NCBI GenBank assembly: GCA_008501735.1
Contig: QQUF01000045.1
Coordinates: 186,001-250,000 of the forward strand
Length of the DNA: 64,000 nucleotides
Direction of reading: 5' to 3'
Source of the DNA: Calditrichota bacterium
GTDB taxonomy: Bacteria; CLD3
The stretch's first letter is position 1; each line of letters begins with the position of its first letter. The notes under the pieces were generated by a model. It did not search any database. It was given only the letters and a program-made list of their open reading frames with translations, and had not been told where the DNA came from. Of the stretch, positions 1 to 64,000 are shown piece after piece. A program made the translations under genes and the position numbers.

Positions 1-1
1 A

Positions 2-877
2 AAATCAGGAACTACAACTGAACCTGCAATTGCTTTTCGGCTTTTAAAAGATTTTTTGAGAACCAACTTTCCAAATGACTACAAACAAAGAATAATGGCA
101 ATAACGGACTCATCGAAGGGTACTTTGAGAAACTTTGCCGATATGGAAGGTTACACAACTTTTTCGATTCCTGACGATGTTGGCGGAAGGTTCTCAGTTT
201 TAACTCCAGTTGGTTTAGTGCCAATTGCTTTAGCTGGTTTTGAAATTGCCCAATTAGTAGAAGGAGCTGCTTCACTTTCAGTTGACACAGAAACAGATTT
301 AGAAAAGAATCAAATTTACAAGTATGCAGCAGCTCGTTACCTTTTACACGAGCAAGGTAAAAGTATGGAAATTCTTTCTTATTTTGAGCCAAGACTTTCC
401 TTTTTTGCAGAATGGTGGAAACAACTTTTTGGCGAAAGTGAAGGCAAAGAAAACAAAGGTCTTTTTCCAGCTTCAGCTTGTTTTACGACAGATTTGCACT
501 CGCTTGGTCAATACATTCAAGAAGGTAAAAGGAATTTCTTTGAGACTTTTTTGACAGTTGCCGAACAACCTCACTCTTTGAAACTAAAAAAAGAACAATT
601 CAACACTGACAAACTGAACTACTTGGAAGGAAAGTCCTTAGACTTTGTAAACCAAAAAGCCTTTGAAGGAACAGCCGAAGCTCATCTTGAAGGAAACGTC
701 CCAAATTTAGAAATTCGGTTGTCTCACATTGATGAATTTACGCTCGGACAGTTAATTTATTTTTATGAAAAAGCAGTGGCAATCGGAGGTTACTTACTTG
801 AAGTAAATCCTTTCGACCAACCTGGAGTTGAACTTTATAAAAAAAATATGTTCCGTCTCCTTGGTAAGCCTTCTTAA
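2..877 (+). CDS. pgi: Glucose-6-phosphate isomerase, C-terminal part (5' end outside window)
   Basis: Interconverts glucose 6-phosphate and fructose 6-phosphate in cytoplasmic glycolysis and gluconeogenesis. The frame is open from base 2 and starts with [15 protein letters not shown], the family's conserved serine/threonine-rich sugar-phosphate loop, so the gene begins upstream of the window; a TTG at 56 is only an internal codon. Further family signatures are [36 protein letters not shown] and the C-terminal [19 protein letters not shown]. About 291 residues are visible, roughly the last two thirds of a Bacillus-type enzyme of about 450 residues. A hairpin terminator follows. Identification is firm; only the 5' end is unknown. 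Confidence 0.96.
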
Positions 878-950
878 ATGATTGATGTTTAATGAATAAT
901 TCTCAAATGAATTTGTTAAATACCCCATAAACTCAATTATCAAAATTTAA

Positions 951-985
951 AATACTTAGTAAGTTCATTCTACTAAGTATTTTTT
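951..985 (+). terminator. Intrinsic terminator after pgi
   Basis: An 11-bp perfect inverted repeat (AATACTTAGTA at 951-961, TACTAAGTATT at 971-981) with a 9-base loop runs into a short T run at 981-985. It lies 74 bases after the pgi stop and just before the next gene's ATG at 1002, so it would end pgi transcription. Confidence 0.7.
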
Positions 986-1001
986 AAGAAAGAACGAAAC
1001 A

Positions 1002-1892
1002 ATGAAAATTCTAATTTTGTCTTTTAGTGCAATCCTAATTTTGGGTTGTAAACAAGCAAACAGCGGTGAAAATTCAAAGCCTTCTTCAAATGAATTTAAT
1101 AATTATTGGTATTCAGGAAAAGCTGAGTTGACGAGTTACGAATTAGAACAGGCTCGTTATGGAGAAATACACAAAGGTGAAGCCGTTTTGATTTTTGTAA
1201 CTGAGGATTTTTGGAAGGACAAACAAGTCAAATACGAATTTGGTGAAAAAACAGACAAAGTAACTCCAATTTTAAAATTGAATTTTGAAAGAAAATTTAA
1301 CACTGGAATTTATCCTTACTCAATGATGACTTCCATTTTTACTCCAACAAGTGGTGAAAAGACTTTAAAAATTACTTCAACTTCTCAAGAGTGGTGCGGA
1401 CACACTTTCCTGCAACTAAATTTGAGAAGTGAAAGTTACGAATCTCAACTCTTTTCATACTTTCAAGGAGAAGGAGACAAAAAGTCTAAAATTAAAACTA
1501 AAATGCTTGAAGATGAGATTTGGACAAAAATTAGATTGAATCCTGAAACTTTGCCGATTGGAGAAATTGAACTAATTCCAAGTACAACTTATTCAAGACT
1601 TAAACATCAACAATTAAAATCTGAAAAAGCCGTTGCAAAAATAACTGTTAATGGAACCACTAAAACTTACGAATTGAGTTACAAAGATTTCCAAAGAAAA
1701 TTAAAAATTAATTTCAATTCAAAATTCCCATTTGAAATACAAAGTTGGGAAGAAACTCACTTAAGTGGTTTCGGGAATCCTAAACTTTTAACAACAAAAG
1801 GTACCAAAAAGAAATCAATAAAATTGGATTACTGGAGCAAAAATTCCGTTGCTGATTCTACTTACCGAAAATCACTCGGATTGAACCCATAA
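1002..1892 (+). CDS. Conserved Bacteroidota-type lipoprotein (family often mislabelled 'septum formation inhibitor Maf')
   Basis: Predicted lipoprotein of 296 residues. The N terminus is a signal peptide ending in a lipobox, LILGC, with the lipidated cysteine at residue 16. The mature part carries runs I recognise from a conserved Bacteroidota lipoprotein family: YWYSGKAELTSYELEQARYG, VLIFVTEDFW, TGIYPYSMMTSIF and QEWCGHTF. Members are often annotated as a septum inhibitor Maf, but the sequence has no resemblance to the cytoplasmic Maf nucleotide pyrophosphatase; I regard that name as a database error. The function is unknown; it probably sits in the outer or inner membrane facing the periplasm. 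It has its own hairpin upstream and appears to be a single-gene unit. Family recognition is from memory, not from a search. Confidence 0.82.
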   Translation: MKILILSFSAILILGCKQANSGENSKPSSNEFNNYWYSGKAELTSYELEQARYGEIHKGEAVLIFVTEDFWKDKQVKYEFGEKTDKVTPILKLNFERKFNTGIYPYSMMTSIFTPTSGEKTLKITSTSQEWCGHTFLQLNLRSESYESQLFSYFQGEGDKKSKIKTKMLEDEIWTKIRLNPETLPIGEIELIPSTTYSRLKHQQLKSEKAVAKITVNGTTKTYELSYKDFQRKLKINFNSKFPFEIQSWEETHLSGFGNPKLLTTKGTKKKSIKLDYWSKNSVADSTYRKSLGLNP

Positions 1893-1918
1893 TTTGTTTA
1901 AAACTTTAGGTTTTATCC

Positions 1919-1941
1919 TTAAAAGAATTATTCTTTTATTT
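1919..1941 (+). terminator. Possible weak terminator after the lipoprotein gene
   Basis: A short 7-bp AT-rich hairpin (AAAAGAA, loop TTA, TTCTTTT) followed by ATTTT lies about 28 bases after the lipoprotein stop. The stem is weak, so this is a tentative call. Confidence 0.35.
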
Positions 1942-2013
1942 TGGCTAATCTCATTTTAAATTAGTGAAACTTTAGGTAAAAATTTTTAGGCAACCAAGTG
2001 GAGCAAATTCTCA

Positions 2014-5000
2014 ATGGCAAGTAATGAAAGCCTGAAACAGAACGTTAAAGAAAAGGTAAATGTCTCAAAGAGATACAATGCAATTATGCTAATTTTATTA
2101 GCGATTGTCTTGGTAATCTCTGTTTTTCTTTCTTACCAAGATTTTGAATCTCAAAACCAAGAAGTTGTTTTTACAAAATTTAGAGAATTTCAGTATCAAG
2201 CCAAAGACATTGAAAGAGAAGTTCAAGACATTGTAAAAAATTCAAATTATCTTATTGAGAAAGCCACAAAAGTATCACACGAAATTGATTTAACAGGGCA
2301 AAACACAAATAATTTTAAAATCTTTAGCAAATATTTTGGAGATTTAAGACCAACTGATAATTTTTCAATGGGCAACTTACCTTCTAGTCTTGAAAATGAA
2401 ATCGGAAGTGTCTATGGAAAAAAATCTTATTTCAACCGCTCACAGAATTTCTACAACGATTTAGATTTAGCAGTTTCGCTTAACAAAAGTTTTAAGGAAA
2501 TTGTAAATGCTTCTGACAGAATTCAAAGAATCTTTTATGTTTCAGATTTAGAAATTTATTCAACTTACCCAAAATCATCTGAAACAATTTTGCCGGACAA
2601 TTTTTTCGAGAGTGGTTTTTGGGCTAAAGCAAAACCTGAACAGAATACGAATAAAAATAGTTTTTGGACAAAAATCTCACATTCTGAATTCGATAATTTA
2701 TCCTTAACTCACGTAACTCCGATTTACAAAGGTTCAGAATTTAAAGGAATAATTGGTATCGAAGTAAAAGCTGATTTCTTCAGCCAATTTGTAAGCCAGT
2801 TCGGAGTTTCAGATGGCATTTTTTATATTGCTAATAAATACGACCAGCTTCTTGCACAATCCAATTCAATAACTTCAAAAACTACACAAGTAAAATCAAT
2901 CGATGGTAACCTGCCCGAAAGTTTAGTTTCAAGTAAAAAAATAATTTTGGACGTTTCCGAAACCAAAATGACGATTATTGGTGATTACCTTTGCATTCGT
3001 CACCCATTAAAAAACACTGATTGGCTTGCAATTTATATCGCACCAAATACAATGTTTTTTGACTCGGTTTTTGAAAATGTTGGAGTTCACTTTACTTTCA
3101 TTTTTATAAGTTTGATTTTTCTAATTTTAATTTCTTCAATTCTTGCAAGAACTCAATTTATTATCCCCGCAGAACGTTTAGTTAGTCACATTCGTGAAAA
3201 AAGTCTAAATCGAAGGTCAGTTTATGGAAGAGGAAATCCTGCAAATTGGCAACCTTGGTTTGACGTTATTACAAATATTTTTAAAGCTCACAATGAAAAC
3301 CAAACTCAACTTGAAGAATACAACGCTGAACTTCACAAACACAGAAAGCATTTGGAAAAAGCCGTCGAAGAAAGAACTGCTGAACTCAAAAAAGAAATCG
3401 TTGAACGTAAACAAACTGAAAAAGCTCTTCAAGAAAGTGAGGAACGATTTAAACTTGCACTTTGGGGAGCAAGTCTTGGATTAAGAGACTGGAATGTTCA
3501 ATCAGGAGTTGTTTATTTTGACGAAACTTGGGCGAAAGTTCTTGAATACGAAAAAGACGAGTTAGTTCCAGACGTGAGTTCTTGGGCGAAATTGATTCAC
3601 CCACAAGATTTGCCTTCTGTTGAAAAGGTCCTTAACGACCACCTTGAAGGGAAAACTGATTACTACGAGACCGAACATCGCTTAAGAACAAAATACGAAG
3701 AATGGAAATGGGTTCTTGACAGAGGAAAAGTTGTAGAATGGGACGAAAAAGAAAACCCTCTTAGAATGACAGGAACTCTTCTTGACATTACTGAGCGTAA
3801 AAAAGCAGAGGAACAACTCCAATACAGAACTAAGTTTGAGGAATTGATTACAACCCTTTCAACAAGTTTTATTAATGTAGCTCCTGAAAAAATCGATTCT
3901 GAAATTAACAATGCTTTAGCACAAATTGGAAAATTTGTTGATGTTGATTGGAGTTACTTATTCCTTCTTTCAGATGACGGACAACGTATTTCAAACACTC
4001 ACGAGTATCATAACAATTCAGTAGGTTCGAGAAAAGATTACTTACGAGATTTACCAATTTCATTCTTCCCTTGGTGGATGGAAAAGCTTAGGAAATTCGA
4101 ATCAATTCACATTCCTACAATTTCAGATTTACCACCTGAAGCAATAAAAGAAAAAACTTTTCTCAAAAAACAAAATATCAAATCTCTAATTATTGTCCCA
4201 CTTGTTTACAATAAAAAATTACACGGATTCTTAGGTTTTGATTCTGTTCATTCAGCAAAAGTTTGGGAAAAAGATACAATTTTACTTTTAAGAATCGTCG
4301 GCGAAATTTTAATCAATGCCTTGACTCACAGAAAAGCAGCTGAGCAACTCAGAATGGCTAAAGAAAGAGCTGAAGAAGCAAACCAAACTAAAAGCGATTT
4401 CCTTGCAAATATGAGTCACGAAATCAGAACTCCAATGAATGGCGTTATCGGAATGACAAGCCTTTTGATGGGAACTGAAATGGATAAAGAGCAAATGGAA
4501 TTCGTTGAAACCATTCGCTTAAGTGGTGAAAGTTTGCTGACAATTATCAATGACATTCTTGACTTCTCTAAGATTGAGTCAGGTAAAATGGAACTTGAAA
4601 ACAATCCATTAGAAATTAAAGAGTGTATCGAAAATGCTTTTGACTTAGTTGCACCGAAAGCTACTGACAAAAATATAGATTTAGTTTACTCAATTGACCC
4701 TGACGTTCCTCCATTTATAAGTGGAGATATTACAAGACTTCGTCAAGTTCTTGTGAATCTCGCTAACAATGCAATCAAATTTACTGAAAAAGGTGAAGTA
4801 TTCATTTCTGTTAAGAAAATCCTTAAAGAAGATGACCTTTTTACAATTCAAATCTCAGTTAAAGATTCAGGAATTGGAATTCCAAAAGATAGAATGCACA
4901 GATTGTTTAGTGCATTTTCACAGGTTGATTCCTCAACAACAAGAAAATACGGTGGAACAGGGCTTGGTTTAGCAATTTGTAAGAAGCTTTCTGAATTAAT

Positions 5001-6360
5001 GGGCGGAAAAATTTGGGTTGAAAGTGAATTTGGAAACGGTTCTACTTTCTCATTTACTCTAAAAACAACAGCTGCACCTATTGAAGAAAGAGAATATTTA
5101 AATCGTGATATTGTAGAAGTCAAAGGAAGAAATGTTCTTATTTATGACGACAATCAAAATATTTTAAATTTCTTATTCAACCAGTGTCAACGTTGGGGAA
5201 TGAATGTTTCAAGTGTTTCATCGTATGAGGAGATATTACAGAAAGTCAATAGCGACGAGAAAATTGATTTACTTCTTCTTGATATGAATTTGCCAAATAT
5301 GCAAGGACTAGATACTGCAAACGAAATAAGAAAATTCAAATCACCCTCTGAATTACCAATAATTATGATGAGCAGTGTTGGGAAACCTCAAGAAAATATG
5401 AGCATTTCAGTTGGTGTCATTAACGCTTATATTGCGAAACCAATAAAATTATCTCAACTTTTTGATACTGTAATGGACGCTCTTAATCCCGAAATGGCAA
5501 GAAGGACTACTAAAGCTACTTCTAAGAATTCTGTTGAGCTTGACCCTAAAATGGCTTCAAATATCCCGCTTAGAATTTTGCTTGCAGAAGACAATGCGAT
5601 TAACCAAAAACTTGCTCTCAAAATTTTTGAGAAAATGGGTTACTTAGTTGATGTTGCTGGGAATGGATTAGAAGTTCTTGATTCTATGAAACGTCAAAAA
5701 TACGATATGATTTTTATGGACGTTCAAATGCCCGAAATGGACGGTGTTGAAGCAACAAAACGAATTTTAGCAACTTATCCTAATGAAACTAGACCAAAAA
5801 TATTTGCAATGACAGCAAACGCAATGCAAGGTGATAGAGAAAAATATTTAAGTATTGGAATGGACGATTACATTAGTAAACCTATCGTAATCCAAGAAAT
5901 TCAAAATTGCTTAAGAAAATGGGGAACTGAAATTAATAACATTGAACCTGTTCCAATCCATAGTGATAACATCATTATTCCACCAAAAGATGACGAAAAA
6001 GCAAAATCACTTCTTGACCCTAATATTATTGAATCCCTAAAAGAATTAGATGAAAATGATAACTTCTTCCAAAATTTGGTTACTTCATTTTTAGGAAACG
6101 CAGCAAAAGCTGTTCTTGAAATCAAGAGAATTGCTGAAGAAAAGAATTATGACGGATTGGTTCAATCTTCGCACAAACTCAAAGGTTCGAGTGCGAATTT
6201 AGGTGCTAAAGAATTAGCCGATGTTTGTAAAGATATTGAGCAGAAGGCTAAGACCCACAACTTGACTGGAATCGAAAGTATGATTTCAAGACTCGAAATT
6301 ATTTATAAACAATCAAGACTTGAATACGAAGAGATTCTACAAGCAGAAGATGTAAGTTAA
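2014..6360 (+). CDS. Hybrid sensor histidine kinase (sensor-PAS-GAF-HisKA-HATPase-REC-REC-HPt)
   Basis: Membrane sensor kinase of 1448 residues that carries a whole phosphorelay in one chain. A transmembrane helix near residues 24-43 and another near 361-381 bracket a periplasmic sensor of about 310 residues, possibly Cache-like. Then come a coiled coil, a PAS domain with PAC (about 471-590), a GAF domain (about 607-770), a HisKA domain with MSHEIRTPMNG and phospho-acceptor His802, and an HATPase domain with NLANNAIKFT and GGTGLGLAI. Two receiver domains have phospho-acceptors Asp1090 and Asp1236, and a C-terminal HPt has SSHKLKGSSANLG with His1387. No response regulator with an output domain is adjacent, so the target is unknown. 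It ends at a 30-bp palindrome shared with the convergent permease gene. All key phosphorelay residues are present. Confidence 0.95.
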   Translation: MASNESLKQNVKEKVNVSKRYNAIMLILLAIVLVISVFLSYQDFESQNQEVVFTKFREFQYQAKDIEREVQDIVKNSNYLIEKATKVSHEIDLTGQNTNNFKIFSKYFGDLRPTDNFSMGNLPSSLENEIGSVYGKKSYFNRSQNFYNDLDLAVSLNKSFKEIVNASDRIQRIFYVSDLEIYSTYPKSSETILPDNFFESGFWAKAKPEQNTNKNSFWTKISHSEFDNLSLTHVTPIYKGSEFKGIIGIEVKADFFSQFVSQFGVSDGIFYIANKYDQLLAQSNSITSKTTQVKSIDGNLPESLVSSKKIILDVSETKMTIIGDYLCIRHPLKNTDWLAIYIAPNTMFFDSVFENVGVHFTFIFISLIFLILISSILARTQFIIPAERLVSHIREKSLNRRSVYGRGNPANWQPWFDVITNIFKAHNENQTQLEEYNAELHKHRKHLEKAVEERTAELKKEIVERKQTEKALQESEERFKLALWGASLGLRDWNVQSGVVYFDETWAKVLEYEKDELVPDVSSWAKLIHPQDLPSVEKVLNDHLEGKTDYYETEHRLRTKYEEWKWVLDRGKVVEWDEKENPLRMTGTLLDITERKKAEEQLQYRTKFEELITTLSTSFINVAPEKIDSEINNALAQIGKFVDVDWSYLFLLSDDGQRISNTHEYHNNSVGSRKDYLRDLPISFFPWWMEKLRKFESIHIPTISDLPPEAIKEKTFLKKQNIKSLIIVPLVYNKKLHGFLGFDSVHSAKVWEKDTILLLRIVGEILINALTHRKAAEQLRMAKERAEEANQTKSDFLANMSHEIRTPMNGVIGMTSLLMGTEMDKEQMEFVETIRLSGESLLTIINDILDFSKIESGKMELENNPLEIKECIENAFDLVAPKATDKNIDLVYSIDPDVPPFISGDITRLRQVLVNLANNAIKFTEKGEVFISVKKILKEDDLFTIQISVKDSGIGIPKDRMHRLFSAFSQVDSSTTRKYGGTGLGLAICKKLSELMGGKIWVESEFGNGSTFSFTLKTTAAPIEEREYLNRDIVEVKGRNVLIYDDNQNILNFLFNQCQRWGMNVSSVSSYEEILQKVNSDEKIDLLLLDMNLPNMQGLDTANEIRKFKSPSELPIIMMSSVGKPQENMSISVGVINAYIAKPIKLSQLFDTVMDALNPEMARRTTKATSKNSVELDPKMASNIPLRILLAEDNAINQKLALKIFEKMGYLVDVAGNGLEVLDSMKRQKYDMIFMDVQMPEMDGVEATKRILATYPNETRPKIFAMTANAMQGDREKYLSIGMDDYISKPIVIQEIQNCLRKWGTEINNIEPVPIHSDNIIIPPKDDEKAKSLLDPNIIESLKELDENDNFFQNLVTSFLGNAAKAVLEIKRIAEEKNYDGLVQSSHKLKGSSANLGAKELADVCKDIEQKAKTHNLTGIESMISRLEIIYKQSRLEYEEILQAEDVS

Positions 6361-6364
6361 TATC

Positions 6365-6394
6365 CGTAGGGAACAAAAATTTTTGTTCCCTACG
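6365..6394. terminator. 30-bp perfect palindrome, bidirectional terminator between convergent genes
   Basis: Bases 6365-6394 form a perfect 30-bp palindrome centred on AAAAATTTTT with arms beginning CGTAGGGAAC. It exactly fills the 38-base gap between the histidine kinase stop and the convergent permease stop. It can form the same hairpin in both transcripts, which fits a shared terminator. It resembles in style the other long extragenic palindromes of this window. Confidence 0.65.
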
Positions 6395-6398
6395 AAAG

Positions 6399-7259
6399 TC
6401 AAATCTTCAATTTCGGGTCAATCGCATCTCTTAAACCGTCACCAAGCAAATTAAAAGCCATTACAGTTATAAAAATCGCAAGTCCTGAAAAGATACAAAC
6501 TTCTGGGTTTGTAGCTAATTGATTTTGCCCTTCACTAATCATTCTTCCCCAACTTGGTTCTGGTGGAGGAACTCCTATTCCCAAAAAGGAAAGCCAAGCC
6601 TCAGAAAGGATATTTCCTGCAATTCCGACTGTAGTTGCAACCATCAAAGGAGCAACAGCATTTGGTAAAACGTGTTTGAAAATTACTTGGAAATCATTCA
6701 TACCAAGTGCTTTTGCTGCTGCAACGTACTCTTCTTCACGCACTTGTAAGATTTTCCCACGCAAAAGTCGACAGATTCCGGGCCAACCTAAAAAACCTAA
6801 GACATAAATTATTGTAGCAATCGTTGTTTCTTCAAAGATGGCAATTACTGCCAATGCAAAAAGGATTGTCGGGAATGAGAGAAAAATATCGGTTACTTGC
6901 ATTATCAAAAGGTCAACCCATTTTCCATAAAATCCAGCTAATGCACCAAGGAAAACTCCAATTACCAATGAAATTAACATTGCACCAATTCCAACTGAAA
7001 GTGAAATTACTGATCCTTCCACTACTCTACTGAAAACATCTCTTCCTAAATCATCAGTTCCAAACCAATGAACAGAAGAAACAGGCTGTAAAATATTTTC
7101 GATATTTCCTTCTGTATAACTAAAAGGAGTGAGGTCAAATAATGCTAAAATCGAAGTTATAAAAAGTAAAAGAACAATGTAAAACCCTGCAATTCCAAAC
7201 TTTGATTTTTTGAATTGACGGTACGCAACAGCTGTAAATGATTCTGATTTATTACTCAT
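6399..7259 (-). CDS. Peptide/oligopeptide ABC transporter permease, DppC/OppC-type
   Basis: Second inner-membrane channel subunit of a peptide-class ABC importer (286 residues). It has the short cytoplasmic N terminus of DppC/OppC, a first membrane helix at about 23-42, a periplasmic loop with HWFGTDDLGRDVFSR, which is a hallmark of this subunit, and the permease EAA loop EYVAAAKALGMNDFQVIFKHVLPN that contacts the ATPase. It starts 2 bases after the upstream permease stop, so the two are one operon. No ATPase genes (dppD/F) are present in the window; the partner must be encoded elsewhere. Substrate cannot be read from the sequence: dipeptides, oligopeptides or nickel are all possible. Confidence 0.93.
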   Translation of the reverse strand: MSNKSESFTAVAYRQFKKSKFGIAGFYIVLLLFITSILALFDLTPFSYTEGNIENILQPVSSVHWFGTDDLGRDVFSRVVEGSVISLSVGIGAMLISLVIGVFLGALAGFYGKWVDLLIMQVTDIFLSFPTILFALAVIAIFEETTIATIIYVLGFLGWPGICRLLRGKILQVREEEYVAAAKALGMNDFQVIFKHVLPNAVAPLMVATTVGIAGNILSEAWLSFLGIGVPPPEPSWGRMISEGQNQLATNPEVCIFSGLAIFITVMAFNLLGDGLRDAIDPKLKI

Positions 7260-7261
7260 TT

Positions 7262-8188
7262 TTAGTCAAACCTAATTCTTGGGTCAAAAAATCCGTAGAT
7301 TAAATCTACTGCCAAATTCACAACAAGAAAAGTCGCTGCAAATAAAATCACTCCACCATTTACCAAAGGCATATCTCTTAAGTTAATTGCATCAACAATT
7401 AGCTTTCCGACTCCAGGCCAAGAAAAAACGTATTCAGTAACAATCGCTCCGCCAAGAAGTTGTGCAAAAGTAATTCCGATAATTGTAATTACAGGAATCA
7501 TCGCATTTTTCAAAGTATGTTTCAGAATTACTTTATAAGTTGATAAGCCCTTAGCTCTTGCCGTTCTAACAAAGTCTTGCCGAATTACTTCAAGCATACT
7601 TGAACGAGTCATTCTTGCAATGTAACCAGTTGAAAGCATCGAAAGTGAAAAGGCAGGTAAAACAATGTGAGCAAAATCTCCGTCTCCGTAACCGTAAGTC
7701 GGAAACCATTGCAAAGTTGTTGAGAAAAGTAAGATTGCCATTAATGCAAGCCAAAAAACAGGTGTCGAAATTCCAGCTAAGGAAAGAACCATCACAAGTC
7801 CGTCCCAAATTGTATTCTGTTTCATAGCTGCAAGAATACCAGCAGAAATCCCAAAAATGGAAGCAAAAATAATTGCAATCGTTGCGAGTTTCATAGTCGC
7901 ATAATAACGGTCAGCGATAATTGCTGTAACATCTCTTTTTTTACGAAATGAATATCCCAAATCACCTTGAAATAAATCACCCATAAAATTTATGTACTGT
8001 TCGTAAATTGGCTTATCTAAACCCATTTTCTTGCGGAGAAGTTCGATATTTTTTGCGTCGCCGTGTTGCCCAACTAACAATCTCGCTGGGTCGCCAGGAA
8101 GCACAGTTTTTAAAACAAAAACAATCGTTGCAACTCCCCAAATTATGGGAAGCATCAACAATATTTTTTTCATAAAATAATTAAACAT
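7262..8188 (-). CDS. Peptide/oligopeptide ABC transporter permease, DppB/OppB-type
   Basis: First inner-membrane channel subunit of the peptide ABC importer (308 residues). It begins with a membrane helix (KILLMLPIIWGVATIVFVL) and VLPGDPARLLVGQ, characteristic of DppB/OppB. It contains the EAA loop DFVRTARAKGLSTYKVILKHTLKNA and the C-terminal VEYVFSWPGVGKL-like segment (TEYVFSWPGVGKL). The length is normal. It is immediately followed by the DppC-type subunit and lies 88 bases after the restriction-modification gene on the same strand. That gene separates it from the binding-protein gene of probably the same transporter. Confidence 0.94.
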   Translation of the reverse strand: MFNYFMKKILLMLPIIWGVATIVFVLKTVLPGDPARLLVGQHGDAKNIELLRKKMGLDKPIYEQYINFMGDLFQGDLGYSFRKKRDVTAIIADRYYATMKLATIAIIFASIFGISAGILAAMKQNTIWDGLVMVLSLAGISTPVFWLALMAILLFSTTLQWFPTYGYGDGDFAHIVLPAFSLSMLSTGYIARMTRSSMLEVIRQDFVRTARAKGLSTYKVILKHTLKNAMIPVITIIGITFAQLLGGAIVTEYVFSWPGVGKLIVDAINLRDMPLVNGGVILFAATFLVVNLAVDLIYGFFDPRIRFD

Positions 8189-8276
8189 TTTTGCTTTCTA
8201 ATTTAGATGCTTTTGAATTGAAAAAGTTAGTTAGTCAAGTTTGAAATTCCTAAGCGAAATTTTACATTTTTTAAAA

Positions 8277-11200
8277 TCAGATTGAATCTTCCACGATTTT
8301 TATTTCTTCTTCGGTCAGCTCGTAAAGTTCGTAAACTATTTGGTCAATTTCTTTATCAGTCTGATTAATTTCGGATTGGATTTTGTTAATTTCAATTTTG
8401 TAAGAATTAAAATATTCTTCCCACTCGTCCTGTTGAACCAACGAAAGTTTAATTTTCTGCTTTTTCAATTCACTAACAAAAGTCTTGAACTCTGAGTCGT
8501 AAAAGTTATCTAATTTTTTGCTAATCTTTTCAATTTCCAAATTGCCTTTGACACGATTCAAAAACCTTGTTTTCTTTTCGTGAAGCCCTTTGTTCAACTC
8601 TAACATTTTATCAGCTTTTTCAATGAAAGGCTGTTGAAGGCTTTTTTGAACAATTACGATTGGTAATTGTTTACAGTTTGCAATTAAAATTTTCTGAAAT
8701 AAATTTTTCTCAATATCAAGAAATTTATATTTGTGGTAATAGGTGATTAATTTAGAATTCAAAATTGTCAATAAATACTTAAGTTTTCCCACCTCAGCAG
8801 TAATTATTGCAAAACCAATTTGAGTAAAATATAAATCTTCATCTGTAAACCCTGCATAAATTCTTGGTGATTTTCCTGAAACAATTTGCCTAACAATTAT
8901 TCTAGGCTGAGTAAAAAACTTTTCATCTCGCATTGCTCCTAACCATTTTCCATATTTTATAAACTCACTTGCTCGGTTTGAAACATTAAATCTAATTATA
9001 TTATCGCCAGAAATTAAGGGTTTATAAAAATTATCCAACTTGACTTTTGAATGAAATGCTCTTGTTTTTATTATTGTTTCAGAATGACCTTGATATTTAT
9101 CGTACGGTGTAATTCCTAATGAAAATTCGGTAATTTCTCCAAGTTTTTTAGATGAAATTTGTTCAATTTTTTTTAAAAGATTAACATCATTTGGGGAAAG
9201 GAAAATACTAAAATTTAAATTTTTATCCTTTTTCCATACAGATTTATCAATGAATTTTATTCGCGAATTATCTACAAAATTAATTTTTTCTGATTTCGGA
9301 TAAACTATTACACCTACATTTTCACTCTTTTTACCTTTTCTAAATTCAAAAATAATTGTTTCAACTTTTGCATCAACAAATACTTCATCGGGTAATTTGA
9401 TAATTCTTGTCATTGAGTCAATTAGTAGTTCACGAATTTTTTTGTAAGAGGAATTTACAAGTATTGAATTTGGATTAATAAAAGCAACAAAACCATTAAA
9501 TCTTACCAGTTCATAAGCCTTTTCAATAAAAATTGAGTATAAATTTATTCTGTTTTCTGTGGTTTTGTACACAGTAAATAGCCCTTTTACCATTTCTTTT
9601 TCAAGTGATTTAATATCGACATAAGGTGGATTTCCGATAACGACATCGAAACCGCCATTTTCCATAATTTCTTTAAATTCAGTATTCCAATCGAAGGCAT
9701 TTTCACCAGCGATTTCAGGGTCATCGATTAAAGAATTTCCACATTTGATGTTGTCATTCAAATTTGACAATTTTCTATCTTTTTGGGCAGTTCTTAGCCA
9801 GAGCGAAAGTTTGGCAATTTCAACGCTTTCCTCATTAATGTCAACTCCGTAAAGGTTGTTTTCCAAAATTGTTTTGTCAACGTCAAACAATCGTAACGGC
9901 GAATTTGTAAGTTCGACAATAATGTCATCAATGACTTTGTGTTCATTAATTAGGAAAATTAACGCCTGATTCAAAAAAGCACCACTTCCGCAAGCAGGGT
10001 CAATAATTTTTAATTTTCCTAACCAACCTTTGTAATTATTTAACTTTTGAAAAAGAACTTTTCCTTTTGCAGAAAGTCCACTTTTTTTGGTTCTAAAAGT
10101 TCCGTCAAACTCGATTTCTTCAATTTCTAATTCCTTGCGTTTTTCAAAACAAAGAGTTCCAATTGTATTTTCAACAATGTATTGAGTAATGTATTTTGGA
10201 GTGTAAAAAACACCATCTTTTTTTCTTTTACTTCGGGTTTGAGATTTTTCATTTTTTTCAATTTCAGAAGTAATTTCTTCAATTTCATTTAAAGAATGCT
10301 CAAAAATATGCCCTAGAATATTGACATCAACTTCTGTATTAAAATCGTATTCCGATAATTTTCTCAAGTCATCAATTAGAATTTCATCGTCAATTTTCAA
10401 ACTATCCAATAATTCGTCAGGATAAAAAAGTCCGCCATTGTAAGCAGGAATGTCATCAACAGCCGTTTTACCTTTTCTCCCAATATTCATATAACCAAAA
10501 TATTGTTTGTAAATCTCATAAATTGGTTTGTAAGCGTCTTCTTCTTCGAGTAAGGTGAAACGCTTTTGAATTCTTGAAACTGAATTTGGTGGTAAAAGTC
10601 CGCTGTCCTCTGCAAACAAAATGAACAAAAATCTATCCAAAAGTTTTTGTGATTTTTGAAACAAAGTTAGCTTGTTTTTATCAGGGTGATTTTTGGTTAG
10701 GTTCTCAAAAAGTTTACTTTTAAAACTTGAGTAATCTTTGTAAAGTTTATCCGAAACATTTTGTTCGTGAAACTTTGTTTCCTCTTTGAGTTTTAAAGGA
10801 AGGTCAGAAAAGATACTTTCTTTGCAAAGAATCAGAAAAAGTAATTCAAAATTTTCTCTACCCAAAAAGAACAAATCAAACTCTTCAAATTCATTAGCAA
10901 AATCTATGTAAAATCTGAGTTTGCGGAAGTTTGAAGTAATTACGTATTTACATTCTGGCTGATTATTTTTGTAATTAAAAGCCTGTTGCGTAACTTTAAA
11001 CAAATCTTTAGTCTTAGTAGATTTTAGCTCAATAATAGCAACTGCTTTTTCATCTTTTAGAATTGCACCATCAGCCTTTTTTCCGTCAGTTTGATTTTTA
11101 AATTCACGTTGCAAACTAAAATTTTCATCAGGTCTTAAAATGTATCCGAAAACATCTACAAAAATATCTCTCAAAAATCCGTCTTGGTATTCTTCTTCTT

Positions 11201-11330
11201 TTAAAGACTGAATTTGTTCAATTTTTTTAGAATTATAATTTTCCTTAAATTTTTGGTAAGAAGTTTCTAATAATTCTTTATCAAAATTTTTAAGATATTT
11301 TTGGATTACAGATTTTTGGAAAATCCCCAT
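8277..11330 (-). CDS. Type IIG restriction-modification enzyme (fused PD-(D/E)XK nuclease and Eco57I-type adenine methyltransferase)
   Basis: Single-chain restriction and DNA-adenine modification enzyme of 1017 residues. The N-terminal part holds a PD-(D/E)XK-type nuclease core: ADGAIL with Asp87, then AIIELKST with Glu101 and Lys103. The middle is an N6-adenine methyltransferase: SAM motif DPACGSGAF at about 444-452 and catalytic motif NPPY at 567-570. The C-terminal third (about 720-1000) looks like a TaqI/Eco57I-type target-recognition region with NFYKPLISGDNIIRF and FTQPRIIVRQ. A helical, coiled-coil-like tail ends the protein. No frameshift is seen and both catalytic centres look intact. 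There is no separate R, M or S gene next to it, as expected for type IIG. The target sequence cannot be predicted. It sits within a peptide-transport locus. Confidence 0.9.
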   Translation of the reverse strand: MGIFQKSVIQKYLKNFDKELLETSYQKFKENYNSKKIEQIQSLKEEEYQDGFLRDIFVDVFGYILRPDENFSLQREFKNQTDGKKADGAILKDEKAVAIIELKSTKTKDLFKVTQQAFNYKNNQPECKYVITSNFRKLRFYIDFANEFEEFDLFFLGRENFELLFLILCKESIFSDLPLKLKEETKFHEQNVSDKLYKDYSSFKSKLFENLTKNHPDKNKLTLFQKSQKLLDRFLFILFAEDSGLLPPNSVSRIQKRFTLLEEEDAYKPIYEIYKQYFGYMNIGRKGKTAVDDIPAYNGGLFYPDELLDSLKIDDEILIDDLRKLSEYDFNTEVDVNILGHIFEHSLNEIEEITSEIEKNEKSQTRSKRKKDGVFYTPKYITQYIVENTIGTLCFEKRKELEIEEIEFDGTFRTKKSGLSAKGKVLFQKLNNYKGWLGKLKIIDPACGSGAFLNQALIFLINEHKVIDDIIVELTNSPLRLFDVDKTILENNLYGVDINEESVEIAKLSLWLRTAQKDRKLSNLNDNIKCGNSLIDDPEIAGENAFDWNTEFKEIMENGGFDVVIGNPPYVDIKSLEKEMVKGLFTVYKTTENRINLYSIFIEKAYELVRFNGFVAFINPNSILVNSSYKKIRELLIDSMTRIIKLPDEVFVDAKVETIIFEFRKGKKSENVGVIVYPKSEKINFVDNSRIKFIDKSVWKKDKNLNFSIFLSPNDVNLLKKIEQISSKKLGEITEFSLGITPYDKYQGHSETIIKTRAFHSKVKLDNFYKPLISGDNIIRFNVSNRASEFIKYGKWLGAMRDEKFFTQPRIIVRQIVSGKSPRIYAGFTDEDLYFTQIGFAIITAEVGKLKYLLTILNSKLITYYHKYKFLDIEKNLFQKILIANCKQLPIVIVQKSLQQPFIEKADKMLELNKGLHEKKTRFLNRVKGNLEIEKISKKLDNFYDSEFKTFVSELKKQKIKLSLVQQDEWEEYFNSYKIEINKIQSEINQTDKEIDQIVYELYELTEEEIKIVEDSI

Positions 11331-11376
11331 TTCACTAACCTATTTTCGATATTTTTCTACACAAATAAAACAATGA

Positions 11377-11467
11377 TTCGGACATTTCTAATTTTTACGA
11401 AAATTTTGTTGTAGAGACGCAATGCATTGCGTCTCTACGTAGTTTATTTTTTTGGAAAATGTCCGAA
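11377..11467. repeat. 91-bp nested inverted-repeat element (MITE-like extragenic palindrome)
   Basis: Outer 11-bp arms TTCGGACATTT (11377-11387) and AAATGTCCGAA (11457-11467) enclose a perfect 28-bp inner palindrome at 11412-11439 (half GTAGAGACGCAATG). The structure lies between the binding-protein terminator and the restriction-modification gene start. It has no coding capacity. The two nested levels suggest a mobile palindromic repeat rather than only a terminator. Confidence 0.6.
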
Positions 11468-11482
11468 CTATTTATTTTAAAA

Positions 11483-11515
11483 AGACCTTTACAAGTATTT
11501 AATTTGTAAAGGTCT
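11483..11515 (-). terminator. Intrinsic terminator of the peptide-binding lipoprotein gene
   Basis: Perfect 12-bp stem AGACCTTTACAA / TTGTAAAGGTCT with a 9-base loop lies 8 bases after the stop of the minus-strand gene. In that direction it is followed by TTTTTAAAA. This is a textbook rho-independent terminator, so the binding protein is probably not co-transcribed with the genes that follow. Confidence 0.8.
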
Positions 11516-11523
11516 CGAAAAAT

Positions 11524-13149
11524 CTATTTTTTAGCCAAAGGTTTATCTGCACCTTTGAGTCGGAAGTAACGAATTGGCGTTACAAAATCGCCTTGTGGAG
11601 AAAGAATTACATTTTCCCATTTCGGATTAATGAGTGCAATTTCTCGGTAGTAATAAAGAAAAAGCCAAACGGCATCGTCTTCAACAGCGATTCTTTCAGC
11701 TTCTTGGTAAACCTTGATTCTTTCGTCCAAGTCTGTCAAATGTCTTCCAAGTTCGACCAAACTGTCAAACTTTGCACTTGTGTAACGAGCATAATTTCCA
11801 GGAGCCCCAATTTGACTTGTGTGAAGAAGTGTGTAAAGGAAATTGTCTGGGTCAACGTAGTCAACCAACCAACCCATTCTGTACATTTCAGGCTCTCCAC
11901 TATCAAGAGCTTTCAAATAAGCTGCCCAATCAAGATTTTTGATTTCGAGATTTACACCAATTTTTTTCAATTCCTGTTGAACGTACTGAACAATTCTTTG
12001 ATGTCTGTCGTGAGTGTTGTACCAAATTTTTATTGTTGGTAAACCTTTACCTTCAGGATAACCTGCTTCTGCCATTAATTGTTTTGCTTTTTCAAGGTCA
12101 TATTTGTAAGGGCTAAAATTCGGATTATGTCCCGGAATTCCAGGGCTCAAAATTCCTGATGCAGGAATTGCCAAACCTTCTTCGATAATGTTTGCAATTT
12201 TTTGCCTGTCAATTGCGTAATTAATCGCTTTACGAAGTTTCACATTGTCTTTAAAAGGTGGTTTCTCGTGATTAAATCCAATGTAATAAGTTCCGATTTG
12301 TGACCATTCTTTTACGTCATCAGGACTATTATCTCTGATGTTTTGAATTTGTCCAGGAGGCAATTCGTCAAGGAAATCAATTTCACCGTTTTTGTAAGCT
12401 TCAAGTGCAGTTGGAATCGAAGGAATGACCATAAACTTAACCTTATCAATAGTTTCAGACTTGTCTCCATAATAATCGTCGAATGCTTCAACTGTTACAG
12501 AAATATCAGATTGCCATTCCACAAATTTGAAAGGTCCACAGCCTATCGGATTCCTTGCGAATTGGTCGCTTCCAAACTCATCAACAGCTTCTTTTGGAAC
12601 AACACTTGCAGATTCCATACAAAGCATTGAAAGAAAAGGAGCAAAAGATTTTTCTAAAGTTAATCTTAAAGTATAATCGTCAATGACTTCAATACCTTTT
12701 ACTTCACCAGCTTTTCCGTCAGTAAATTCAGTAGCTCCAAGGATTGGACTTAAAACCCATTGTCTTTCAGAAACAGTTTCTGGGTCTAAAGTTCTTTCAA
12801 AAGAATATTTAAAATCTTCTGCTTTAACCTCTCTTCCGTTATGAAATTTTACACCTTTACGAATTTTGAAAGTAAAAACTCTTGAGTCTTCGATTTCCCA
12901 AGATTCTGCAACGGCTGGAATCACTTCCATTGTTTTCGGTTCGAATTGCACCAAACCGTCAAACATTCTTAAAAGTATGTTACCCGAAGTTGTGTCAGTT
13001 CCGTGAGCAGGGTCAAGACTTGGTGGGTCAGAATGGATTCTATATTTGAAAACTATTTCGTCAGTTGTCTTTGCACCGCCTCCACAAGACTGCAAAATTA
13101 ATGAACTAACTAAAAGCGTCGCTAATCCTTGTTTTAATCGAGGTAACAT
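11524..13149 (-). CDS. Peptide ABC transporter substrate-binding lipoprotein (SBP family 5)
   Basis: Periplasmic, membrane-anchored binding protein of 541 residues for the peptide-class importer. The signal peptide ends in lipobox ILQSC followed by a Gly-rich linker. The mature protein opens with RIHSDPPSLDPAHGTDTTS and LLRMFDGLV, typical of the DppA/OppA family, and contains VKFHNGREVKAEDFKYSFER, the family signature region. LRKAINYAIDRQKIANII and AKQLMAEAGYPEGKG are further conserved blocks. The length is usual. The two permease genes lie 3.3 kb further down the same strand, beyond the restriction-modification gene; they are the likely partners. A strong terminator follows the gene. Confidence 0.94.
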   Translation of the reverse strand: MLPRLKQGLATLLVSSLILQSCGGGAKTTDEIVFKYRIHSDPPSLDPAHGTDTTSGNILLRMFDGLVQFEPKTMEVIPAVAESWEIEDSRVFTFKIRKGVKFHNGREVKAEDFKYSFERTLDPETVSERQWVLSPILGATEFTDGKAGEVKGIEVIDDYTLRLTLEKSFAPFLSMLCMESASVVPKEAVDEFGSDQFARNPIGCGPFKFVEWQSDISVTVEAFDDYYGDKSETIDKVKFMVIPSIPTALEAYKNGEIDFLDELPPGQIQNIRDNSPDDVKEWSQIGTYYIGFNHEKPPFKDNVKLRKAINYAIDRQKIANIIEEGLAIPASGILSPGIPGHNPNFSPYKYDLEKAKQLMAEAGYPEGKGLPTIKIWYNTHDRHQRIVQYVQQELKKIGVNLEIKNLDWAAYLKALDSGEPEMYRMGWLVDYVDPDNFLYTLLHTSQIGAPGNYARYTSAKFDSLVELGRHLTDLDERIKVYQEAERIAVEDDAVWLFLYYYREIALINPKWENVILSPQGDFVTPIRYFRLKGADKPLAKK

Positions 13150-13272
13150 ATTTTCTCCGTGTTGAGTTAAAGTTAAAATCCCAAAAGAAGTTAGTTACAG
13201 AACTCTATAAAATTCAAATATTTTTTGAGAAAGTTTTTTAAATTGAATGAGGGAAATTTGCTACTCTAATAA

Positions 13273-14112
13273 TTAAAGTAACAAATCAATTAGGCTGCTA
13301 ATTTCACTCTTAAGTTCTTTTCTATGGATAATTCTGTCGACAAAACCGTGTTCGAGTAAAAATTCCGAGGTTTGGAATCCATCAGGAAGGTCTTTTCCGA
13401 TTGTTTGTTTGATAACTCTCGGACCAGCAAAACCGATGAGTGCTTTTGGTTCAGCGAGAATTACATCACCAAGCATTGCAAAACTTGCTGAGACTCCACC
13501 TGTTGTTGGGTTTGTTAGAACTGTAATATAAAGTCCGCCTTGTTGTGAAAATCTTGCGAGTTTCGCACTTGTCTTTGCCATTTGCATCAAAGACAAAGCT
13601 CCTTCGTGCATTCTCGCTCCACCTGAAGCACAAACTATTACTAAAGGCATTTTTTTATCTGTTGCAACTTGAATCGCTCTTGAGATTTTTTCTCCAACGA
13701 CTGAGCCCATACTTGCTGCCATAAAACTAAAATCCATCACAACAAGAACTGAATCAACACTGTTAATTTTGCCTGTAAGTGTTCTTACTGCTTCATTAAC
13801 ACCCTTTTTCTTAATTGTGCTTTCGAGTTTTTCTTTATAACTACCTTTTGCATCAATAAAATTCAAAGGGTCAACGGATTTCATTTCTTGATTAAATTCT
13901 TCAGCTGAATCTTCGTCAAAACAAATACTAACATAACTATCAGAATCTGCTCTGAAATGAAAATCACATTTATCACAAGTGAAACTATTTTCTTCAATAT
14001 TTTTAGCAAAAAGGACTTCACTACAACCATCACATTTTTGCCACAAACCACCTGGCATTTCAGCTTTATCTTTTGTAAAAATTCCTTGTTGAGCTCTTTT
14101 AAACCAACTCAT
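13273..14112 (-). CDS. accD: Acetyl-CoA carboxylase carboxyltransferase subunit beta
   Basis: Beta subunit of the carboxyltransferase that moves CO2 from carboxybiotin to acetyl-CoA to make malonyl-CoA for fatty-acid synthesis (279 residues, normal length). An N-terminal zinc ribbon has Cys27, Cys30, Cys46 and Cys49 (KCDGC ... TCDKC). The crotonase-fold core shows SFMAASMGSVVGEKI, VIVCASGGARMHEG and LTNPTTGGVSASFA, which form the acetyl-CoA site and oxyanion hole. The alpha subunit gene is not nearby. A long inverted repeat separates it from the nucleoside-transport gene upstream, so it is probably its own unit. Confidence 0.97.
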   Translation of the reverse strand: MSWFKRAQQGIFTKDKAEMPGGLWQKCDGCSEVLFAKNIEENSFTCDKCDFHFRADSDSYVSICFDEDSAEEFNQEMKSVDPLNFIDAKGSYKEKLESTIKKKGVNEAVRTLTGKINSVDSVLVVMDFSFMAASMGSVVGEKISRAIQVATDKKMPLVIVCASGGARMHEGALSLMQMAKTSAKLARFSQQGGLYITVLTNPTTGGVSASFAMLGDVILAEPKALIGFAGPRVIKQTIGKDLPDGFQTSEFLLEHGFVDRIIHRKELKSEISSLIDLLL

Positions 14113-14143
14113 TTTTTTGCCTTACTTATTTAATTGATTTTTA

Positions 14144-14203
14144 GGAGCACAGCCTTTAGACTGTTAGTTTTGGATAGAAGAAACAGTCTAAAAACTGTGC
14201 TCC
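14144..14203. repeat. Long inverted repeat between the nucleoside operon and accD, probable terminator
   Basis: Two 22-base arms (14144-14165 and 14182-14203) are complementary except at two positions and are separated by a 16-base loop. The outer sequence is GGAGCACAG / CTGTGCTCC. The repeat lies 15 bases beyond the transporter stop in the minus direction and upstream of accD. It probably terminates the cdd-nupC operon and belongs to the same style of extragenic palindrome seen elsewhere in the window. Confidence 0.6.
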
Positions 14204-14217
14204 CTTAAACTTAAAAT

Positions 14218-15477
14218 CTAAATCAAAACTCCAGCGATACTTGCAGTCATCCAAGAAGCAAAAGCCCCTCCAATCATTGCTTTTAAGCCGATTTTTGCTA
14301 AGTCTTTTTTACGTTCAGGGGCAATTCCACCAATTCCACCAATTTGAATTGCGATTGATGAAAAGTTTGCAAAACCGCAAAGTGCATAAGTTCCAATAAT
14401 TTCGGTTCTTTCGCTGATAACTCCAGTGCTTCCAAGTTTACCAAGTTCTGCATAAGCTACAAATTCGTTTACTGCGACTTTTACTCCAAGCAAACCACCT
14501 AATTCGATACTTTCACTCCAAGGAGCACCAATCACAAATGCGAAAATTGAAAAAACATAACCGAAAATCTTAGTTAAACTTAAATCAGGAACTCCAATCC
14601 AACCACCAAGAATTTCTAACGGGTAATTAGCAAGTGCAATCAAAGCAATGAAAGCTAAAAGCATTGCACCTACATTTAAAGCAAGTTGTAAACCATCAGC
14701 AGCTCCGCTTGCAGCAGCATCAATTACATTAGTTGTACTCTTTTCAAAATGGAAACCATCTCCGTCATCAGTAAATGAAGATTGTTCTGTTTCAGGAATC
14801 ATAATTTTTGCCATAACAAGAGCTGCAGGAGCAGACATTAAACTTGCGGCAAGTAAATGTTTTGTGAATTCAAGTTGTTTGATTGGGTCGTCTCCGCCAA
14901 GAAACAAAATGTAAGCAGCGAGAACTCCGCCGGCAATTGTTGCAAAACCACCAGTCATTAACGCCATTAACTCAGAAGTTGTCATTTTCCCAACGTAAGG
15001 TTTGACAACTAAAGGAGCTTCTGTTTGACCAACAAAAGTATTTGCAGCAACAGCGATACTTTCAGCACCGCTAATTTGCATTGTTCTTTTCATCACCCAA
15101 GCCATTCCTTTTACAATAAATTGCATAATGTTTAGATGATAGAGAACGGACATAAAAGCAGAGAAAAAGATAATCGTCGGAAGAACCATAAAAGCAAAAA
15201 CGAAACCAATAGAATCGTTTCCACCAGCAAGACTTCCGAAGACAAAAGAAGAGCCTTCTGCGGTGAAATTTAGGAGTTTAGTTACACCGTAGGAAATCTG
15301 TTCAAAGAATGATTTTCCAAATTCAGTTTTCAGGACAATGATTGCGAAGAAAATCTGAAGTCCAATTCCTCCACCAACAGTTCTCCAATTCACAGATTTT
15401 CTGTCAGTTGAAATTGCATACGCAATACCAACAAAAACAAAAAGTCCAAGAATTCCTTGCAATTGTGCAAAATCCAT
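14218..15477 (-). CDS. Concentrative nucleoside transporter, NupC/CNT family
   Basis: Inner-membrane ion-coupled nucleoside importer (419 residues, about ten membrane segments). CNT signatures visible are NTFVGQTEAPLVVKPY, GGFATIAGGVLAAYI, an inner helix LQLALNVGAMLLAFIALIAL and CGFANFSSIAIQIGGIG near the C terminus. It is the last gene of a cluster with cytidine deaminase, uridine kinase and thymidine kinase, so it very likely supplies them with pyrimidine nucleosides. The coupling ion cannot be told from sequence here. Identification of the family is firm; substrate preference is inferred from context. Confidence 0.94.
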   Translation of the reverse strand: MDFAQLQGILGLFVFVGIAYAISTDRKSVNWRTVGGGIGLQIFFAIIVLKTEFGKSFFEQISYGVTKLLNFTAEGSSFVFGSLAGGNDSIGFVFAFMVLPTIIFFSAFMSVLYHLNIMQFIVKGMAWVMKRTMQISGAESIAVAANTFVGQTEAPLVVKPYVGKMTTSELMALMTGGFATIAGGVLAAYILFLGGDDPIKQLEFTKHLLAASLMSAPAALVMAKIMIPETEQSSFTDDGDGFHFEKSTTNVIDAAASGAADGLQLALNVGAMLLAFIALIALANYPLEILGGWIGVPDLSLTKIFGYVFSIFAFVIGAPWSESIELGGLLGVKVAVNEFVAYAELGKLGSTGVISERTEIIGTYALCGFANFSSIAIQIGGIGGIAPERKKDLAKIGLKAMIGGAFASWMTASIAGVLI

Positions 15478-15492
15478 AAAAATTACCTCATT

Positions 15493-15738
15493 TTAGAATT
15501 CATCAATTTTGTGGCATAAAATAGCTACTGTAATGCCGTGTTGTGATTCTACTAAATCAGCTAAGTCATTTGCTCTGTGTTGAATCTCTTCTATTAAATC
15601 AGAAGGAGCATAAACATCAATTAGCAAATCCTCTCCGTTTTCATTTTCAAAACTTGGTTCGATAATTATCTCTGGATATTCTTGCTTTAAAGTATCACAA
15701 TAATCTTCGATAATGGAATCATAATCGAATGAGTCCAT
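15493..15738 (-). CDS. Conserved-looking small acidic protein of unknown function (81 aa)
   Basis: I do not recognise this family. It is short, cytoplasmic and acidic, with no signal peptide or membrane segment. The pattern of charged helices and alternating hydrophobics (EIIIEPSF, DLLIDVYAP, ITVAILCH) suggests a compact alpha/beta fold. It lies inside the nucleoside-salvage cluster, 28 bases after tdk and 15 bases before the transporter gene, all on one strand, so it is almost certainly co-transcribed. A regulatory or accessory role in nucleoside salvage is only a guess. Confidence 0.7.
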   Translation of the reverse strand: MDSFDYDSIIEDYCDTLKQEYPEIIIEPSFENENGEDLLIDVYAPSDLIEEIQHRANDLADLVESQHGITVAILCHKIDEF

Positions 15739-15766
15739 AGAATCTCTGTTTCCTTTGGGTTAGGGT

Positions 15767-16321
15767 TTAAGGTTTGAAACATTTTCGGCAACGTGCTTCA
15801 TAAATTTTATCTGTGCCAACTAGCACTCGTTCTTCTGAATCTATTAATCTTTGAGTAAAATTAGCAGGGTTTCCGCATTCCATACAAATCGCTAAAGTCT
15901 TTACAATGTATTCCGAGACAGCTAAAAGTTGTGGAATCGGTTCAAATGGAACGCCAAGGTAATCTTTGTCAAGACCTGCGACAATCACTCTCTTGCCGTC
16001 TTTTGCCAATTGATTACAGACATCAACAACTTCGGCTCCCAAAAACTGCACTTCGTCAATTCCAACAACTTCTGCATCTTGCGAAAGTTCTAAAACTTCT
16101 TGAGCTGAACTTACAGTAACGGACTCTAACTTCTGTTTGCTGTGAGAAACAACTTCATTGTCTGAGTAACGATTGTCAATTTCAGGTTTGAAAATTACAA
16201 CGTTTTGTTTTGCAATTTGAGCTCGTCTAATTCTTCGGATTAACTCTTCAGTTTTTCCGCTAAACATACAGCCACAAACTACTTCAATCCAACCGACACC
16301 TTGTGTTTGAATTACGTTCAC
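15767..16321 (-). CDS. tdk: Thymidine kinase
   Basis: Phosphorylates thymidine (and deoxyuridine) to the monophosphate using ATP, in the cytoplasm (184 residues). The P-loop GCMFSGKT is at residues 17-24. IDEVQFL carries the Walker-B-like acid, and two CxxC pairs (CMECG and CRKC) form the structural zinc site of type II thymidine kinases. The C terminus ends soon after YEARCRKCF, as in the family. Its start overlaps the stop of udk by one base, showing translational coupling within the salvage operon. Confidence 0.96.
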
Positions 16322-16950
16322 TAATTTTCCTCTGCTAAGAGTGATTTTATTTTTGTTTTTAACAAATCAATTGCCACAACATTTTTCCCTCCTTGAGGAA
16401 TAATTATGTCTGCAAAAGTTTTTGTTGGTTCTACAAATTGTAAGTGCATTGGACGAACTGTAGTTAAATATTGTTGAATCACAGAATCAACATTTCTACC
16501 ACGCTCTGCAATGTCTCTTTCAAGTCGGCGAATAAAACGAATATCAGAGTCAGTGTCAACATAAACTTTTATATCCATCAAATTTCGAAATCTTGAAGCA
16601 TAAAGTGCAAAAATGCCTTCGAGAATTATGATTTTATGACCTGAAATTTTTTTCGTTAGCATTTTTGAACGAGAATGAGTTTTAAAATCATAAACAGGAG
16701 CTTCAACATCTTCACCATTTACTAATTTCTGAATTTGTTCAAAAAGCAAATCAGAATCAATCGAGTTTGGGTGGTCAAAATTCTTAGAATCTCTTGAATC
16801 CAATGGGATTTCTGAAAGGTCTTTGTAGTACCAATCTTGTTCAACGCAAACTACTTTTGAGCTTCCTATTGACCTAAAAAGATTTTTTGCGACTAAAGTT
16901 TTTCCAGAACCTGTTCCACCTGCGATTCCAATTAAAATACACTTTTTCAT
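16321..16950 (-). CDS. udk: Uridine kinase
   Basis: Phosphorylates uridine and cytidine to UMP and CMP (209 residues, normal length). The P-loop is GGTGSGKT at 11-18. Further signatures are [30 protein letters not shown] and the lid [12 protein letters not shown] with [14 protein letters not shown]. Its ATG overlaps the cdd stop by four bases, and its stop overlaps the tdk start, so cdd, udk and tdk form one tightly coupled operon. The last part of the family's C-terminal tail is intact. Confidence 0.97.
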
Positions 16951-17339
16951 TTTTGTAAATCCGAGTCTTTAAATCCAAAAGGTAGTAATTCAGCAATTGT
17001 AATTTCTTTAGTGTCATTTTCAAGATTTGACAAAATCACATCAAAATCCCCAAAGTCGTGTAAAAATTGTCTGCAAGCCCCACAAGGCGAACAAGGTTCT
17101 TTCGTGTCGGCGACAACAGCGATTTTTGCAAATTCAGTAAAACCTTCCGAAACTGCCTTTGTCAAAGCAACTCTTTCAGCACAAATTGTGAGTCCGTAAG
17201 AAGTGCATTCGACGTTACAGCCTGTGAAAACTTCACCACTTTTTGTCAGTAGTGCAGCTCCAACTTTGAATTTTGAGTAAGGAGCAAATGCTTTTTCTCT
17301 AACTTTTTTTGCTAAATTTAATAATTCTTCGTTTTTCAT
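16947..17339 (-). CDS. cdd: Cytidine deaminase
   Basis: Zinc hydrolase that converts cytidine and deoxycytidine to uridine and deoxyuridine (130 residues, the usual short tetrameric form). The catalytic motif CAERVAL gives zinc ligand Cys53 and proton shuttle Glu55. PCSPCGACR gives ligands Cys86 and Cys89. The substrate-binding YSKFKVGAAL and NVECTSYGLTICAER regions are intact. It is the first gene of the salvage operon and produces the uridine used by the next gene, udk. Confidence 0.97.
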   Translation of the reverse strand: MKNEELLNLAKKVREKAFAPYSKFKVGAALLTKSGEVFTGCNVECTSYGLTICAERVALTKAVSEGFTEFAKIAVVADTKEPCSPCGACRQFLHDFGDFDVILSNLENDTKEITIAELLPFGFKDSDLQK

Positions 17340-17379
17340 TTTTTCACTTTAGGCGATTTGAAAAATAAATTTCGCCTAA

Positions 17380-18495
17380 TTAATTGTAACGGTAACTGAA
17401 TGTCAAGCTAATTTGATGATTTTTGTAATTCTTTACATCTGCAAGTTCTTCAGTTCTAACTGAATTAATTGATTCTGACTTTGATTTTCTTTTTCTAAAA
17501 AGGTAGTCAAAGCTCACATTTACGTCTTTGTTAATTCTTGCATCTAAACCAAATTTCCACCGATGAACTGTGTCAACTCTTCCTGCGTGAAGTGGGTCAA
17601 CAAAAGCTGGAAAATCACTTTGGTAGTAAACTTTCTCTAACTCGTAACCTGCTGAAACTTTTCTTAAGAAAGGAATTTGCCGTAATTGGTAGCTGACATC
17701 AAAATCAAAAGTATCTTTGTCGTAAGAAGCGTCTGAATCACTGTCTCCTTTGTCATCACTTTTTGAAAATGAGTAATCAATTCCAAAATCGAATTTTGCA
17801 AATTCATAGCCTATTCCAATTCCAAACTCATCAATTTTAGTATCGTACTCTGTGAAGAACTCATTATAAAAATATTCTGTGAAAACATATTTTAATTTTG
17901 CATCAAAGTCATAAGGAAGTTTTGCTCTAATCTCCGCTGTATAAAATTGTTTAGCAAAAACAAATTCTTGGTAAGATTCTTCGGCTGTAAAACGAACTCC
18001 TGTTTCGGGATTAATTGCGGCACGAGTTTCGTTGTCCCAAACATCTCTAACATAAAATTTTGGAATGTAATTGTAAGCCAAATTCAAGTTATATTTTTTG
18101 TCGAACTTATTGTAAAGTTTGACTTCATAACTTTGATAATTCTTCACTGAACTATTTTTAACAAAATTATTAAAAGTTCCTCTAAGCCTTAACTTTGCTT
18201 CATAAAATTTTGTAAAATCTTGAACTAAGTAAAGTTTAAATGTAGGACTTACAATTAAATCATCATAAGTGTCAATTCCGTAACGGTAAGCATTTTCGCC
18301 ACTTTCAAAATCATCGATATTTTTTTGGGTATAAAGTGAGACATTGTCGTTGTAAGTTGTTTCAAAATCAAGAATTGCGTAGTAATCAAAAGAAGGTTTA
18401 AAAGCCTTTCTTTTTGATTTTGCAAAAACTGAAATTGAGCAAATTGTTAAAAGTAGTAGAAGTGAAAGGATTTGAGTTTTGTTAGTTTTTTTCAT
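17380..18495 (-). CDS. Secreted beta-barrel-like outer membrane protein of unknown function
   Basis: A protein of 371 residues with a clear signal peptide (LSLLLLLTICSISVFA, cleavage near residue 25). The mature part is a series of alternating polar/hydrophobic strands rich in Tyr, Phe and Asp (YYAILDFETTYNDNVSLY, NLNLAYNYIPKFYV, DFGIDYSFS, HQISLTFSYRYN). It ends in an aromatic-rich last strand, SLTFSYRYN. This is the look of an outer-membrane barrel of perhaps 14 or more strands. I cannot name a family. It follows the truncated Uma2 gene and precedes cdd by 40 bases; no functional link is evident. Confidence 0.7.
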   Translation of the reverse strand: MKKTNKTQILSLLLLLTICSISVFAKSKRKAFKPSFDYYAILDFETTYNDNVSLYTQKNIDDFESGENAYRYGIDTYDDLIVSPTFKLYLVQDFTKFYEAKLRLRGTFNNFVKNSSVKNYQSYEVKLYNKFDKKYNLNLAYNYIPKFYVRDVWDNETRAAINPETGVRFTAEESYQEFVFAKQFYTAEIRAKLPYDFDAKLKYVFTEYFYNEFFTEYDTKIDEFGIGIGYEFAKFDFGIDYSFSKSDDKGDSDSDASYDKDTFDFDVSYQLRQIPFLRKVSAGYELEKVYYQSDFPAFVDPLHAGRVDTVHRWKFGLDARINKDVNVSFDYLFRKRKSKSESINSVRTEELADVKNYKNHQISLTFSYRYN

Positions 18496-18524
18496 TAATT
18501 TTCCTCGTTTAAAATTAGCGAAAT

Positions 18525-18920
18525 CTAAAATTCAACTTTTTCATAAATTTCTTTAACTTGTATTTTTGATTCTATTGAATTTAGATTCAAAAATTCATCT
18601 AATTCTGAAAATTCTTCAAGAACCCACTGAGACTTTTCATTTTTTTGGATTTCTCCACAAATAACACTCGTGTCAGGGTAAGTGTAAGAATCATTTTTAT
18701 CAACGGCAATTCTTAAATTACTGCCAAAAACACGACAAGGTTTGTCTTTCAATACATTTCTAAGCTCACTACTGACATTGTTTGAGATTAAACTATGGTT
18801 CATTGTACCACCAAACATTGCAAAAATCTCACCGTTAAAGAATTGAAATTTTTCATCAGACTCTTCGCAAATTTGAAAGTACTCTTCCACTGAAATCGGT
18901 TTCTTAATTTCTGCTGACAT
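18525..18920 (-). pseudogene. Uma2-family PD-(D/E)XK endonuclease with internal deletion (probably inactive)
   Basis: A 131-residue relic of the Uma2 (DUF820) family, whose members are usually near 185 residues. The N terminus matches the family (ISVEEYFQICEESDEKFQFFNGEI, FGGTMNHSLISNN, FGSNLRIAV, YPDTSVICGE at about 81-90). The C terminus also matches (QWVLEEFSELDEFLNL, VKEIYEKVEF). About 55-60 residues expected between these halves are missing, including the strand that normally carries the second catalytic acid and the (I/V)EVLSPST block. The frame is preserved, so a protein could still be made. It sits 1 base after lgt and is co-oriented. Confidence 0.75.
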
Positions 18921-18921
18921 T

Positions 18922-19710
18922 TTAAGTCCTTTCGAGATTTTTAGATTCTTGACTACGTTTCCAAAACATTACTAAACCAAAAATTAAAAATGGCAAACTC
19001 AAGTATTGTCCCATTGTAAGCGGTGAAGTGCTTGGGTCAAGAGTTTGGTATTCTTTTGCAAACTCTACTAAAAATCTTTGCAAAAAGTAAAGAGAAATAA
19101 AAAGATACATAAAATAACCGTGAGCTTTTTCTTTGTGGTATTTCCAATAAAGGTTCCACATTATCGCAAGAACAATTACTCCAAGGAATGCTTCATAAAG
19201 TTGTGAAGGATGACGTGGAATATTGTCGTAGCGAACAAAAGTTGTTGCCCAAGCTACATCAGTCGGTTTCCCAACAATTTCGGAATTGAAGAAATTTCCA
19301 AGTCGTATCATTATCGGTGCTGCTGTAATTGAAATTGCAATTTTATCGGCAATTTCTTCAAATTTGTAACCATAATTTTTGCAAAAAAGCCAAACTGCAA
19401 AAAGCATTCCCAAAGCTCCACCGTGAGAAGCAATTCCACCTCTCCAAATCATAATTATTTCTTCAGGATGAGCAAAGTAGTAATCAGGATTGTAAAAGAA
19501 ACAATGAACTAATCTTGCACCAATAATTAATGAGATTACAGTGTAAGTCGAAAGTTTATCAGCGAGTTCTTCGTCTATGTTTGATTCACGAAAAGTTCTT
19601 GAGAGAACTAAGAATCCAAACATCACAGCCGAAGCAAACAAAAGTCCGTAGTAGCGAATTTCAATTGGACCAACTTCAAGTAAAGTTGGCGAAATATTTT
19701 GAACAAACAT
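18922..19710 (-). CDS. lgt: Prolipoprotein diacylglyceryl transferase
   Basis: Inner-membrane enzyme that attaches diacylglycerol from phosphatidylglycerol to the lipobox cysteine of prolipoproteins (262 residues, about seven membrane helices). The N terminus has IRYYGLLFASAVMFGFL. The conserved HGGALG motif is at 96-101, and RLGNFFNSEIVG (136-147) is the family's catalytic and lipid-binding signature. It would act on the lipoproteins encoded nearby, such as the 1.0-1.9 kb and 11.5-13.1 kb genes. It heads a minus-strand group and is divergent from the T9SS gene pair. Confidence 0.97.
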   Translation of the reverse strand: MFVQNISPTLLEVGPIEIRYYGLLFASAVMFGFLVLSRTFRESNIDEELADKLSTYTVISLIIGARLVHCFFYNPDYYFAHPEEIIMIWRGGIASHGGALGMLFAVWLFCKNYGYKFEEIADKIAISITAAPIMIRLGNFFNSEIVGKPTDVAWATTFVRYDNIPRHPSQLYEAFLGVIVLAIMWNLYWKYHKEKAHGYFMYLFISLYFLQRFLVEFAKEYQTLDPSTSPLTMGQYLSLPFLIFGLVMFWKRSQESKNLERT

Positions 19711-19877
19711 TTAAAATTACTCAGTTTTGAATTTCTGCAAACATAATCACAAGAACTTTGATTTTAAAGAATAAAATTCATTCAAACAAATAATGATTAA
19801 CCCTTTAAAAAATTTACACTCTTTCTTTTATATAAAGTCAAAGGCTTTGTTAAAATATTTTTTTCTTTTGCCAAAAT

Positions 19878-19922
19878 TTCTGACTAACTTTAGTAGAATT
19901 AACTAACTAAGGAGTTAAGAAA
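19878..19922 (+). promoter_or_regulatory. Duplicated leader with ribosome binding site, copy 1
   Basis: The 45 bases before the ATG at 19923 are the same as those before the next gene (20993-21037) except for one base. They contain AACTTTAGTAGAATTAAC, a possible -10/-7 region, and a strong Shine-Dalgarno AAGGAG at 19909-19914. The identity shows that transcription and translation signals were duplicated with the gene. The rest of the divergent gap (19711-19877) is AT-rich and presumably also holds the lgt promoter. Confidence 0.6.
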
Positions 19923-20972
19923 ATGGTTGGTAAAAAATTAATTAGAAATTTTATTTGGGTTTTTCTAATCAGTTCTCTGAGTGCTCAGAATTACGATAAA
20001 ATCGAAGAGATAAATTATCTTCCAGATAGTTTATTTTACAATGGTTTAGATAGTCTTACAAATAATGGAACAATCGGAGGAATAGTTTATATTCCAAGTT
20101 TTGGAATTAACCCAAGTCTGCATTTTAATATTGACACTTCTTACAATTATTTTGATATTCTTTCTGTTAGTTTTTTCTTTCCGAATGATTCCACAAGCAA
20201 TAACAACCCTCCTGATTCTGTTGGAATGACATTTTTAGAACAAATGCCTTGGTATCAAAATATTAATCAAAATTGGTATTGGTGGACTGACCCAAATTCA
20301 CCTTGGCAAAACATTCCAATTTTATCCTCTGTAAAAGACGCTCCTCTTGCTGATTCTACAACATTAGTTATAAATTCTTCATATTCAAACACTCCTTGGG
20401 GAGAAGATGAAAAATGGTCTTGGTACGATATTGAATTAACAAACAACTTAAATCTTCAAGATTTAACTTCAAAAGATATTTGGATACAAATAGGTCCTAG
20501 TAACCTAATCGTCTTTGACGATGGCTCATGGACTCCAGATTCCTCTTATTACCATAATTATTACGTTGGAGGTGAGTTTGATTCAAGTGGTGTTGAAATA
20601 GTTGGTTGGGGACAACAATCTCATCATTTAATGGCAAAAATCAAAATCGGTTACCACGATTTACCAAACTCAATTGAAGAAAACCCTTCAACTCCTCAAA
20701 ATTTCAAACTTAGCCAAAACTTCCCGAATCCATTTAATCCGACAACTTCAATTAATTACGAATTTGAGACTCCCAATTATGAATTTGGAACATTGACAAT
20801 TTTTAATGTTTTGGGCGAAGAAGTTAAAAGTTTTATACTAACAAAAAATTCTGGGAAAGTGGTTTGGGACGGAAAAAATAACTTTGGTAAAAGTGTAAGC
20901 TCAGGAAATTATTTTTATGAATTAAAAGTTGGAAATCAAACTCTTAAGAAGAAGATGACTTTGTTGAAATAA
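19923..20972 (+). CDS. T9SS-secreted protein of unknown function, tandem copy 1
   Basis: Secreted protein of 349 residues. It starts with a signal peptide (LIRNFIWVFLISSLSAQ) and ends in a T9SS sorting domain: LSQNFPNPFNPTTSINYEF, LTIFNVLGEEVKSF, GKVVWDGKNNFGKSVSSG and NYFYELKVG, finishing in KKKMTLLK. The passenger between (about residues 22-255) is rich in Asn, Ser, Trp and Tyr, with LPDSLFYNGLDSL near its start; I recognise no domain. The next gene is a paralogue whose first 40 and last 105 residues are very similar, while the middle has drifted. Sorting domains of this type are removed and the cargo is exported or anchored at the cell surface by T9SS. Confidence 0.9.
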   Translation: MVGKKLIRNFIWVFLISSLSAQNYDKIEEINYLPDSLFYNGLDSLTNNGTIGGIVYIPSFGINPSLHFNIDTSYNYFDILSVSFFFPNDSTSNNNPPDSVGMTFLEQMPWYQNINQNWYWWTDPNSPWQNIPILSSVKDAPLADSTTLVINSSYSNTPWGEDEKWSWYDIELTNNLNLQDLTSKDIWIQIGPSNLIVFDDGSWTPDSSYYHNYYVGGEFDSSGVEIVGWGQQSHHLMAKIKIGYHDLPNSIEENPSTPQNFKLSQNFPNPFNPTTSINYEFETPNYEFGTLTIFNVLGEEVKSFILTKNSGKVVWDGKNNFGKSVSSGNYFYELKVGNQTLKKKMTLLK

Positions 20973-20992
20973 TTTTACCCGCTTACCACAAA

Positions 20993-21037
20993 TTCTGACT
21001 AACTTTAGTAAAATTAACTAACTAAGGAGTTAAGAAA
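20993..21037 (+). promoter_or_regulatory. Duplicated leader with ribosome binding site, copy 2
   Basis: Near-identical to 19878-19922 (one difference, G to A in TTTAGTA[G/A]AATT), with the same AAGGAG site 8-9 bases before the ATG at 21038. Its presence between the two paralogues suggests that the second gene can be transcribed on its own. Confidence 0.6.
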
Positions 21038-22060
21038 ATGGTCGGTAAAAAATTAATTAGAAATTTCGTGTGGATTTTTCTAATCGGTTCTCTAAACGCT
21101 CAAAATTACGACAAAATCGAAGAAATAAATTATCTTCCAGATAGTTTGTTTTACAATGGTTTGGATAGTTTGAATGGAAATGGAGTTATTGATATTTTAA
21201 TTCCTGTTTCATCAGCAGGAATAAATAATACTCTTCATTTTAAAGTTGATACAACTTATAATTATTTTGATATTCTTTCAATTAGCTTTTTTTCAGTAAA
21301 CGATTCTTCACTTTCAACAAATGAAACTTTTGTTGGAATGAGTTTCTTAGACCAAATGCCTTGGTATCAAGATATTAATCAAGTTTGGTATAATTTGTCA
21401 ACTCCACCTCCTTGGCAAAACTTGACTCCAATTTTTTCAATTCTTGATACTCTTGAAGAAGATTCATCGACTCTAATAACAAACTATTCAAATCAATTCA
21501 ACTGGAAATGGTCTTGGTTCAAAGGAGATTTATCAAATTACCCTGAATTACAGGATTTAACTTCAAATGAAATATGGTTACAGTTTGGAACTTATTTTGG
21601 TTTACCAGCTTACCTACCATTAGACTCTACGTTTTATCATAATTTTTATACTGGTACAGAATTTTATGAAAATGGAAATAATTTTGTTAGATGGAAACAA
21701 TCTAAATCAATTCATATTCTTTGCAAAATCAAAATCGGTTACCACGATTTACCAAACTCAATTGAAGAAAACTCTTCAACTCCTAAAAACTTTAAACTTA
21801 GCCAAAACTTCCCGAATCCATTTAATCCGACAACTTCAATTAATTACGAATTTGAGACTCCCAATTATGAATTTGGAGCTTTAACGATTTTTAATGTTTT
21901 GGGCGAAGAAGTTAAAAGTTTCAAACTTTCTGAAAAATCAGGAACTGTTGTTTGGGACGGAAAAAATAATTTTGGTAAAAAAGTCAGTTCAGGAGTTTAT
22001 CTTTATCAACTAAAATTTGGAAATCAATCCCAAACGAAAAAAATGTTGTTGTTAAAATAA
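21038..22060 (+). CDS. T9SS-secreted protein of unknown function, tandem copy 2
   Basis: Paralogue of the preceding gene (340 residues). The signal peptide is LIRNFVWIFLIGSLNAQ, followed by the same NYDKIEEINYLPDSLFYNG block. The passenger keeps landmarks such as YNYFDILSISFF, DQMPWYQDINQVWY and YHNFYTG but is otherwise diverged and shorter. The region from KIKIGYHDLPNSIEEN to the sorting domain is almost identical to copy 1 even at DNA level. It ends in KKMLLLK. No known domain was recognised in the passenger. The pair looks like a recent tandem duplication or a pair homogenised at both ends by gene conversion. Confidence 0.9.
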   Translation: MVGKKLIRNFVWIFLIGSLNAQNYDKIEEINYLPDSLFYNGLDSLNGNGVIDILIPVSSAGINNTLHFKVDTTYNYFDILSISFFSVNDSSLSTNETFVGMSFLDQMPWYQDINQVWYNLSTPPPWQNLTPIFSILDTLEEDSSTLITNYSNQFNWKWSWFKGDLSNYPELQDLTSNEIWLQFGTYFGLPAYLPLDSTFYHNFYTGTEFYENGNNFVRWKQSKSIHILCKIKIGYHDLPNSIEENSSTPKNFKLSQNFPNPFNPTTSINYEFETPNYEFGALTIFNVLGEEVKSFKLSEKSGTVVWDGKNNFGKKVSSGVYLYQLKFGNQSQTKKMLLLK

Positions 22061-22076
22061 AACCAAAGGACATTCA

Positions 22077-24899
22077 ATGCTGTCAAAAATTCTACCAATC
22101 ACTCTGGGAGTCGCACTTTTTATGAGCAATTCAAACGCAGAAACACAAACCTCATTAAAAATTGATTACGAAAAATACACTTTACCAAACGGACTTGACG
22201 TGATTTTGCATCAAGACCATTCAGACCCAATTGTTTCTTTGGCTGTTGTTTACCACGTTGGTTCAAATCGTGAAACTGTTGGAAAAACAGGTTTTGCACA
22301 CTTGTTTGAGCATATGCTTTTTCAAGAATCACAGCACGTTCCGCAAGACCAATTTTTCAAAAAAATCCTTGATGCAGGTGGAACGGCAAACGGTTTTACC
22401 TTTAACGACGGAACTTGCTACTACGAAACTGTGCCGAAAGATGCCTTTGAATTAATTACTTGGTTAGAATCCGATAGAATGGGTTTTCTACTTAGCACTG
22501 TAACTCAAGAATCTCTTGAAAATCAGCAAGACGTTGTCCAAAACGAAAAACGTCAACGTAACGACAACACACCTTACGGAAATAGAAATTTCGTTCTTGG
22601 CAAAACACTCTACCCTGAAAATCATCCTTACAATTGGCAAGTAATCGGTTCTTTGGAAGATTTGCAAAATGCTTCACTCAAAGACGTTCACGAATTTTTT
22701 AAAAAATGGTATGGTCCAAACAACGCAACTTTAGTTGTCGCAGGAGATTTTCAAACCGACGAAGCTAAAAGATTAGTAGAAAAATATTTTGGCGAAATCA
22801 AAAGACAATCAGAAGTAACTCCGCCTGAAAAGAATCACGTTAAACTTGACGAAACACGCAAAGTTTTTTACCAAGATAATTTTGCAACTTCGCCCGAACT
22901 CACTTTAACTTTTCCATCGGTTCAACATTATTCTGACGAAGCTCACGCTTTGGACATTTTATCGGAATTGCTAACCGACGGTAAAAACTCTCCTGTTTAC
23001 AAAAAACTTGTTGAAGAAAAAAAATTAGTTCCTTCGATTTGGTCTTACCAATACAGTAGTGAACTTACAGGTGAATTCAGAATTCAAACTCGAACTTTCC
23101 CTGATGTTAATTTGACGGAAGTTGAAAAGGCAATTTTTGAGGCTTTGGAAGATTTTGAGAAAAATAGTTTTAGTGAAAAAGACCTTGAAAGAATTAAAGC
23201 AAAAGTAGAAACAAAATTCTACAACGGAATTTCAAGCATTTTGAACAAATCCTTCAAACTCGCCTTTTACAACACTTTCACGGGAAGTCCTGATTACATC
23301 GAAAAAGACTTGCAACAAACTTTGGGCGTTACTAAAGAAGACGTTATGAAAGTTTATGAAAAATATGTAAAAGGTAAAAATTTTGTTTCGGTCGGAGTTG
23401 TTCCAAAAGGAAAAACTGAACAAGCTGTCAAAGGCTCAAAAGAATTTTTGATTGAAGAAGAAGAGATTTTGGCAGAAGTTGTAAGCGAAAAACGAAAAAG
23501 TTCTGCGGATTTAAAAATTGAAAAAATCCCTTCAAAGTTTGACAGAAGTGTTGAACCTCCAAAAGGTGAAGCTCCTCTTGTAAAAGTTCCTGAAATTTCA
23601 GAAGTAAAATTTAAAAATGGTCTTGAAATTTACTTAATCGAAAACAACGAATTACCTTTGATTAATTTTTCACTAAGGTTAAAAGGTGGAATGCTTTTTG
23701 ACAAAAAAATTGGAACTGCAAGTCTTCTTTCTGAACTTTTGCTAGAAGGGACAAAAAACAAAACTCCTCTTCAACTTGAAGAAGCAATAGATAATCTTGG
23801 TGCAAGCATTACAACCAAATCTTCAAAAGATTTTATCGAAATTAATGTTACAACTCTTTCCTCAAAATTCGATAAAGTTTACAGTCTTTTTGAAGAAATT
23901 TTACTCGAACCTCGCTTTGATGAAAAAGAATTTTCAAGACTCAAGGTAGAAACTATCGAATACTTAAACAGAGAAAAAACTAAACCAACTTCTGTGGCAG
24001 CGAAAGTTTTTCCCAAATTGGTTTGGGGAGATTCGCACAAACTCGCTAATTCCGAAATAGGAACAGAAGCAATTGTAGAAAGTTTAGAAATTGATGACTT
24101 GAAAAATTATTATAGAAAATACTTTTCACCAAACTTGGCTTCAATTTCAGTAGTTGGAAACATTTCAATGAATAAGGTCAAAAGTTCTTTCAAAAGACTT
24201 GAGTCAAAATGGAAAAACCAAAAAGTCGAAATTGCTAAAATTGAGAAGCCAAAAGAAATTGAAAAATCCAAACTTTACTTTGTTGACGTTCCAAACGCAA
24301 AACAATCTGTTATTCAAATTGGAAAAACTGCCTTTGCACAAAACGACCCGAATTACTACCCAACTTACGTGATGAATTACGAACTTGGTGGGAAATTTAG
24401 CTCTCGAATCAATTTGATTTTACGTGAAGAAAAAGGTTACACTTACGGAGCAAGAACAAGACTTCACGGACATTTGAATTTCGGGCATTTTTTCGCAAAC
24501 ACTTCTGTAAAATCCAACACAACTTTTGAGTCAGTGCAAATTATTAAAGAGCAACTTGAAAACTACAGAAACGGAATTTCAGAGGAAGAACTAGCTTCAA
24601 ACAAACTTTCGATAATCAAATCAAATGCTTTAGACTTTGAGACTCTCGGAGACAAATTAGCAATGCTCAAAAAAGTTGCTTACTACGGTTTACCAAAAGA
24701 TTACGTAAAAGTAAGAGAAAACATTGTCCAAAAGATGACAGTTGAAAAGCACAAAGATTTAGCACAGAAATTCATCAATCCTGACAAAATGGTTTACCTC
24801 GTTGTCGGAGATGCAAAAACTCAGTTAGAACCACTCAAAGAGCTCGGACTTGGTGAGCCGATTTTGTTGAACAAAGATGGAGATGAAGTAATTCAATAA
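22077..24899 (+). CDS. M16-family zinc metallopeptidase (tandem pitrilysin-like), secreted
   Basis: Peptidase of 940 residues with a signal peptide (ILPITLGVALFMSNSNA). The N-terminal half is the active M16 unit: inverted zinc motif HLFEH at 75-79 (His75, Glu78, His79), with the third ligand Glu157 in VVQNEKRQ. The C-terminal half repeats the fold (FKNGLEIYLIENNELPLI ... GGKFSSRINLILREEKGYTYG) without the zinc motif, as in two-domain M16B/M16C enzymes where it shapes the closed chamber. The conserved R/Y substrate-binding segment (LREEKGYTYG) is present. It has no sorting domain and is probably periplasmic. It follows the T9SS pair by 16 bases and may be co-transcribed. It degrades short peptides, by family analogy. 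Confidence 0.95.
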   Translation: MLSKILPITLGVALFMSNSNAETQTSLKIDYEKYTLPNGLDVILHQDHSDPIVSLAVVYHVGSNRETVGKTGFAHLFEHMLFQESQHVPQDQFFKKILDAGGTANGFTFNDGTCYYETVPKDAFELITWLESDRMGFLLSTVTQESLENQQDVVQNEKRQRNDNTPYGNRNFVLGKTLYPENHPYNWQVIGSLEDLQNASLKDVHEFFKKWYGPNNATLVVAGDFQTDEAKRLVEKYFGEIKRQSEVTPPEKNHVKLDETRKVFYQDNFATSPELTLTFPSVQHYSDEAHALDILSELLTDGKNSPVYKKLVEEKKLVPSIWSYQYSSELTGEFRIQTRTFPDVNLTEVEKAIFEALEDFEKNSFSEKDLERIKAKVETKFYNGISSILNKSFKLAFYNTFTGSPDYIEKDLQQTLGVTKEDVMKVYEKYVKGKNFVSVGVVPKGKTEQAVKGSKEFLIEEEEILAEVVSEKRKSSADLKIEKIPSKFDRSVEPPKGEAPLVKVPEISEVKFKNGLEIYLIENNELPLINFSLRLKGGMLFDKKIGTASLLSELLLEGTKNKTPLQLEEAIDNLGASITTKSSKDFIEINVTTLSSKFDKVYSLFEEILLEPRFDEKEFSRLKVETIEYLNREKTKPTSVAAKVFPKLVWGDSHKLANSEIGTEAIVESLEIDDLKNYYRKYFSPNLASISVVGNISMNKVKSSFKRLESKWKNQKVEIAKIEKPKEIEKSKLYFVDVPNAKQSVIQIGKTAFAQNDPNYYPTYVMNYELGGKFSSRINLILREEKGYTYGARTRLHGHLNFGHFFANTSVKSNTTFESVQIIKEQLENYRNGISEEELASNKLSIIKSNALDFETLGDKLAMLKKVAYYGLPKDYVKVRENIVQKMTVEKHKDLAQKFINPDKMVYLVVGDAKTQLEPLKELGLGEPILLNKDGDEVIQ

Positions 24900-24994
24900 A
24901 GTAATAACCATAATATTAATTGAAAATGATACCTACAAAACGAAATACCAATTTTATGATAAACTTAATTTGAGTGTAAAAGGCTAAAAGTTGA

Positions 24995-25522
24995 ATGAGT
25001 GATAAAAAATTTAAATTACTTTCCTCTAAAGAAATAAAATCTATTGGAAACATCTCTATTTTTTACAGCTGGTTACTAATTTTTCATAATTTTTTTTGGT
25101 TTGCGTTTGCCACTTTGTTTATTTCAACTTTGGATATCAGCCAAGAACAAAAAGATGGGTTAAATTATTCATTTTTCGAAACATTGGTTTATAACCTAAT
25201 GGATTCTAGTTTTTTCTTCAACGCATTCAATATGTTTATCTTTAAACATGTTTTATCAGTAGCGTTGTTATTTTTAATTTTATTTTGTGCAAAAAAATTT
25301 AAGAATAAAGTTACAAATTCTGATATTTATTTGGGTATCCTCTTTTTGATACATATCATTCTTTCCATAACTAATCATTTGTGGCTTTCAGTTAGTTATG
25401 AACTCCTTTTATTAGCAGAGAATAATTCAGGAGTTTACTTACTTTTAATAAATTCAATTGATATTAGTATTATTTTCATTTTATTAAATAGAGATAGAAC
25501 AATCTTTAGAAAAATTGAATAA
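24995..25522 (+). CDS. Integral membrane protein of unknown function (175 aa, about four helices)
   Basis: Not recognised. Four hydrophobic stretches are visible: FYSWLLIFHNFFWFAFATLF, FIFKHVLSVALLFLILFC, IYLGILFLIHIILSITNHLW and GVYLLLINSIDISIIFILL. Short charged loops lie between them, and the C terminus RDRTIFRKIE is basic. There is no signal peptide separate from the first helix. It lies between two secreted peptidase genes but has its own spacing on both sides. An inner-membrane protein with no assigned role. Confidence 0.65.
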   Translation: MSDKKFKLLSSKEIKSIGNISIFYSWLLIFHNFFWFAFATLFISTLDISQEQKDGLNYSFFETLVYNLMDSSFFFNAFNMFIFKHVLSVALLFLILFCAKKFKNKVTNSDIYLGILFLIHIILSITNHLWLSVSYELLLLAENNSGVYLLLINSIDISIIFILLNRDRTIFRKIE

Positions 25523-25566
25523 ATATTAAATACATTTTAAATCGCACCGAAACAGGAGATTTCCAA

Positions 25567-28452
25567 ATGAAACAAAGGAATCAAAACTCAATTTCCTTAG
25601 TAGGAATTTTCATTTTTCTAATTTCTACTGCATTTGCAAACCTAAACGAAACTCAAAATATTAGAATCTACTTTGATTCAAATATTGATTTGGAGTTTTT
25701 CAAAAGAGGCTTTGAAACCCAAAATTTAACTAAACTCCAAAAGCGTGAGATTTTAGTTAAAGAACTCAAAAGAATTTCAAATTCTTCTCAAAGCAACGTG
25801 AAGAATTTTTTGGAGTCGAATAAAAATCTTTACAAAAACTACTCTACTCTTTGGGGAATCAATGCAATTGAAGTTCAAAGTGCCAAGAAAAGTTTAATTC
25901 AAGATTTAGAATCTTTTCAAGAAATTGAAGCGATTTCACAAGTGCCTAAAATCAAATCTAACTCAAAAACTTCGTTCAATAATTCAAATCAAATTTCACA
26001 AGTTTCGGAAGCAGTGAACTCAATAAATGCTCCAAAATTGTGGAATCTCGGTTATTTTGGAAACGGAAGAACTGCTATGATTTTGGATTCTGGAGTTGAC
26101 GGAAATCATCCTTACGTTTCAGCAAATTGGCTCGGAAATTTTCTTTCCGCAAACGATATTGGAAATGCTTGGTACGACAGCATTGGAACAAACACTACTT
26201 TTCCCGAGGACAAACATTCTAACACACACGGAACAGGAGTTGCAAGTCTGATTCTTGGACATTCCGCAAACGACACAATCGGAGTTGCTCCAAACGCAAA
26301 TTGGATTTCGGGCAAAAGTACTCCTGACAGCCAAAGCGTAATTTTGAACACACAACTTGGACTTCAATGGGCAATTTCCTTACCTGACAGTGTTTTCGAT
26401 AATTTGGACGTGATTAACAATTCTTACGGAACTTTTGGCGATTCTTGTGCGGCAGACGCAGAATTTACTTTTTACGACACAATCGAAATGATGGAAGTAA
26501 GTTTGATTTGGGAAGCCGGAGACAACGGACCAAATCCTCACACAATCAACGACATTGCTTCTGGTGCAATTTCTCCGGCAAATACTTTTTCGGTGGGTTC
26601 AATTGACAACCAAAACGGAATTTCAAATTTCAGTTCTCGTGGACCTTCGAGTTGTGCTGACACTGTTGCAACTCTTCCGCATAGTTTAGCTTTCGGAATC
26701 AAGCCAGAGGTTGTAACTCAAGGCGAAAACGTAACAGTTGCAAAAGGAAGTTTTGCAGGAGGAGGAACTCAATCCGTAAACAGTTCGTCATTTTCGACTG
26801 CTCTTGTTAGCGGTGCAATTTGTCTTTTGAAAGAAGTAAACCCCGAAGCAACTCCCGACGAAATCAAAACTGCACTTTTGAATACAGCAACAGATTTGGG
26901 AGAACCTGGAGACGACAACACTTTTGGAATGGGAATCATTGACGTTTACGAGGCCGCAAAGGAAATTTCACCTTACGAAATTTCAGGACAAATTTTAGAT
27001 AGTCTAACTTCTTTTCCTATTCAATTTGCAAGTGTAAAAATCATTCAAACTGACCAAGAAACAACTTCATCAGTTGGCGGAAATTATTCTCTGAATCCAC
27101 TTGTAACAAACATCTCTTTGGAAATTTCGGCTTTCGGCTACCAACCCAAAACAATTACAAATTTACCAACTTTAATAGAAGGAACTCCATTAGACACGAA
27201 TTTCGTTTTAGTCCAAAAACCAACTGCAAACGTAGGTGGAAGTGTCTTGGACGAAAATACTTTTGCGGCACTTGACGCACAAATTTATGCATTTGCGAAA
27301 GATGTCAATGGAGAATTTTTGTATGAAACTGACTTTACAAATTCAAGTGGGTTTTACACTATGTCCTTGCCGGAAGGAAATTACAGAATAAGGATTGAAA
27401 CAGAATTTCCTTACCCAATGCGAGAAGATAAAAATTTGTCAGTTGTCGGAGGAGTTGCACAATCTTTTAATCACATTACAGACAAAGCTCAAATCATTTT
27501 GATGGACGACGATAATTCTACAGCAATTGACACAGTTTACGAAGCGTTAATGGATAGTTTAAATTTAAATTTTTATCGGTGGGAAACAAACAACGGACTT
27601 CCAACAATTTTGGAACTTAATGAACTTAACCAACCTTCAACAATGATTTGGTACACTGGAAACGATGAAAATGATGTTTTAGAAGACGCAACAGAAATTC
27701 CATTAATTATCGCTTACCTAAATAACGGAAGCAACATTCTTCTTACAGGACAAAATTTGGCTGAGTCAGAAGGAAACGGAACTTTCTTCCAAACCATTTT
27801 AGGAATTGGATACGATGGAAATCACACAACTTCAAACGAAGTTCGTGGCGAAGACTCTGGATTTCTTGCAAATTCAGGACAAGGCTTTTTGATGGAAACG
27901 ATAGGAACAAATCCTGAAAGCCAACAAAACTCAATGGACAAATTTTCAATTGTTCCAAACGGAAATGCTCAAGCGGTTGCAAATTACGGGACAAATGGAA
28001 CTGACGGAGTTGCACTTGTAACAACAAACGGTGCAAATTGGAAAGCAGTTGTCGCAGGTTTTGACTTAGCTTCAATTCAAGAAACTACAAACGGAGTTAG
28101 TGGCGAACTTGTAATGGAAAGAATTTTGCAATACTTAGATATTCTAGCAGACACAGAAGAAAAGTCTAACGCAATCTCAAAATTCAGATTAGCTCAAAAT
28201 TATCCAAATCCATTCAACCCAACAACGACGATAAATTACGAATTAGAAATTAGAAATTACGAATCGGGTAAGTTGACAATTTTTAACGTTCTTGGCGAAA
28301 CTGTGAAAGAGTTTGAATTGAAAAATAAAATCGGCTCAATCGTTTGGAATGGAACAAATTTTGAAAACAAACCTGTCTCGAGTGGAGTTTATTTTTATAG
28401 ATTTGAGGCTGGAGAATTTTCTAAGGTGAAGAAAATGCTTCTGCTTAAGTAA
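25567..28452 (+). CDS. Subtilisin-like (S8) serine protease with T9SS sorting domain
   Basis: Secreted protease of 961 residues. A signal peptide (SLVGIFIFLISTAFA) and a propeptide precede the S8 domain. Catalytic Asp174 is in MILDSGVDGNHP, His221 in NTHGTGVAS and Ser410 in SSSFSTALVSGA. The last replaces the usual GTSMAxP, so the serine is kept in an atypical setting. Two carboxypeptidase-regulatory-like Ig folds follow (from about 470 and 553). The C terminus is a T9SS sorting domain (LAQNYPNPFNPTTTINYEL ... LTIFNVLGE ... SGVYFYRF, ending KKMLLLK). A strong ribosome site (CAGGAG) precedes the ATG. It is probably exported to the cell surface for protein degradation or processing. Confidence 0.92.
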   Translation: MKQRNQNSISLVGIFIFLISTAFANLNETQNIRIYFDSNIDLEFFKRGFETQNLTKLQKREILVKELKRISNSSQSNVKNFLESNKNLYKNYSTLWGINAIEVQSAKKSLIQDLESFQEIEAISQVPKIKSNSKTSFNNSNQISQVSEAVNSINAPKLWNLGYFGNGRTAMILDSGVDGNHPYVSANWLGNFLSANDIGNAWYDSIGTNTTFPEDKHSNTHGTGVASLILGHSANDTIGVAPNANWISGKSTPDSQSVILNTQLGLQWAISLPDSVFDNLDVINNSYGTFGDSCAADAEFTFYDTIEMMEVSLIWEAGDNGPNPHTINDIASGAISPANTFSVGSIDNQNGISNFSSRGPSSCADTVATLPHSLAFGIKPEVVTQGENVTVAKGSFAGGGTQSVNSSSFSTALVSGAICLLKEVNPEATPDEIKTALLNTATDLGEPGDDNTFGMGIIDVYEAAKEISPYEISGQILDSLTSFPIQFASVKIIQTDQETTSSVGGNYSLNPLVTNISLEISAFGYQPKTITNLPTLIEGTPLDTNFVLVQKPTANVGGSVLDENTFAALDAQIYAFAKDVNGEFLYETDFTNSSGFYTMSLPEGNYRIRIETEFPYPMREDKNLSVVGGVAQSFNHITDKAQIILMDDDNSTAIDTVYEALMDSLNLNFYRWETNNGLPTILELNELNQPSTMIWYTGNDENDVLEDATEIPLIIAYLNNGSNILLTGQNLAESEGNGTFFQTILGIGYDGNHTTSNEVRGEDSGFLANSGQGFLMETIGTNPESQQNSMDKFSIVPNGNAQAVANYGTNGTDGVALVTTNGANWKAVVAGFDLASIQETTNGVSGELVMERILQYLDILADTEEKSNAISKFRLAQNYPNPFNPTTTINYELEIRNYESGKLTIFNVLGETVKEFELKNKIGSIVWNGTNFENKPVSSGVYFYRFEAGEFSKVKKMLLLK

Positions 28453-28462
28453 TTTTTGTTTG

Positions 28463-28577
28463 AATCACGGATTTGTAAGGATTACGCAGATTACACGGAT
28501 TTCGTGCGATGCAAAAAATTATAGTTTTTCGCCGATTCTAATCCGAGTAATCCGTGCAATCAGTTTAATCCGTGATT
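28463..28577. repeat. 115-bp imperfect inverted repeat between convergent genes
   Basis: The outer arms AATCACGGATT (28463-28473) and AATCCGTGATT (28567-28577) are perfectly complementary. About 38 bases on each side pair imperfectly (ATTACGCAGATTACACGG against CCGAGTAATCCGTGCAAT). The element fills the gap between the protease stop and the convergent DUF2971 stop. I recognise this ATCCGTG-type hairpin as a kind of dispersed extragenic repeat in FCB-group genomes. It may act as a bidirectional terminator. Confidence 0.65.
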
Positions 28578-28597
28578 AAGACAAAAGAAAGATGTTT

Positions 28598-29482
28598 TTA
28601 ATAATCAATTTGCTTAAAGTCTAAACCAAAACTTCTCTTTTTCATTTTAGCTTGGTAAAGGTCAACTTCAAATTTTCCTTTTCTTAATACTTCTTTGATT
28701 TCTTCTTTGTGAGGTTCTGACATTTCACAACCAAAAATTATTTCTTTAAAGGCTGATATTGGAAGTTTAAAACATCTTTCTTGTTCGTTTAAATTAGCTC
28801 TATTACCTCCTATTAAAATTGCTCTAAACTCTTCTTCATAAATCCAATCTATTGACTTTGTTGTTAAAACTTCAATGATTAGTTTTTCTGTTTTTGTACG
28901 TGTAGAATCCAAGAATGGAAAATTCTTAGTATAAGAAACTTCTTCAATAAAGATTGGATATGCCTCCTTGAATTTTCCATTCAAGGAGTCTGAATCATAA
29001 CCAATACAAAAACCTTTATGATTATAACTATAATGCGACCACATTAAAATATTGGATTTGTTTTTTGACAAAGAGAATATCCCAAATTGGTTATCCCATT
29101 TATTCTTTTGTTTTTTTTCATTCTCTTTAACATGCTCATCTTTCGTTATTTCAGGAAACTCCTTTTCATAATTATCCATTCCTTCTTTTATTTTCTCTTC
29201 AAGGCTTACAGTAGAACGATTATCAATTAAGATGTAATTTAAAATCATACCAATTTTGTTTTCATAATCTATTTTTATTGGTATAGAACAGTCAAAAGGG
29301 TCATTAAAATTCTTAGGACTCGAAAAGTAAATTTCTTTTTCTGTTAAACATCTTTTCTTGTCAAAAAACTCTTTCTTTTTAAAAATTATTTTGTTCTCAT
29401 TTTCTGAAAACGAAAATAAGTTATCATCTTTTTCATCTATCCAAACTCGATACTTGTATAAAATTTTTGGTAATTCTTCCAT
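28598..29482 (-). CDS. DUF2971 family protein
   Basis: Cytoplasmic protein of 294 residues. Three hallmarks of DUF2971 are present: ILYKYR near the N terminus (7-12), IYFSSPKNFNDPFDC (51-65) and MWSHYSYNHKGFCIGYD (147-163). EEEFRAIL, close to the C-terminal third, also fits the family. The biochemical function of the family is not established. DUF2971 genes often occur in accessory regions and have been seen near defence genes, so a stress or phage-related role is possible but not shown here. Its ATG overlaps the stop of the upstream membrane AraC-type regulator by one base, so the two are translationally coupled. Confidence 0.85.
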   Translation of the reverse strand: MEELPKILYKYRVWIDEKDDNLFSFSENENKIIFKKKEFFDKKRCLTEKEIYFSSPKNFNDPFDCSIPIKIDYENKIGMILNYILIDNRSTVSLEEKIKEGMDNYEKEFPEITKDEHVKENEKKQKNKWDNQFGIFSLSKNKSNILMWSHYSYNHKGFCIGYDSDSLNGKFKEAYPIFIEEVSYTKNFPFLDSTRTKTEKLIIEVLTTKSIDWIYEEEFRAILIGGNRANLNEQERCFKLPISAFKEIIFGCEMSEPHKEEIKEVLRKGKFEVDLYQAKMKKRSFGLDFKQIDY

Positions 29483-30555
29483 TAAATTTTCCGATTAAAT
29501 AAAATTTTATTTTTCCGAAACTCACTCGGTGTCCGATTTGTGAACTTTTTGAAAGCTGTGTTGAAGGCTGAAACTGAGTTAAAACCTGATTCGTATCCGA
29601 TGTCTGAGAAATTCAGATTTTCACTTTTCGGGTCGAGAATTAGTCTTTTTGCTTCTTCAATTCTTAGGCTGTTTACAAAGTCGTAGAAATTCTGATTCCG
29701 TCTTTCATTCAAAATTTGCGATAAGTGGTGAGTCGAGATTTTTAGTTTTTTAGCAAGTTTCACTAAAGTCAAATCGTTTTCCAAATAAGGCTTTTCGGTT
29801 TCGATTAGTTTTTCCAATTTTGCCAAATATTGATTCGCCAATTCTTCTGAAAGCGTGGATTTCTCATACTTTTTGGAAGGCTTCTTCTCTTCTTTGAATT
29901 CAAAAATGTCAGGGTTTTTTAGCCCAAAATAACCGATAGCATACATAAAAGCTGAAACGTAAATCCAGATAAAATTCCAAGAATTGCTTGGAGAATGCGA
30001 TTCGTTCAGAAGTGCTAAAACCCAAGTTACAAAATATCCCAAAACCAAAAACCTAAGCCAAACTGTGTAAATCCGCTTTTGATTTGAGATTTGCAAATTC
30101 TTGAAAATGAAAAAAATATAAACCAAATTTTGTAAAATCAAAATCACACCTAATGGTTCACAGTAAATACAATCTTCGGTTTCAACTCCATTTGGAAGTA
30201 AAAAAATTGTTGGCAAAAAAATGAAGAATCCCAACCCAAACGGCAAAAAATGCCAAAAGTCTTTTGAGTTTATTTCCTTCATTTTTCCAGAAAGTGCCAA
30301 AGAATAAAAGTAAAGAAGTGGAGCAATTATTAAGAACAGGACTGAAATGATTTCTGCGTGAAAGTTGAAATCAAAAATTTTGAGGTTATAAATTGTGTGA
30401 ATCAGAATCCCTTTAGAGAAAAAGCTCACCATTGTTCCCAAAATTTTATTCGGAAATTTGCTCAATCCTTTTTTGCTAAAAAGAATAAATGAAATGGCAA
30501 ATCCTTGAATTGAGCCAAGAATTAAAATCGTAGAAATTGTGTCTAAATTATTCAT
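29482..30555 (-). CDS. AraC-family transcriptional regulator with N-terminal membrane domain
   Basis: A 357-residue protein with about seven membrane helices in its first 215 residues and a cytoplasmic AraC DNA-binding domain at the end. Two helix-turn-helix units are visible: LTLVKLAKKLKISTHHLSQIL and LNFSDIGYESGFNSVSAFNTAF, followed by FKKFTNRTPSEFRK, the AraC signature. Regulators with this membrane-AraC layout are common in Bacteroidota and presumably sense a membrane or periplasmic signal directly. It is coupled by a one-base overlap to the DUF2971 gene, which is a likely target or partner. It is divergent from the fatty-acid/branched-chain gene group across a 172-base gap. Confidence 0.9.
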   Translation of the reverse strand: MNNLDTISTILILGSIQGFAISFILFSKKGLSKFPNKILGTMVSFFSKGILIHTIYNLKIFDFNFHAEIISVLFLIIAPLLYFYSLALSGKMKEINSKDFWHFLPFGLGFFIFLPTIFLLPNGVETEDCIYCEPLGVILILQNLVYIFFIFKNLQISNQKRIYTVWLRFLVLGYFVTWVLALLNESHSPSNSWNFIWIYVSAFMYAIGYFGLKNPDIFEFKEEKKPSKKYEKSTLSEELANQYLAKLEKLIETEKPYLENDLTLVKLAKKLKISTHHLSQILNERRNQNFYDFVNSLRIEEAKRLILDPKSENLNFSDIGYESGFNSVSAFNTAFKKFTNRTPSEFRKNKILFNRKI

Positions 30556-30727
30556 TTAAATTTTAATATTTAATTTTCAAAAAGCCTCAAAATCAGAAGT
30601 TAATTTGCCACTAAAACTTACAATCCGAAAATACAATTTAAATTTTGTAATTTTAGCAAAATAACTTATTTTAGGGCGTTTATAGAATTGACTTTTTTTC
30701 GTTCATTCACATAGGAGATAAATTACG

Positions 30728-31576
30728 ATGGATATAAAAAATGTTTCCGTAATCGGTGCAGGAACAATGGGCAACGGAATCGCTCACGTTTTTGCTCAAA
30801 GTGGTTACAAAGTTACATTAATTGATGTAAATCAAGAATTTCTGAACAGAGGGATTGCGACAATTACCAAAAATTTGGACAGACAAGTAAAGAAAGAAAG
30901 AATTACTGAAGCCCAAAAAGAAGCAACCCTTGCAAATATCAACTCTTCTACCGAACTCAAAGATGCAAAAGATTCTCAAATAGTTGTCGAAGCTGCAACT
31001 GAAAATCCAAAAATCAAATTTGAAATTTTCAGAACGTTAGACGAAATTACTGACGAATCTACAATTTTAGCTTCAAACACATCTTCAATTTCAATTACCG
31101 AAATCGCTGCTGTAACAAACAGACCTGATAAAGTCATTGGAATGCACTTTATGAACCCTGTTCCGATTATGAAATTAGTTGAGATTATTCGCGGGCTTTC
31201 GACTTCTGATGAAGTTTACAAGTTAGTTGAAGACTTAAGCAAAGATTTAGGCAAAACTCCTTGCGAAGTAAATGATTATCCGGGTTTTGTTTCAAACAGA
31301 GTTTTGATGCCGATGATTAACGAAGCGATTTATTGCCTGATGGAAGGTGTTGCAACTGCTGAATCAATTGATACAGTAATGAAACTTGGAATGGCTCACC
31401 CAATGGGACCTTTGACTTTAGCAGATTTAATCGGACTTGATGTTTGCTTAGCAATTATGAATGTACTTCACGACGGACTTGGAGACTCAAAATACAGACC
31501 TTGTCCATTACTCAGAAAAATGGTCGCCGCAGGAAAACTTGGTAGAAAAACAGGCGAAGGTTTTTACAAATATTAA
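30728..31576 (+). CDS. 3-hydroxybutyryl-CoA dehydrogenase
   Basis: NAD(P)-dependent oxidoreductase that interconverts 3-hydroxyacyl-CoA and 3-oxoacyl-CoA of short chain length (282 residues, normal for the single-function enzyme). The Rossmann nucleotide site is [13 protein letters not shown] at residues 8-20. [19 protein letters not shown] carries the catalytic His, and [16 protein letters not shown] and the C-terminal [11 protein letters not shown] are family signatures. A ribosome site (AGGAG) precedes ATG. The next gene is an acyl-CoA dehydrogenase 19 bases away, so the pair covers two steps of butyrate or beta-oxidation metabolism. The direction in vivo is not decided by sequence. Confidence 0.95.
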
Positions 31577-31595
31577 AAGACTTAAGGAAATTGAA

Positions 31596-32738
31596 ATGAA
31601 TTTCGAATTATCAGAAGACCACAAATTAATAAAACAGTACGTAAGAGATTTCGCAGAAGCAGAAATTGCACCAACAACCGCAGAACGAGACAGAAAATCA
31701 GAATGTCCAACAGAAATTATAAAAAAATGCGGTGAAATGGGTTACTTCGGAATGTTCATTCCGGAAGAATATGGCGGAGCAGGAATGGATTACCTTTCCT
31801 ACGTTTTAGCAATCGAAGAATTTGCAAGAGTTGACGCAAGTGTCGCAGTGATTCTTTCGGTTACAAATTCACTTGCCGCTTACTCAATTTTCAAATTTGG
31901 AAATGAAGACCAAAAACAAAAATTTCTCGTTCCTCTTGCAAGCGGGAAAAAACTCGGCGGTTATATGTTAACAGAAGCTGGAGCAGGTTCTGACGCAGGT
32001 TCTTTAAGAGCAACTGCAATTTTAAAAGGCGATAACTACGTCATTAACGGCTCAAAAATGTTCATCACAAGCGGATTAATGGCTGACACTTTTATTGTTT
32101 TTGCAAAAACTGACCCTGAAGCAAAAAGCGGAAGAGGAATTTCTGCATTTGTCGTTGATGCAAAAGCAAAAGGACTTAGCGTTAGCAAAAAAGAAAACAA
32201 ACTTGGAATAAGAAGTTCTGACACTTGCGAAATGGTTTTTGAGGACTGCGAAATTCCAAAAGAAAACTTGCTCGGTGAAGAAGGAGACGGTTTCAAAATG
32301 GCTTTACACATTCTCGATGGTGGAAGAGTTGGAATTTCTGCACAAGCAAATGGAATTTCGACAGCTGCTCTTGAAAATGCAATAAAATACGCGAACGAAA
32401 GAAAACAATTCAACCGCACAATCGGTTCATTCCAAGCAATTCAATTCAAACTTGCCGATATGGCTACAAAACTTGAAGCAGCAAGGCTTTTGATGATTCA
32501 AGCAGCTTGGAAGAAACAAAACGAAATGAAATGCACAAAAGAATGTGCAATGTCAAAAGTATTCTCATCGGAATCCTGTACTTGGATTACAAATCAAGCT
32601 GTCCAAATCTTTGGAGGTTATGGTTATATGAATGAATATCCTGTAGAAAGACTAATGAGAGACGCAAAAATTACTGAACTTTACGAAGGAACTTCTGAAG
32701 TTCAAAGAATAGTGATTTCAAGAAATATTATGAAATAA
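31596..32738 (+). CDS. Short-chain acyl-CoA dehydrogenase
   Basis: FAD enzyme that oxidises a short-chain acyl-CoA to the enoyl-CoA (380 residues, usual length). I place the start at the ATG at 31596, which has AAGGAAA upstream and gives the standard N terminus MNFELSEDHKLIKQYVRDFA; a longer open frame begins inside the previous gene. Signatures include YMLTEAGAGSDAGSLRATA, MFITSG, FGGYGYMNEYPVERLMRDA and YEGTSEVQR, the first Glu of which is the catalytic base in short-chain members. It is co-transcribed with the hydroxybutyryl-CoA dehydrogenase and ends at a clear terminator. Isovaleryl-CoA is another possible substrate given the leucine-type dehydrogenase next door. Confidence 0.94.
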   Translation: MNFELSEDHKLIKQYVRDFAEAEIAPTTAERDRKSECPTEIIKKCGEMGYFGMFIPEEYGGAGMDYLSYVLAIEEFARVDASVAVILSVTNSLAAYSIFKFGNEDQKQKFLVPLASGKKLGGYMLTEAGAGSDAGSLRATAILKGDNYVINGSKMFITSGLMADTFIVFAKTDPEAKSGRGISAFVVDAKAKGLSVSKKENKLGIRSSDTCEMVFEDCEIPKENLLGEEGDGFKMALHILDGGRVGISAQANGISTAALENAIKYANERKQFNRTIGSFQAIQFKLADMATKLEAARLLMIQAAWKKQNEMKCTKECAMSKVFSSESCTWITNQAVQIFGGYGYMNEYPVERLMRDAKITELYEGTSEVQRIVISRNIMK

Positions 32739-32753
32739 AATTAAGTTTAATAA

Positions 32754-32780
32754 ATGGCAGACTTTTATCTGTCATTTTTT
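32754..32780 (+). terminator. Intrinsic terminator after the acyl-CoA dehydrogenase
   Basis: ATGGCAGA (32754-32761) pairs with TCTGTCAT (32768-32775) with one G-T pair, followed by a six-T run. An in-frame ATG of the next gene lies in this hairpin, which argues against using it as a start and supports the start at 32799. Confidence 0.7.
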
Positions 32781-32798
32781 ATTTTGGAGACAAATCAA

Positions 32799-33899
32799 AT
32801 GACCGTTATGAAACAAATGTTAGAACACGACCACGAACAAATCGTTTTTTGTAACGACCCTGAAAGTGGTTTAAAAGCAATTATTGCAATACACGACACA
32901 ACTTTGGGACCTGCTCTTGGTGGTCTTAGAATCTGGAACTACGCAACCGAAGAAGAAGCATTCAACGATGTTCTTAGACTTTCAAGAGGAATGACTTACA
33001 AAGCTGCTGTTGCAGGATTAAATCTTGGTGGTGGAAAAGCTGTCATTATCGGAGACGCTAAAAAAATAAAATCAGAAGCACTTTTCAGAGTTTTCGGTAG
33101 ATTTATCGAAGGTTTGAATGGACGCTACATTACTGCCGAAGACGTAAACACCTCCGTAAAAGACATCGAATACATTATGCAAGAAACTAAATACGTAACA
33201 GGAATTCCTGTTCGTTACGGTGGAAGTGGTGACCCTTCTCCTTTTACAGCAAGAGGAGTTTATTGGAGTATGAGAGCTTGTTGTAAAGAAATGTACGGAA
33301 CAGACTCTTTGAACGGCAAAAAAGTTGCGATTAAAGGACTCGGACACGTTGGAAGTTACTTAGCTCAATTCTGTTATGAAGATGGTGCTGAACTAATTGT
33401 TTCTGACATTTATGAAGATAAAGTTAACCCAATGGTTGAAAAGTATAACGCAACTGTGATGAGTGTTGACGACGTTCTTTCTGCAGATGTTGACATTGTT
33501 GCTCCTTGTGCTTTAGGTGGTGGAATTAACCAAAAAACAATTCCAACAATCAAAGCAAAAATTATTTGTGGTGCAGCAAACAACCAACTCGGAGACGAGA
33601 ACATTGACGGACCAGCTTTGAAAGAAAGAGGAATTCTTTATGCTCCTGATTACGTTGTGAATGCAGGTGGTTTAATCAATGTTTACAACGAACTCAAACC
33701 TCACGGTTACAACCCTGAAAGTTCAAGAGACCAAGTTCGCCATATTTATGACGTAATGCTTCAAATTATTGCATTGTCTAAAGAAAAAAATATTTCTACT
33801 CATAGAGCAGCAAATCAAATCGCAGAAGATAGAATTGCCTCAATTCGTAACATCAACACGATTAAAACGACCGGAAAAGGTACTCTTGAAAACAGATAA
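32799..33899 (+). CDS. Leucine/phenylalanine/valine dehydrogenase (Glu/Leu/Phe/Val dehydrogenase family)
   Basis: NAD-dependent amino-acid dehydrogenase (366 residues) that deaminates a branched-chain or aromatic amino acid to its 2-oxo acid. I choose the ATG at 32799 because a GGAG site sits 9 bases before it. From there, RGMTYKAAVAGLNLGGGKAV places the substrate-binding and catalytic lysines at 68 and 80. The nucleotide site is IKGLGHVGSYLAQFC, and CGAANNQL and YAPDYVVNAGGLINV are conserved. Next to acyl-CoA enzymes, leucine, valine or isoleucine breakdown is the likely role. Its last bases overlap the start of nusB. Leu versus Phe or Val preference cannot be told with certainty. Confidence 0.93.
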   Translation: MTVMKQMLEHDHEQIVFCNDPESGLKAIIAIHDTTLGPALGGLRIWNYATEEEAFNDVLRLSRGMTYKAAVAGLNLGGGKAVIIGDAKKIKSEALFRVFGRFIEGLNGRYITAEDVNTSVKDIEYIMQETKYVTGIPVRYGGSGDPSPFTARGVYWSMRACCKEMYGTDSLNGKKVAIKGLGHVGSYLAQFCYEDGAELIVSDIYEDKVNPMVEKYNATVMSVDDVLSADVDIVAPCALGGGINQKTIPTIKAKIICGAANNQLGDENIDGPALKERGILYAPDYVVNAGGLINVYNELKPHGYNPESSRDQVRHIYDVMLQIIALSKEKNISTHRAANQIAEDRIASIRNINTIKTTGKGTLENR

Positions 33900-34401
33900 A
33901 AAAACGAAATTTACACCTCGAAGATTAGCCCGTGAACTTGTTTTACACGGGCTTTATTCTTTGGAGTTTTCGAATAATCAAACAGTTACCGAAGTTATTG
34001 CAGACATTAAAAATCTTAACTTTGGAAACATTTCTCAAGAGCTTGACGAAGAACTTGAAAACTTGATTGAGCGAAATGATACAAATTTTCAAAAGAAGGC
34101 GATGACTTATTTTGAGCAACTTTTTATCAAAGTTTTCAACAATAAGAGGGAACTTGAAGACGAACTAAAGAAAAGAGCTAAAAACTGGAAAATGGACAGA
34201 ATTACTTTAATGGACAAACTCATAATTATTATTGGGCTTTGTGAATTAAAATATTTTGATTCTGTTCCACCTCTTGCAGTTATGAATGAAGCAATTGAAA
34301 TTTCTAAAAAATTTAGTAGCCCAAAAAGCGGTAAATTTATAAACGGAGTTTTGAATTCTTACTACGCTGATAGTTCTCAAACTGCCGAAAATATTTCTTA
34401 A
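33886..34401 (+). CDS. nusB: Transcription antitermination factor NusB
   Basis: RNA-binding factor that joins the NusE-boxA complex and prevents early termination in rRNA operons (171 residues). Family marks are FTPRRLARELVLHGLYSLEF, ITLMDKLIIIIGLCELKYFDSVPPLAVMNEAIEISKKF split by the conserved helix break, and GKFINGVLNSY. I choose TTG at 33886 as the start: GGAAAAGG lies 5 bases upstream and the N terminus KTDKKTKFTPRRLA fits. Longer in-frame starts would lie inside the previous gene's conserved C terminus. This gives a 14-base overlap with the dehydrogenase gene. Somewhat longer than a typical 140-residue NusB because of the central acidic insert. Confidence 0.9.
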   Translation: MKTDKKTKFTPRRLARELVLHGLYSLEFSNNQTVTEVIADIKNLNFGNISQELDEELENLIERNDTNFQKKAMTYFEQLFIKVFNNKRELEDELKKRAKNWKMDRITLMDKLIIIIGLCELKYFDSVPPLAVMNEAIEISKKFSSPKSGKFINGVLNSYYADSSQTAENIS

Positions 34402-34421
34402 CCTTTTACAAAAGTTAATTA

Positions 34422-35138
34422 ATGCGAAAAGCAATAATTTCTGACATTCACGCAAACCTCGAAGCTCTCAAAACGGCTTTAGATTGGATTAAAAATGAAG
34501 GCATCGAACAAATCATTTGCCTTGGAGACATCGTCGGTTACGGTGCAAATCCAAACGAATGCGTTGATTTAATTCGAGAATACTGCACAGTAGTTGTCAA
34601 AGGAAATCACGATTCGGCAACGACTGACGGGGAAGACCTTTACAACTTTAATCCTTACGCAAAAAAAGCTGTCCTTTGGACAAAAGAACAGCTTTCAAAG
34701 AGAAATTACGAATACCTTTACTACTTGCCTTTAAAAGTAGAAATTGGCGATTACACTTTTGTCCACTCTACTCCCAAAAAGCCTGAAAGGTGGAATTACA
34801 TAATTACCGAATACGACGCGACTTTGTCTTTTGCAAATTTTGAAGGACAAGCGTGTTTAGTCGGACATTCTCATCTTCCGGGTTGCTACGGAACAGATGA
34901 AAGTTTCATTCTTGAGCAAGAATTTGTTCTCACTGAAGGTGTAAAATACATAATTAACGTCGGAAGTGTTGGACAACCAAGAGACGGCGACCCAAGACTT
35001 TGCTTCGGAGTTTTAGACGAAGAGAAACGCGATTTCGCTTGGATTAGACTCGAATATGACAAAGAAAAAACAGGTCAAAGAATTATCGAAAGTGGTTTGC
35101 CTCCTTACTTAGCAGACAGACTTAAAGTCGGCAGATAA
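34422..35138 (+). CDS. Calcineurin-like metallophosphoesterase
   Basis: Two-metal phosphoesterase of 238 residues. The five metal-binding blocks are in order: ISDIHANLEAL (D-x-H), CLGDIVGYGANPNEC (GD), VKGNHDSA (GNHD), FVHSTP and VGHSHLPG (GHSH). The arrangement DIHAN ... GDxVGYGxxPxEC is that of the YfcE/ApaH-like subgroup seen with bacterial diadenosine-polyphosphate or phosphodiesterase activity, but the substrate cannot be assigned. It follows nusB by 20 bases and may share its transcript. A pair of palindromes follows. Confidence 0.88.
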   Translation: MRKAIISDIHANLEALKTALDWIKNEGIEQIICLGDIVGYGANPNECVDLIREYCTVVVKGNHDSATTDGEDLYNFNPYAKKAVLWTKEQLSKRNYEYLYYLPLKVEIGDYTFVHSTPKKPERWNYIITEYDATLSFANFEGQACLVGHSHLPGCYGTDESFILEQEFVLTEGVKYIINVGSVGQPRDGDPRLCFGVLDEEKRDFAWIRLEYDKEKTGQRIIESGLPPYLADRLKVGR

Positions 35139-35157
35139 ATCTAACGAAAATATTTTG

Positions 35158-35212
35158 GGATTGCGGACTTTAGTCCGTTTCTTCTTACCTAACGAACTAA
35201 AGTTCGCAATCC
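35158..35212. repeat. Double palindrome (GGATTGC family) between convergent genes
   Basis: The 20-base arms 35158-35177 and 35193-35212 are complementary apart from two positions. Each arm is itself palindromic (CGGACTTTAGTCCG; CGAACTAAAGTTCG). The outer GGATTGC/GCAATCC is shared with the palindrome at 48796-48825. It lies between the convergent phosphoesterase and alkyltransferase genes and could stop transcription in both directions. Confidence 0.6.
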
Positions 35213-35226
35213 TAAAAGTAATATTT

Positions 35227-35712
35227 TTAGAAAAACATTTTCATTTGGAAACTTGCTTTTTCGTGGTCTAAAAGCCATTGTTTTCGCCACAAACCTCCAG
35301 CGTAACCAACTAATTTTCCATCGCTTCCAATGACTCTGTGGCAAGGAATTACGATTGCAATTTTGTTTTTGCCGTTTGCTCCACCAACAGCACGAATTGC
35401 TTTTACATCGCCAAGTTTTTCTGAAAGTTTTAGATAGGAAGTTGTCTGCCCAAACGGAATTTTTAGAAGCTCCGCCCAAACACGATTTTGAAAATCCGTT
35501 CCTTTTGGATTTAGTTTCAAATCGAATTCTTTTCTCTCGCCTTTAAAATATTCTTCTAATTGATTTCTACCTTCAACAAGACAAAATGGAATTTCCTTTG
35601 AAGAATCACCTTTCGCATTTTCTAAAGAAATTTCCTCAATTCCAGAGTCAGAACCAACAATTTTAATCTTGCCGATTTTGGAATCAAAAATAAGTTGTGA
35701 GTTTAAAGACAT
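35227..35712 (-). CDS. ogt: Methylated-DNA-[protein]-cysteine S-methyltransferase
   Basis: Suicide DNA-repair enzyme that takes the alkyl group from O6-alkylguanine onto its own cysteine (161 residues from the ATG at 35712). The active site is IPCHRVIGSDG with Cys124. The DNA-binding helix region is IPFGQTTSYLKLSEKLG with AIRAVGGANGKN. A longer frame to 35751 overlaps the upstream gene; the ATG at 35712, five bases after that gene's stop, gives the normal N terminus and is preferred. It is coupled to an anti-sigma kinase gene, with no obvious functional link. Confidence 0.95.
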   Translation of the reverse strand: MSLNSQLIFDSKIGKIKIVGSDSGIEEISLENAKGDSSKEIPFCLVEGRNQLEEYFKGERKEFDLKLNPKGTDFQNRVWAELLKIPFGQTTSYLKLSEKLGDVKAIRAVGGANGKNKIAIVIPCHRVIGSDGKLVGYAGGLWRKQWLLDHEKASFQMKMFF

Positions 35713-35717
35713 AAACT

Positions 35718-36119
35718 TTAGGCTTTTTTGAAAAGAACTATTGAAGTACAATTTTTGTCAAACTCGTAAAAAACTTTGTCAACAAGTGCTTTGATAATTA
35801 AAATCCCTCTGCCGTTTTCAGCAAAAACATTTTCAGGAGCTAAAGGGTCACGAAGTTCTTTGATTTCAAAACCTTCGCCTTCATCGGAAATTTTGAGCGT
35901 TACTTCATTTTCGTAAACCTTGAAAGTAAGAGTAATGTTTTTTGCAGGATTACTTTTGTTGCCGTGAATTATTGCGTTGTTAGCTGCTTCTGTGGCTGCA
36001 ATCGCAAAATCATCACAAGAGTCTTCATCAAAATTTGCCTTTTTACAAACCTCCGCACAAATTTTTTCAACTTTAGTGATGTTATTTGGAATGCTCTGAA
36101 TTTTGTATTCAAATTCCAT
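35718..36119 (-). CDS. Anti-sigma regulatory factor, RsbW-like serine kinase (HATPase fold)
   Basis: Small ATP-binding protein of 133 residues with the GHKL fold. The N-box is TEAANNAIIHGN (43-54, Glu44 and Asn48 positions), the G1 box DEGEGFEI and the G2-type loop GRGILIIKALVD. Proteins of this kind phosphorylate an anti-sigma-factor antagonist in partner-switching circuits. No antagonist (STAS) gene, PP2C phosphatase or sigma factor is in the window, so its partner is unknown. It precedes ogt by five bases. Confidence 0.88.
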   Translation of the reverse strand: MEFEYKIQSIPNNITKVEKICAEVCKKANFDEDSCDDFAIAATEAANNAIIHGNKSNPAKNITLTFKVYENEVTLKISDEGEGFEIKELRDPLAPENVFAENGRGILIIKALVDKVFYEFDKNCTSIVLFKKA

Positions 36120-36181
36120 TTTTTTAGCTCGTTTTTAAAAGGGTTTGCAAACTTCTTACTTTCTTAGAAAAAATAAGTTGC

Positions 36182-38155
36182 TTAGAAATTCCACAAAATT
36201 TTTAGTTCTACTTCTGTGTTAAAATCGTCAACTTCCGACGACGAAAACTGAACATTTCCACTTTCGTCCAAAACTATCGGGAAATTAGGGTTCTTTCTTT
36301 TAGTAGTTGACTTGTAATGAGTTCCGCGAAAATCCAAAACGAAATTTTTAAATTTGTAGTTTACTAGAAGTCCAGGACCGAAGTTTTCAATTTTCAACTC
36401 TGTAAATCTTTCACTGAAAATTGTCTGTTCGTCCGTTTCCTCGTCAGAAGAATCCAACCACAAAAATTTGTCGCTTTGAATTGAAAAAATATTAACAAAC
36501 GGTGCAAAAAACAACGACTTTGTGATTGATTTTTCTAATTTAAAAGTAACTTCATTTTCAAAGCGTTCAGTCCTTTTTTGCGAAATCTTTTTGTCTTCGT
36601 TGAAGTAACTATTTTCGCGAAAAGTGAACTTGTAAGAACTAATAAAATTCAGTTTATCAGTCAAAGTAAGTTCCAAATTTGAGTTGTTTCCCAACTTTCT
36701 TTCAAGTGTAATCGGAATGTCGTTCAAACTTGAAAAGTTAGATTGTCTAACATTTTCAAACTCATAAACTGTTTGCTTAGCTTGAATAAAAAGTAAGTTG
36801 TACCAATCTAAACGGCTATTTTCTCCACTCAATTCGTGACTAAAGAAATAAATTCTGTCCGTAAAATTATTAATACTGTAATCCGCAGAAATGAATCTTT
36901 TTGTAAAATTTGAAAATTTAAACAAAACTGTCTGCGAGCTTTTTTCACTAAATTTGTAAGTCTCACCAACCTTGAAAAGAAACTCAAGTTCGTCTCTGTC
37001 AGAATCCCCGTCAGGAAGCTGTTTGTAAGTGTCTTTAAAAGTTGTGAAACTACTAAAAATCGTGTGTTTGGGGTTTATTCTAAGACGATTTGAGAAAAAT
37101 AATTTAATAATTTCATCTCGATTTTTGAAAGTTGAATTTTGAAATTCTGATTCTTCAAGGCGAATTTCTCCACCAAACGAAAATTCATTAAAGCCTTTAA
37201 CAAAATTTAAACTCAAATTTCCACCGAATGAGAAACGGTCAACATTAATGTTTGAACTTTGAACAAAAGCGGATTCAAGCCTCCAGAAAGCAAACTTTGT
37301 TAGTTCGTAAGTTGTAAAGTTAAGAAAACTAAGTTCACGTTCCTCCTTTGATTCAATGTCAATTGTTGTGTCAACACCAGTTACGTAATCTCTCGAACTC
37401 TTACTATAATTGAATGAAAATGAGTTTGTAATAAAATCTTCGTTTGAATCTAAAGTTACTCTTGAAACGAGTCCGTATTGTTTAAGCCGAGTATTTTTTC
37501 TTGCACTTAATTCACCTTTCTCGCCGTCAAGTAAAACAGAAATTCTATGTTTTTCATTAAATGAAAATTCGTCTAACTCCGCTTCACTTCCAAAAATAAA
37601 ACCGTTAAAATCTTCTTCTTTTTGTTCAACAAATTCCCAAGATGCTTTTGGAGAAATTCTAATTCTCTGTGTTGGGTTGTAGTTTAAACCGATAAAAGTT
37701 TCATTTTGATAATTTTCAGAAGAAGTGATGTTTGACTTTGTTAATTGTTCAGAGATAACTTGAGAATGGTTTTCGAGTAACAAGCTAAAGTTTGGAGAAA
37801 ATTTGTAATTCGTTTCGATGTTAAACTTTTGATTGTCTTGGATTTGCTTTTGAGTAGTTCTTGTCGAATCGTTAATCGCAACTTTCGAACGAAGAATTTT
37901 CGTAGTCAAATTTTGGTTAAGTATAAAATCAAATTTTGTAGATTTTTTCTGATAAAAATATTTGTCCGTCCACCCAAATTCATCAACAAACTGAAAGTAA
38001 TCAATACTAAGCTGATTCACTCGATTCGGATTTTCCTGAGAAAAACAAACCTTGCAGAGAAGTAAAAAAAGAAATACAATTTTAAATTTTTGATTCAAAC
38101 TTAGCTTTAAAAGTAAAGAAGTGGAACTTTGAAAAGTGAACCTAAAACTATACAA
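36182..38155 (-). CDS. Large secreted beta-barrel-like outer membrane protein of unknown function
   Basis: A 657-residue protein with a signal peptide (FKIVFLFLLLCKVCFS). The mature chain is a long run of amphipathic strands with Phe, Tyr, Ser and charged turns (NETFIGLNYNPTQRIRIS, KFAFWRLESAFVQSS, GGNLSLNFVKGFNEFSFGG), and it ends in VELKILWNF, a final strand with C-terminal Phe typical of outer-membrane barrels. No family recognised. The annotated start at 38155 is TTG; an internal TTG about 20 codons later (LNQKFKIVF) would give a more ordinary signal peptide. No ATG is available near the start. It resembles the 17.4-18.5 kb barrel only in general character. Confidence 0.7.
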   Translation of the reverse strand: MYSFRFTFQSSTSLLLKLSLNQKFKIVFLFLLLCKVCFSQENPNRVNQLSIDYFQFVDEFGWTDKYFYQKKSTKFDFILNQNLTTKILRSKVAINDSTRTTQKQIQDNQKFNIETNYKFSPNFSLLLENHSQVISEQLTKSNITSSENYQNETFIGLNYNPTQRIRISPKASWEFVEQKEEDFNGFIFGSEAELDEFSFNEKHRISVLLDGEKGELSARKNTRLKQYGLVSRVTLDSNEDFITNSFSFNYSKSSRDYVTGVDTTIDIESKEERELSFLNFTTYELTKFAFWRLESAFVQSSNINVDRFSFGGNLSLNFVKGFNEFSFGGEIRLEESEFQNSTFKNRDEIIKLFFSNRLRINPKHTIFSSFTTFKDTYKQLPDGDSDRDELEFLFKVGETYKFSEKSSQTVLFKFSNFTKRFISADYSINNFTDRIYFFSHELSGENSRLDWYNLLFIQAKQTVYEFENVRQSNFSSLNDIPITLERKLGNNSNLELTLTDKLNFISSYKFTFRENSYFNEDKKISQKRTERFENEVTFKLEKSITKSLFFAPFVNIFSIQSDKFLWLDSSDEETDEQTIFSERFTELKIENFGPGLLVNYKFKNFVLDFRGTHYKSTTKRKNPNFPIVLDESGNVQFSSSEVDDFNTEVELKILWNF

Positions 38156-38375
38156 AAATTTTAATTGAAATCATAAAACTTGTTAATCTGAAAATTAACT
38201 GAGTTTAATTTTGGACATATCGTCGGATTCTGAACACATTGTTACTATTTTTATCTCTTTTATGAATCGAAAGACTGTTTTTACATTGGCATAAACATTG
38301 CAATAATTTTTTCACAGATGCCTATCAGGCTCGGAGTTTTTGAATAGAGTTATAAAAGGGTTTGATATTTGAAGT

Positions 38376-38406
38376 AAGCAAAGGCATTTAGCCTTTGCTT
38401 TTTTTT
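38376..38406 (+). terminator. Strong hairpin with T tract just upstream of the PilX-like gene (attenuator or sRNA end)
   Basis: AAGCAAAGGC (38376-38385) pairs with GCCTTTGCTT (38391-38400) over 10 bp with a 5-base loop, then eight Ts at 38399-38406. It reads on the plus strand, only 11 bases before the ATG at 38418, in a gap between divergent genes. A plus-strand transcript must therefore start upstream and can stop here. The rest of the 262-base gap (38156-38375) is AT-rich with GATGCCTATCAGGCTC (a small hairpin) near 38319-38334, and no ORF. Confidence 0.6.
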
Positions 38407-38417
38407 GGAGTTTTGCA

Positions 38418-40001
38418 ATGTTAAAAAAATTACTTCTCTCAGAAAAAGGAATTGCCCTTCTCACAGCTTTAATTTTCAACTTAGTCACTCTTTTACTTGG
38501 AGTTGCTTGGTTAAAATTTTCAGTTAATTCTGCTCTCTCAACAACTCAAATCAGAATTGAAAGAACACAAAATGACTACCTACTCAAAGGTTTCAATTCA
38601 TTAATTGACATTCAAGCGACTTCTATGAATTTTTTCAAAACAAAGTATTTAGCAGATTTTGAAGTTCCCTACAAACCAAGTCAGTTTCTTCCTAAATTTG
38701 AAAGTATTAAAAATTTAAACAGAGTAGTTCTTGAAGTTAGTCAAAACGGAAATTTTGAGAATTATATTGTTCGCTCTAAAATTGGGAAAAAGGGAGAGAA
38801 AGTTACATCTTTAAAAGCAGATAATTTTTTAGGCTGTGAAAACCTTGCAAGTTTTTTGCACTTGACTGATTGTGAAAGACGAAGACAAGAATTTGTTCCT
38901 CCCGATAGCACAGATTTAATTTTTGAAAACTGTGCAGATTCACAACAATTCTCATTACTAAAAGGTCCTAATAGATTTGATGGAAATTTTCACACAAATG
39001 ATTTTGTATTTTTTGGAGCTCCACCAAATGTTACAATGCTTGGTTGTGCTACTGCTTCAGGAAGTTATACAGTTCCTCCTCCAATTTATCAAGGTTCGTT
39101 AATGTTTCCACCTCCTCCTCTTGCAGGAGTAAATTTTATCAATAGTTGTAATTCAGCAGGAGTAATTACTCGAAGGAAAAGAATTGAATTTGGAGAATTT
39201 CCTGAAAGCTTAATAAGAAATGCACTTCAAGGTGGTTTTTATAGTAGTAAAACTTTTGAAAATCAAGTTCAAAGAATAGTTTTTAACAATAAAGGCTTTA
39301 AAACTTATTCAGCTAACAAGCTACTTTTAGATACTTTTGGTCCAAATGCTTGGTTAGACGAGAAGCAATTCCAACTTCCACAAAACGGTGCAATATTTAT
39401 TGAAACTGATGTTTATGTTAGTGGTTTTTTAAACGGAGATGTAACTGTCGGTTCGTGTGGCAACATCTTCATTGATAATGATTTAAAGTACTCAAATATT
39501 GAGTCACTAGCTTCTCCAAGTGACGTTTTCCTTGGAAGCAGATTAGGATTAATTTCAACTAAAAATGTTTTATTGGAAACAAGGCACATTGCCACGAATA
39601 AAGGTTATTCTTGGAGTAATTTTGATTCTACTTATGCTCACAACAATCACCAAGAAGGAGTCATTATCAATGCAGGCATTTTAGCACTTGGAGAATCATT
39701 TTCAGTTTTTTCAGTAGATTTTCCAAACTTTGAAAGATTTCCAGGAGATGAATTTGGAGGTACACAAAACCCCAAATTTCCACTTATAGGAAATCATGGA
39801 ACTGTATCCTTTTTCGGCTCAATTGCTCAAAAAAGAAGAGGAATAATAAATAATGGAACTCGAGGTGGTTATGGAGGAACTTTATTAGGAACAGGAGCAA
39901 CAGTTCCACAAATGGTTAGAATTTATGACGAAAGATTCTACTGCACTCCTCCGAGATACTTCCCGAAATTAGAACGAAATCTAAGCTTAGTTATTAAGTG
40001 A
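38418..40001 (+). CDS. PilX-like pilus assembly/surface protein with DUF4900-type body
   Basis: A 527-residue protein. The N terminus, KGIALLTALIFNLVTLLLGV, looks like a PilX-type minor pilin: a Glu-Lys-Gly step, a hydrophobic helix, then an amphipathic helix (STTQIRIERTQNDYLLKGF). The body resembles the DUF4900 proteins I know from pilus-associated genes: FHTNDFVFFGAP, a parallel-beta-like stretch GAIFIETDVYVSGFLNGDV with IFIDNDLKYS, IAQKRRGIINN, and an ending RYFPKLERN. No other type IV pilus genes are adjacent. A hairpin terminator sits just before its ribosome site (TTGGAG). The family assignment is from memory and moderate in strength. Confidence 0.65.
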   Translation: MLKKLLLSEKGIALLTALIFNLVTLLLGVAWLKFSVNSALSTTQIRIERTQNDYLLKGFNSLIDIQATSMNFFKTKYLADFEVPYKPSQFLPKFESIKNLNRVVLEVSQNGNFENYIVRSKIGKKGEKVTSLKADNFLGCENLASFLHLTDCERRRQEFVPPDSTDLIFENCADSQQFSLLKGPNRFDGNFHTNDFVFFGAPPNVTMLGCATASGSYTVPPPIYQGSLMFPPPPLAGVNFINSCNSAGVITRRKRIEFGEFPESLIRNALQGGFYSSKTFENQVQRIVFNNKGFKTYSANKLLLDTFGPNAWLDEKQFQLPQNGAIFIETDVYVSGFLNGDVTVGSCGNIFIDNDLKYSNIESLASPSDVFLGSRLGLISTKNVLLETRHIATNKGYSWSNFDSTYAHNNHQEGVIINAGILALGESFSVFSVDFPNFERFPGDEFGGTQNPKFPLIGNHGTVSFFGSIAQKRRGIINNGTRGGYGGTLLGTGATVPQMVRIYDERFYCTPPRYFPKLERNLSLVIK

Positions 40002-40068
40002 AAAAAGCTTAAGTAATCACTTCAAAATCATTTATATTTTTCCGAATTCAAAATAAAGGAAAAGTAAA

Positions 40069-40419
40069 ATGACAAAATTAGTAATTCGTTTAGTGATTAA
40101 CGCTGTTGCACTTTGGGCTGCTGCTTCATTCATTGGTGGAATTCATCTTTCAGAAGACATTGTAAGTGTAGCGATTGTTGCTGCAATATTTGGACTAATA
40201 AACGCTGTTATCAAACCAATTGTAAAACTATTTTCATTCCCATTCATAATTCTTACACTTGGGATTTTTACAATCATTATTAATGCTTTAATGCTACTAT
40301 TAACTGATTACTTCACACAAAGCCTTTACATAGAAAGTTTTATGTCAGCACTATTCGGAAGCATTGTAATTTCAATTGTCAGTATTGTGCTTAGTGCCTT
40401 CTTAGATGATGAAGCTTAA
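40069..40419 (+). CDS. YvlD/phage-holin-4 family membrane protein (PF04020)
   Basis: Small inner-membrane protein of 116 residues with four hydrophobic helices. The family fingerprint is visible: N-terminal IRLVINAVALWAAASFIGGI, the central FGLINAVIKPIVKLFSFPF and ILTLGIFTIIINALMLLL. The name phage holin is historical; chromosomal members are conserved envelope proteins without proven lytic function, and nothing around it is phage-like. An AAAGGAAAAG ribosome site precedes ATG. A perfect 15-bp hairpin follows the gene. Confidence 0.9.
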   Translation: MTKLVIRLVINAVALWAAASFIGGIHLSEDIVSVAIVAAIFGLINAVIKPIVKLFSFPFIILTLGIFTIIINALMLLLTDYFTQSLYIESFMSALFGSIVISIVSIVLSAFLDDEA

Positions 40420-40430
40420 AATCTTTATTG

Positions 40431-40465
40431 CTGTTTTTTAATTTACTTATTAAATTAAAAAACAG
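40431..40465. terminator. Perfect 15-bp stem-loop after the YvlD-like gene
   Basis: CTGTTTTTTAATTTA (40431-40445) is perfectly complementary to TAAATTAAAAAACAG (40451-40465) with a 5-base loop, 11 bases after the stop. There is no T tract following it on the plus strand, though the arm itself is T-rich. It may be a terminator or an mRNA 3' end stabiliser. The rest of the 378-base gap to hemE holds a 30-codon ORF and a promoter-like site. Confidence 0.5.
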
Positions 40466-40501
40466 TAGGATAGTTAAATAAAATAATTTGAAGATATAAA
40501 A

Positions 40502-40594
40502 ATGAAAGATGTAGAACGCATTCTCTTCGTTGGGTTTATATTAGTTGCAGCTCTAATCGTTTTGATTTTTATCTATGATATGTTTTTTAAGTAA
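40502..40594 (+). CDS. Small single-helix membrane protein (30 aa), putative
   Basis: An ATG-to-TAA reading frame of 30 codons beginning MKDVERILFVGFILVA, followed by a continuous hydrophobic helix and ending YDMFFK. The layout (short charged N terminus, one helix of about 20 residues, Lys at the end) is typical of real small membrane proteins. A purine-rich GAAGAT lies upstream. It lies alone between the YvlD-like gene and hemE. It could still be a chance ORF in AT-rich DNA. Confidence 0.45.
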   Translation: MKDVERILFVGFILVAALIVLIFIYDMFFK

Positions 40595-40740
40595 ATCTCT
40601 ATCTAAAAGATAATTACTCTTTTAAGTTCTAAAATTTTTAAGCCCTAAAATTATAATTCATATTTTTACGTAATTTTCTTTAGAGTTCCTTTTTTGTCAT
40701 AAAACCTTAAAATTTTCTTTTCCAATTACATATTTTTTCA

Positions 40741-40770
40741 TTTGGTTTTATATTCCGAGTCTAATTTTAG
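40741..40770 (+). promoter_or_regulatory. Possible Bacteroidota-type promoter of hemE
   Basis: TTTG at 40741 and TAATTTTAG at 40762 resemble the -33 TTTG and -7 TAnnTTTG elements of Bacteroidota, 27 bases before the hemE ATG. The spacing (17 bases) is a little short and the -7 has mismatches, so this is tentative. Confidence 0.3.
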
Positions 40771-40797
40771 AAAAAAATTAAATTCAAGAAAAATCAA

Positions 40798-41826
40798 ATG
40801 AACGACCAATTATTTATAAAATCGGCTTTTTCACAAAAAGTCGAAAGACCACCTGTTTGGATGATGCGTCAAGCAGGAAGATTTATGAAAGAATACAGAG
40901 CAATCCGCGAAAATTACTCATTTTTGGAAATGATGAAAAACCCCGAAATCGCAACTGACGTAACAATGCTTCCAGTCGATTTACTCGGAATTGACGCAGC
41001 AATTATGTTTTGCGACATTTTAGTAACTGCCGAAGCACTTGGCGGACAACTTTCATTTGTAAAAGGAAAAGGTCCTGTTTTCGCAAATCCTGTCAGAAGC
41101 AAAAGTGATGTCGAAAAAATGGTCATTCCCGAAACTTACGAAGAATTCGGTTACGTTTTCGAAATGATAAAAAATGTCAAAGAAAGACTCAATGGCAAAA
41201 CTCCACTAATCGGATTTGCAGGTTCACCTTTTACAGTAATGTCTTACCTCGTCGAAGGTCAATCTTCAAAAGACTTGAAACTCACAAAATTAATGATTAA
41301 CACCGAACCTGAAACTGCCAAACTTTTACTTTCAAAACTTGCGACTGTTACAGCAAATTACTTAAACGCACAAATTGAAGCTGGAGTTGACGCTCTTCAA
41401 ATTTTTGATTCTTGGGCAAACACTCTCTCGTGGGAAGACTACCAAGAATTTTCACATTTTTACATTGCAGAAATAATTTCCAAGCTCAATCGCAAAGACA
41501 TTCCGATAATTTCATTTTGTAAAGGAAGTTCGGTTTTTCACCCAATTATGGCAGAAGCAAAACCAGATGTAATTTCAGTTGATTGGAACGCAGACTTGCT
41601 TAGAGTAAAACAATCTTTACCAAACGAAATCGCTGTTCAAGGAAATCTTGACCCATTCGTTCTTTACGGCTCAAGAGAAATTATTCGCAAAAAAGTAATG
41701 CGAATCTTAGAAAAGATGCGAAATGAAAATGGTTTCATTTTTAATCTTGGGCACGGAATTATGCCTGACATTCCTTTCGACAACGTAAAATATGCAATTG
41801 AGTTAATTCAAGAATTCAGAAACTAA
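40798..41826 (+). CDS. hemE: Uroporphyrinogen decarboxylase
   Basis: Decarboxylates the four acetate side chains of uroporphyrinogen III to give coproporphyrinogen III (342 residues, normal length). Both family signatures are present: RPPVWMMRQAGRFMKEYR near residue 17 and GFAGSPFTVMSYLVEG in the middle. GNLDPFVLYGS and FNLGHGIMPDIP complete the substrate pocket. The hemC-hemD fusion begins 14 bases downstream, so the operon encodes three consecutive haem steps. HemE acts last of the three although it is first in order. Confidence 0.97.
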   Translation: MNDQLFIKSAFSQKVERPPVWMMRQAGRFMKEYRAIRENYSFLEMMKNPEIATDVTMLPVDLLGIDAAIMFCDILVTAEALGGQLSFVKGKGPVFANPVRSKSDVEKMVIPETYEEFGYVFEMIKNVKERLNGKTPLIGFAGSPFTVMSYLVEGQSSKDLKLTKLMINTEPETAKLLLSKLATVTANYLNAQIEAGVDALQIFDSWANTLSWEDYQEFSHFYIAEIISKLNRKDIPIISFCKGSSVFHPIMAEAKPDVISVDWNADLLRVKQSLPNEIAVQGNLDPFVLYGSREIIRKKVMRILEKMRNENGFIFNLGHGIMPDIPFDNVKYAIELIQEFRN

Positions 41827-41840
41827 AATCGAAGTCAACA

Positions 41841-43415
41841 ATGCAGAATAAAAAAGTAATAATCGGTTCAAGAGGTAGTGATTTAGCACTTTGGCAAGCA
41901 CATTTTGTTCAAGATTCACTTGCAAAAAATGGTGTCGAAACCAAAATCAAAATCATCAAAACTCAAGGTGATAAAATCCAAAACCTGAGTTTTGACAAGC
42001 TCGAAGGAAAAGGCTTCTTTACAAAAGAAATTGAAGATGCTTTGCTAAATTCTGAAATTGATTTGGCGGTTCATTCTCACAAAGATTTGCCTACTGAATC
42101 TCCCGAAGGCTTAAAAATTGTCGCAGTTTCAGAACGCGAAGACCCTTCGGAGTTACTTTTAATTCGTAAAGAGGCTGTTGACCCAAAACAGCACTTTTCA
42201 ATAAAAAAAGACGCAATTGTCGGGACTTCTTCTGCTCGAAGGAAATCACAACTTTTGTCTTTCAGAAACGATTTTGAAATTATTGATTTAAGAGGAAACG
42301 TTCCGACTCGAATCCAAAAACTTAGAGACAAAAAATACGATGCAATTGTTTTGGCAAACGCTGGAGTTAGCCGTCTTGGTTTGGATTTGAGCGAATTTCA
42401 CCAAGAATTACTTGCTCCGATTGATTTCATTCCCGCTCCTGCACAAGGTGTTTTAGCTTACCAAATTCGTGAAAACGACTCTGAAATTGCCGAAATTTTA
42501 AGCAAAATTCACTCTCCTGAAACTCAAGAAACTACCGAAGTTGAAAGAAAAATTCTGAACCTCTTTGAAGGCGGTTGCCAAATGCCTGTTGGAGTTTTTT
42601 GTCAAAAAGAAGGAGACACTTTTCAAGTTTGGACAGCAAAATCAAAAACGGGTGAAGATTTTCCAATTAGGATTTTTAAAGAGTCAAAAACAGCAAAAGG
42701 CTTGGCTGAAAAAATTGTCCAAAAGTTCAGAAACATTCAACCAAAAGAAGTTTTCATTTCGCGTGATTTAATCGGTGATTGCTACTTTGAAAATGCACTA
42801 ATTGAAAATGACTTTACACTCAAAGGCAAATCCTTAATCAAAATTTCAAGAGTAGAATTTGAAGATTTACCGAAAACCGATTGGATATTTTTTACAAGCA
42901 AAAACGGAGTGAAACACTTTTTCGCTCAAAACCCAAAAATCAATCCCAAAACTAAATTTGCTGCAATTAGCAAAGGAACGGCAAAAGCTCTGAAACAACT
43001 TGAAGTTCAGCCTGACTTTGTAGGTTCAAAATTGATGACTAAAGAAATCGGTAAAGAATTTGCAAAAGTCTCAAAAGGGCAAAAAGTCCTTTTTCCTTTA
43101 GCTCAAAAATCAATGCGAACAATTCAAACCGAACTTATCGGAATTGCAGATTTCTTTGAATTAGTTGTTTATGAAAACAAGCCTTTGGAAGCCTTTGAGC
43201 AAATAGATTCTGAAATTTTAGTGTTCACAAGCCCTTCAAATGCCGAATCCTTTTTAAAAAGTCAAAAGATTTCATCTTCGCAAAAAGTTGTAGCAATCGG
43301 AACAACTACAGCAAAATATCTAAACGAAGCAGGAATTTCAGACGTTACAATTTCTTACTCTACAAACGAGGTTCACTTAGCCGAAGCAGTTTTTTCAGTG
43401 AGTTCAGATTTATAA
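41841..43415 (+). CDS. hemCD: Fused porphobilinogen deaminase and uroporphyrinogen-III synthase
   Basis: A 524-residue bifunctional protein. Residues 1 to about 300 are HemC: IIGSRGSDLALWQAHFV, IKIIKTQGD, VHSHKDLPTE, GTSSARRKSQLL and GGCQMPVGVF, in which Cys246 would hold the dipyrromethane cofactor. The remaining 210 residues are a HemD domain with weak sequence conservation, as normal: WIFFTSKNGVKHFFAQNP, AISKGTAKALKQL, VFTSPSNAESFL and VAIGTTTAKYLNEAG. It makes hydroxymethylbilane and closes it to uroporphyrinogen III, the substrate of hemE just upstream. Such fusions are known in several lineages but are not the usual arrangement. Confidence 0.93.
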   Translation: MQNKKVIIGSRGSDLALWQAHFVQDSLAKNGVETKIKIIKTQGDKIQNLSFDKLEGKGFFTKEIEDALLNSEIDLAVHSHKDLPTESPEGLKIVAVSEREDPSELLLIRKEAVDPKQHFSIKKDAIVGTSSARRKSQLLSFRNDFEIIDLRGNVPTRIQKLRDKKYDAIVLANAGVSRLGLDLSEFHQELLAPIDFIPAPAQGVLAYQIRENDSEIAEILSKIHSPETQETTEVERKILNLFEGGCQMPVGVFCQKEGDTFQVWTAKSKTGEDFPIRIFKESKTAKGLAEKIVQKFRNIQPKEVFISRDLIGDCYFENALIENDFTLKGKSLIKISRVEFEDLPKTDWIFFTSKNGVKHFFAQNPKINPKTKFAAISKGTAKALKQLEVQPDFVGSKLMTKEIGKEFAKVSKGQKVLFPLAQKSMRTIQTELIGIADFFELVVYENKPLEAFEQIDSEILVFTSPSNAESFLKSQKISSSQKVVAIGTTTAKYLNEAGISDVTISYSTNEVHLAEAVFSVSSDL

Positions 43416-43545
43416 ATCTTATTAGTTTTTACTTCTCAGTTTAAATAATTTCCTTGTTTGAAATTTTTCATTAATTTAGATTAATTTTATTTTTTTTGAC
43501 TTTTCATTCTCAAAAGAAAAATTACCAAATTAGGAAGGAGAAGAA

Positions 43546-45744
43546 ATGAAAGTCTTAACTAAAGCCATATTTATTTTAGTTTTTGTGAATTCGGTTTATG
43601 GAGAAATGCCACAAACAATCCAAGAGTTAGAAGAAGCCAAAACGAAGTCAGAATACTTTGTGAAAGAATACCAAAGTGGTAACATAACTTACTGTTTGTT
43701 AGGTTTAAAATCCAAATCAGAAAGAGATGAATCAACACTTTACAGAACACCAATTGGTGATAGTTTTGAATTGAATTGGACAGTTTTACCTTTCAATGAA
43801 CCTGTTGACGATGTTCTTGTAGAAGGGAATAATTTACTAATCAAAAGTAAAAACAAAGTCTTTCAGAGTGGAAACGGAGGAATGGGTTTTCGAGAATCAA
43901 GTTTAGCATTTTCAGAGTCTTCACTTTCTGTTTTAGAGAATCAACCACTTAATCTTAAGAAAAAAACTACGAACCAAATAAGTTGTTTGCCAACGATTGC
44001 ACCTTCTGTTTGGGATACTTTATTGATGGACACAAGTCAAGTGTTTCTTACAAGCAACATTCCACAAGGAGGTTTGGCATTTATGCACGGCAGAGTTGCA
44101 GTTGGAGATTCAGGCTTTGTTCACGTAGCATCAGTTAGAGAAGACCGACTTTTAAAATATCACAGAAGCACAGATTATGGAGCGACCTTTGAAACAGCAG
44201 TAGTTTTGGAAGATACGATTGGTAAAGTTTATAGTATTCAAGCTACAGGAGATAATGTTTATGTTTATGCAGTTAGTTCAGCTTCTTGGGCTCCAGTTTA
44301 TAAATATTACTTATTTTCAAGTTCGGATAGAGGAGCGACTTGGAATCCACCGATAGAACAACCATTTACAACGAGGGAGAACATAATCTCTCGTTCCGAT
44401 ACAGTTTATCATTTTGTAGAGACAGGAGCAGGTGGAAGTCTTTATGAAGCAGAAAGTTTTGATATGGGAGAAAGTTTTTCACTTTATCAAGAGATAGACA
44501 CACTTTGGGCAGCTATTCAAGACCCTTCAATTGCAACAGCAGGAAACTCTATAATTTATTTTAGAACAGGTAATGGAGGACAGACATCAGGAACTTTTGT
44601 ATATCGTTCATTTGATTTGGGAAATACTTGGTTTCCACCAATGGACTTGAGTTACAATTGCAGTTTTTGGAATTACCAAAATCCTTCTATTCGATTTGAT
44701 GGTTCTACATTCCATACCACACAAGGATTTGGTTACTCGCTTCACACCAAAAGTGTTGACTATGGAAATACCTTTAATCCTTACACAACCCTTTGTATTG
44801 TAGATTCTAATTGTGCAGTAAGTGAACAACAAAAACTTGCTTCATTTGATGGAAATGTTTTTCCACTAATCAATGACAATATCAATTTTGGAATAACTGA
44901 TAGATTAATAACTAGATTTTCAAGAGACAATGGAAATACTTGGTCTAAGATTCTTTATATCTCAGATTATAATAATGGTTGGGTTGGAGTTTCGCCTTGG
45001 TATTCAATAGCAGCAGATGATTCATTGATTTATGTAACTTATAGTCGTTCAAAAGAAACCATTAGTAGTGATTGGGATTTTGAATTGGTATTTAAAAGAG
45101 GTTTTTACAAATACCCACTTTATTCATCAGTTAACACATTGGATTTAGGCTTAGTAGATTCGAGTCTAAAAATAATCACAAATCTTCCAGTAGCGAATAA
45201 AGGTGTTATTCCACTTTACATCAATCAAATTGATTTACCAACTGAAATAACACTTTTAGATGATTCTACAACAACTCCTTTAGCTTTTCCATTAATTATT
45301 CAACCAGACTCAGTATTCAATTTCCAATTTGAGTTTTTATCAGAAGTTGTAGGAAGTTATTCTGATTCAATCAAGATTCATACAAATCAACAAGTAGAAC
45401 CTTTGAGAACGATTTTTGTAAGTGGAGAAATTCTTGCTGTTGGAGTTAGTGAAGAAGAAAATACAATTACCACATTTAAGTTATCACAAAACTATCCAAA
45501 TCCATTTAACCCAACGACTGTAATTAATTACGAATTAGGAATTGCGAATTACGAAAAAGCAACTCTAACAATTTACAACATTCTTGGAAAGAAGGTGAAG
45601 GAGTGGAAACTAAAATCCAATTCTGGTGAAGTAGTTTGGAATGGAACCGACAATTTTGGAAACTCGGTTTCAAGCGGAGTGTATTTTTACAAACTAAAAA
45701 GTGAGAAGCAAAGTGAAACCAAAAAAATGCTTCTGATTAGATAA
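43546..45744 (+). CDS. BNR/Asp-box repeat protein with T9SS sorting domain (sialidase-like propeller)
   Basis: Secreted protein of 732 residues with a signal peptide (AIFILVFVNSVYG). Asp-box motifs mark propeller blades: STDYGATF, SSDRGATWNPP, SFDLGNTWFPP, SVDYGNTF and SRDNGNTWSKI. These are the S-x-D-x-G-x-T-W turns of sialidase-type beta propellers, but the catalytic Arg triad and FRIP motif of real sialidases were not seen, so a non-enzymatic or other glycan-binding role is likely. An Ig-like domain and a T9SS sorting domain follow (LSQNYPNPFNPTTVINYEL, LTIYNILGKKVKEW, SGVYFYKL, ending KKMLLIR). A strong GGAAGGAG ribosome site precedes ATG. Confidence 0.85.
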   Translation: MKVLTKAIFILVFVNSVYGEMPQTIQELEEAKTKSEYFVKEYQSGNITYCLLGLKSKSERDESTLYRTPIGDSFELNWTVLPFNEPVDDVLVEGNNLLIKSKNKVFQSGNGGMGFRESSLAFSESSLSVLENQPLNLKKKTTNQISCLPTIAPSVWDTLLMDTSQVFLTSNIPQGGLAFMHGRVAVGDSGFVHVASVREDRLLKYHRSTDYGATFETAVVLEDTIGKVYSIQATGDNVYVYAVSSASWAPVYKYYLFSSSDRGATWNPPIEQPFTTRENIISRSDTVYHFVETGAGGSLYEAESFDMGESFSLYQEIDTLWAAIQDPSIATAGNSIIYFRTGNGGQTSGTFVYRSFDLGNTWFPPMDLSYNCSFWNYQNPSIRFDGSTFHTTQGFGYSLHTKSVDYGNTFNPYTTLCIVDSNCAVSEQQKLASFDGNVFPLINDNINFGITDRLITRFSRDNGNTWSKILYISDYNNGWVGVSPWYSIAADDSLIYVTYSRSKETISSDWDFELVFKRGFYKYPLYSSVNTLDLGLVDSSLKIITNLPVANKGVIPLYINQIDLPTEITLLDDSTTTPLAFPLIIQPDSVFNFQFEFLSEVVGSYSDSIKIHTNQQVEPLRTIFVSGEILAVGVSEEENTITTFKLSQNYPNPFNPTTVINYELGIANYEKATLTIYNILGKKVKEWKLKSNSGEVVWNGTDNFGNSVSSGVYFYKLKSEKQSETKKMLLIR

Positions 45745-45911
45745 CTCAAAACTGAAGATTCTACCAATTTTGCAATCCAAAAAACTTATTTGCAACTAAG
45801 AACCCTTTTCCAATAATCTTTCCAAACATTTTTAACTTGAAGAATAAATTTTTTAGGTTAAATTTTCCTTTTAGCTTTACTCCTTAACCAATGTTTTCTC
45901 GGAGGAAACAA

Positions 45912-48788
45912 ATGTCAAAACTCATCAACTCACTTCTTGCAATTTCTACGCTTAGTTTAAGTTCGGTTTTTGCAAATGAAAACCCTTCACAAAATCCCGA
46001 CCCAAATCACGTTCAGGGTCAAATTATTGTAAAACTTACTCACCAAATTCAGTTCCAAAAAAACGGTGAATTTCTCGAAACAGGTTATCCGTCAATCGAC
46101 AAAAAACTTAGAATTTTTAAAATAAATTCTGCTCGTAAAATTTTCCCTCACCACAGAGGAAAAGTAAAAGACGGAGTTACTGACCTTTCTAAAATTTACG
46201 AATTTTCATTCGAGAAGGATTTAGACGAAAAATACATCGCTTCACTTTTTGCAAAAGATGCGAACTTTGTTTACGCCGAACCTCGTTTTATTTACCATAC
46301 AGAAGAAACTCCAAACGACCCGAATTTTTTAACTTCTCAACCTTACTTGACAACAAAACTACAAGTTGAACAGGCTTGGGACGTTATTAAATCAGAAGAT
46401 TCTGCTACTCCTGTAATTCTTGGAATTGTTGATTCAGGAGTTGACCTTGACCACCCAGATTTACAAGCAAATCTTTGGACTAACGACGACGAAATCGCTA
46501 ACAATGGAATAGATGACGACAACAACGGATACATTGACGACACAATCGGTTGGGATTTTACAGGAAACAGCTCAAGCAATCCAGGAGGAAATCCTGACAA
46601 CGACCCAAATGACCAATTTGGTCACGGAACTCACGTTTCAGGTGATGCAGCAGCAGTTACGAATAACAACACTGGAATCGCTGGAATCGCTTGGAATCCT
46701 AAAATTATGGCAATCAAAACTGGTGCAAATTCTACCGCAATTTTTCACGGTTACGAAGGAATTGTTTACGCTGTAGAAAACGGAGCTCACATAATTAATT
46801 GTAGTTGGGGCGGAAGTGGAGGAAGTCAATTTGGTTTCGACACAATCGAATTCGCCAAAACAATGAACGTCGCAGTTGTTGCAGCAGCAGGAAACGACTC
46901 AAGCCTTGAACCACACTTTCCTTCTTCTTATCCTTCAGTTCTTTCTGTCGTAGCAACCAACAATGTTTACTCAAAAGCAGGTTACTCTAACTTTGGAATT
47001 GATGCAGACATTTCTTGTCCTGGAACAAGTATTTCAAGTACAACAGTTGGTGGTGGTTACGGTTCTTCAAGTGGAACTTCAATGGCTTCTCCAATTGTTG
47101 CAGGAGCAGCTTGTTTGGTTCGAGCTTTACACCCAAATTGGTCAGCAATGCAAGTTCTTGAACAAGTTAGAGCAAGTGCCGATTCGGCTCTTTACCTTGT
47201 AAATCCTTCAGGAAGCGACTATTTAATGGGAAAAGGAGGATTGAACGCTTTCAGAGCAGTAACTGTTAGAACTCCTTCAATCCGAATTAATGACATCGAA
47301 TTTGACGACACAATAAATGGTGATGGCGACGGAATTCTTGACCCAGGAGAGTCAATTGATTTGAATTTGGAACTTTTTAATTTCTTAGCTGATGCACAAA
47401 ACGTTACTATCGGAATTGTTTCTTCAAGCCCTTACGTTACAGTAACAACTCAGTCAACAGTTGTCGGAAACATTGATTCTTTAAGTTCAGCAATTGCGAA
47501 TCTTTCATTTGATGTTAACGCAAACGCTCCCAAAAATGCCGAAGTTCAGTTTAGAGTTTGGTTTGAAGCAACAACCTCTTTTGGTTACAACTACTACGAT
47601 TTTGAACACTTTGCAGCTTTTACTCGACCAAATTTTGTAACTCATTCTAACGACAGTTTACAACTTTCTGTAACAGACGAAGCGAATTTGGGTCACGTTG
47701 ACAATGCAGGTGAAAATGGCGGAGTTGGTTTCATTTTTGAAAACGGAACAGATTTGATGTTTGAAGGTGCAATGATTATCGCAAGAAGTGCAACACAAGT
47801 CGCAGACGCTGCGAGAACTTCAGGAAGCAATCCACAAAGCACTGACTTTGCAAATTTCGGTTCGGACATTTTCCTAAATGAAAACTCAGTTGTAGCAGAC
47901 CAAGAAAGCGATGTTACATTTTCAACTGTTCCAAATGCACCTCTCACAGGTCTTGACGTAAGACAAAGAGGATTTTCTTTTACTCAAGCTCCTGACAACA
48001 AATTTGTAATTCTTCACTACGAAATTACAAACACAACAAGCCAACCAATTAACGATGTTTACGTTGGTTACTACTTCGATTGGGACGTTGATTCGAATAA
48101 TTTTGGAACGAACCAAGTTGGTTTTGATGCAGCGAATAATTTGGGTTACACTTTTGATAATAATTTCCCTGTTTACGCAGGAATTTCAGTTCTGAATCCT
48201 GAAGGAGTTCACACTCACAGAGCAATCAGCAACCAAGACGACCTTTTTGACACTCAAGGTTTTACCGAAGCTGAAAAATTCCAATTCATTTCAGAAGGTT
48301 TGGTGAACGCAACAAGTACAGTTCAAGAAGACCAATCTGAATCAATTTCGACAGGCTCATTTAACATTTTGCCAAACGAAACAATCATTGCTTCTTTTGC
48401 AATTCTCGGTGGAAACGGCTTGGCAGAAATTCAAGGAAACGCTCTCGCAGCAGCAACAAAGTACCAAACTATTTTGCCTTTGTTGACTTCTATTGATGGA
48501 ACTGAACTGTCGTTACCAAACCAATTTAAACTTTCAAACAACTTCCCAAATCCTTTTAACCCTTCAACTGTAATTAATTACCAATTACCTGTAAGTAGCA
48601 AAGGTAAATTGGCAATTTTTAACATTTTAGGTAAAAAAGTTAAAGAGTTTGATTTGACAGAAAAACAAGGAAACGTTGTTTGGAATGGTATTGATAATTT
48701 TGGAAACCCAGTCTCAAGCGGAACTTATTTTTACCAACTTGAATCTGGAAACAAAATCCAAACTAAGAAAATGACTTTAATAAAATAA
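45912..48788 (+). CDS. Subtilisin-like (S8) serine protease with T9SS sorting domain
   Basis: Secreted protease of 958 residues. GGAGG at 45901-45905 lies six bases before the ATG at 45912, which gives a clean signal peptide (INSLLAISTLSLSSVFA); an ATG seven codons earlier overlaps the ribosome site. After a propeptide, the S8 domain has Asp174 (IVDSGVDLDHPDL), His241 (FGHGTHVSG) and Ser390 (SSGTSMASP). An Asp/Asn-rich stretch, NNGIDDDNNGYIDD, looks like the calcium loop common in this group. A domain beginning RINDIEFDDTINGDGDGILD and a discoidin/MAM-like part follow, then a sorting domain (LSNNFPNPFNPSTVINYQL ... KKMTLIK). All three catalytic residues are in canonical settings. Confidence 0.94.
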   Translation: MSKLINSLLAISTLSLSSVFANENPSQNPDPNHVQGQIIVKLTHQIQFQKNGEFLETGYPSIDKKLRIFKINSARKIFPHHRGKVKDGVTDLSKIYEFSFEKDLDEKYIASLFAKDANFVYAEPRFIYHTEETPNDPNFLTSQPYLTTKLQVEQAWDVIKSEDSATPVILGIVDSGVDLDHPDLQANLWTNDDEIANNGIDDDNNGYIDDTIGWDFTGNSSSNPGGNPDNDPNDQFGHGTHVSGDAAAVTNNNTGIAGIAWNPKIMAIKTGANSTAIFHGYEGIVYAVENGAHIINCSWGGSGGSQFGFDTIEFAKTMNVAVVAAAGNDSSLEPHFPSSYPSVLSVVATNNVYSKAGYSNFGIDADISCPGTSISSTTVGGGYGSSSGTSMASPIVAGAACLVRALHPNWSAMQVLEQVRASADSALYLVNPSGSDYLMGKGGLNAFRAVTVRTPSIRINDIEFDDTINGDGDGILDPGESIDLNLELFNFLADAQNVTIGIVSSSPYVTVTTQSTVVGNIDSLSSAIANLSFDVNANAPKNAEVQFRVWFEATTSFGYNYYDFEHFAAFTRPNFVTHSNDSLQLSVTDEANLGHVDNAGENGGVGFIFENGTDLMFEGAMIIARSATQVADAARTSGSNPQSTDFANFGSDIFLNENSVVADQESDVTFSTVPNAPLTGLDVRQRGFSFTQAPDNKFVILHYEITNTTSQPINDVYVGYYFDWDVDSNNFGTNQVGFDAANNLGYTFDNNFPVYAGISVLNPEGVHTHRAISNQDDLFDTQGFTEAEKFQFISEGLVNATSTVQEDQSESISTGSFNILPNETIIASFAILGGNGLAEIQGNALAAATKYQTILPLLTSIDGTELSLPNQFKLSNNFPNPFNPSTVINYQLPVSSKGKLAIFNILGKKVKEFDLTEKQGNVVWNGIDNFGNPVSSGTYFYQLESGNKIQTKKMTLIK

Positions 48789-48795
48789 TTCTATT

Positions 48796-48825
48796 CAGGA
48801 TTGCCGACTTAAGTCGGCAATCCTG
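48796..48825. repeat. 30-bp perfect palindrome with T tract, terminator of the S8 protease gene
   Basis: Bases 48796-48825 are a perfect palindrome (half CAGGATTGCCGACTT) followed by a five-T run, starting 8 bases after the protease stop. The sequence GGATTGC/GCAATCC is shared with the element at 35158-35212, so the terminator may be derived from a dispersed repeat. Confidence 0.7.
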
Positions 48826-48854
48826 TTTTTAATTTTTAAATTCCTCAAAAAAAT

Positions 48855-50036
48855 ATGCTCCTAATTTTCGTAACGCTAATTTTAATGTTAGCTTTTCTAA
48901 TTTTAGAATACAAAAAACACCTTCTGAACGTCAAATCAATTCCGATAAGAATTCACGTAAATGGAACTCGTGGGAAAAGTTCAGTTACTCGTTTAATTGC
49001 AGCTGGACTTAGAAGTGGCGGAGTTAAAACAGTTGCAAAAACTACAGGAACTCTTCCAAGATTCATTTTGCCCGACGGAAGTGAAGAAAATGTTTACAGA
49101 TTTGGAGCAGTCAATATCAATGAACAAATCCGAATTTTCAGAAAAGCTGCAAGTTTGAAACCAGAAGCAATTGTTATCGAATGTATGGCAGTTCGACCTG
49201 AACTTCAGTGGACTTGCGAACACAAAATCGTAAAAGCCACAATCGGTGTACTTACAAATGCAAGACTTGACCACGTAGATGAAATGGGTCCAACAATGAA
49301 TGACATCGCATTTTCACTTGCAAACACAGTTCCTGTTAAAAGCCTTTTTATAACTTCTGAACACAAATATTTTGACCTTTACAAAGCAATCGCTGAAAAG
49401 AATTCTACCAATATTTTGCCACCTTCTGACCCAGAAACTATTTCTGATGAAGAAATTCAGAAGTTTGATTTTGTCGAACACAAAGAAAATGTTGCCTTAG
49501 CGTTGGACGTTTGTGCCCAAGTAGGAGTGAAACGTGAAGAGGCTTTGGAGGGAATGTATACGATGGAACCTGATTTCGGAGTTTTGAGAATTTTTCCTAT
49601 TCACGAAATGAACAAAGAAATTCGGTTTTTGAATGGATTTGCTGCAAACGATAATGAAAGCACAGCCAAAATTTATGATATGCTAAACCTTCGTGAAAAT
49701 AACGAAGAACCTGTTTTTACTGTCGTAAATTTAAGAGCTGACAGAGTTACTAGAACAGAAGAACTTGCATTTATGATTGCAAGAAAAGTTACCTCCAACT
49801 ACATTGTTGTAATAGGAACAGGTACGGATCTTTTTATGGAAGAAATGGAGGTTTACAGTTTTCCACAGAACAAAATTTTGAAAATGGGTAATTCTTCAGG
49901 TAAAGAAGTTTTAGATAAAATAATTTCGCTGACTCCTCAAAAATCGGTTGCAATTGGAATCGGAAACATTGCAGGAATCGGAATCGAACTACTTGAAGAA
50001 GTAGAAGAAAGAACAACCTTAAAATCTGTGGTTTAA
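48855..50036 (+). CDS. pgsB: CapB/PgsB-type poly-gamma-glutamate synthase ligase subunit
   Basis: ATP-dependent amide ligase related to Mur ligases and folylpolyglutamate synthase (393 residues). An N-terminal membrane helix (LLIFVTLILMLAFLILEY) is followed by the P-loop HVNGTRGKSSVTRLIA (Gly40, Lys41, Ser42). Other PgsB marks are KTTGTLPRFILPDG, IVIECMAVRPELQW and ATIGVLTNARLDHVDEMGPT. In known systems PgsB works with the membrane protein PgsC and with PgsA to make poly-gamma-glutamate capsule. Neither is adjacent: the next genes are trmL, aroK and a glycosyltransferase. The acidic polymer role is inferred from the family; what this lone subunit makes here is open. Confidence 0.9.
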   Translation: MLLIFVTLILMLAFLILEYKKHLLNVKSIPIRIHVNGTRGKSSVTRLIAAGLRSGGVKTVAKTTGTLPRFILPDGSEENVYRFGAVNINEQIRIFRKAASLKPEAIVIECMAVRPELQWTCEHKIVKATIGVLTNARLDHVDEMGPTMNDIAFSLANTVPVKSLFITSEHKYFDLYKAIAEKNSTNILPPSDPETISDEEIQKFDFVEHKENVALALDVCAQVGVKREEALEGMYTMEPDFGVLRIFPIHEMNKEIRFLNGFAANDNESTAKIYDMLNLRENNEEPVFTVVNLRADRVTRTEELAFMIARKVTSNYIVVIGTGTDLFMEEMEVYSFPQNKILKMGNSSGKEVLDKIISLTPQKSVAIGIGNIAGIGIELLEEVEERTTLKSVV

Positions 50037-50039
50037 AAA

Positions 50040-50489
50040 ATGCACGTCGTACTTTATCAACCCGAAATACCACCAAATGTTGGCAACATCGCAAGACTTT
50101 GTGCTGCAACAAATACTACTCTTCACCTTGTCGGTAAACTTGGTTTTATTGTCAACAACAGACATTACCAACGAGCAGGTTTGGATTACTGGGAATTTTT
50201 AAATCTTGAAACTCACAATGATTTAGACGAAGTTTTTGAAAAGTATCCAAAAGGCAAAATTTATTACCTTAGCACAAAAGCTACCAAAAATTATACAGAT
50301 GTAAAATTTGAAGATGACGACCTTTTGGTTTTTGGTCCTGAAACTCGTGGATTGCCTGAAAAGATGATTTTTGAAAATCCTGACACAGCAATCAAAATTC
50401 CAATGTTTGGAAAAGTCCGTTCCCTTAATATTTCAAATTCTGTCTCAATTGTTTTGTATGAAAGTTTAAGACAAATAAAAGGCTTTTAG
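50040..50489 (+). CDS. trmL: tRNA (cytidine(34)-2'-O)-methyltransferase
   Basis: SPOUT-fold SAM methyltransferase that 2'-O-methylates the wobble base of leucine tRNAs (149 residues, typical minimal SPOUT size). The N terminus HVVLYQPEIPPNVGNIARLC is diagnostic. LVFGPETRGLP and RSLNISNSVSIVLYE form the knotted SAM site, and RAGLDYW is a further conserved block. It starts 3 bases after the pgsB stop and is followed 11 bases later by aroK, so it is part of that operon. Confidence 0.95.
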   Translation: MHVVLYQPEIPPNVGNIARLCAATNTTLHLVGKLGFIVNNRHYQRAGLDYWEFLNLETHNDLDEVFEKYPKGKIYYLSTKATKNYTDVKFEDDDLLVFGPETRGLPEKMIFENPDTAIKIPMFGKVRSLNISNSVSIVLYESLRQIKGF

Positions 50490-50500
50490 CCTTTTCCAAA

Positions 50501-51013
50501 ATGCTAAACATTCCAAATAAAATTTTCATTTGTGGTTTTATGGGAGCAGGAAAGACTGTTGTTTCCAAAGGACTTGCAGATAAATTAGACTTCAAATATT
50601 TTGACCTTGACGAAATAATTGAATCTAAAACAAGTTCAACAATTTTATCAATTTTTGAAACTCTTGGTGAAAAAAGCTTTAGGAAAATTGAGTCAGAGAC
50701 CTTAGAAGAATTCATCAAAAAAAATGAAAGATTTATTCTCGCACTTGGCGGAGGAACTTTAAATAAATCGGAAAATTTGAAACTCGTTAAAGAAAATGGA
50801 GAATTGATTTTTTTGGGAAATTCTTTTGAAGAGCTCTGGAAAAGAATTGAAAACTCAAACAGACCTTTAGTTAAAATGGGAAAAGAATTTTCCCTTAACT
50901 TGTTTTTACAAAGACAAAAAAGCTATGAAAATTCTTCAATTAAAATTAATTGTTTTCAAAAATCCATTTTTGAAATTTCAAATGAAATTTTCCATAACCT
51001 AACCACAAAATAA
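50501..51013 (+). CDS. aroK: Shikimate kinase
   Basis: Phosphorylates shikimate at the 3-position in the pathway to chorismate and aromatic amino acids (170 residues, normal). Walker A is GFMGAGKT at 12-19. FDLDEIIES carries the metal/shikimate acid, GEKSFRKIESETL the shikimate-binding Arg, and LALGGGTL the GGG loop. The lid has NSNRPL. It is the third gene of the pgsB-trmL-aroK run; no other aro genes are nearby. Confidence 0.95.
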   Translation: MLNIPNKIFICGFMGAGKTVVSKGLADKLDFKYFDLDEIIESKTSSTILSIFETLGEKSFRKIESETLEEFIKKNERFILALGGGTLNKSENLKLVKENGELIFLGNSFEELWKRIENSNRPLVKMGKEFSLNLFLQRQKSYENSSIKINCFQKSIFEISNEIFHNLTTK

Positions 51014-51078
51014 AACAGTTGCCAACTCAAAACTAATTGAATACTTTTGTAAGTTATTAAATTAAATATGCATCTTAA

Positions 51079-54000
51079 ATGAAACCTGCGATTTTAATTA
51101 GTGGCGAAAAAGAACATTTAAACGTCATTAAACAATTTTCTGTTCAAGAGAATTGCGAAATTATTATTTTCAGGAATTCTTTAGTAGAAGAACTTTCCAA
51201 AGAAAATATTTCTTACATTGATTTTAATGAATTTTTGGATTCTAACGCTCAGTTTGACACAGAAGTTTATTCTAATTCAAACTTTCAGCAATGGGTTAAC
51301 TCCTTAAATTCCTATAACTTGCAAAAACAATTTTCATTTGTTGGCGAAATCTTTTTTCTCCAAATGAAAGAAATATTGGAAAAGAATTTTCAAGATGAGT
51401 TTCCTAATTTAATTTTTATAATCGAAGGTTTCAAAAAGTTACTTGAAAGTTATGACTTAAAAGTCTCAATTTTCCAAAATGACATTTCGCCTATCAATAA
51501 AACTTTAATCCGTATTTCACAAAAATTTGAAATCCCAACTTTCTGTATTTTAGCAAACTTCCCTGTTAATAGAATTCTTTTTGAAAAAGTAATTACTGAC
51601 AAAATCGCTGTTTCAAGCGATTCAGCAAAGGATTGGTTTTTGCAAAATGGTGAAGATGAGAGTAAATTTCTTATAACAGGAAATCCAATTTGGGACAAAT
51701 TTTATAACTTCCCACTTGACAAAGAAATCGCTTGTGATGTATTAGGAATTAATTCTCAAAAACCTGTAGTTGTTTTTGCAACAGCTCGGTTAGGAACTTT
51801 GACTTTGTTTAAAGAAGAGGAAGAAATTTTAAATCGTCTCAAAAAGATATTTTTTGCCGTCAAAGAAGCACGCAAGAAATTAGACTTTGAAGTCATTTTC
51901 AAAATTCCTGAAAACGAAACGGATAAAACTATCGATAAATATTTTGCATTACTCAAAGAATGCGAAATTGGCGATGATGACTTTTTCATTTTCAAAGACG
52001 CAGACCCAATGATGATTCTTGCTTCTGCCGATTTGGTGATAAACACTCGTTCAAATATTTTCGGAATTGAAGCTCTTTTGGTGGGAAAAGTAGTAATTAC
52101 TTTAATGAGAGACGGAGTTTTCAAAGACGGCGATGCAGTAATTTTTGCTGAAAGTCAAGAAGAGTTGACAGACTCAATCATCGAAACTTTGACTGATGAA
52201 ACAATGAGTCAAAGTTTGAATGAAATTAGCTCGGAAACGATAGAAAGAATTAACCAAAACTTTGATGGAAGAGCAACTCAAAGAGTAGTAAATGAAATCA
52301 ATAAAATTGCTGGTTTTCCTTCACAAAAATTTAACCTCACAAGCATAATTATAGTAACAGAAAATAATGAAGACTCAATTCAAGATTGCATTCGAAGTAT
52401 AAGAAAATATACAAGATTAGATTACGAAATTATTGTAATTGACAACAACTCTACAGACAAAACAGTTGAAATTCTAAAATCTGAACGAAACCTAACAATC
52501 ATTGAAAACTCTAAGAATTTTGGAACTGTAAGTGGATTTAATCAAGGAATAAAAGCATCGGAAGGTGATTTTATTGTTTTCTTAAGTCCAAAAGTTAGAG
52601 TTTCTAAAAATTGGCTAACAAATTTAGTTAGCAACTTTGATGTAAAAACTGGAGCTGTTGCACCTTTGGCAAAAGTTGATTTTTCAGAACAAAATCTGAA
52701 CCTTTGGTTTGATGATTCTGACAAAATCTCTGATTTTGAAAATTTGGCTGAAAACGTCAACAAACAAAATTTGGAACAAACAGAAATTGCCAATTTCCTT
52801 TTGGACTTTTGCCTCTTTACTTCACGAGAAATTTTAGAAAAAATAAACTTTTTCGACGAAAGATTTTCCTCACTACCAAATGCGATGGATTTTGCATTAA
52901 AAGTTAGAAATTTGGATTTGACACTTTTAATTGCTAAAGATACTTTAGTTGATTTTGAACTCACAAACGTGGATTTAGAAGAAGAAATCGCAACCGAAGA
53001 ATTTCAAACCCAAAGTGAAATTTTGGTTCACAAACTAAATGCGACATTTGAAATTGATGTAACTGTTGAGCAGTTTTGGGGAATTGATTGGTTCAAAGAA
53101 AAACAGAAAGAGGAAAAAATTAGGCTCGTAAATTTAGACGATTTAGTGAGTGTAATTGTTGAAGTTGACGAAAATTTGGATTTCACAAAAGCCTGTATTC
53201 AGAGTTTACTCGAAAATACTTCTCAAAATTACGAATTAATTTTTATTGACAATTCAAAAAATCTTGAGACTGCAAACTACCTTTTAGAACTTGAAGAATC
53301 TACTTTGATTCGTAATAAGGATAATATCAAAGCACTTAAACAAGCATTTTTGAAAAGTAGTGGCGAGTTTATACTTTTTATGCAAAATGATGTTTTGGTT
53401 TCTAAAAATTGGCTTTCTAATATTTTTAGTGAAATTACTGAAAATACTGGATTAGTAACAGCACTGTCAAACGTAGACTTTTCTTTGAGTTATGAAAATT
53501 TTGAAGATTTTAGGAAATTCCAAAACGAAATTGAAAATTCTGATAATGAAGTTGAAGAAATTGAAAATCTAAGCATTCCAATTTTTGGCACAAAAGCAAG
53601 TTTCTTGGAGAATTTTAACAAAGAAGTTTTTGAAGGAAATTTCATTGAGAATTTCCAAAATGAAGTCAAAGAAAATGGGTTTCAACTACTCTGTTCTCAA
53701 AATTCTTACGTTCATTCTCTCAAATTTCAAAACTTACTTGAGCCTGAAATTGATGAACAAGAAGTTCTAACCAAAAAGGATAAAATTGTAGAAACTGTTG
53801 AAGAAAATGAGATAGCCGAATTTTTCGATGAAAATAACGAAAATGAACTCATTGAAGAGAGTTTAGAAACTGACGAACTCATTGAAGATTTTGAAGAACT
53901 ACCAAAGAAAATTAATGAACCTGATAATATTGGTGAAATTCTTGAAGATGATGAACAAGAAATCATTGACTCTGTTGAAACTTTTGAAGAAGAGACGAAT

Positions 54001-55845
54001 AATGAAGAATCACTAGGGCTTGAACAAGATTCTAAAGACATTAGCAAAATTGAATCAGAAGTTGTTATAGAACCGAAAGGTATTAGCGAAATTGAGGATT
54101 TAATACCAGAAGTTGAAGTTCAAGACGAAACCGAAGAAGGAAATTTTGCTTTAGTTGAATGGGTTGAAGATGAAGAGGAAAATGAAGATGAAGATGAAGA
54201 GGATATTGTAAATTCTAAACCGACTTCAGAAAAAATAGACTCTTGGGAAATTAATGAAGTTGATGAAGAGAAACATAATCTTATCATTTTAGAAGACGAC
54301 AATCTAAAGAATGAAGAAATCCACGATGATGAAACCAAAGCTGTTGAAGTAGAAACTTTTGACGAAATTGAAATTCTTGAAGAAAAAATTAAAAATGAAG
54401 ATTCGACTAAAGAAGAAAATGATGTTAAGGAAATCCACGATGATGAAGCCAAAGTTGTTGAAGTAGAAACTTTTGATGAAATTGAAATTCTTGAAAAAAA
54501 AATTAAAAATGAAGATTCGACTAAAGAAGAAAATGATGTTAAGGAAATCCAAAATGAAGAACAATCAGAAACATTAGAAGAAATTGGTGAAAAAGATTCG
54601 ACTCTGAAAAAGAAGATTATCTCTTTTGACGCTTTCAAACAAGAAGAGAAAGAAGAAGAGAATTTTGACATAACTAATGAAGAAATTCCTGAACTCAAAG
54701 AAGCTATGTTTGACGAGCTAAAAGAATCTCTATCTAAAGACCAAGAAGAACTTAAGTCAGAAGAGATTGCGAAAGAAAAAATCCAACTTATCGAACCAAT
54801 TAACGAAGAGATTCCCGAGACAGAAAATGAATCTGAGCCAATAAACATTGTAAGTGCTTTTGAAGCTCAAGAAGAAAACTCAGAAACTGAAAAAATGGAT
54901 TTAGCAGAAGTTGAAAATGAATTTAGAGTACAAAGACTAAATTTATTTACAAATGCAAATTCCGAAGAAGAAATTGCTGAAATGATGCAATTGTTTACAA
55001 AAATTAAAGACATTTTCCCTAAAACTAAATTCTTCTTTACAAGCAAATTGATTGAAGAAAGTGTTGAGAATTTTCAAGAATTTAATGCAGGTTTAGTAAG
55101 TATTGGAATCCATTTTGTGATGCTTTCTGCGGTAAATGATGCTCTAAAAATTACAGATTTGTTTTTAAATCAAAAGTCTATACAGTTACCTGAAGGATTT
55201 TCTATTCCCGAAATTGAAATCAGTTTGAACGAAAAAGATAATTTTGTAAAAATCAAAATTTTACATTCCCTTTTCCCATCTAAGAAGAATGTTAAGGAAA
55301 GTGAGAAAAATGTTTCTTTAACAGCTTGTTTGCTAACTTATAACTCTGAAGAAACTCTTAAGCTATGCCTTGAAAGCATTAATGAGTTTGCTCAAGAAAT
55401 AATAATTATCGACGTTGGCTCATACGACAATACTTTTGAAATTGCCAAAGATTTTGGTGCTAAAGTCTTACACTTTGAAGTCGAAGAAGAAATTTCAACT
55501 TCTCGAAATAAAGCAATAAGTGAAGCAACAAAAGATTGGATTCTTTTTATAGAGCCTGACCAAATTATTCACCAAAATGATATTGATAAACTCAAAAGTC
55601 TGATGTCAAAATCTACCTTTAATGCTTTTACAGTAATTGAAAAGTCTGAAAATGGTTTTAGCGAAAGTTGTAGAATTTTCAAAAGAGATTCGAGATACTT
55701 TTTCCAATCAAATGACATAAATGGAATTTTGCCTTCTATAAAAGGTTTAAGACATAATATTTTGGATACAACAATCGAATTTGAGAACATTGAGAATAAA
55801 CCTCAGAGTTCACTTTCCAAAATATTAAGTTTCATTAAAAAATAA
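51079..55845 (+). CDS. Giant multi-glycosyltransferase protein with acidic repeat-containing linker
   Basis: A 1588-residue cytoplasmic-looking protein with no signal peptide. Residues 1 to about 410 resemble a GT-B-type or CDP-glycerol-transferase/epimerase-like fold (ILISGEKEHLNVI, FLITGNPIWDKFYNF, ADLVINTRSNIFGIEALLVGK). A GT-A family 2 domain starts near 420 (TSIIIVTENNEDSIQDCI, IVIDNNSTDKT, NFGTVSGFNQGIKASEGDF). A second GT2-like domain starts near 687 (FIDNSKNLETANYLL, GEFILFMQNDVLVSKNWL). A Glu/Asp-rich, low-complexity segment spans about 900-1290 and holds two 38-residue tandem repeats. A third GT2-like domain fills about 1409-1575 (LTACLLTYNSEETLKLC, IIIDVGSYDNTFEIA, STSRNKAISEATKDWI). 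The canonical DxD is replaced (LSPKVRV, MQNDVLV, IEPDQII), so which domains are active is unclear. It follows aroK and precedes a PorV-like gene. It probably makes or extends a surface glycan; this is inference. Confidence 0.8.
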   Translation: MKPAILISGEKEHLNVIKQFSVQENCEIIIFRNSLVEELSKENISYIDFNEFLDSNAQFDTEVYSNSNFQQWVNSLNSYNLQKQFSFVGEIFFLQMKEILEKNFQDEFPNLIFIIEGFKKLLESYDLKVSIFQNDISPINKTLIRISQKFEIPTFCILANFPVNRILFEKVITDKIAVSSDSAKDWFLQNGEDESKFLITGNPIWDKFYNFPLDKEIACDVLGINSQKPVVVFATARLGTLTLFKEEEEILNRLKKIFFAVKEARKKLDFEVIFKIPENETDKTIDKYFALLKECEIGDDDFFIFKDADPMMILASADLVINTRSNIFGIEALLVGKVVITLMRDGVFKDGDAVIFAESQEELTDSIIETLTDETMSQSLNEISSETIERINQNFDGRATQRVVNEINKIAGFPSQKFNLTSIIIVTENNEDSIQDCIRSIRKYTRLDYEIIVIDNNSTDKTVEILKSERNLTIIENSKNFGTVSGFNQGIKASEGDFIVFLSPKVRVSKNWLTNLVSNFDVKTGAVAPLAKVDFSEQNLNLWFDDSDKISDFENLAENVNKQNLEQTEIANFLLDFCLFTSREILEKINFFDERFSSLPNAMDFALKVRNLDLTLLIAKDTLVDFELTNVDLEEEIATEEFQTQSEILVHKLNATFEIDVTVEQFWGIDWFKEKQKEEKIRLVNLDDLVSVIVEVDENLDFTKACIQSLLENTSQNYELIFIDNSKNLETANYLLELEESTLIRNKDNIKALKQAFLKSSGEFILFMQNDVLVSKNWLSNIFSEITENTGLVTALSNVDFSLSYENFEDFRKFQNEIENSDNEVEEIENLSIPIFGTKASFLENFNKEVFEGNFIENFQNEVKENGFQLLCSQNSYVHSLKFQNLLEPEIDEQEVLTKKDKIVETVEENEIAEFFDENNENELIEESLETDELIEDFEELPKKINEPDNIGEILEDDEQEIIDSVETFEEETNNEESLGLEQDSKDISKIESEVVIEPKGISEIEDLIPEVEVQDETEEGNFALVEWVEDEEENEDEDEEDIVNSKPTSEKIDSWEINEVDEEKHNLIILEDDNLKNEEIHDDETKAVEVETFDEIEILEEKIKNEDSTKEENDVKEIHDDEAKVVEVETFDEIEILEKKIKNEDSTKEENDVKEIQNEEQSETLEEIGEKDSTLKKKIISFDAFKQEEKEEENFDITNEEIPELKEAMFDELKESLSKDQEELKSEEIAKEKIQLIEPINEEIPETENESEPINIVSAFEAQEENSETEKMDLAEVENEFRVQRLNLFTNANSEEEIAEMMQLFTKIKDIFPKTKFFFTSKLIEESVENFQEFNAGLVSIGIHFVMLSAVNDALKITDLFLNQKSIQLPEGFSIPEIEISLNEKDNFVKIKILHSLFPSKKNVKESEKNVSLTACLLTYNSEETLKLCLESINEFAQEIIIIDVGSYDNTFEIAKDFGAKVLHFEVEEEISTSRNKAISEATKDWILFIEPDQIIHQNDIDKLKSLMSKSTFNAFTVIEKSENGFSESCRIFKRDSRYFFQSNDINGILPSIKGLRHNILDTTIEFENIENKPQSSLSKILSFIKK
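54316..54543 (+). repeat. 114-bp in-frame tandem repeat, two copies, in the acidic linker
   Basis: Two head-to-tail copies (54316-54429 and 54430-54543) differ at only a few bases and encode 38-residue units containing EIHDDE, VEVETFDEIEILE and KNEDSTKEENDVK. A third unit begins with GAAATCC at 54544 but diverges at once. The 114-bp period keeps the frame, so copy-number change would alter linker length without breaking the protein. Confidence 0.9.
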
Positions 55846-55932
55846 TTCAGTACTCAAAAAAATACTTTTATCGTTAGTCTTTACTTGATAAATTGCGAAC
55901 AATCTTTAACTAATTTTTTGAACTTGAGAGTT

Positions 55933-56850
55933 ATGAAAAAAATCATTTTACCAATTTTATTTACGATTTTACCAACTTTTGCTTTTTCGCAAGGAACTAC
56001 TGTTTATGAAATTTTAAAGACACCTGGTTCTCCACAAATTTCTGCTTTGGGAGGAGCTTTTTATTCGTATCAAGGAAATATCAGTAACATTTTTGCAAAC
56101 CCTGCTGGTTTAGCACAGTTGCAAAGTTCTGCTCTTATGGCGAATTATTCTAATGAAGTTTTGGATTTTACAGCTGGAAATATTGCATTTGCAAAACCAT
56201 TTAATCACGGCGTTTTTGGAATTTCGATGCGTTACAGAGACTACGGTGAATTTGACAGAAAAGATGAGAAGGGCAACTTAATCGGTGGGAATTTTGACGC
56301 TTATGAATACGTTTTTACAGGAGCTTTGGCTCAAAAATTTTTAGACAATTTTACTTACGGACTTAATTCAAAAATTGTAATTGGAAAAGTTGCAGATGCT
56401 CGGTCTGCTGCTTTAGTTTTTGATTTAGGTGGAACTTACACTTGGCGAAATCAAAATTTGACTTTCGGTGGTGGAATCTTTGATTTCGGAAGCCAAATTA
56501 ACGAATACAGTAAAACTCGCGAAGACTTACCTTCTAACGCTCAAATTGAAATCGGCAAAAAATTAGCTCACTTACCTCTCACAATTTCATACAACAACAG
56601 ATATTATTTTTATGATAAAGAATATGAATTTTCAGTTGGACTTCAATTCGACATTGGAAATTCTTTTGACTTTCGCTTAAGTTATGATTCAACTGGTTCA
56701 GATAAAGATTTGGGCTTTGGCTCAAGCAAATTTGCAGGAATCTCATTTGGTTTTGGAATAACAAAAGCTGGTTTTACTTTCGATTATTCAGGAACTTCTT
56801 GGGGCGAAATTGGATTTCAAAACAGATTTGGAATCTCAAAAACTTTCTAA
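55933..56850 (+). CDS. PorV/PorQ-like T9SS-associated outer membrane protein
   Basis: Outer-membrane barrel of 305 residues from the ATG at 55933 (a longer frame from 55885 lacks a signal). The signal peptide is IILPILFTILPTFAFSQ. The mature protein begins ISALGGAFYSYQGNISNIFANPAGLA, the ALGG ... NPA/GLA pattern of the PorV/PorQ and FadL-related UPF0164 family. Ordered barrel strands follow to the last, FQNRFGISKTF. In T9SS, PorV ferries cargo to the surface and PorQ works in the attachment complex; this protein is a candidate for either role or for a paralogue, and the six sorting-domain proteins in the window are potential clients. Exact subtype not certain. Confidence 0.75.
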   Translation: MKKIILPILFTILPTFAFSQGTTVYEILKTPGSPQISALGGAFYSYQGNISNIFANPAGLAQLQSSALMANYSNEVLDFTAGNIAFAKPFNHGVFGISMRYRDYGEFDRKDEKGNLIGGNFDAYEYVFTGALAQKFLDNFTYGLNSKIVIGKVADARSAALVFDLGGTYTWRNQNLTFGGGIFDFGSQINEYSKTREDLPSNAQIEIGKKLAHLPLTISYNNRYYFYDKEYEFSVGLQFDIGNSFDFRLSYDSTGSDKDLGFGSSKFAGISFGFGITKAGFTFDYSGTSWGEIGFQNRFGISKTF

Positions 56851-56941
56851 AAATTGATTTGAATAATTTTATCAAAAATTGTAAATTTAAGATTCTCATA
56901 ATGTTAAACCCTATCACTCAAAATTAATTAAGTAGAAAATT

Positions 56942-57718
56942 ATGTCACTTGCTCAAAGCAAAGTTTTTTATTTCGGTTACAAACTTGACGCTGCCACCGA
57001 AAACAAATACAAAGATGAAATTAAAGTCCTTAAAAAAGAAATTGACGAATTAAATATTGTTAAATTTCCTGACCATAAAGTTACATTGGCGGAAATAAAT
57101 TGCAGAATCGGAGAAAGATTACTTGCCCTTCAAGACTTTGGATTAGCCAAAAAATTTATTGAAAAGACAAAAAAAGAACTTCCAACTTATGCTGATTCTC
57201 TCGAAAGCCTTTACACTGGAATCTTGTTTTTAAAAGAGAAAAAATATGAAGAAGCATTAGAGTTTATTATTAATGCCCAAATGAATTTTATTAGAATGAA
57301 AGATAGAACTGGGATTGGTTTCGCATCTTTCAACTTAGCTCTTTGCCATTTAGGGTTAGAACAATACGATTTAGCATTAGACAATCTTTTCATTTCTAAT
57401 CGCTCACTTTCCACAAAAAGAAAAACAAATATTTTGGTAGCAATCAAAATCAATTTGGGCAATTGTTACTACAAATTGAATTTGCCAAGTGAAGCAGAAA
57501 ACGTTTATGTCGAAGCAATTCAACTTGCAAAGAAGATTGAGAACACTGAACAATCACAAGCATTTTTATTTTTCAACTTAGGTCTTGTTCAGAAACAAAG
57601 AGAAAATTTCGAAAAGTCAAAGAAAAGTTTCTCAACTGCTCGCGATATTTTTTACAAATTAGACCATTTAAAAGGCATTTCAGCGGTCGACACACAACTT
57701 AAAAACTTAGAGAACTAA
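56942..57718 (+). CDS. Tetratricopeptide (TPR)-like repeat protein
   Basis: A 258-residue helical protein without signal peptide. Repeated helical pairs with TPR-like spacing are visible from about residue 35 to 250: LAEINCRIGERLLALQDFGL, ASFNLALCHLGLEQYDLAL, IKINLGNCYYKLNLPSEAEN and LFFNLGLVQKQRENFEKSKK. Such arrays bind partner proteins. It ends 1 base before the rhodanese ATG, so it is in one operon with rhodanese and perhaps HMG-CoA reductase. No further function is evident. Confidence 0.8.
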   Translation: MSLAQSKVFYFGYKLDAATENKYKDEIKVLKKEIDELNIVKFPDHKVTLAEINCRIGERLLALQDFGLAKKFIEKTKKELPTYADSLESLYTGILFLKEKKYEEALEFIINAQMNFIRMKDRTGIGFASFNLALCHLGLEQYDLALDNLFISNRSLSTKRKTNILVAIKINLGNCYYKLNLPSEAENVYVEAIQLAKKIENTEQSQAFLFFNLGLVQKQRENFEKSKKSFSTARDIFYKLDHLKGISAVDTQLKNLEN

Positions 57719-57719
57719 A

Positions 57720-58052
57720 ATGAAATTACCAGCAGAATTTGAAATTACTTGTCAAGAGTTAAAATCTAAAATTGATAACGGCGACGACTTTTGCCTCGTT
57801 GACGTTCGTGAACCCCACGAATTTGAAATTTCTAAAATTGAAAATTCTATCAAAATCCCTCTTGGTGATTTACCTTCAAAATTAGAAGAAATACCAAAAG
57901 ACAAAGAAGTAATTATTCATTGTCGTTCTGGAGTCAGAAGTGCAAATGCAGTAATGTTTATGTCTCAAGCAGGTTACACCAATATTAAAAATTTAGTTGG
58001 TGGAATTAATTACTGGGCTCAAACTATTGACACAAATTTACCTGTTTACTAA
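57720..58052 (+). CDS. Single-domain rhodanese-like sulfurtransferase
   Basis: A 110-residue rhodanese domain. The active loop is IIHCRSGVRS with Cys68, typical of the six-residue loop that binds sulfane sulfur. CLVDVREPHEFEISKI is the conserved N-terminal part and NLVGGINYWAQTID the C-terminal part. Probably handles sulfur in the cytoplasm; the donor and acceptor are unknown. It follows the TPR gene by one base and precedes the HMG-CoA reductase gene by nine bases. Confidence 0.94.
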   Translation: MKLPAEFEITCQELKSKIDNGDDFCLVDVREPHEFEISKIENSIKIPLGDLPSKLEEIPKDKEVIIHCRSGVRSANAVMFMSQAGYTNIKNLVGGINYWAQTIDTNLPVY

Positions 58053-58061
58053 ACTCCAATT

Positions 58062-59231
58062 TTGACTTCAAATAAAATCCCACGAAATCCGCAAGACGAT
58101 TATTCTGACGCAATTGTTAATAATCGTCTCAGTTTTCTAACTGAAAAAACAGGCACAAACTTTAGCTACCTCAAAGGGAAACTTGTCGAGAACTCTTTTG
58201 CAAAAGGAAACGTTGAAAATTTTATTGGTTACGCTCAAGTTCCAATTGGAATTGCTGGACCTTTAAAAATTAATGGAGACTTTGCACAAGGTGATTTTTA
58301 CGTTCCCTTAGCAACAAATGAAGGTGCAATGGTTGCATCTTTTTCAAGAGGAATGAAAATCGCAAGCCTGTCAGGTGGAATTACAACAAAAGTCCTTTTA
58401 GACCTTTACCGTGTAAACCCAATGTTAATTTTTGATTCACTTTCAAGTGCAACAAAAGCAAAAATTTGGATTGAAGAAAATTTCAACTCTTTACAAAAGG
58501 AAGTTGAAAAGACTTCAAACTTTTGCAGACTTGAAAAACAAAAGATTACAATTCTTGGTCGAAGATTAATACTTTCACTCGCTTTCAAAACTGGCGATGC
58601 TTTAGGTGCAAATATGGCAACCAAAGCAACTCAAGTAGTTTTAGATTTCTTAGTAAAAAATTTGGAAATAGAAAATTACTTGATTCACGGTCAGGATTTG
58701 GAAAAAAGACCAAGTGGAAGGAATTTGATTGAAGGAAGAGGAAAATTCGTTACAGCTGAAATCAAAATTAGCAAAGATACTTTAGAGGAAAAATTAAAAG
58801 TAACCGCTAAACAGCTTTCAGACGTTTGCGAATCTTACTTCATTGGTTACTCTCACCTTCTAACAATGTCTAATCATTTACAAACTGCAAATTTACTCGC
58901 AGCAATTTTTATCGCTTGCGGGCAAGACGTTGCTTACGTAGCTGAAAGCATTGTCGGAACAATGTCATTCGAGGACTGTGAAGACGGAAGTTTAATCGCT
59001 TCGTTGACTTTGCCAGCTTTACTTGTTGCAACTGTTGGAGGTGGAACAAACAAAGGAACTTCTGCCGAATGTCTTACAATTATGGATTGCTTGGGAAAAG
59101 GTAAAGCGAGGAAATTTGCTGAAATAGTTTGTGCTTCTGCACTTTGTGGCGAACTTTCATTGGCTGTTGCAATGATTAAAAAAGATTTGGTTGACGCTCA
59201 CGAAAAGCTAAATCGAAATCGTCCAAGTTAA
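58062..59231 (+). CDS. Hydroxymethylglutaryl-CoA reductase
   Basis: Reduces HMG-CoA to mevalonate, the committed step of the mevalonate route to isoprenoids (389 residues). Motifs follow the family order: ENFIGYAQVPIGIAGPLKING, VPLATNEGAMVAS with catalytic Glu87, GDALGANMATKAT, GQDVAYVAES, TVGGGTNKGT and a C-terminal catalytic His380 in LVDAHEKLNR. The position of that His and the GQD block fit class I enzymes, but sequence drift (for example ALGAN for AMGMN) leaves the class open. The best start is the TTG at 58062, nine bases after the rhodanese stop; no ATG is near. No other mevalonate genes lie in the window. Confidence 0.93.
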   Translation: MTSNKIPRNPQDDYSDAIVNNRLSFLTEKTGTNFSYLKGKLVENSFAKGNVENFIGYAQVPIGIAGPLKINGDFAQGDFYVPLATNEGAMVASFSRGMKIASLSGGITTKVLLDLYRVNPMLIFDSLSSATKAKIWIEENFNSLQKEVEKTSNFCRLEKQKITILGRRLILSLAFKTGDALGANMATKATQVVLDFLVKNLEIENYLIHGQDLEKRPSGRNLIEGRGKFVTAEIKISKDTLEEKLKVTAKQLSDVCESYFIGYSHLLTMSNHLQTANLLAAIFIACGQDVAYVAESIVGTMSFEDCEDGSLIASLTLPALLVATVGGGTNKGTSAECLTIMDCLGKGKARKFAEIVCASALCGELSLAVAMIKKDLVDAHEKLNRNRPS

Positions 59232-59236
59232 TATTT

Positions 59237-59332
59237 TTAGTAAAGTTTAAATAAAATTGCAAATCCTAAAATCACCCCAAAAGTTACAGCAATTCCTTGA
59301 AGAACTAAATATTGATTTTTATTTAATTTCAC
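59237..59332 (-). CDS. Small single-helix membrane protein (31 aa), putative
   Basis: A GTG-started frame of 31 codons: a polar N terminus (KLNKNQYLVLQG), one hydrophobic helix (IAVTFGVILGFAILF) and a KLY end. AGGTAG lies 5 bases before the GTG as a ribosome site. It lies downstream of the terminator of the giant T9SS gene and converges on HMG-CoA reductase. The clean topology supports a gene, but the short length keeps confidence low. Confidence 0.42.
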   Translation of the reverse strand: MKLNKNQYLVLQGIAVTFGVILGFAILFKLY

Positions 59333-59367
59333 TTTAACTACCTAAAAATTTTTACCCGACTTATAAA

Positions 59368-59399
59368 AATTGAGGCTTACAAAATAGTAAACCTCAATT
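59368..59399 (-). terminator. Intrinsic terminator of the giant T9SS gene
   Basis: The 13-base arms AATTGAGGCTTAC (59368-59380) and GTAAACCTCAATT (59387-59399) pair with one mismatch around a 6-base loop. In the minus direction the hairpin is followed by TTTTTATAA. It starts 14 bases beyond the stop of the giant gene. Confidence 0.75.
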
Positions 59400-59413
59400 A
59401 ATTTCACAAAAAA

Positions 59414-62400
59414 TTATTTTAAAAACATCAATTTTTTCACTTCTACAAAATCTTTTGCTTCAATTTTGTAAAAGTAAACTCCACTTGAAACTAAGTTTCC
59501 AGCAGAATTTCTTCCGTCCCAAACTACTTTGTAAAAAGCAGCAGGAAGGTTTTCATTCACTAAAGTTTTAACTTCTCTTCCGAGAATGTCATAAATGACA
59601 AGTTTAGTAAAACGAGATTCTTTTAAACCAAACTCAATGTTTGTTTGTGGATTAAAAGGATTTGGGTAATTTTGGCTCAAACTAAACTCTTCAGGAATTA
59701 TATTTGAAGTTGGTTCTATTGAAGCAGTAAAACAATCTACTGTTAAATTCACATTAAAAGGAGTGTTTGGTGAGTTGTTACCAATTTCTAAAACGCCATT
59801 AAAAACTCCTATTAAATCAGAGTAAAATGCAATCTCTACTGCTTGAGAATCACCAGCTGAAATGATAAACGGCGGAACAATACTACTTTGCGATAAAGTA
59901 AAAACTGTAGTTCCTGTAAAGGTTAAATCAGTAACATTCAAAGGAGCTGTTCCAGTATTGTGAATCATTAAATTTTTAATATCTAATGTTCCTGTTAATA
60001 CATCTCCAAAATCTAAGTCATTTGCAGAAATAATTGGAGCTCCAGTCGAAACTCCTGGGGTTCCAACTTGTAAATTTCCAGGTTCAGATTCAGTGTTTGT
60101 TCCATTCACATCGTAAACGGCAGTAACTGCGTAACTGTACTGATTTGGATTAATCACTGTAAAATCATCAAAGTTTTGAGCTGTTCCAGTATAAATTACA
60201 CTTCCGTTTGTTACAACTTCATTTGAATTTTGAGCCGCTCCATTAGTTTTGTAAAGCTTGTATTCAACCAAGTTCCAAGTTGGAGTTAAGCTAATTTTAG
60301 CCGTTCCTTTTTTACTAACAATTTTTTTCGCTGATTTTTTAGCAAGAAACTTTGATTTTGAAAGAGCTGTTTTTTTCAAAATTGTTTTCGGTGCTACAAC
60401 AATCGGCGAAACTGTAATCGGTTCAACAAAACAACGAATCATTGGAATTACTTGACCATAAGAAGTCGCGAAAAATTCAACAGGTTCCCAAGCAGTCCCA
60501 ACTCCTTGCAAAAAGTGAGTGTCGTTGTTGAAAGTGTAAGGTGGATTTAAGCTCGTGTCTCCACCAAGTGAAATTTTGTCGTTTGTAATCTGCTCTACTC
60601 CAACACAGAACTCTCCATTTCCAACGTTAATTCCTAAACCAGTAACTGGGTCTGTGAAATCAAATTCAATGAAATCTCCAGTTGTTCCACTTTGGTCAAA
60701 AGGTCCAATTTCAGTGATTAAGTTTCCAGGAATGTTGTTAGCCGAATCAAATTGATAAATCTTAACATTGTATTCACTTGTTGCGAGTGCATTGTTGGTG
60801 ATGTAAATTTTTACAGAGGTGAGTTGTGCATTTCCAGAAATTTGAGTTTGGTTTGCAATATCAAATTTGGTGGCAAAAGAAGCTGCTCCTGGACTGTTTA
60901 GTCCCGGAGGAGAATTTGGAAAAATAGAAATAAATTCACTTGACCCATCGTCATACTTTAGTTGAATTCCATTTTCGCCAGGTTCTTCCCAACTTAGTGG
61001 AATGAAGTCTGGAATCAAAGATTCAGCTGTCAAAGTTCCAGGAGTTACTAACCTAACGTCAAAAGTAAAAGGAGAACCAGTTTGGTTCACTGGGTCGTAA
61101 GGAAAGTAAGCAATGTTTTGGCTGTAATCCTCAACACTTACAAAGTACTCATAAGCCAATCCAAACTGATTCGGTGCTGCAATTTGAGCAAAGAAGGTAT
61201 CGTTAGAAGTAATAGTCATCGGAATAACGTTGTAAGTTGTGCCAGTAGAGAATTTCCAATTTAAAGTAACGTTATTTGGGTCAATCCCTGAAAGCCCGTC
61301 AGAAGCGTGAAGATAAATGTCAAATGATTGGTCGTGAACATCAGTGTCTCCGATTTCTGTTACAAAGTCAATAATTGGAGGATAAGTATCAACAGTCGTA
61401 ATTCTCACACTTAAATTGCTATCCACAAAAGGCTCATTGTAAGCAATTTGCAAACCGTCACTTGCAGTTGCATCTTCAATTCCAACAGTTAATGGATTAG
61501 ACAAATTCGTAGAATTCATATTTTCATAATTTATATCAATTCTACCGTCAGGATAAAGAATAACTTGGAAAGTATTCGATAAACTCTCACCTGAGCGTTC
61601 TACTTCATTCCATTGAATAATTACTCTACTATTCAAAGAGTCATTAAACCAAAACATATTTGATAAACCACCGTCAACAGTCAAGTTTGTCCAAAATGGT
61701 GCTATGAAATCATTTGGGTCAATTGTGCTTGGAATTGGGTCATTTGAAAAATCTGTTCCGTCCGAGCCAAAAGTTATGTAACCATTGCTTGAGACAAGTG
61801 CAGTTGTGTAATTATTCCCATAAAATGGGAAACTCCAAGGCAAAGTTAAAGTTCCAGCAACATTACTTCCTGTAACTCCGAAAGTAATTCCTGTTTGAGC
61901 AATATTTTCAAAAACTGCTGGAATAGAATTATTTAAACTACTAATCCAACTGTGTCCAAAAGTATCTGGTCCTCCAGAAGACAAAACAACATCAGTGTTT
62001 ATCGAACCGATTGCACTAACATTTGGGTCACCGATTGAGGTAACTGTCAAAGTTGCATTATCAATAGGAATTGTAGCTCCGATTGGAACCATAATTTCAA
62101 CATCAATTGTTGTAGAGTTTCCAGCAGTTACAAGTGGTGTTTGTGCGATTGGACTACCATTTTGTAAAATCTGACCAGAGAAAGCGGTGTTCAAATTTAA
62201 AGTGTAAGTGTCGTCGTTAAGCCCAAGATTCTGAATTGTAATTGAGTAAGTTTCAGTTGCATCTTCTGGAGCAGAGCCATTTAAAGTACTTGGAACTAAG
62301 TTTACAAAATAATTTGGTGCATCACCGACAAAGAAATCATCGATTGCCATATCGCTTGTAAAAGAAATTCCTGTAATTGCACGTAAACGAACTCGAATTT

Positions 62401-64000
62401 GATTTCCAAAAGCTGATAAATCTACAACTTTCTGCAACCACGGATCATTACTTGCTGTTTGTTGTTGACCAACTAATGGAGCAGAAACATCAAGAGTCCA
62501 ATTCCCAGTTGTAAAATCAAAAACATCAACGTGCAAAGATCCCATTGTAGCTCCGTACATATGATACCAAAACCTTGCTTGTGGAACCGTTAGTAAAGAT
62601 AAGTCCAAACAAGGTGAAACTAAATGAGCAGTTTGATTGTTAAAACTTGAAGTTTCTGTATAAAGATAATTTCCTGTTCCAGTTGTGTGGTCGCCACTTG
62701 GTCCAGTGTCTTGTGAAGAAGTTCCATTTGCATCAACAGTCCAATCCATTTGGTCATCAGTTGCATTTTCCCAACCTTGTGGAGTTAAAGTTAGTGGAGC
62801 TGTAAAAGCATCAAAGTTTTCATTTAAAGGAAAACTATTCACACAAGTCGCAAAGGCTGTTACATCTGCTGTAACTGTTTTAGTTGTTGTTGGATCTCCT
62901 ACTGAAGTTATAAGAACACTAAAATTATCAATTTGCCCAACTGTTGCTGTTCCGGGAATTGTTACCTCAACGTTAAAGAAAGTAGAATCACCAGGATTCA
63001 CATTACCAGTGTTCGTAATTGGAGTTCCATTTTGTAAAATCGATGCAGTAAAAGTATTTCCGCTAACTTGCAAGTCATAGCTGTCAATTTGAGTTCCAAG
63101 ATTTTCAACTTTGACTTGGAAATTTGCAATTCCTCCCAAAGGACCATTTGCACTTATGTTTAAAGGATTAATACTGTAAAAGAAATCAGGTGCTTCACCA
63201 AGAAAAATGTCGTCAATTGCAAAATTGTCAAACATTGCTGTTGCTGAAACAGTTCCGTTTGTTCTAAATCTCAGCCTAAAAAAAGAGTGTAATCCATTTT
63301 GTGGAATACTAGTAATTACTTGGGTAAAGGAAGTTTCTTGAGTACTATTTCCTTCAATTGCAGCATTTGGAACTTGTTGCCAAACACCAGTGTTATCCAA
63401 ATATTCTGCTCTCAAAAATTCATTTGCATCAGGTGCTTCTACTGATGCTCCTCTTTCATAAGAGAACCAAAGTTGAACATTTGTTAGAGCTGAAAGGTCA
63501 AAAACTCCTGTTACAATTGTATCACCACCTGTTGGAGTGCTGTTCAAGTGCAAAGCGTGAGTTCCTGAAGGTGGATTTGGAGCAATTGTATTTACATAAC
63601 CATTTGGGTCAGTTTGTGAAGAGTCAATCCAAACTAATGGATTTAAACTGCCACTTTCAAAGTCATCAATTAAAGGTAAAAGTCCTGGATTTAAGACAAA
63701 TGTTGTTAAATCTGTAGAAGCATCAACCGTTGGGTCAGTATCTGAAATTGCTGTCAAAGTCAAAAGGTTTAAATCACCACTGTTAGCAGTTGCCGGGATA
63801 ATAACAGAAACTTCTACGTCAATTTGTTGACCCGAATTTAGAATTGGAGTTTGCGTTGTAATTTGCCCATTTATCAAAAATGAGTTTGTGTAAGTTCCAC
63901 CAGTCGTTGCAAGTGTATAAGAATCCGCTTGAGTTCCTGCATTTGTCAAAGTCAAATTGTAAGTTGTTGTACCTCCAGAAGCTCCGTAAAGAGTCTGATT
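59414..64000 (-). CDS. Giant multidomain T9SS surface protein, 3' part (5' end outside window)
   Basis: At least 1528 residues, open to the window edge. From the N-terminal side: repeats of an Ig-like (CARDB/NPCBM-like) module ending GTPITNTGNVNPGDSTFF or SPIAQTPLVTAGNSTTID, alternating with MAM-like or jelly-roll modules (GVWQQVPNAA, MAIDDFFVG, FDNFAIDDIFLG). A nidogen-like domain follows (LPWSFPFYGNNYTTALVSS, SNGYITFGSDG, FIAPFWTNL, FQVILYPDGRIDINY). Then come further Ig-like domains, a Lys-rich stretch and an ASH-like domain (DLDFGDVLTG). The C terminus is a T9SS sorting domain (LSQNYPNPFNPQTNIEFGL, LVIYDILGREVKTLV, SGVYFYKI, ending KKLMFLK). No enzyme domain seen; an adhesin or matrix protein is likely. 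Confidence 0.88.
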   Translation of the reverse strand, partial: NQTLYGASGGTTTYNLTLTNAGTQADSYTLATTGGTYTNSFLINGQITTQTPILNSGQQIDVEVSVIIPATANSGDLNLLTLTAISDTDPTVDASTDLTTFVLNPGLLPLIDDFESGSLNPLVWIDSSQTDPNGYVNTIAPNPPSGTHALHLNSTPTGGDTIVTGVFDLSALTNVQLWFSYERGASVEAPDANEFLRAEYLDNTGVWQQVPNAAIEGNSTQETSFTQVITSIPQNGLHSFFRLRFRTNGTVSATAMFDNFAIDDIFLGEAPDFFYSINPLNISANGPLGGIANFQVKVENLGTQIDSYDLQVSGNTFTASILQNGTPITNTGNVNPGDSTFFNVEVTIPGTATVGQIDNFSVLITSVGDPTTTKTVTADVTAFATCVNSFPLNENFDAFTAPLTLTPQGWENATDDQMDWTVDANGTSSQDTGPSGDHTTGTGNYLYTETSSFNNQTAHLVSPCLDLSLLTVPQARFWYHMYGATMGSLHVDVFDFTTGNWTLDVSAPLVGQQQTASNDPWLQKVVDLSAFGNQIRVRLRAITGISFTSDMAIDDFFVGDAPNYFVNLVPSTLNGSAPEDATETYSITIQNLGLNDDTYTLNLNTAFSGQILQNGSPIAQTPLVTAGNSTTIDVEIMVPIGATIPIDNATLTVTSIGDPNVSAIGSINTDVVLSSGGPDTFGHSWISSLNNSIPAVFENIAQTGITFGVTGSNVAGTLTLPWSFPFYGNNYTTALVSSNGYITFGSDGTDFSNDPIPSTIDPNDFIAPFWTNLTVDGGLSNMFWFNDSLNSRVIIQWNEVERSGESLSNTFQVILYPDGRIDINYENMNSTNLSNPLTVGIEDATASDGLQIAYNEPFVDSNLSVRITTVDTYPPIIDFVTEIGDTDVHDQSFDIYLHASDGLSGIDPNNVTLNWKFSTGTTYNVIPMTITSNDTFFAQIAAPNQFGLAYEYFVSVEDYSQNIAYFPYDPVNQTGSPFTFDVRLVTPGTLTAESLIPDFIPLSWEEPGENGIQLKYDDGSSEFISIFPNSPPGLNSPGAASFATKFDIANQTQISGNAQLTSVKIYITNNALATSEYNVKIYQFDSANNIPGNLITEIGPFDQSGTTGDFIEFDFTDPVTGLGINVGNGEFCVGVEQITNDKISLGGDTSLNPPYTFNNDTHFLQGVGTAWEPVEFFATSYGQVIPMIRCFVEPITVSPIVVAPKTILKKTALSKSKFLAKKSAKKIVSKKGTAKISLTPTWNLVEYKLYKTNGAAQNSNEVVTNGSVIYTGTAQNFDDFTVINPNQYSYAVTAVYDVNGTNTESEPGNLQVGTPGVSTGAPIISANDLDFGDVLTGTLDIKNLMIHNTGTAPLNVTDLTFTGTTVFTLSQSSIVPPFIISAGDSQAVEIAFYSDLIGVFNGVLEIGNNSPNTPFNVNLTVDCFTASIEPTSNIIPEEFSLSQNYPNPFNPQTNIEFGLKESRFTKLVIYDILGREVKTLVNENLPAAFYKVVWDGRNSAGNLVSSGVYFYKIEAKDFVEVKKLMFLK

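Follow-up and report, generated by a model that had tools for sequence, protein, structure and literature searches.

The question raised by this locus is what one polypeptide built of four glycosyltransferase-derived modules does beside a porQ-like gene in a bacterium of the Calditrichota. The window, that is, the whole stretch of 64,000 nucleotides that was analysed, carries an open reading frame of 1588 codons with no internal stop. Pfam recognised three Glycos_transf_2 domains in it (PF00535, E 1.8e-57), with scores above gathering, and an Epimerase_2-like GT-B match above the gathering cut-off at the N terminus (6.5e-10). Along the chain the order is GT-B, GT2, GT2, an acidic linker, a segment of about 115 residues and GT2 (Table 1). 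The four modules in one chain proposed in the preliminary description were thereby supported, and its reading frame, acidic linker and third GT2 hold in both coordinates and layout. The linker comprises 385 residues, 38% of them Asp or Glu, and appears from its sequence to have grown by in-frame duplication of the 114-bp repeat. The model of the segment that follows it shows alternating strands and helices at low confidence. The chain lacks transmembrane segments (the highest mean hydropathy over 19 residues is 1.62), so the protein is most likely soluble and cytoplasmic. A membrane polymerase was ruled out on the same ground.

Table 1. Features of the multi-glycosyltransferase gene and its surroundings (positions in the window).
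Feature	Position	Strand	Remark
Protein with T9SS type A sorting tail	43546-45744		TIGR04183
Protein with T9SS type A sorting tail	45891-48788		TIGR04183; also a subtilisin-like protease region
Strong terminator-like hairpin	48796-48825		13 pairs and a T-rich tail; shortly before pgsB; possible operon boundary
pgsB	48855-50036	+	TIGR04012, 429 bits
trmL	50040-50489	+	upstream context
Shikimate-kinase gene	50501-51013	+	ends 65 bp ahead of the glycosyltransferase gene
Multi-glycosyltransferase gene	51079-55845	+	1588 aa
GT-B module, residues 1-414	51079-52320	+	kin: Epimerase_2 / Capsule_synth / nonulosonate-cluster glycosyltransferases
Module 1 (GT2), residues 418-665	52330-53073	+	orthologous to M1 of flagellin-locus proteins
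Inter-module signature WGIDWFK, residues 667-673	53077-53097	+	common to flagellin-locus relatives
Module 2 (GT2), residues 689-885	53143-53733	+	orthologous to M2
Acidic low-complexity linker, residues 901-1285	53779-54933	+	about 25 residues in the ortholog
114-bp tandem repeat within the linker	54316-54551	+	2.1 copies, 96% identical
Segment of about 115 residues, 1286-1400	54934-55278	+	shared with the ortholog; no match in Pfam
Module 3 (SunS/ThuS-like GT2, GT-A fold), residues 1402-1583	55282-55827	+	missing from the ortholog
porQ-like gene (PorV/PorQ family)	55933-56850	+	directly follows the glycosyltransferase gene in the window and in the ortholog

Structure prediction by segment, suggested earlier as a check, succeeded for the C-terminal part and gave no usable model for the N-terminal part. 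Residues 1285-1588 form a confident GT-A core, and the best solved matches of module 3 were ThuS (Z 17.6) and SunS (Z 16.6), with an rmsd of 2.4-2.8 over 152-158 residues. The AlphaFold run on residues 1-925, with a two-row alignment, reached a pLDDT of 36, and the folds of the GT-B module and of modules 1 and 2 are therefore assigned from sequence profiles alone. The GT-B cut-off was passed with Epimerase_2 by the window copy and with Capsule_synth by its ortholog. Viral scans with the GT-B module found nothing, while those with module 3 found GT2 domains that served the fold alignment only.

Contig scans of nine genomes of the phylum found the gene in two, the window genome and one with a full relative, the isolate SJ803 assembly (contig JADZEA010000180.1, loci L009/L025), which belongs to the same family and a different genus. 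The SJ803 protein has 1060 residues and matches window residues 1-885, with 44% identity over 878 aligned residues and 51% in the GT-B module; it keeps segment 1286-1400. The search for the same domain order in related genomes, suggested earlier, thus found GT-B, GT2 and GT2 in an independent assembly, by which an assembly chimera was ruled out for these three modules. Among the two known members of the lineage, the fusion of the long linker and module 3 to the chain was seen in the window genome alone.

A profile of the GT2 tandem was then searched in 386 genomes, and in other phyla it matched polypeptides of 670-1739 residues; further profile searches added the genomes G387, G388, G488, G489 and others. 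Local HMMs found M1 and M2 in a single chain in G361, G094, G488, G489, G387, G388, G198 and G336. These carriers are giant multi-glycosyltransferase polypeptides of 1261-2960 aa (G361, 1738 aa; G488, 2960 aa; G489, 2515 aa; G094, 1261 aa; G387, 1635 aa; G388, 1882 aa; and a G198 protein). Other sequence separates M1 from M2 in G387, G388 and G198. GT-B, M1 and M2 occur together in the 2960-aa protein of G488. Such a fusion is also probable in G198, since its GT-B gene is cut by a contig end that overlaps the start of the M1-M2 contig by about 30 nearly identical bp. Flagellin genes lie close by in all seven loci with enough flank (G361, G094, G198, G387, G388, G488 and G489); the G336 protein, on a short contig, was left out of this count. 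Two of the proteins near flagellin genes are those at L132:9744-18626 (2960 residues) and L133:9341-16888 (2515 residues). In the 2960-residue protein, as in the L104 protein, the C-terminal GT2 copy has a weak score and a degenerate appearance. The gene neighbourhood suggests that these relatives glycosylate flagellin. Stand-alone relatives of the GT-B module adjoin neuA-, neuB- or neuC-like genes at L074, L075 and L078.

The sequence between the two GT2 modules connects the window protein to this group: G361 and G094 share WGIDWF[KR]P, and the corresponding residues are WGIDWFKE in the window and WGVDWLKP in SJ803. In the module tree, window module 1 fell in the M1 clade with a support of 0.92 and module 2 on the M2 side with a weak support of 0.41; the window modules have long branches. 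An ordinary single GT2 family was ruled out by this tree. A separate gene for a SunS-type GT2 with TPR usually adjoins the flagellin-locus proteins and is the counterpart of module 3. The possibility, raised beforehand, that homologues are split into separate genes therefore applies to module 3 and not to the remainder of the chain. The architecture had been described as unrecognised; it can now be placed, and appears to be a variant of a recognisable kind, the giant multi-glycosyltransferase proteins of flagellin loci. By its sequence, the window protein would be a descendant of these proteins and not a functional member, because the catalytic motifs of M1 and M2 are not intact.

The motifs kept by the flagellin-locus relatives are partly gone in the SJ803 ortholog and mostly gone in the window copy. 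In module 1, LNPD(T) and GNDDLD prevail among the relatives, against LSPE and TLELD in the ortholog and LSPK and NAMD in the window (LNPDT has become LSPKV, and GNDDLD has become LPNAMD). Module 2 has NND and GNFEDDD in the relatives, PND and FEKDD in the ortholog, and QND and IENF in the window, where LNNDT has changed to MQNDV and GNFEDDD to GNF-IEN, and NxGF...NQG is disrupted. DAD and HE occur in 12 of 12 domains compared with module 3; the window has EPD and IN and has lost the last His, with D...S.D and R-N kept. The claim that DxD is not obvious in any GT2 copy is thus right for module 1, which lost it outright (SPK), but too strong for modules 2 (QND) and 3 (EPD), which keep its last Asp. 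DxD together with a general-base Asp/Glu, or HE in the SunS type, would mark an active GT2, and the window modules lack this set. The GT-B module of the window keeps TGNPxxD, S325...E331 and DGRATQRV and has neither QHG nor KxHP, the motifs expected of a nonulosonate- or capsule-type transferase; in the ortholog KxHP is kept and QHG is gone.

The losses extend beyond these motifs. The window copy keeps 33 of the 59 family-invariant residues of M1 (41 in the ortholog), 23 of the 56 of M2 (40 in the ortholog), 10 of the 14 of the GT-B module (12 in the ortholog) and 18 of the 34 of M3. Counted from the M2 list, the losses in M2 are not concentrated at catalytic positions. Relative-rate counts gave 37-44 changes in the window copy vs 12-22 in the ortholog for M1, and 32-41 vs 11-16 for M2, i.e., the window copy changed about two to three times as often. 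The porQ control, with fewer sites, showed an approximately 2-fold excess (15-23 vs 8-12), and part of the rate excess is therefore genomic.

The porQ-like gene is the conserved element of the neighbourhood. The PorV-like neighbour noted earlier is real, and its adjacency is conserved in the sole ortholog, while the porQ-like genes of the other seven phylum genomes have different neighbours. The lone CapB is also real (CapB/PgsB) but does not belong to a conserved context, because it was found in none of the eight other phylum genomes; a conserved operon with pgsB was ruled out by the same count. PgsB was possibly acquired. SprA, the marker of the T9SS translocon, is present in nine of the nine phylum genomes. 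A role of the multi-glycosyltransferase protein in the T9SS would be suggested by the porQ adjacency alone. Flagellin (PF00669) had no match in the window genome or in SJ803, both rated 100% complete, and the gene has thus been retained in the absence of the substrate presumed for its ancestor. The sole flagellin match among the nine phylum genomes is L109 (G005:C267:10021-10437).

The explanation that we favour with moderate confidence is that the window gene is an eroded glycosyltransferase of a flagellin island, inherited without its substrate, which has stayed in frame, is probably non-catalytic and, if it still has a function, serves in binding or as a scaffold. Its ancestor would have been a giant multi-glycosyltransferase of a flagellin-glycosylation locus, in which a GT-B transferase and the M1-M2 pair may have glycosylated flagellin in the cytoplasm with a short O-glycan, and a neighbouring gene would have encoded a SunS-type GT2-TPR partner. 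In a flagellin-less lineage bearing the T9SS, the protein would have come to stand beside porQ, and the window species would have added a C-terminal SunS-type GT2 via the linker, a putative flexible charged tether enlarged by in-frame repeat duplication. Glycosyl transfer by the window copy is unlikely because the catalytic motifs are damaged in all four modules, and on its sequence the copy is most likely non-catalytic or nearly so. The frame and the glycosyltransferase folds are kept and the nucleotide-binding residues survive in part, which suggests a role in binding or as a scaffold, i.e., a pseudo-glycosyltransferase. The loss of activity, the binding role and any link to the T9SS are what we infer from these data. 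The earlier proposal of a scaffold with catalytically dead copies comes closer to the evidence than that of a polymerase, but it has to accommodate the last Asp of DxD surviving in modules 2 and 3, which also speaks against complete inactivity in our reading. Moreover, the lineage is known from two members only, the spread of losses could reflect general relaxation just as well as selection for a binding role, and the faster porQ control tempers the rate argument.

A more specific form of this explanation seems to us quite improbable: the flagellin-modifying protein, re-used in a lineage that has no flagellum, would be a non-catalytic scaffold that binds glycans or nucleotide sugars and serves surface anchoring or type IX secretion, and this lineage alone would have added the charged linker and the SunS-type GT2 fusion. 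It is a minor though genuine possibility that the protein still works as a multi-step glycosyltransferase despite its divergent motifs, adding an O-glycan to another surface or secreted protein such as a T9SS cargo. The remaining Asp residues, D...S.D and R-N in module 3 and the conserved porQ adjacency are in agreement with it, and metal-independent GT-A enzymes (GT6) are known (PMC3961637). KxHP and most of the module 2 motif survive in the ortholog, so activity is possible in at least one member. However, the window copy lost the general-base region in modules 1 and 2, HE in module 3 and both GT-B motifs, which most compared relatives keep, and seven of the nine phylum genomes bear the T9SS and manage without the gene. 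The multi-enzyme reading of the preliminary description is weakened.

Plain decay, in which the gene is what is left of a flagellin-glycosylation island that disappeared along with the flagellum, is unlikely in our view. It would account for the loss of about half of the family-invariant residues in modules 1 and 2, for their spread over catalytic and non-catalytic positions, for the higher rate than in the ortholog and for a linker growing by tandem duplication. Nevertheless, about 5.7 stops per 100 amino-acid changes are expected under neutrality, and the 1588 codons contain no stop or frameshift despite the heavy divergence; the GT-B module has also kept half of its residues identical to the ortholog, and the third GT2 and the long linker are unique to the window copy. 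A processive glycan polymerase or a synthase of a T9SS anchor glycan (A-LPS-like), as proposed in the preliminary description, is very improbable. The GT-B relatives are surface-glycan-like, some of them next to the neu-type genes mentioned above, and porQ is the next gene, but the membrane segment is lacking, the immediate neighbours include no Wzx, Wzy or ABC partner, PgsB is not conserved, the M1-M2 relatives are tied to flagellin instead, and the catalytic motifs are damaged. The anchor glycosyltransferases reported in P. gingivalis are WbaP, GtfC, GtfF and VimF (PMC7468200).

The proteins compared here form a natural gradient of erosion: in flagellin loci the enzymes look intact, the SJ803 copy is partly eroded, and the four-module protein, which has persisted without flagellin, is strongly eroded. 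The step from an enzyme to a possible pseudo-enzyme is therefore open to study. The multi-glycosyltransferase proteins with the shared M1-M2 order, found in flagellin loci of several phyla, may also serve as a marker for such glycosylation loci.

Among known systems, the giant flagellin-locus proteins are closest: they share the M1 and M2 modules, in some cases GT-B, and the SunS-type GT2 next door. They differ in their TPR, GT4, CgeB-like and other domains, intact motifs and proximity to flagellin, whereas the window protein has a fused SunS-type GT2, an acidic linker, eroded motifs and no flagellin. The glycocin S-glycosyltransferases SunS and ThuS resemble module 3 in fold at about 23-26% identity; unlike its flagellin-locus relatives, module 3 has no HE motif. 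The Capsule_synth (PF05159), BFO_1060 and Epimerase_2 proteins are the kin of the GT-B module, from which QHG has gone in both copies and KxHP in the window copy. FlmG binds flagellin with one domain and glycosylates it with another (PMC7591256). In P. aeruginosa PAO1, FgtA (PA1091) joins a GT2 and a phosphotransferase in one gene and is needed for b-type flagellin glycosylation (PMC11833859). By this published description, it likewise unites several steps of flagellin-glycan assembly in one polypeptide, with a different second activity and an experimental link to flagellin. GmaR of Listeria, for which there was a weak profile match (22ao, 3e-4), has one GT2 together with TPR and antirepressor domains and lacks the tandem and the acidic linker; its antirepressor function was added to a flagellin GT2 (PMC9638930), and it offers a parallel for a GT2 that modifies flagellin and has a further, non-catalytic role in binding.
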